Below are positions 1 to 11,198 of a stretch of 11,198 nt of DNA, in pieces. The notes beneath the pieces were generated by a model. That model was not told the DNA's origin and ran no database searches. It was given only the letters and a program-made list of their open reading frames with translations. Source of the stretch: Candidatus Liptonbacteria bacterium RIFCSPLOWO2_01_FULL_53_13. GTDB taxonomy: Bacteria > Patescibacteriota > Minisyncoccia > UBA6257 > 2-01-FULL-56-20. Both the position numbers and the translations under genes were made by a program. The stretch spans positions 18,310-29,507 of the forward strand of contig MHLB01000061.1 of assembly GCA_001818895.1 (NCBI GenBank), written 5' to 3'. Within the stretch, counting starts at the first letter, position 1. Each line of letters opens with the position of its first letter.

Positions 1-161
1 CCCGCCGTCCCGCCGAAATTCTCTTTGAGCGTGTCTACCACAAAGCTCATCGCGAAATCATGCGCGGCGCCCGAGAGGACATAATCCCGAAACCGCCCGG
101 GGAAATCCATAATCCGGTCATATACGAGCGAACCCGATACGAGAATTTTCATTTGGTTCAT
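1..161 (-). CDS. PfkB-family carbohydrate kinase, N-terminal fragment (runs off left edge)
   Basis: The minus strand from ATG 161 reads MNQMKILVSGSLVYDRIMDF and stays open to base 1, giving 53 codons. The N-terminal beta strand (KILVSGSLVYD), the following DFPG and an ENFGGTAG motif near residue 46 match the start of PfkB/ribokinase-type sugar kinases, where the GG..N region contacts the sugar. By family knowledge these cytoplasmic enzymes phosphorylate a sugar or nucleoside with ATP. The substrate cannot be told from this fragment, and the catalytic GxGD motif lies outside the window. ATG 161 is preferred over the in-frame ATG 152 because a GGAAGAAG sequence lies just upstream of 161. The gene starts 38 nt after the AbiEii stop and may be read from the same transcript or from an unseen promoter. 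Confidence 0.85.
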   Translation of the reverse strand, partial: MNQMKILVSGSLVYDRIMDFPGRFRDYVLSGAAHDFAMSFVVDTLKENFGGTA

Positions 162-165
162 CGTT

Positions 166-173
166 CTTCTTCC
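166..173 (-). promoter_or_regulatory. Shine-Dalgarno-like site of the PfkB gene
   Basis: The minus strand reads GGAAGAAG four bases before ATG 161, so its GGAAG core is 7 nt from the start codon. It is the only clear Shine-Dalgarno-like sequence I found ahead of a gene start in this window, and it decides the start in favour of 161 over 152. Confidence 0.55.
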
Positions 174-199
174 GATCCAGTTAAGCGAAGGCATAAAGT

Positions 200-1489
200 T
201 TATTTCAGTAAATCGTCGAGTTCGCAAGAAATCAATGCCGACTTATTGAGTACAATCTGCTCTTTCGGATTTAAATTGTCGGCTGTCGTGCGGATAATTT
301 TGGTAATAATGCCATCTCCAAGCATTATCCTATTTATCTTTTTCAAATACCTCTCGGTTTTCTGATAAAAAAGATTCGCGTACTGCTTGAGTTTATCCTG
401 TGGATCTGGGCGCGAGCTCCAGCCGTTGCTCTTAAATTCAATTTTATCGTCCAGTTTTTTATCCGGTTCAATCGGCAAATCACCTTCTCCAAAGTTAATC
501 CAGTAATCACTGATGATATAAACAATCCGAACTACCCTGCCTTCTTCAGTGTTGTATTTATAAGTAAAATAAAAATTATCCGGCATTAAATCGTGGAATA
601 CCTCAATAGGCGCTTCGAGTGTCGTAACCGTTCGAATTTTATACTCGTTCAGAAGCCGCAAGTAACTTTCGTGCCAGTTCGCGAGCCAGTTTTCAATATA
701 GGTACGATTGATAAATAGCGGCAGGAGATCCTGCTTAAGATTTTCCCTGCTTACAGCGTTCATCTTTATTGTGAGCTTATCGAAAAGCGTGCGTAAATCT
801 TTCGCCTCTTCCACATCTTTCGCCTTTAGATAATCAAGGTCTGGCGCTACTTTTTTGTCCATGTACCACAGAAGGTCGTAAATATCCCGCCCCTTCTCTT
901 CGTACGTGGCTTTTCCCACGCCGCGGGTCCCACGGAGGAAGATAGCGGCAAGCTTACTCGCCATAAGCGCGCCCATATTGTAGGTCAAGATAACAAAAGA
1001 AAGCTGGTCACGATTTATCGGTCTGCGTTCGATTACGGTTTTGGGAGCGACAAAATGATTAAGATCGATTTTCACATGAACCTGTTTTGAGGAGTGTCCA
1101 AAGCTTAATGCCTCGCCGATATGAAATTTCAAAAGCAACCCCCTGCCGGTGGTTATTTTCACCGTGAGAAAATCAGCGCCAGCACCGTACATATTTTTGA
1201 AGTGATCTTCGGTTTCCTTCTTTAATTCCTCCAAAAACTTTTCTGTTATCGCGTGAGAAATTTCAAAATCCAGATCAACCGACATGCGATCAAGTCCATG
1301 GACAATGCGGAGCGCGGAGCCGCCGTACATAGTCCATTTATTGTATTCCGGATGATGGTAAATGAAATTAAGAATATAAAACTGCAGCTCCTCCTTGATG
1401 GCGTTGCGGCGCGTTTCTGCGTCAAGCTCGCCGTAGGCGGCAAGATCCTCAATCTTTCTTTTTAATATGGCTATAATCTGTTCACTCAT
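200..1489 (-). CDS. abiEii: AbiEii-type nucleotidyltransferase toxin (type IV toxin-antitoxin)
   Basis: This 429-residue protein carries the AbiEii/AbiGii/MenT nucleotidyltransferase motifs. Motif I is GGSALRIVHGLDRMSVDLDF at residues 56-75, with metal-binding Asp72 and Asp74. A third acidic site is at KIDLN (Asp142). The conserved lysine motif MASKLAAIFLR is at 177-187, and KGRDIYDLLWYM at 199-210 carries Lys199, Asp202 and Asp205. The relatives are the toxin half of type IV modules, and studied members transfer nucleotides to RNA, including tRNA 3' ends. The RNA target here is inferred only. The C-terminal ~200 residues are lysine-rich and I do not recognise them; the protein is somewhat longer than typical AbiEii proteins. 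Its ATG (1489-1487) overlaps the antitoxin stop by 8 nt, which indicates translational coupling and the usual antitoxin-first order. All motif residues look intact. Confidence 0.92.
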   Translation of the reverse strand: MSEQIIAILKRKIEDLAAYGELDAETRRNAIKEELQFYILNFIYHHPEYNKWTMYGGSALRIVHGLDRMSVDLDFEISHAITEKFLEELKKETEDHFKNMYGAGADFLTVKITTGRGLLLKFHIGEALSFGHSSKQVHVKIDLNHFVAPKTVIERRPINRDQLSFVILTYNMGALMASKLAAIFLRGTRGVGKATYEEKGRDIYDLLWYMDKKVAPDLDYLKAKDVEEAKDLRTLFDKLTIKMNAVSRENLKQDLLPLFINRTYIENWLANWHESYLRLLNEYKIRTVTTLEAPIEVFHDLMPDNFYFTYKYNTEEGRVVRIVYIISDYWINFGEGDLPIEPDKKLDDKIEFKSNGWSSRPDPQDKLKQYANLFYQKTERYLKKINRIMLGDGIITKIIRTTADNLNPKEQIVLNKSALISCELDDLLK

Positions 1490-2099
1490 GGAAGTATTTT
1501 TTAATCATTGCGTAAAACTTTGTCTGTTCTTCTTTGTCCATTTCCTCAATATCTATCCGTAATTCTTCAACCAACGCCTTGATTTTTTCCGCCGGAACGC
1601 CGCGAAACTGGTTGGTTCTGAAATACAGCAAATCAAACAATGCTTTCGGGGGCGAGGCTATAAAAAAATCAAACTTTCCTTTTACTAGAGAAAAATCCGA
1701 AAAAAGTTTTTTATTGATCGACTGATACGCAAAGTTGCCCGCCTTTGTCTGATAATCTCTTGTAACTTTAGGCGTTACTGAAGTAACCGAGCGTATCGCT
1801 TCCGTGGTGAGATTGTAATACTGGAGAGCCGCCCACGAACTTACGTACGATGGCGTGCGGATGACGTTGGCGAGATAAAAGGAATATGAAGCATCGTTCC
1901 TGTTCTTCTCAAAGAAATCTGCGGTTACATATAATCCTTTCTTGAGCTGGAAAATTTCTTTGTACTTCAAAAAACGGCTGACATAGGTGTTAACCGTGCT
2001 ATCTTTAAGCCCCAGCTGCTTACCGAACTGGTAAACGGTACTTTTGCCAAAGTGAGGCAAGGGTTTTAGCTGTTCTAAGAGGTTTTTCTTGCTTTTCAT
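1482..2099 (-). CDS. abiEi: AbiEi-type antitoxin / transcriptional repressor
   Basis: This 205-residue protein has an N-terminal winged helix-turn-helix at about residues 17-60 (STVYQFGKQLGLKDSTVNTY, then a wing ending KKGLYVTADFF). A C-terminal antitoxin domain follows, containing VIRTPSYVSSWAALQYY (residues 80-96) and ASPPKALFDLLYF (148-160). This is the layout of the AbiEi family, whose members neutralise AbiEii and repress their own promoter. The 8-nt overlap with the toxin gene makes the pair an operon. ATG 2099 fits the promoter, since only about 5 nt of leader would precede it. I see no Shine-Dalgarno, so the mRNA is nearly leaderless. Repression via the palindrome on the -10 box is inferred from the family. 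Confidence 0.9.
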   Translation of the reverse strand: MKSKKNLLEQLKPLPHFGKSTVYQFGKQLGLKDSTVNTYVSRFLKYKEIFQLKKGLYVTADFFEKNRNDASYSFYLANVIRTPSYVSSWAALQYYNLTTEAIRSVTSVTPKVTRDYQTKAGNFAYQSINKKLFSDFSLVKGKFDFFIASPPKALFDLLYFRTNQFRGVPAEKIKALVEELRIDIEEMDKEEQTKFYAMIKKYFHE

Positions 2100-2106
2100 A
2101 ACTATG

Positions 2107-2116
2107 ACACTAGTGT
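2107..2116. promoter_or_regulatory. Palindrome over the abiE -10 box, candidate AbiEi operator
   Basis: ACACTAGTGT is a perfect 10-bp palindrome that extends imperfectly, with one extra base, to an ATGA...TCAT flank. It covers most of the -10 box and the predicted start region. AbiEi proteins studied elsewhere bind inverted repeats in their own promoter, so this is a plausible operator. No binding data exist here. Confidence 0.5.
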
Positions 2117-2140
2117 ATCATATGTGAAATGGCGAGTCAA
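2112..2140 (-). promoter_or_regulatory. Promoter of the abiE operon
   Basis: On the minus strand TTGACT (2140-2135, 5/6 of consensus) and TACACT (2117-2112) are 17 bp apart. A TG lies one base before the -10 box, making it an extended -10. The -10 box ends 12 nt before ATG 2099, so a start 7 nt downstream leaves a leader of only about 5 nt. Confidence 0.75.
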
Positions 2141-2308
2141 TACCAAGCAAAATCTAGCATAAGCGTGATGAATAAGGGCTATTTTAGCTCCGGATTCGCA
2201 ATTGAAGCATCAAAAACAGGGGGCTCAAAAAAGTAAGCTATACACGATTACCAAGAATTTTAAGGAAAAAAGTTTTTCACACCCATCTTTGTCAGCATAG
2301 GGTCAGAT

Positions 2309-2336
2309 TTGGTTTATTGATTCAATTTTAAACCAA
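2309..2336. repeat. AT-rich inverted repeat in the spacer between the zinc-ribbon gene and abiEi
   Basis: TTGGTTTA (2309-2316) and TAAACCAA (2329-2336) form a perfect 8-bp stem around a 12-nt loop. It lies 34 nt past the zinc-ribbon stop and may mark the 3' end of that transcript, but there is no strong T-run on the minus-strand side. The rest of the 2141-2369 spacer holds no convincing gene; a 17-codon ORF at 2356-2303 (MTWLKENWFKI...) is too short to support. Confidence 0.3.
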
Positions 2337-2369
2337 TTTTCTTTGAGCCAAGTCATTTGATCGTAATTA

Positions 2370-2549
2370 TCACTCCTTCGTTTTACAATCGAAACAGAGA
2401 CCGATTCTTCTCTCGTTGGGACTGACAATTCCTTTGCTACACTTTACGCATTTCCAGTTCAACTTTGAACATGGCTCGCATAGACCGTATTCTTGGTCCT
2501 TCGATTGCAAACCCATGTTGCATTTCCTACAGTTAAATTTCCTGATCAT
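2370..2549 (-). CDS. Small double zinc-ribbon protein (59 aa)
   Basis: ATG 2549 opens a 59-codon frame ending in TGA at 2372-2370. The protein has four regularly spaced CxxC knuckles: Cys7/Cys10, Cys24/Cys27, Cys34/Cys37 and Cys52/Cys55. This is the pattern of two zinc ribbons, each built from two knuckles 13-14 residues apart. It is rich in Lys, Arg and Asn, so nucleic-acid binding is plausible but inferred. The start codon sits in an ATGA overlap with the stop of the upstream KOW-like gene, the mark of translational coupling. No Shine-Dalgarno is visible. The ordered cysteines and the overlap argue strongly that this is a real gene. No specific family is recognised. Confidence 0.8.
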   Translation of the reverse strand: MIRKFNCRKCNMGLQSKDQEYGLCEPCSKLNWKCVKCSKGIVSPNERRIGLCFDCKTKE

Positions 2550-2830
2550 GATTCTTGGTTATGATTGCTTTTGACCTTTTCGATTTCGTCCGGTGAGTCA
2601 AGTCCTATTGTTTGGCAATTCAACATGGTTTTGATGTTTTTTGGTAAATCTTCAAGATAGCGAAGTGCGGCATTTATGTCCTTTGGATTTTCATGAGGAG
2701 GAACATCAAACCTTACGTTGCAGATAACATAGAGATTGGTTTTTCTATCCACGTCGTAATAGATTTTCACAAGATAGCCTTCGAGTCCAGTGCTTGTAAT
2801 GCGGACCTTGTCGCCTTCTTTCACAGCCAT
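2546..2830 (-). CDS. Small KOW-like protein, function unknown (94 aa)
   Basis: The N-terminus (residues 1-24, VKEGDKVRITSTGLEGYLVK) has the KOW pattern: G-D-x-V near the start, a T-G-x-x-G turn and a following beta strand. The next strands (NLYVICNVRFDV) suggest a small beta-barrel, and the C-terminal half (about 48-88) looks helical and acidic. KOW-type barrels usually bind RNA or ribosomal and transcription proteins, so nucleic-acid contact is an inference. The gene starts 4 nt after the GIY-YIG stop and its own stop overlaps the zinc-ribbon start, so the three genes form one transcription unit. No specific family recognised. Confidence 0.75.
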   Translation of the reverse strand: MAVKEGDKVRITSTGLEGYLVKIYYDVDRKTNLYVICNVRFDVPPHENPKDINAALRYLEDLPKNIKTMLNCQTIGLDSPDEIEKVKSNHNQES

Positions 2831-2834
2831 ATCT

Positions 2835-3554
2835 TTATTTGATATCTACGTATTTTATTGGGTATTGGCTGCCCTGTTTCCAGTATTTTGCCACAGATGT
2901 ATAGAGGTATCTATCCCTGATCAAAGCTGGCGCTACGCTACCTTGAAACATGTGTCTGCCCCTCGCGCGAGAGGGAACCCATTTCTTGATAAGAAATATC
3001 TCTCGCACTATCCCTCGGTAAACCGCGCATGCAAATCTTATTTTGTTCACGCGAGCAAGGCTCACTTTCCAATGCTTTCTTGTTGCCTCATAAATTTGTT
3101 TCCGGGTCATAGTACGATTGAAATTATTATTGATGTTGATGAGGAGTACTGGCTCTCTAAAAACTGCGTCTTTCGCCTCGTATTTTATTTTGATTTCGGC
3201 TAAGCTCATTCTTCCCTTGTCTTCTGAATCATGACCAAGTACCAAGTTAGTAAGTTTTCCTTTGGTTATAAAATCAATTATGGCGCTCTCAACTTGAAAA
3301 GCTTCGTCGTTGGTAAGATCGTGCCGTAAGATAATGGGGTCGTATTTCCCGTCCGATTTTAAAATACTCTGAATCTTGCTAATTTTTAGAGTCTTGGGAG
3401 CTGAGGGGTGTAACGCCACCAAAGAGTGTTGATTGACCCTGTTCCCCTTTCCTTTCCCCACATAGAACACCTCCTCTGTCTTGGGGTCGACCAAGAGATA
3501 AACGTAGTATCCCAGCTTTTCGATAGTTGATTGAGAAAGTTTATATTTATCCAT
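2835..3554 (-). CDS. GIY-YIG nuclease-like protein (LEM-3-like/COG3680 type)
   Basis: This 239-residue protein has an N-terminal GIY-YIG fold of the LEM-3-like kind. GYYVYLLVDP (15-24) replaces GIY, FYVGKGKGNR (30-39) replaces YIG and carries the catalytic-type Arg39, and Glu89 in EAFQVESAIID fits the metal-binding glutamate. A second domain (about 115-239) contains PVLLININ, a TRKQIYEATRKHWKV helix, AVYRGIVREIF and a closing RDRYLYTSV...PIKYV. I remember a similar tail on other proteins of this family; its fold is unknown to me. DNA or RNA cleavage is the family expectation, with all key residues present. It is the first gene of a cluster with a KOW-like and a zinc-ribbon gene. A weak -10 (TAAAAT, 3560-3565) lies upstream with no good -35 or Shine-Dalgarno. 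Confidence 0.85.
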   Translation of the reverse strand: MDKYKLSQSTIEKLGYYVYLLVDPKTEEVFYVGKGKGNRVNQHSLVALHPSAPKTLKISKIQSILKSDGKYDPIILRHDLTNDEAFQVESAIIDFITKGKLTNLVLGHDSEDKGRMSLAEIKIKYEAKDAVFREPVLLININNNFNRTMTRKQIYEATRKHWKVSLARVNKIRFACAVYRGIVREIFLIKKWVPSRARGRHMFQGSVAPALIRDRYLYTSVAKYWKQGSQYPIKYVDIK

Positions 3555-3674
3555 TTTGGATTAATTTTGTCTTATTTTACCCAACCGCACTACTTACTCT
3601 AGCACCGTCAGTTCAGGATGCAAGAAGGGGGCAAAATCGCTTGAGGAAAGGATTCAAAAACGGCAAAGATTAAG

Positions 3675-3706
3675 TCCTCCTCCGCTCTCCGAGCTACGGA
3701 AGGACG
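3675..3706. repeat. Dispersed palindromic repeat, copy A
   Basis: This stretch (TCCTCC...CTACGGAAGGACG) matches 10813-10843 at about 26 of 31 positions. Its ends are roughly complementary (TCCT...AGGA), giving a hairpin-like element. It lies in the non-coding 3555-3755 spacer beyond the tRNA hairpin. Such small palindromic repeats are common in CPR-type genomes. Confidence 0.6.
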
Positions 3707-3719
3707 CAAGAAGCCGTAA

Positions 3720-3740
3720 AGCCCCGCCGATGGCGGGGCT
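3720..3740 (-). terminator. Hairpin after tRNA-Asp, probable intrinsic terminator
   Basis: AGCCCCGCC and GGCGGGGCT make a perfect 9-bp GC-rich stem with a 3-nt loop, 16 nt past the tRNA 3' end. On the minus strand it is followed by TTTACGGCTTCTT, a broken T-tract. The position fits termination of the ligA-to-tRNA transcription unit. The weak T-tract leaves room for a processing stem or a dispersed repeat instead. Confidence 0.6.
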
Positions 3741-3755
3741 AACGGACTTCTAACG

Positions 3756-4044
3756 CGCGGGCGACGGGATTTGAACCCGTGGTCTTCTCCGTGCACGAAT
3801 CCATTATTTTCATAATGGTATGGACTATATCATCACCGTTTCTGTGCATACACAGATGAAGGTGCTCCGGTATCTAGTCTCTACGGCGCTCTCCGATTCC
3901 GTATCGGAGTTCCCACGGTGTTCGCATCCTCTTTTTTATAGGAGATTAGCCTTCACCGTTATCCCGGAGTTTTCATTCCAGAGTTTCCTCTGAAAGCTGC
4001 ACGATCTACAGGGAGACGTGTTAACCAGGCTACACCACGCCCGC
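3756..4044 (-). tRNA. tRNA-Asp: tRNA-Asp(GTC), interrupted by a group I intron
   Basis: Exon 1 is 4044-4008 (37 nt) and exon 2 is 3793-3756 (38 nt). Joined, they give a 75-nt cloverleaf with no mismatch: acceptor GCGGGCG/CGCCCGC, D-stem GTGT/ACAC with GG in the loop, anticodon stem TCTCC/GGAGA, a 5-nt variable loop, and T-stem ACGGG/CCCGT with loop TTCAAAT. The rebuilt anticodon loop is CTGTCAC. G34 and U35 come from exon 1 and C36 from exon 2. The known bacterial Asp identity elements are present (G73, G34, U35, C36, C38, G10). CCA is not encoded, so it must be added by a nucleotidyltransferase. The gene has no clear promoter of its own and its 5' end overlaps the homing-endonuclease ORF by 15 nt, which suggests expression from the ligA-side transcript. 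Without splicing there is no complete anticodon, so intron removal is required for function. Confidence 0.92.
3794..4007 (-). ncRNA. Group I self-splicing intron inside the tRNA-Asp anticodon
   Basis: The 214-nt intron shows the full group I helix order. P1: exon CTGT (4011-4008) with GCAG (4000-3997), U-G wobble at the 5' site. P2: CAGAG-GAAA-CTCTG (3992-3979). P3: CTCCGG (3969-3964) with CCGGAG (3870-3865). P4: ACGGTG (3959-3954) with CACCGT (3920-3915), enclosing a small P5. P6: 7-bp hairpin 3909-3891. P7: GACTA (3879-3875) with TAGTC (3827-3823). P8: CTGTG-TATG-CACAG (3855-3842). P9: 7-bp hairpin with GAAA loop (3818-3801). The conserved GATATAGTCC strand is present. The last intron base is G (3794), the expected omega-G. 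The 5' exon ends in U. CGTG before the P1 strand could pair with the 3' exon as P10. No ORF lies inside. Confidence 0.92.
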
Positions 4045-4713
4045 AACTTTTAGTATCTTGAAGGCTTTTTGGAATGTTGCATGTTTTCGCTCCAAAAATA
4101 ATCCTTCGGGCACATTATGATACATGAAACGGAATAATGCAATGCTGTCGTGTTGTCCAAAAACTAACTCATATCCTCCCTTTTTACCTCGCACGTTCCC
4201 ACCGCAAACCAACAGCTTGAGAACATTAAACAATCCGATAAGGAATTTTTCGCTACCAGAAGTAAAACTGGTGCTAAGTTGCCATTTCCATTCGTTTCTA
4301 TCCTTTCTCCAATATTTCCCAAATTGCACACACCCGTCGCCATCAAAATAACCTCTCGTAAAATCACCGAGAAATTGCTTGGGCACAGAAAGAAACGGTA
4401 ATGTTAAGCTCTTGTTTTGCGTTAACCCCAACTTTGTGAGGTTATCAAAGATAACCTTGCTCCCAATCTGGAGGCGGTATATCGGTTTCCATTTTTTATG
4501 CCCTACGCGTCGCAAGCCGATTTTGTGATTGGAACCTAAAACATCTCTAATTTTTTCAAGTAACTCTTTGTCGGTAATTTCAATGGCAATAAAATGGGTT
4601 TTTCGGTTCGTGCGATACATACTCCCGTCCGCAGTGAAAAAACCCAAAATGTACGCCATGTCCGGCGACCAGGTTTTGAAAAAATTCTGATTGACCGACT
4701 TCTGAACTGGCAC
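4030..4713 (-). CDS. LAGLIDADG homing endonuclease, free-standing, overlapping the tRNA-Asp 5' end
   Basis: This 227-residue protein has two LAGLIDADG motifs: AYILGFFTADGS at residues 20-31 (Asp29) and FTRGYFDGDGCV at 118-129 (Asp126). It is therefore a monomeric, two-motif endonuclease with both catalytic acids present. The family cuts long asymmetric DNA sites and drives intron or self mobility. The start is GTG 4713, two bases after the HAD stop, without a Shine-Dalgarno. The next ATG, at residue 19, would sit directly against the first motif. Unlike most intron-encoded enzymes it lies outside the intron, upstream of the tRNA. Its last codons (A-G-V-V-stop) are tRNA bases 1-15, the TAG lying in the D-arm. 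RNase P cleavage at 4044 would remove the stop codon, so tRNA maturation and an intact endonuclease mRNA should exclude each other. It is visibly more AT-rich than ligA, which fits transfer. Confidence 0.9.
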   Translation of the reverse strand: MPVQKSVNQNFFKTWSPDMAYILGFFTADGSMYRTNRKTHFIAIEITDKELLEKIRDVLGSNHKIGLRRVGHKKWKPIYRLQIGSKVIFDNLTKLGLTQNKSLTLPFLSVPKQFLGDFTRGYFDGDGCVQFGKYWRKDRNEWKWQLSTSFTSGSEKFLIGLFNVLKLLVCGGNVRGKKGGYELVFGQHDSIALFRFMYHNVPEGLFLERKHATFQKAFKILKVAGVV

Positions 4714-4715
4714 TT

Positions 4716-5192
4716 TTATAAAATGTTTTTCAGCTCACCGAGTTTGTGGATAGTATAGGTCGGTTCTCCCGTTGTTCCGTCCGGAAGCTCGCCGGCGAAC
4801 TTTCCTTTTTGGAGCCACACGGTGGGATGGCCGCGATGATTGCCGTACTTAACGCCGCGCACGGTGCGGTCGTCCACGATGAGAATCTGGCTTCGCGGGA
4901 ACCCGAGGCGCGCCACCGCTTCATCAAGCGCCTTGTATTTATTCTCTTCAACAACCAATGCAATCTCAAAATACTTCCTTAACGGAGATGCTTCAATCAG
5001 TTCGGTCCGCATCGCTACCGTGGTATCGGGCGTGTACTGCTTTGACAATAATGAAACAACTGCGAGGCGCAATCCCTTATCCCTGCAATACGTAAGAACC
5101 GCCTCCGATTCGGGAAATTCCTTTTTCGTGTCGTCGGGGTCATACAACGTACGCGCCCAGTCAAAAATAATTGCTTTGATGCCTTCAATCAT
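4716..5192 (-). CDS. HAD-superfamily hydrolase-like protein with altered motif I
   Basis: This 158-residue protein has the HAD order of motifs: motif I IIFDWARTLYD (nucleophile Asp11), motif II LAVVS (Ser47), a lysine at 85-87 (NKYKA) for motif III, and motif IV ILIVDD (Asp107/Asp108) for Mg2+. The usual DxDxT of motif I is D-W-A-R-T, so the Asp at nucleophile +2, the general acid/base of phosphatases, is Ala13. By family knowledge such a change points to lost or altered phosphatase chemistry; this is inference. The short helical insert at about 53-75 is a minimal cap. The start ATG overlaps the stop of the preceding 37-codon ORF (ATGA), and the endonuclease GTG follows 2 nt after its stop. 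Substrate unknown. Confidence 0.8.
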   Translation of the reverse strand: MIEGIKAIIFDWARTLYDPDDTKKEFPESEAVLTYCRDKGLRLAVVSLLSKQYTPDTTVAMRTELIEASPLRKYFEIALVVEENKYKALDEAVARLGFPRSQILIVDDRTVRGVKYGNHRGHPTVWLQKGKFAGELPDGTTGEPTYTIHKLGELKNIL

Positions 5193-5302
5193 TGAATTAT
5201 TTTCAGAAATTCTTTTTCGTCTATTGTCTTCACGTTAAGCCGCTTCGCCCCGAACCAAAGCATAGCTTGGTACGGGACTCCGCTTTGTTTTTTCTGTTTC
5301 AT
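5189..5302 (-). CDS. 37-aa ORF resembling the C-terminal end of a BRCT domain
   Basis: ATG 5302 follows the ligA stop by 3 nt, and the TGA at 5191-5189 overlaps the HAD start codon in ATGA. The second half, AKRLNVKTIDEKEFLKIIQ (residues 19-37), closely follows the last residues of LigA's own BRCT domain ([19 protein letters not shown], 689-707): 9 of 19 positions are identical and several others are conservative. Upstream residues do not complete a BRCT fold. Either it is a leftover of a duplicated ligA 3' end or a short real peptide that couples translation from ligA to the HAD gene. The 3-nt gap and ATGA overlap favour translation. No promoter or Shine-Dalgarno is visible. Confidence 0.6.
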   Translation of the reverse strand: MKQKKQSGVPYQAMLWFGAKRLNVKTIDEKEFLKIIQ

Positions 5303-5305
5303 CCG

Positions 5306-7450
<2,145 letters not shown>

Positions 7451-7999
7451 CTATTCTCTCCAGTTGTAGAAATGGTCCTCCACGTCCACGCTGAATTCCG
7501 CGCCTCCGCGCGTTATCCATGTGACCACGCTTCTCGCGACAACTTCATCGGCCGAAGGGCGGACGATGGTGATTCTCCGCTTGAACCGGGACGGCTGTCC
7601 CGTGGCGTAGCCGTAGAGATGCGTTTCGGAATCGTAGTTCAGGAAATTATCCCCGTAGGCGGGAAGCGGCGCGGAGTCCCAATCTGTCCGATAGTCCAAT
7701 TCGTAATCTTTTCCGTGCTCAAATCCCCCGCTCCACGGAAGTTCTTGGATCGTATGCGCGTCAATAAGATTTTTTACGATTTCAATGCCCTCGGAGGCAA
7801 GGTTTGCCCCGACATATTCGTCCGCCGCCACGCGTGAAACGGAGAGCGACCGCGCGAGGAGCCCCATCACTCCCAAAAATCCCATGGTAAGCACGCCGAG
7901 CGCGACCATGGATTCCACAAGCGCTTGGCCGGAGCGAACAATCCGAACGTCCCGAATGACATCCGAATGCCCCGAATAAGATTGTGCGTTGTTTCTCAT
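7451..7999 (-). CDS. Type IV prepilin-like protein (PilV-like minor pilin)
   Basis: With the start at ATG 7999 the protein has 182 residues. A class III-type signal G24|QALVES with Glu at mature position 5 is followed by a hydrophobic helix (MVALGVLTMGFLGVMGLLA). The downstream helix contains ASEGIEIVKNLID, a pattern I associate with PilV-like minor pilins. It would be cleaved and methylated by a PilD peptidase such as the one at the right edge and assembled into a pilus at the membrane. QALVE instead of FTLVE is a variant, also reminiscent of TadE. An upstream ATG at 8047 would extend it by 16 residues but overlap the previous pilin by 41 nt, so 7999 (7-nt gap) is preferred. The 24-residue leader encodes an odd run of degenerate repeats. 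No clear Shine-Dalgarno. Confidence 0.8.
   Translation of the reverse strand: MRNNAQSYSGHSDVIRDVRIVRSGQALVESMVALGVLTMGFLGVMGLLARSLSVSRVAADEYVGANLASEGIEIVKNLIDAHTIQELPWSGGFEHGKDYELDYRTDWDSAPLPAYGDNFLNYDSETHLYGYATGQPSRFKRRITIVRPSADEVVARSVVTWITRGGAEFSVDVEDHFYNWRE
7934..7976. repeat. Degenerate short tandem repeat in the PilV-like leader region
   Basis: CCGAA recurs at 7943, 7952, 7963 and 7972, with a GCGAA at 7934, giving spacings of 9, 9, 11 and 9 nt. It encodes the Ser/Asp/Val/Arg-rich leader (GHSDVIRDVRIVRSG). It shares CCCGAATGAC (7951-7960) with the upstream pilin leader (8548-8557). Confidence 0.5.
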
Positions 8000-8006
8000 T
8001 TTGCGC

Positions 8007-8636
8007 TTAAAACGATACCTGCCCTCCGCTGTTGATCCCCACCGCATGTTCCAATGTGCCGTCTTCCGATGCGAGCAAGATCTTGTAATTTCCGTTCACG
8101 CGCGCCGTGCTCCTGAATAACAGCGTACGCGGATCGGGCGGAATGAACAGAATGTCGCTTATCCCGTCGGAAGCATCTTTGAACACGATTCCCTTGGGGA
8201 GAGAAAACGAATTAATTTCGTCATACCCCGCGTCTATATTGGATATCGTATTGCAATCTTCCAGCGTGCTCGCAAGGTATCTGAAAAACGTATACCGCCG
8301 CTCGGCATATGCAAGGTGGACTCCATACCCGCACACGGGCTCCGCAGGGCGGTATTCCACGAGCACCGATGCCGCTTTCGCGCGCTGAATCACTTGTGCA
8401 ATCTTCGCCGCTTCCACGGAAAGAGATACGAGGCGCCTGCCCGAACCCCCGTAGAGAATCACCATGCCCGAGAGAAGGCCCGTCACGCCGATGACGACGA
8501 GCATTTCAATGAGGGTGAACCCTTGACGGGCTTTTAGCTTTGGCCTGCCCGAATGACCCCAGCCCGACGATGTCATTCTGGCGGGGAAGTCCTTCGGTCG
8601 GGCGGGGCTTTTAGCTTTTAGAGAGAAAGAGAACAC
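8007..8636 (-). CDS. Type IV prepilin / pseudopilin, FimT/GspH-like
   Basis: This 209-residue protein has a textbook prepilin signal, RQG39|FTLIEMLVVIGVTGLLSGMV, with Glu at mature position 5 and a hydrophobic assembly helix. The next segment (EAAKIAQVIQRAKAASVLVE) and a beta-rich C-terminus fit the FimT/GspH pseudopilin family, which primes or tips pilus fibres. It would be cleaved by PilD after Gly39. The leader of 38-39 residues is longer than the usual 5-25. An internal ATG at residue 21 would give a 19-residue leader. GTG 8636 is preferred because a TGGTATAAT box lies exactly 6 nt before it. Much of the leader is encoded by repeat-like sequence between two 14-nt direct repeats. The PilV-like gene follows after 7 nt. 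Confidence 0.85.
   Translation of the reverse strand: MFSFSLKAKSPARPKDFPARMTSSGWGHSGRPKLKARQGFTLIEMLVVIGVTGLLSGMVILYGGSGRRLVSLSVEAAKIAQVIQRAKAASVLVEYRPAEPVCGYGVHLAYAERRYTFFRYLASTLEDCNTISNIDAGYDEINSFSLPKGIVFKDASDGISDILFIPPDPRTLLFRSTARVNGNYKILLASEDGTLEHAVGINSGGQVSF
8528..8618. repeat. 77-nt segment bounded by 14-nt direct repeats in the pilin leader
   Basis: GGGCTTTTAGCTTT occurs at 8528-8541 and again at 8605-8618, 77 nt apart. The two copies are read in different frames (…KLKA… and …LKAKS…), so the segment is not a simple in-frame duplication. The interval carries CCCGAATGAC and GC-rich repeat-like sequence. Confidence 0.65.
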
Positions 8637-8642
8637 GCAGTG

Positions 8643-8672
8643 ATTATACCACGCCGAGAAACTACTTGTCGC
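8643..8672 (-). promoter_or_regulatory. Promoter of the pilin pair, leaderless geometry
   Basis: On the minus strand TATAAT (8648-8643) is preceded by TGG (extended -10), and GCGACA (8672-8667) stands 18 bp upstream as a -35 with 4/6 matches. The -10 box ends exactly 6 nt before GTG 8636, so transcription should begin on the start codon. Confidence 0.75.
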
Positions 8673-8682
8673 ATAAGTTTCT
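8657..8682. promoter_or_regulatory. Inverted repeat surrounding the pilin -35 box
   Basis: AGAAACT (8657-8663) and AGTTTCT (8676-8682) are perfect inverted arms with a 12-nt gap that holds the -35 box. The placement suits a dimeric regulator. It could also be a transcript-end hairpin of the upstream 640-residue gene, but there is no T-run. Nothing else was seen in 8683-8761. Confidence 0.35.
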
Positions 8683-8761
8683 GCGCATTCCCATGGCCTG
8701 ATAACCCGAGATAACGTCCAAGGTGTTCAGGGTTTAAAACTGAATCAAGATTGCAAAGGGC

Positions 8762-10684
8762 CTAAGATTCAACATTCTTGCGGAGACGGAATACGAGCGA
8801 GCTATCGGGAAGCCATCTGCTGTCGGGACGGACGATGTAGGCGTGCAGCCACGGGTCAACGGCAGGGCGGCCGAGGCTGAAGACGCTCGGGTGGCCGTCG
8901 GAATCAAAAATTTGATTCATCGCAATACAGAGATATTCGCCCATGGGCTGATTGGTATATTGCAGGCGGTATTGCGGACCGGTTTCCGCGGGGCAAAGTT
9001 CCAATCCCAAGAACTCTGCTTTGTCGTATATCTCTTGCGTTGTTGCGCCATAAGGAAATCCGAGGTCTTTCACCGAGAGGCGCACAAGGACAATATCCTC
9101 CGGTTGTTCCAATGTTGCAAATTTCTTTCCCTCTATGTCATTCCCTTCAAGCATGCTCAAAGCCCACTGGCTTATGTTTATTTTTTTCTCATGATTCGCC
9201 TGTTCTATCTGCCGCTTGAGTTCTTCTTCTGATAAAGTGCCGCCCTTGATAGTGCGCCTGCCAATCCGCCCTTCCGGGAACGAGGTATAGATGTGCTCAA
9301 TGTCGTGCTTTTGGATGGCGCTAAAGATGCCGGACGCAAGTGGCCCGATATAGGCCTTCGTGTTCCCTTTGATATCGGCTAAGCTCCGCGCAATTTGGCC
9401 TTTATCGCACTCAAATACAATCGGCATATCTTCTTCGGAGTTCCTTTCTGCGCGAACTTTTTTGACGCGCGGATCGTTCGTCCCATAGCCAAAGCTCTCG
9501 ATGGGAGCATTGATCTCATAGAGGAAAACTAGATCGTCTTTTGTAAGCGCTTCGCCAGCTTCGGTTTTGTTCTTGATCGCGGTAAGTAGCGTCATATCGC
9601 GAGCTTTCTTCTCGTATCTTTTGCCGTCTGGGAGACCGGCGAGTTTTTCCTGAACGACACTGTTGATGTGGGAATCAAGATGCTCGTCTTCGGCAACGCC
9701 ACGGACTTCGGAGATAATCCCATTTTCACTCACCATAACCACGCGCGGAACGGTTGGCTTGCCTTCCTTGTCCAGGGAATAAAAAATCTCAAGGTCGTTT
9801 TCTTTAAGATACCTTTGTGCCATTGATTCGCCTCGCAGGCACCATCCGGTGCCATACGGGGCGATGGATTGAACGAGCCGGGTGGCATCGGACCCTTTTG
9901 GGTATTTTACCCACTTTCCTTCGGTGACGCTAAGCAGTTCCTCGGGAATGGGCTTGAACTCTTCAACGGCTAGGGCGTAGAGCTTGGCGAAGTTCTTCTG
10001 TTTGAGAAACTGGAAAAATCTTTGTTTTGTCCCTTCTTCTATGTCGTAGCCGAATTTAAGCGGTTCTCCTCTTGCTTGCCGCTCAAACGATTCAAGCACA
10101 ATAGCAAGGGCCTCGCGGTTCAGGTCGGGAAACGGGGCAATGGCTCCACCAGTCCGCTCGGAAAAAGATTTTTTCTTTTTGTCATATCGGCCCATCCGCA
10201 ATATGCTCCGAAAAGCGAAGTATTTGAGATAATCGGGATATTTTGCGTCTCCCGAAGAAAGATAATCAACCCATTGATCAAGGGAATTTTGTTGGTCGAC
10301 TATGATGGTTTCTGAAAGCTCTTTCCTTATCTCATCCGGTATGGCATCAAGAGGGCGGCCCTCTTCCTCGTGCCTCTTCTGGACGGATGCAAAATATGCT
10401 TCTGGAATATCCTCGGGCTTGATAACGAATCGCTCGTGCAAAGAACGTTTCAGCATTTCGAGATTCCTCCGTTGTCTGTCAAAATCCGCATGACCTTTCA
10501 GTTCGGGAGGGTGGATAACATTCTTCAGCCGGTCAAGATAATTCTCTATACGGATTTCGGCATCCTCTGCCGTACCTGTTGGAAGCTTCTTGCCGATACG
10601 TTTTTCCGTGCGCTTTGTGGCCGCCACCACTTCTGGGGCGTTATGCAAGCCATATTTTTCTCTAAGAAAACCAGGATTCTCCAT
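8762..10684 (-). CDS. Large conserved-looking protein of unknown function (640 aa)
   Basis: I do not recognise a named family. The protein is soluble, charged and largely helical, without a signal peptide or membrane segment. Its middle has a motif-like core at about 274-334: APYGTGWCLRGESMAQ, then EIFYSLD, PRVVMV and GIISEVRGV. The single-Cys GTGWC turn and the following strand pairs look like an enzyme or binding pocket, but that is inference. The last ~80 residues (FDSDGHPSVFSLGR...SRWLPDSSLVFRLRK) look like a separate beta-rich module with a Trp/Arg-rich end; I recall similar tails on other CPR orphan proteins, with low certainty. ATG 10684 is fixed by a TGTTATTAT box ending exactly 6 nt upstream. 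It sits between prepilin peptidase and prepilin genes, yet has its own promoter, so a pilus role is only possible. Confidence 0.85.
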   Translation of the reverse strand: MENPGFLREKYGLHNAPEVVAATKRTEKRIGKKLPTGTAEDAEIRIENYLDRLKNVIHPPELKGHADFDRQRRNLEMLKRSLHERFVIKPEDIPEAYFASVQKRHEEEGRPLDAIPDEIRKELSETIIVDQQNSLDQWVDYLSSGDAKYPDYLKYFAFRSILRMGRYDKKKKSFSERTGGAIAPFPDLNREALAIVLESFERQARGEPLKFGYDIEEGTKQRFFQFLKQKNFAKLYALAVEEFKPIPEELLSVTEGKWVKYPKGSDATRLVQSIAPYGTGWCLRGESMAQRYLKENDLEIFYSLDKEGKPTVPRVVMVSENGIISEVRGVAEDEHLDSHINSVVQEKLAGLPDGKRYEKKARDMTLLTAIKNKTEAGEALTKDDLVFLYEINAPIESFGYGTNDPRVKKVRAERNSEEDMPIVFECDKGQIARSLADIKGNTKAYIGPLASGIFSAIQKHDIEHIYTSFPEGRIGRRTIKGGTLSEEELKRQIEQANHEKKINISQWALSMLEGNDIEGKKFATLEQPEDIVLVRLSVKDLGFPYGATTQEIYDKAEFLGLELCPAETGPQYRLQYTNQPMGEYLCIAMNQIFDSDGHPSVFSLGRPAVDPWLHAYIVRPDSRWLPDSSLVFRLRKNVES

Positions 10685-10690
10685 GGCGCT

Positions 10691-10720
10691 ATAATAACAG
10701 GCAATATGCGTCTAGACCAA
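10691..10720 (-). promoter_or_regulatory. Promoter of the 640-residue gene, leaderless geometry
   Basis: The minus strand reads TTGGTC (10720-10715), 18 bp, then TATTAT (10696-10691) preceded by TGT, an extended -10. Exactly 6 nt separate the box from ATG 10684, so the mRNA should start at the start codon. Confidence 0.7.
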
Positions 10721-10812
10721 CCACGATATTATTTCGTTGTCCCGCTCGCCCGATAGTCGGCAAGCGTAGGCGGGGGTCCAGACGGAACAGGCAAGAGCTA
10801 GATTCCCGCCTT

Positions 10813-10843
10813 TCCTCCTTCACTATCCGAGTTACGGAGGACA
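10813..10843. repeat. Dispersed palindromic repeat, copy B
   Basis: This copy matches 3675-3706 at about 26 of 31 positions, and its ends are complementary (TCCTCC...GGAGGA). It sits in the 10721-10878 spacer after the peptidase gene. That spacer looks like stacked short GC-rich repeats (gggggtccag, attcccgcc) and contains no supported gene. Confidence 0.6.
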
Positions 10844-10878
10844 AACCACGGGGATGACGCAGGAAAATTGAGCACGCG

Positions 10879-11198
10879 CTAAAGAGGAATAAACGAAAAA
10901 TACCATCTCATAAGCGGTTCGCCGAAGAAGAACACGAGGGCGGCGCCGAGCGCGAGGAATGGTCCGAAAGGAACCGCGCTTTTCATTCCCGCCTGCCAAC
11001 GAGCATCGGCGGGCAGGCCGCCTTTTCGCAAAAATATGTGCCACAATCCGAAGAGCGAGCCGACAATGAAGGCGAGCGCGAATGAAATAAGCGCGTCGGG
11101 CCAGCCGAATACGATGCCGAGTACGGCGGCAAGTTTTACATCCCCGACTCCCATCCCTCTACCTTTGGTTACCAGCACAAGAAATCCGAAAAGGACAA
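10879..11198 (-). CDS. pilD: Prepilin peptidase (type IV leader peptidase, A24 family), C-terminal part
   Basis: The frame is open to the right edge, so the 5' end is missing; the visible 106 codons begin VLFGFLVLVTKGRGMGVGDV. GMGVGDVKLA is the second catalytic-aspartate motif (GxGDxK) of the A24 aspartyl peptidases, which cut type IV prepilins after the conserved Gly and methylate the new N-terminus at the inner membrane. Hydrophobic segments follow (VLGIVFGWPDALISFALAFI, then VPFGPFLALGAALVFFFG), with the PFGPFLALGA motif typical of the family's last helices. The insert GGLPADARWQAGM between helices is encoded by a hairpin-forming repeat. The first catalytic Asp is outside the window. The two prepilins about 2.5 kb downstream are likely substrates. 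Confidence 0.93.
   Translation of the reverse strand, partial: VLFGFLVLVTKGRGMGVGDVKLAAVLGIVFGWPDALISFALAFIVGSLFGLWHIFLRKGGLPADARWQAGMKSAVPFGPFLALGAALVFFFGEPLMRWYFSFIPL
10991..11018. repeat. Hairpin repeat embedded in the prepilin peptidase gene
   Basis: GCCTGCC (10991-10997) and GGCAGGC (11012-11018) form a 7-bp stem around a 14-nt loop that contains gagcatcggcg. It encodes the LPADARWQA cytoplasmic loop of the peptidase in frame and resembles the GC-rich palindromic elements elsewhere in the window. Confidence 0.5.

Follow-up and report, generated by a model that had tools for sequence, protein, structure and literature searches.

A LAGLIDADG gene family flush with bacterial tRNA genes: a probable tRNA-anchored homing endonuclease with an optional group I intron

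Introduction

What holds together a LAGLIDADG endonuclease gene, the tRNA gene into which its reading frame runs, and a group I intron that splits this tRNA gene and has no reading frame of its own? The enzyme might exist to move the intron, the shared nucleotides might regulate one of the genes, or the tRNA gene might itself be the place on which the endonuclease gene depends. We addressed this question for a locus in a 778-kb draft genome of Candidatus Liptonbacteria; the 11,198-nt stretch that was analyzed is called the window below. We think it probable that the gene encodes a free-standing homing endonuclease of the LAGLIDADG type, that a tRNA gene serves as its anchor and can move with it, and that the intron is optional.

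The endonuclease gene ends inside a split tRNA-Asp gene

The features of the locus are listed in Table 1. A sequence-only reading of the window had placed the LAGLIDADG gene outside the intron and had its last four codons and stop supplied by tRNA nucleotides 1 to 15. The sequence, the ORF list and ARAGORN bear this out: the ORF at 4713-4030(-) closes with GCG GGC GTG GTG TAG (Ala-Gly-Val-Val-stop). With introns allowed, ARAGORN calls tRNA-Asp(GTC) at c[3755,4044] with a 214-nt intron after tRNA nt 37; within the anticodon, the interruption falls between nt 35 and 36. The exon 1/intron junction is the same in homologous loci. At its default settings ARAGORN called no tRNA here, and intron-bearing tRNA-Asp genes of this kind escape a default tRNA scan.

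Table 1. Features of the endonuclease/tRNA-Asp locus, in window coordinates
Feature	Position	Strand	Details	Source
LAGLIDADG homing endonuclease gene, free-standing, double-motif (activity predicted)	4030..4713	(-)	227 aa, GTG start	
Endonuclease ORF/tRNA overlap	4030..4044	(-)	four last sense codons and stop = tRNA-Asp nt 1-15	sequence, ORF list, ARAGORN with introns
tRNA-Asp(GTC) exon 1	4008..4044	(-)	37 nt, ends ...CCCTGT after anticodon nt 35	ARAGORN with introns
Group I intron, ORF-less	3794..4007	(-)	214 nt; P1 U.G at 5' splice site, 3' terminal G	Rfam RF00028
tRNA-Asp(GTC) exon 2	3755..3793	(-)	begins CACGGAGA	ARAGORN with introns
Terminator-like hairpin (putative function)	3709..3751	(-)	directly 3' of tRNA	inverted repeat I1, 20-nt arms, 75% complementary

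Pfam finds two LAGLIDADG matches in the 227-aa protein (PF14528, E 2.5e-12; PF00961, E 4.9e-5) and LAGLIDADG families only, hence no GIY-YIG catalytic domain. Both motifs have their acidic residues, the predicted fold is that of LAGLIDADG proteins, and the fold matches include the bI3 maturase (2ab5) and a bifunctional protein (1p8k). The ORF lies outside introns and inteins, so the locus is not a mobile intron with its own endonuclease. All nine pairs of genes compared gave dN/dS values of 0.06 to 0.33, indicating purifying selection. We take the protein to be a putative nuclease. Decaying copies also occur (L268, L311 and L390, the last with two stops), and fragments as well as copies broken by stops are among the homologues. 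The nearest endonuclease relative by tree path, L022, is on a contig titled Liptonbacteria. The wider family is large, with 5,425 of 8,000 scored candidate proteins matching the endonuclease profile.

The intron was recognized by cmscan with an E-value threshold (Intron_gpI at 3801-4017(-), E = 1.2e-8), its 39.6 bits falling below the gathering score of 50; at the gathering threshold the window gave no match. We assign it to group I on its conserved core, the U.G pair, the terminal G and covarying pairs, although the window copy's own Rfam score is below the cut-off. Among 20 aligned introns, the 5' splice-site U.G pair was present in all 20, and 28 of 51 predicted pairs showed changes on both sides. 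No ORF of at least 60 aa lies inside the intron on its own strand.

A tRNA gene follows the endonuclease gene throughout the family

We searched a one-genome-per-species collection for relatives, obtained 461 candidate stretches and fetched the best 80. Two were cut by contig ends (L047 and L067). With introns allowed in ARAGORN, 77 of the remaining 78 have tRNA-Asp directly downstream on the same strand; the exception, L072, has a tRNA-Val first and tRNA-Asp 195 nt on, and it was dropped along with the two cut loci. The distance from the stop to tRNA nt 1 ranged from -93 to +75 nt in the 77 tRNA-Asp-linked loci, with -10 and -15 the commonest values. Across the best 80 loci, 66 of 76 endonuclease ORFs had their stop within -30 to +25 nt of a same-strand tRNA start, compared with 9 of 327 other ORFs of at least 150 aa. 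The position of the endonuclease gene at the tRNA start is thus far beyond chance.

The same arrangement was seen at other tRNAs. We inspected 82 more homologous loci from the order and the class, mostly belonging to remoter subfamilies, and 68 are followed by a tRNA: Leu-GAG (30), Cys (18), Leu-TAA (9), Phe (4), Leu-TAG (3), Leu-CAG (2), Leu-AAG (1) and Asp (1). Eight of the other 14 lie right after tRNA-Leu(CAA), four are at a contig end and two are without a tRNA. We conclude that the tRNA-flush arrangement is a trait of the family and is not peculiar to the window locus. The pattern suggests a large bacterial homing gene family, apparently organized by tRNA species, and with it many compact LAGLIDADG enzymes that have a predictable, highly conserved candidate target. 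In the accessible portion of the open literature, we found no description of tRNA-flush LAGLIDADG genes.

Presence of the gene is patchy. Within the order, 21 of 244 genomes carry the Asp-linked gene, and the same site is empty in relatives, including members of the same genus. Two paralogues occur in the window's own genome: one (L354, on G000:C39) overlaps tRNA-Leu(CAG) by 10 nt, and the other (L353, on G000:C2) has no directly adjoining tRNA, a called tRNA-Cys being 546 nt away. Among 79 distant homologues on viral contigs, one adjoins a tRNA; in this case (L135, a 427-kb contig) the stop of the LAGLIDADG homologue and the start of tRNA-Trp have one base in common.

The overlap is probably a by-product of flush insertion

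The sequence-only reading had seen in the overlap a built-in off switch: RNase P cleavage at the tRNA 5' end would remove the stop codon and so pit tRNA production against endonuclease translation on one transcript. The stop does lie inside the tRNA in 52 of the 77 genes, mostly at tRNA nt 8 to 10 (29 genes) or 13 to 15 (15 genes). A switch, however, needs a conserved overlap, and 25 of the 77 genes have a stop of their own ahead of the tRNA. The fraction of in-tRNA stops is also little above the roughly 52% expected for an unconstrained tail, a value that depends on which tail codons are taken as free, and the tail residues encoded by the tRNA show no conservation.

The end of the conserved RK codons lies a median of 41 nt from tRNA nt 1 (interquartile range, 35 to 48; n = 77), with medians of 38.5 nt for genes that stop in the tRNA and 50 nt for genes with their own stop. 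Once the gene ends about 40 nt from the tRNA, a borrowed stop is near chance. On this view, the two genes overlap because the endonuclease gene sits flush with the tRNA: past its conserved core there is hardly any sequence except the tRNA for the ORF to end in, and the TAG of the tRNA becomes the stop. The overlap is therefore best read as a by-product of flush insertion rather than as a switch.

One element of the switch proposal, the shared transcript, gains indirect support from the placement of promoters. Over the 70 nt that precede them, gene-free tRNA-Asp genes show a clear sigma70-like promoter signal (z 16.8, n = 116; control region 300 to 400 nt upstream, z 0.9). Ahead of gene-bearing tRNA-Asp little of this signal remains (z 2.1, n = 77; within-gene control, z -0.6), and a modest one (z 4.5, n = 70) is seen in the 100 nt that lead up to the endonuclease gene. 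The scan used generic sigma70-like promoter weights instead of those of a dedicated tool, and the copy in the window has a low score. Because the promoter signal is displaced, the gene and tRNA-Asp are probably cotranscribed, which would leave their separation to RNase P. A single transcript is what the off switch would require as well; with overlap missing in 25 of the 77 genes and an unconserved tail, we nevertheless regard an off-switch role for the overlap as very unlikely. A promoter embedded in the 3' end of the gene was considered and set aside as weak: synonymous shuffles reached the observed mean in 1 of 200 cases, and a plain shuffle gave no excess.

The intron is enriched beside the gene, yet most genes lack it

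Does the endonuclease serve the intron? The intron is present in 24 of the 77 tRNA-Asp-linked loci among the best 80 of 461; the other 53 genes adjoin a tRNA-Asp with an uninterrupted anticodon loop. Its distribution is nonetheless linked to that of the gene. Among the order's 244 genomes, the intron occurs in 6 of the 21 that have the Asp-linked gene and in 1 of the 223 that lack it (p = 1.3e-6). For the class, sampled with 383 genomes, the intron model gives 9 of 32 with the gene and 2 of 350 without (p = 3.2e-9).

These counts were obtained as follows. The order's intron counts come from the 30 best-scoring intron matches, and every remaining genome was counted as gene-negative. Of the 244, 181 gave a match to a plain tRNA-Asp; when 56 others were rechecked, a T32 variant pattern located four more, and an exon-2 pattern returned the known G034 intron and no further one. 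About 50 gene-free genomes of the order remain without a located tRNA-Asp, and leaving such genomes out gives 6 of 21 versus about 1 of 171 (p = 5.5e-6). The class's intron counts cover matches with E up to 1e-30, of which those of at least about 157 bits were fetched. The intron model missed one intron of the class (in G400), so model-only counts were used there. Weaker endonuclease matches in the class (most at or below 111 bits, a few at 146 to 150), fetched in part, were taken as not Asp-linked, and G460, at a contig end, was dropped from the class table. L245/L350, whose tRNA ARAGORN had misread as Asp, was also dropped. Conversely, four loci called Tyr, His or Ala by ARAGORN (L036, L046, L365 and L400) were counted as intron-bearing tRNA-Asp after their junctions were read, as was, after reading of the sequence, L363/L407 of G579, for which ARAGORN called no tRNA-Asp.

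A tree with 30 intron-bearing and 59 intronless members shows 21 changes of intron state. Clustering on it is only weak, the shuffled mean being 25.6 and a value of 21 being reached in 8 of 500 shuffles. Intron and endonuclease distances are modestly correlated (Mantel r 0.34, 0 of 2,000 permutations; 0.29 and 1 of 2,000 without three divergent introns). The same model also matches introns in putative tRNA-Thr(TGT) and tRNA-Asn(GTT) genes, at loci where no endonuclease match was found, and the sister subfamilies at tRNA-Cys, -Leu and -Phe have no introns. We conclude that the intron and the gene are distinct elements whose co-occurrence far exceeds chance. The best reading is that the intron is an optional passenger, repeatedly gained and lost.

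An ORF-less group I intron beside a free-standing endonuclease gene, with linked distributions, is what collaborative homing would produce, as the sequence-only reading had proposed. By cutting tRNA-Asp exactly where the intron inserts (anticodon nt 35/36), the hallmark of this mode of homing, the enzyme would spread the intron, and the intron would protect the tRNA. The comparison of loci with and without the intron upholds the link itself, in a one-sided form: an intron-bearing tRNA-Asp is far commoner where the gene is present, yet most genes do without the intron. That the enzyme exists to drive the intron fits poorly with the 53 intronless loci, the intronless Cys, Leu and Phe subfamilies and the 21 changes of state. 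Two genomes of one genus, G148 with the gene and G147 without it, also have identical intronless tRNA-Asp genes. Leu-linked relatives adjoin isoacceptors with differing anticodons (GAG, TAG, CAG and AAG), which makes an anticodon-centered target unlikely for them. A putative target that coincides with the intron insertion site is thus indirectly disfavored.

Possible traces of the gene at gene-free loci bear on the same question. In two of three gene-free, intron-bearing tRNA-Asp loci (L349 and L359, not L362), a short match to the C terminus of the gene lies flush at the tRNA, which would favor collaborative homing. A C-terminal profile scored 14.6 to 21.4 bits at four gene-free loci and no more than 5.6 in three controls. 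Promoter-like hexamers are present in all four stretches (TTGATT-N17-TAGAAT or TAAAAT in L202 and L349; TATAAT in L359 and L301), so they could be promoters instead of relics. The full-length profile did not support relics, the best score in 121 upstream regions being 6.0 bits and that in controls 3.7. Taking both sides together, we consider collaborative homing an unlikely account of this family.

A LAGLIDADG protein beside a split tRNA gene could alternatively be a maturase, or another processing factor, for the adjoining tRNA-Asp. Its fixed synteny with one tRNA would fit, and some LAGLIDADG proteins are maturases, 2ab5 and 1p8k being among the fold matches. Two thirds of the tRNAs, however, have no intron to splice, and the acidic residues of the motifs are as well conserved beside intronless tRNAs as beside split ones. 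The patchy presence of the gene (21 of 244 genomes) and the occurrence of related proteins at many different tRNAs also argue against such a role, to which we give hardly any credence.

tRNA-Asp appears to have been exchanged with the gene in two of three genera

Three genera provided syntenic pairs with and without the gene. In the first, G147 has tRNA-Met, a 63-nt spacer and tRNA-Asp; in G148 the endonuclease gene replaces the spacer, and both tRNAs are unchanged. Exchange of the tRNA is therefore not invariable, and the target need not lie wholly within it. In the second, G185 (with the gene) and G059 (without) have flanks that are 78 to 88% identical on either side and a tRNA-Met that is 100% identical, and their tRNA-Asp genes are 76% identical. 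The third pair, G060 (with) and G196 (without), gave 84 to 89% for the flanks, 96 to 100% for tRNA-Met and 73% for tRNA-Asp. G186, more distantly related to G185 within the genus, can be aligned along the left flank alone (69.5%) and is uninformative.

The tRNA-Asp of G185 is 97% identical to a gene-adjoining copy in G223, from another family, and also 91 to 92% identical to several gene-free tRNA-Asp genes of other families. For G060, the five nearest tRNA-Asp genes all adjoin the endonuclease gene in other genomes. By sequence comparison, then, tRNA-Asp appears to have been replaced together with the gene in two of the three genera, which gives at least two apparent cases of an essential tRNA gene exchanged in this way.

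Two further genera, without alignable flanks, gave tRNA-Asp identities of 75% (G048 and G177) and of 81% and 96% (G003 with G024 and G030, respectively). Over all within-genus pairs, tRNA-Asp identity in the 7 pairs that differ in the gene was not significantly below that in the 47 gene-free pairs (Mann-Whitney p = 0.09). In 10 of 14 locus pairs that share a DNA block of at least 600 nt spanning the gene and extending to the tRNA, the block ends within 5 nt of the tRNA 3' end; this is expected if the gene and tRNA form a unit, and equally if only those parts are constrained. A nearest-tRNA test over all loci (84% versus 44% when shuffled) was rejected as confounded, because gene-bearing loci were sampled more widely than gene-free ones.

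A tRNA-anchored homing gene is the probable explanation

In the explanation we favor, an essential tRNA gene serves as the anchor, and the endonuclease gene would have been inserted flush at the 5' end of tRNA-Asp. The putative enzyme would cut gene-free alleles in or beside tRNA-Asp, and the break would be repaired from a donor copy by gene conversion. The conversion tract could import the endonuclease gene and the donor tRNA-Asp, along with the intron if the donor has one. Flanking tRNAs (tRNA-Asp and, often, tRNA-Met upstream) could supply natural homology between species whose intergenic DNA has diverged. This makes it possible to test selfish endonucleases as drivers of tRNA-gene turnover in Patescibacteria.

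A stronger form would make the locus a gene drive on an essential tRNA, a "homing-rescue" unit in which the enzyme breaks the resident tRNA-Asp and the surviving template brings both the endonuclease gene and a recoded, cleavage-resistant tRNA-Asp. If true, repeated sweeps would explain why tRNA-Asp differs more than tRNA-Met in two syntenic same-genus pairs. It would also explain the subfamilies for tRNA-Asp, -Cys, -Leu and -Phe, and by displacing the promoter that belongs to the tRNA the gene would become still harder to lose. The identical tRNA-Asp genes of G148 and G147 speak against it, and no resistance signature was seen in the tRNA by eye, D-stems varying widely with and without the gene. 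We regard this stronger form as speculative and rather improbable.

The closest parallel to the tRNA-anchored gene that we favor is SegB of phages T4 and T6. According to two reports (PMC2988022, PMC13096335), SegB is a free-standing endonuclease gene between tRNA genes (in T4, tRNA-Arg and tRNA-Ile) that is frequently associated with tRNAs in phages and inherited at high frequency; cuts in T6 were mapped within tRNA genes, and the target in T4 is listed as the tRNA intergenic region. Both are thus free-standing endonuclease genes adjoining tRNA genes. SegB, however, is a phage-borne GIY-YIG enzyme, whereas the window gene encodes a LAGLIDADG protein on a bacterial chromosome, and its family lies flush with the tRNA, has subfamilies tied to tRNA kinds and sometimes has a group I intron in the tRNA. 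We view the window family as a bacterial LAGLIDADG, tRNA-by-tRNA counterpart of SegB, with predicted activity.

Other systems resemble the locus in part. Collaborative (trans) homing, as described in PMC3984707, likewise combines an ORF-less group I intron with a free-standing endonuclease and nonrandom co-occurrence; most members of the window family, by contrast, are intronless, and coincidence of cut site and intron site is indirectly disfavored. The archaeal LAGLIDADG enzymes I-Tsp061I and I-DmoI are intron encoded, according to their PDB titles, whereas the window gene lies outside any intron. LAGLIDADG endonucleases in rRNA insertions of the CPR belong to the same bacterial group and enzyme family but are sited inside rRNA genes (PMC11270868); the main text of that paper does not contain the word tRNA.

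Other observations at the locus and its relatives

Two loci on contigs titled Nomurabacteria and Daviesbacteria (L061 and L084) share a gene, tRNA and intron that are 84% identical, with similarity ending at the tRNA 3' end; horizontal transfer or misbinning could account for this. No exact 12-nt copy of the tRNA 5' end was found upstream of the gene in the window or in any of 78 gene-bearing loci. In L363 (G579), near 1400-1480, an 11-nt copy of tRNA-Asp 5'-end sequence lies just past the endonuclease match, about 75 nt before the real tRNA. In 6 of 78 gene-bearing and 7 of 122 gene-free loci (L028, L063, L076, L088, L094, L095, L182, L184, L186, L187, L193, L262 and L317), an exact 16-nt copy of the tRNA-Asp 3' end follows some 100 to 200 nt after the tRNA. 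Being about equally common with and without the gene, these copies are unrelated to it; they perhaps mark another small element at the tRNA 3' end. At L221:1176-1274, a truncated tRNA-Met copy runs into a palindromic stretch directly before an intact tRNA-Met.

Within the window, a LEM-3-like GIY-YIG gene (2835-3554(-); PF22945, E 6.4e-13) lies 200 nt downstream of the tRNA. It was rejected as a part of the endonuclease/tRNA unit, being matched only in the window's own genome among 61 searched. A 640-aa protein encoded at 8762-10684(-) has no Pfam match. An AbiEii-like nucleotidyltransferase gene (PF08843) at 200-2099(-) has an unassigned 205-aa partner just upstream on the same strand with an 8-nt overlap, resembling an AbiE-type pair.
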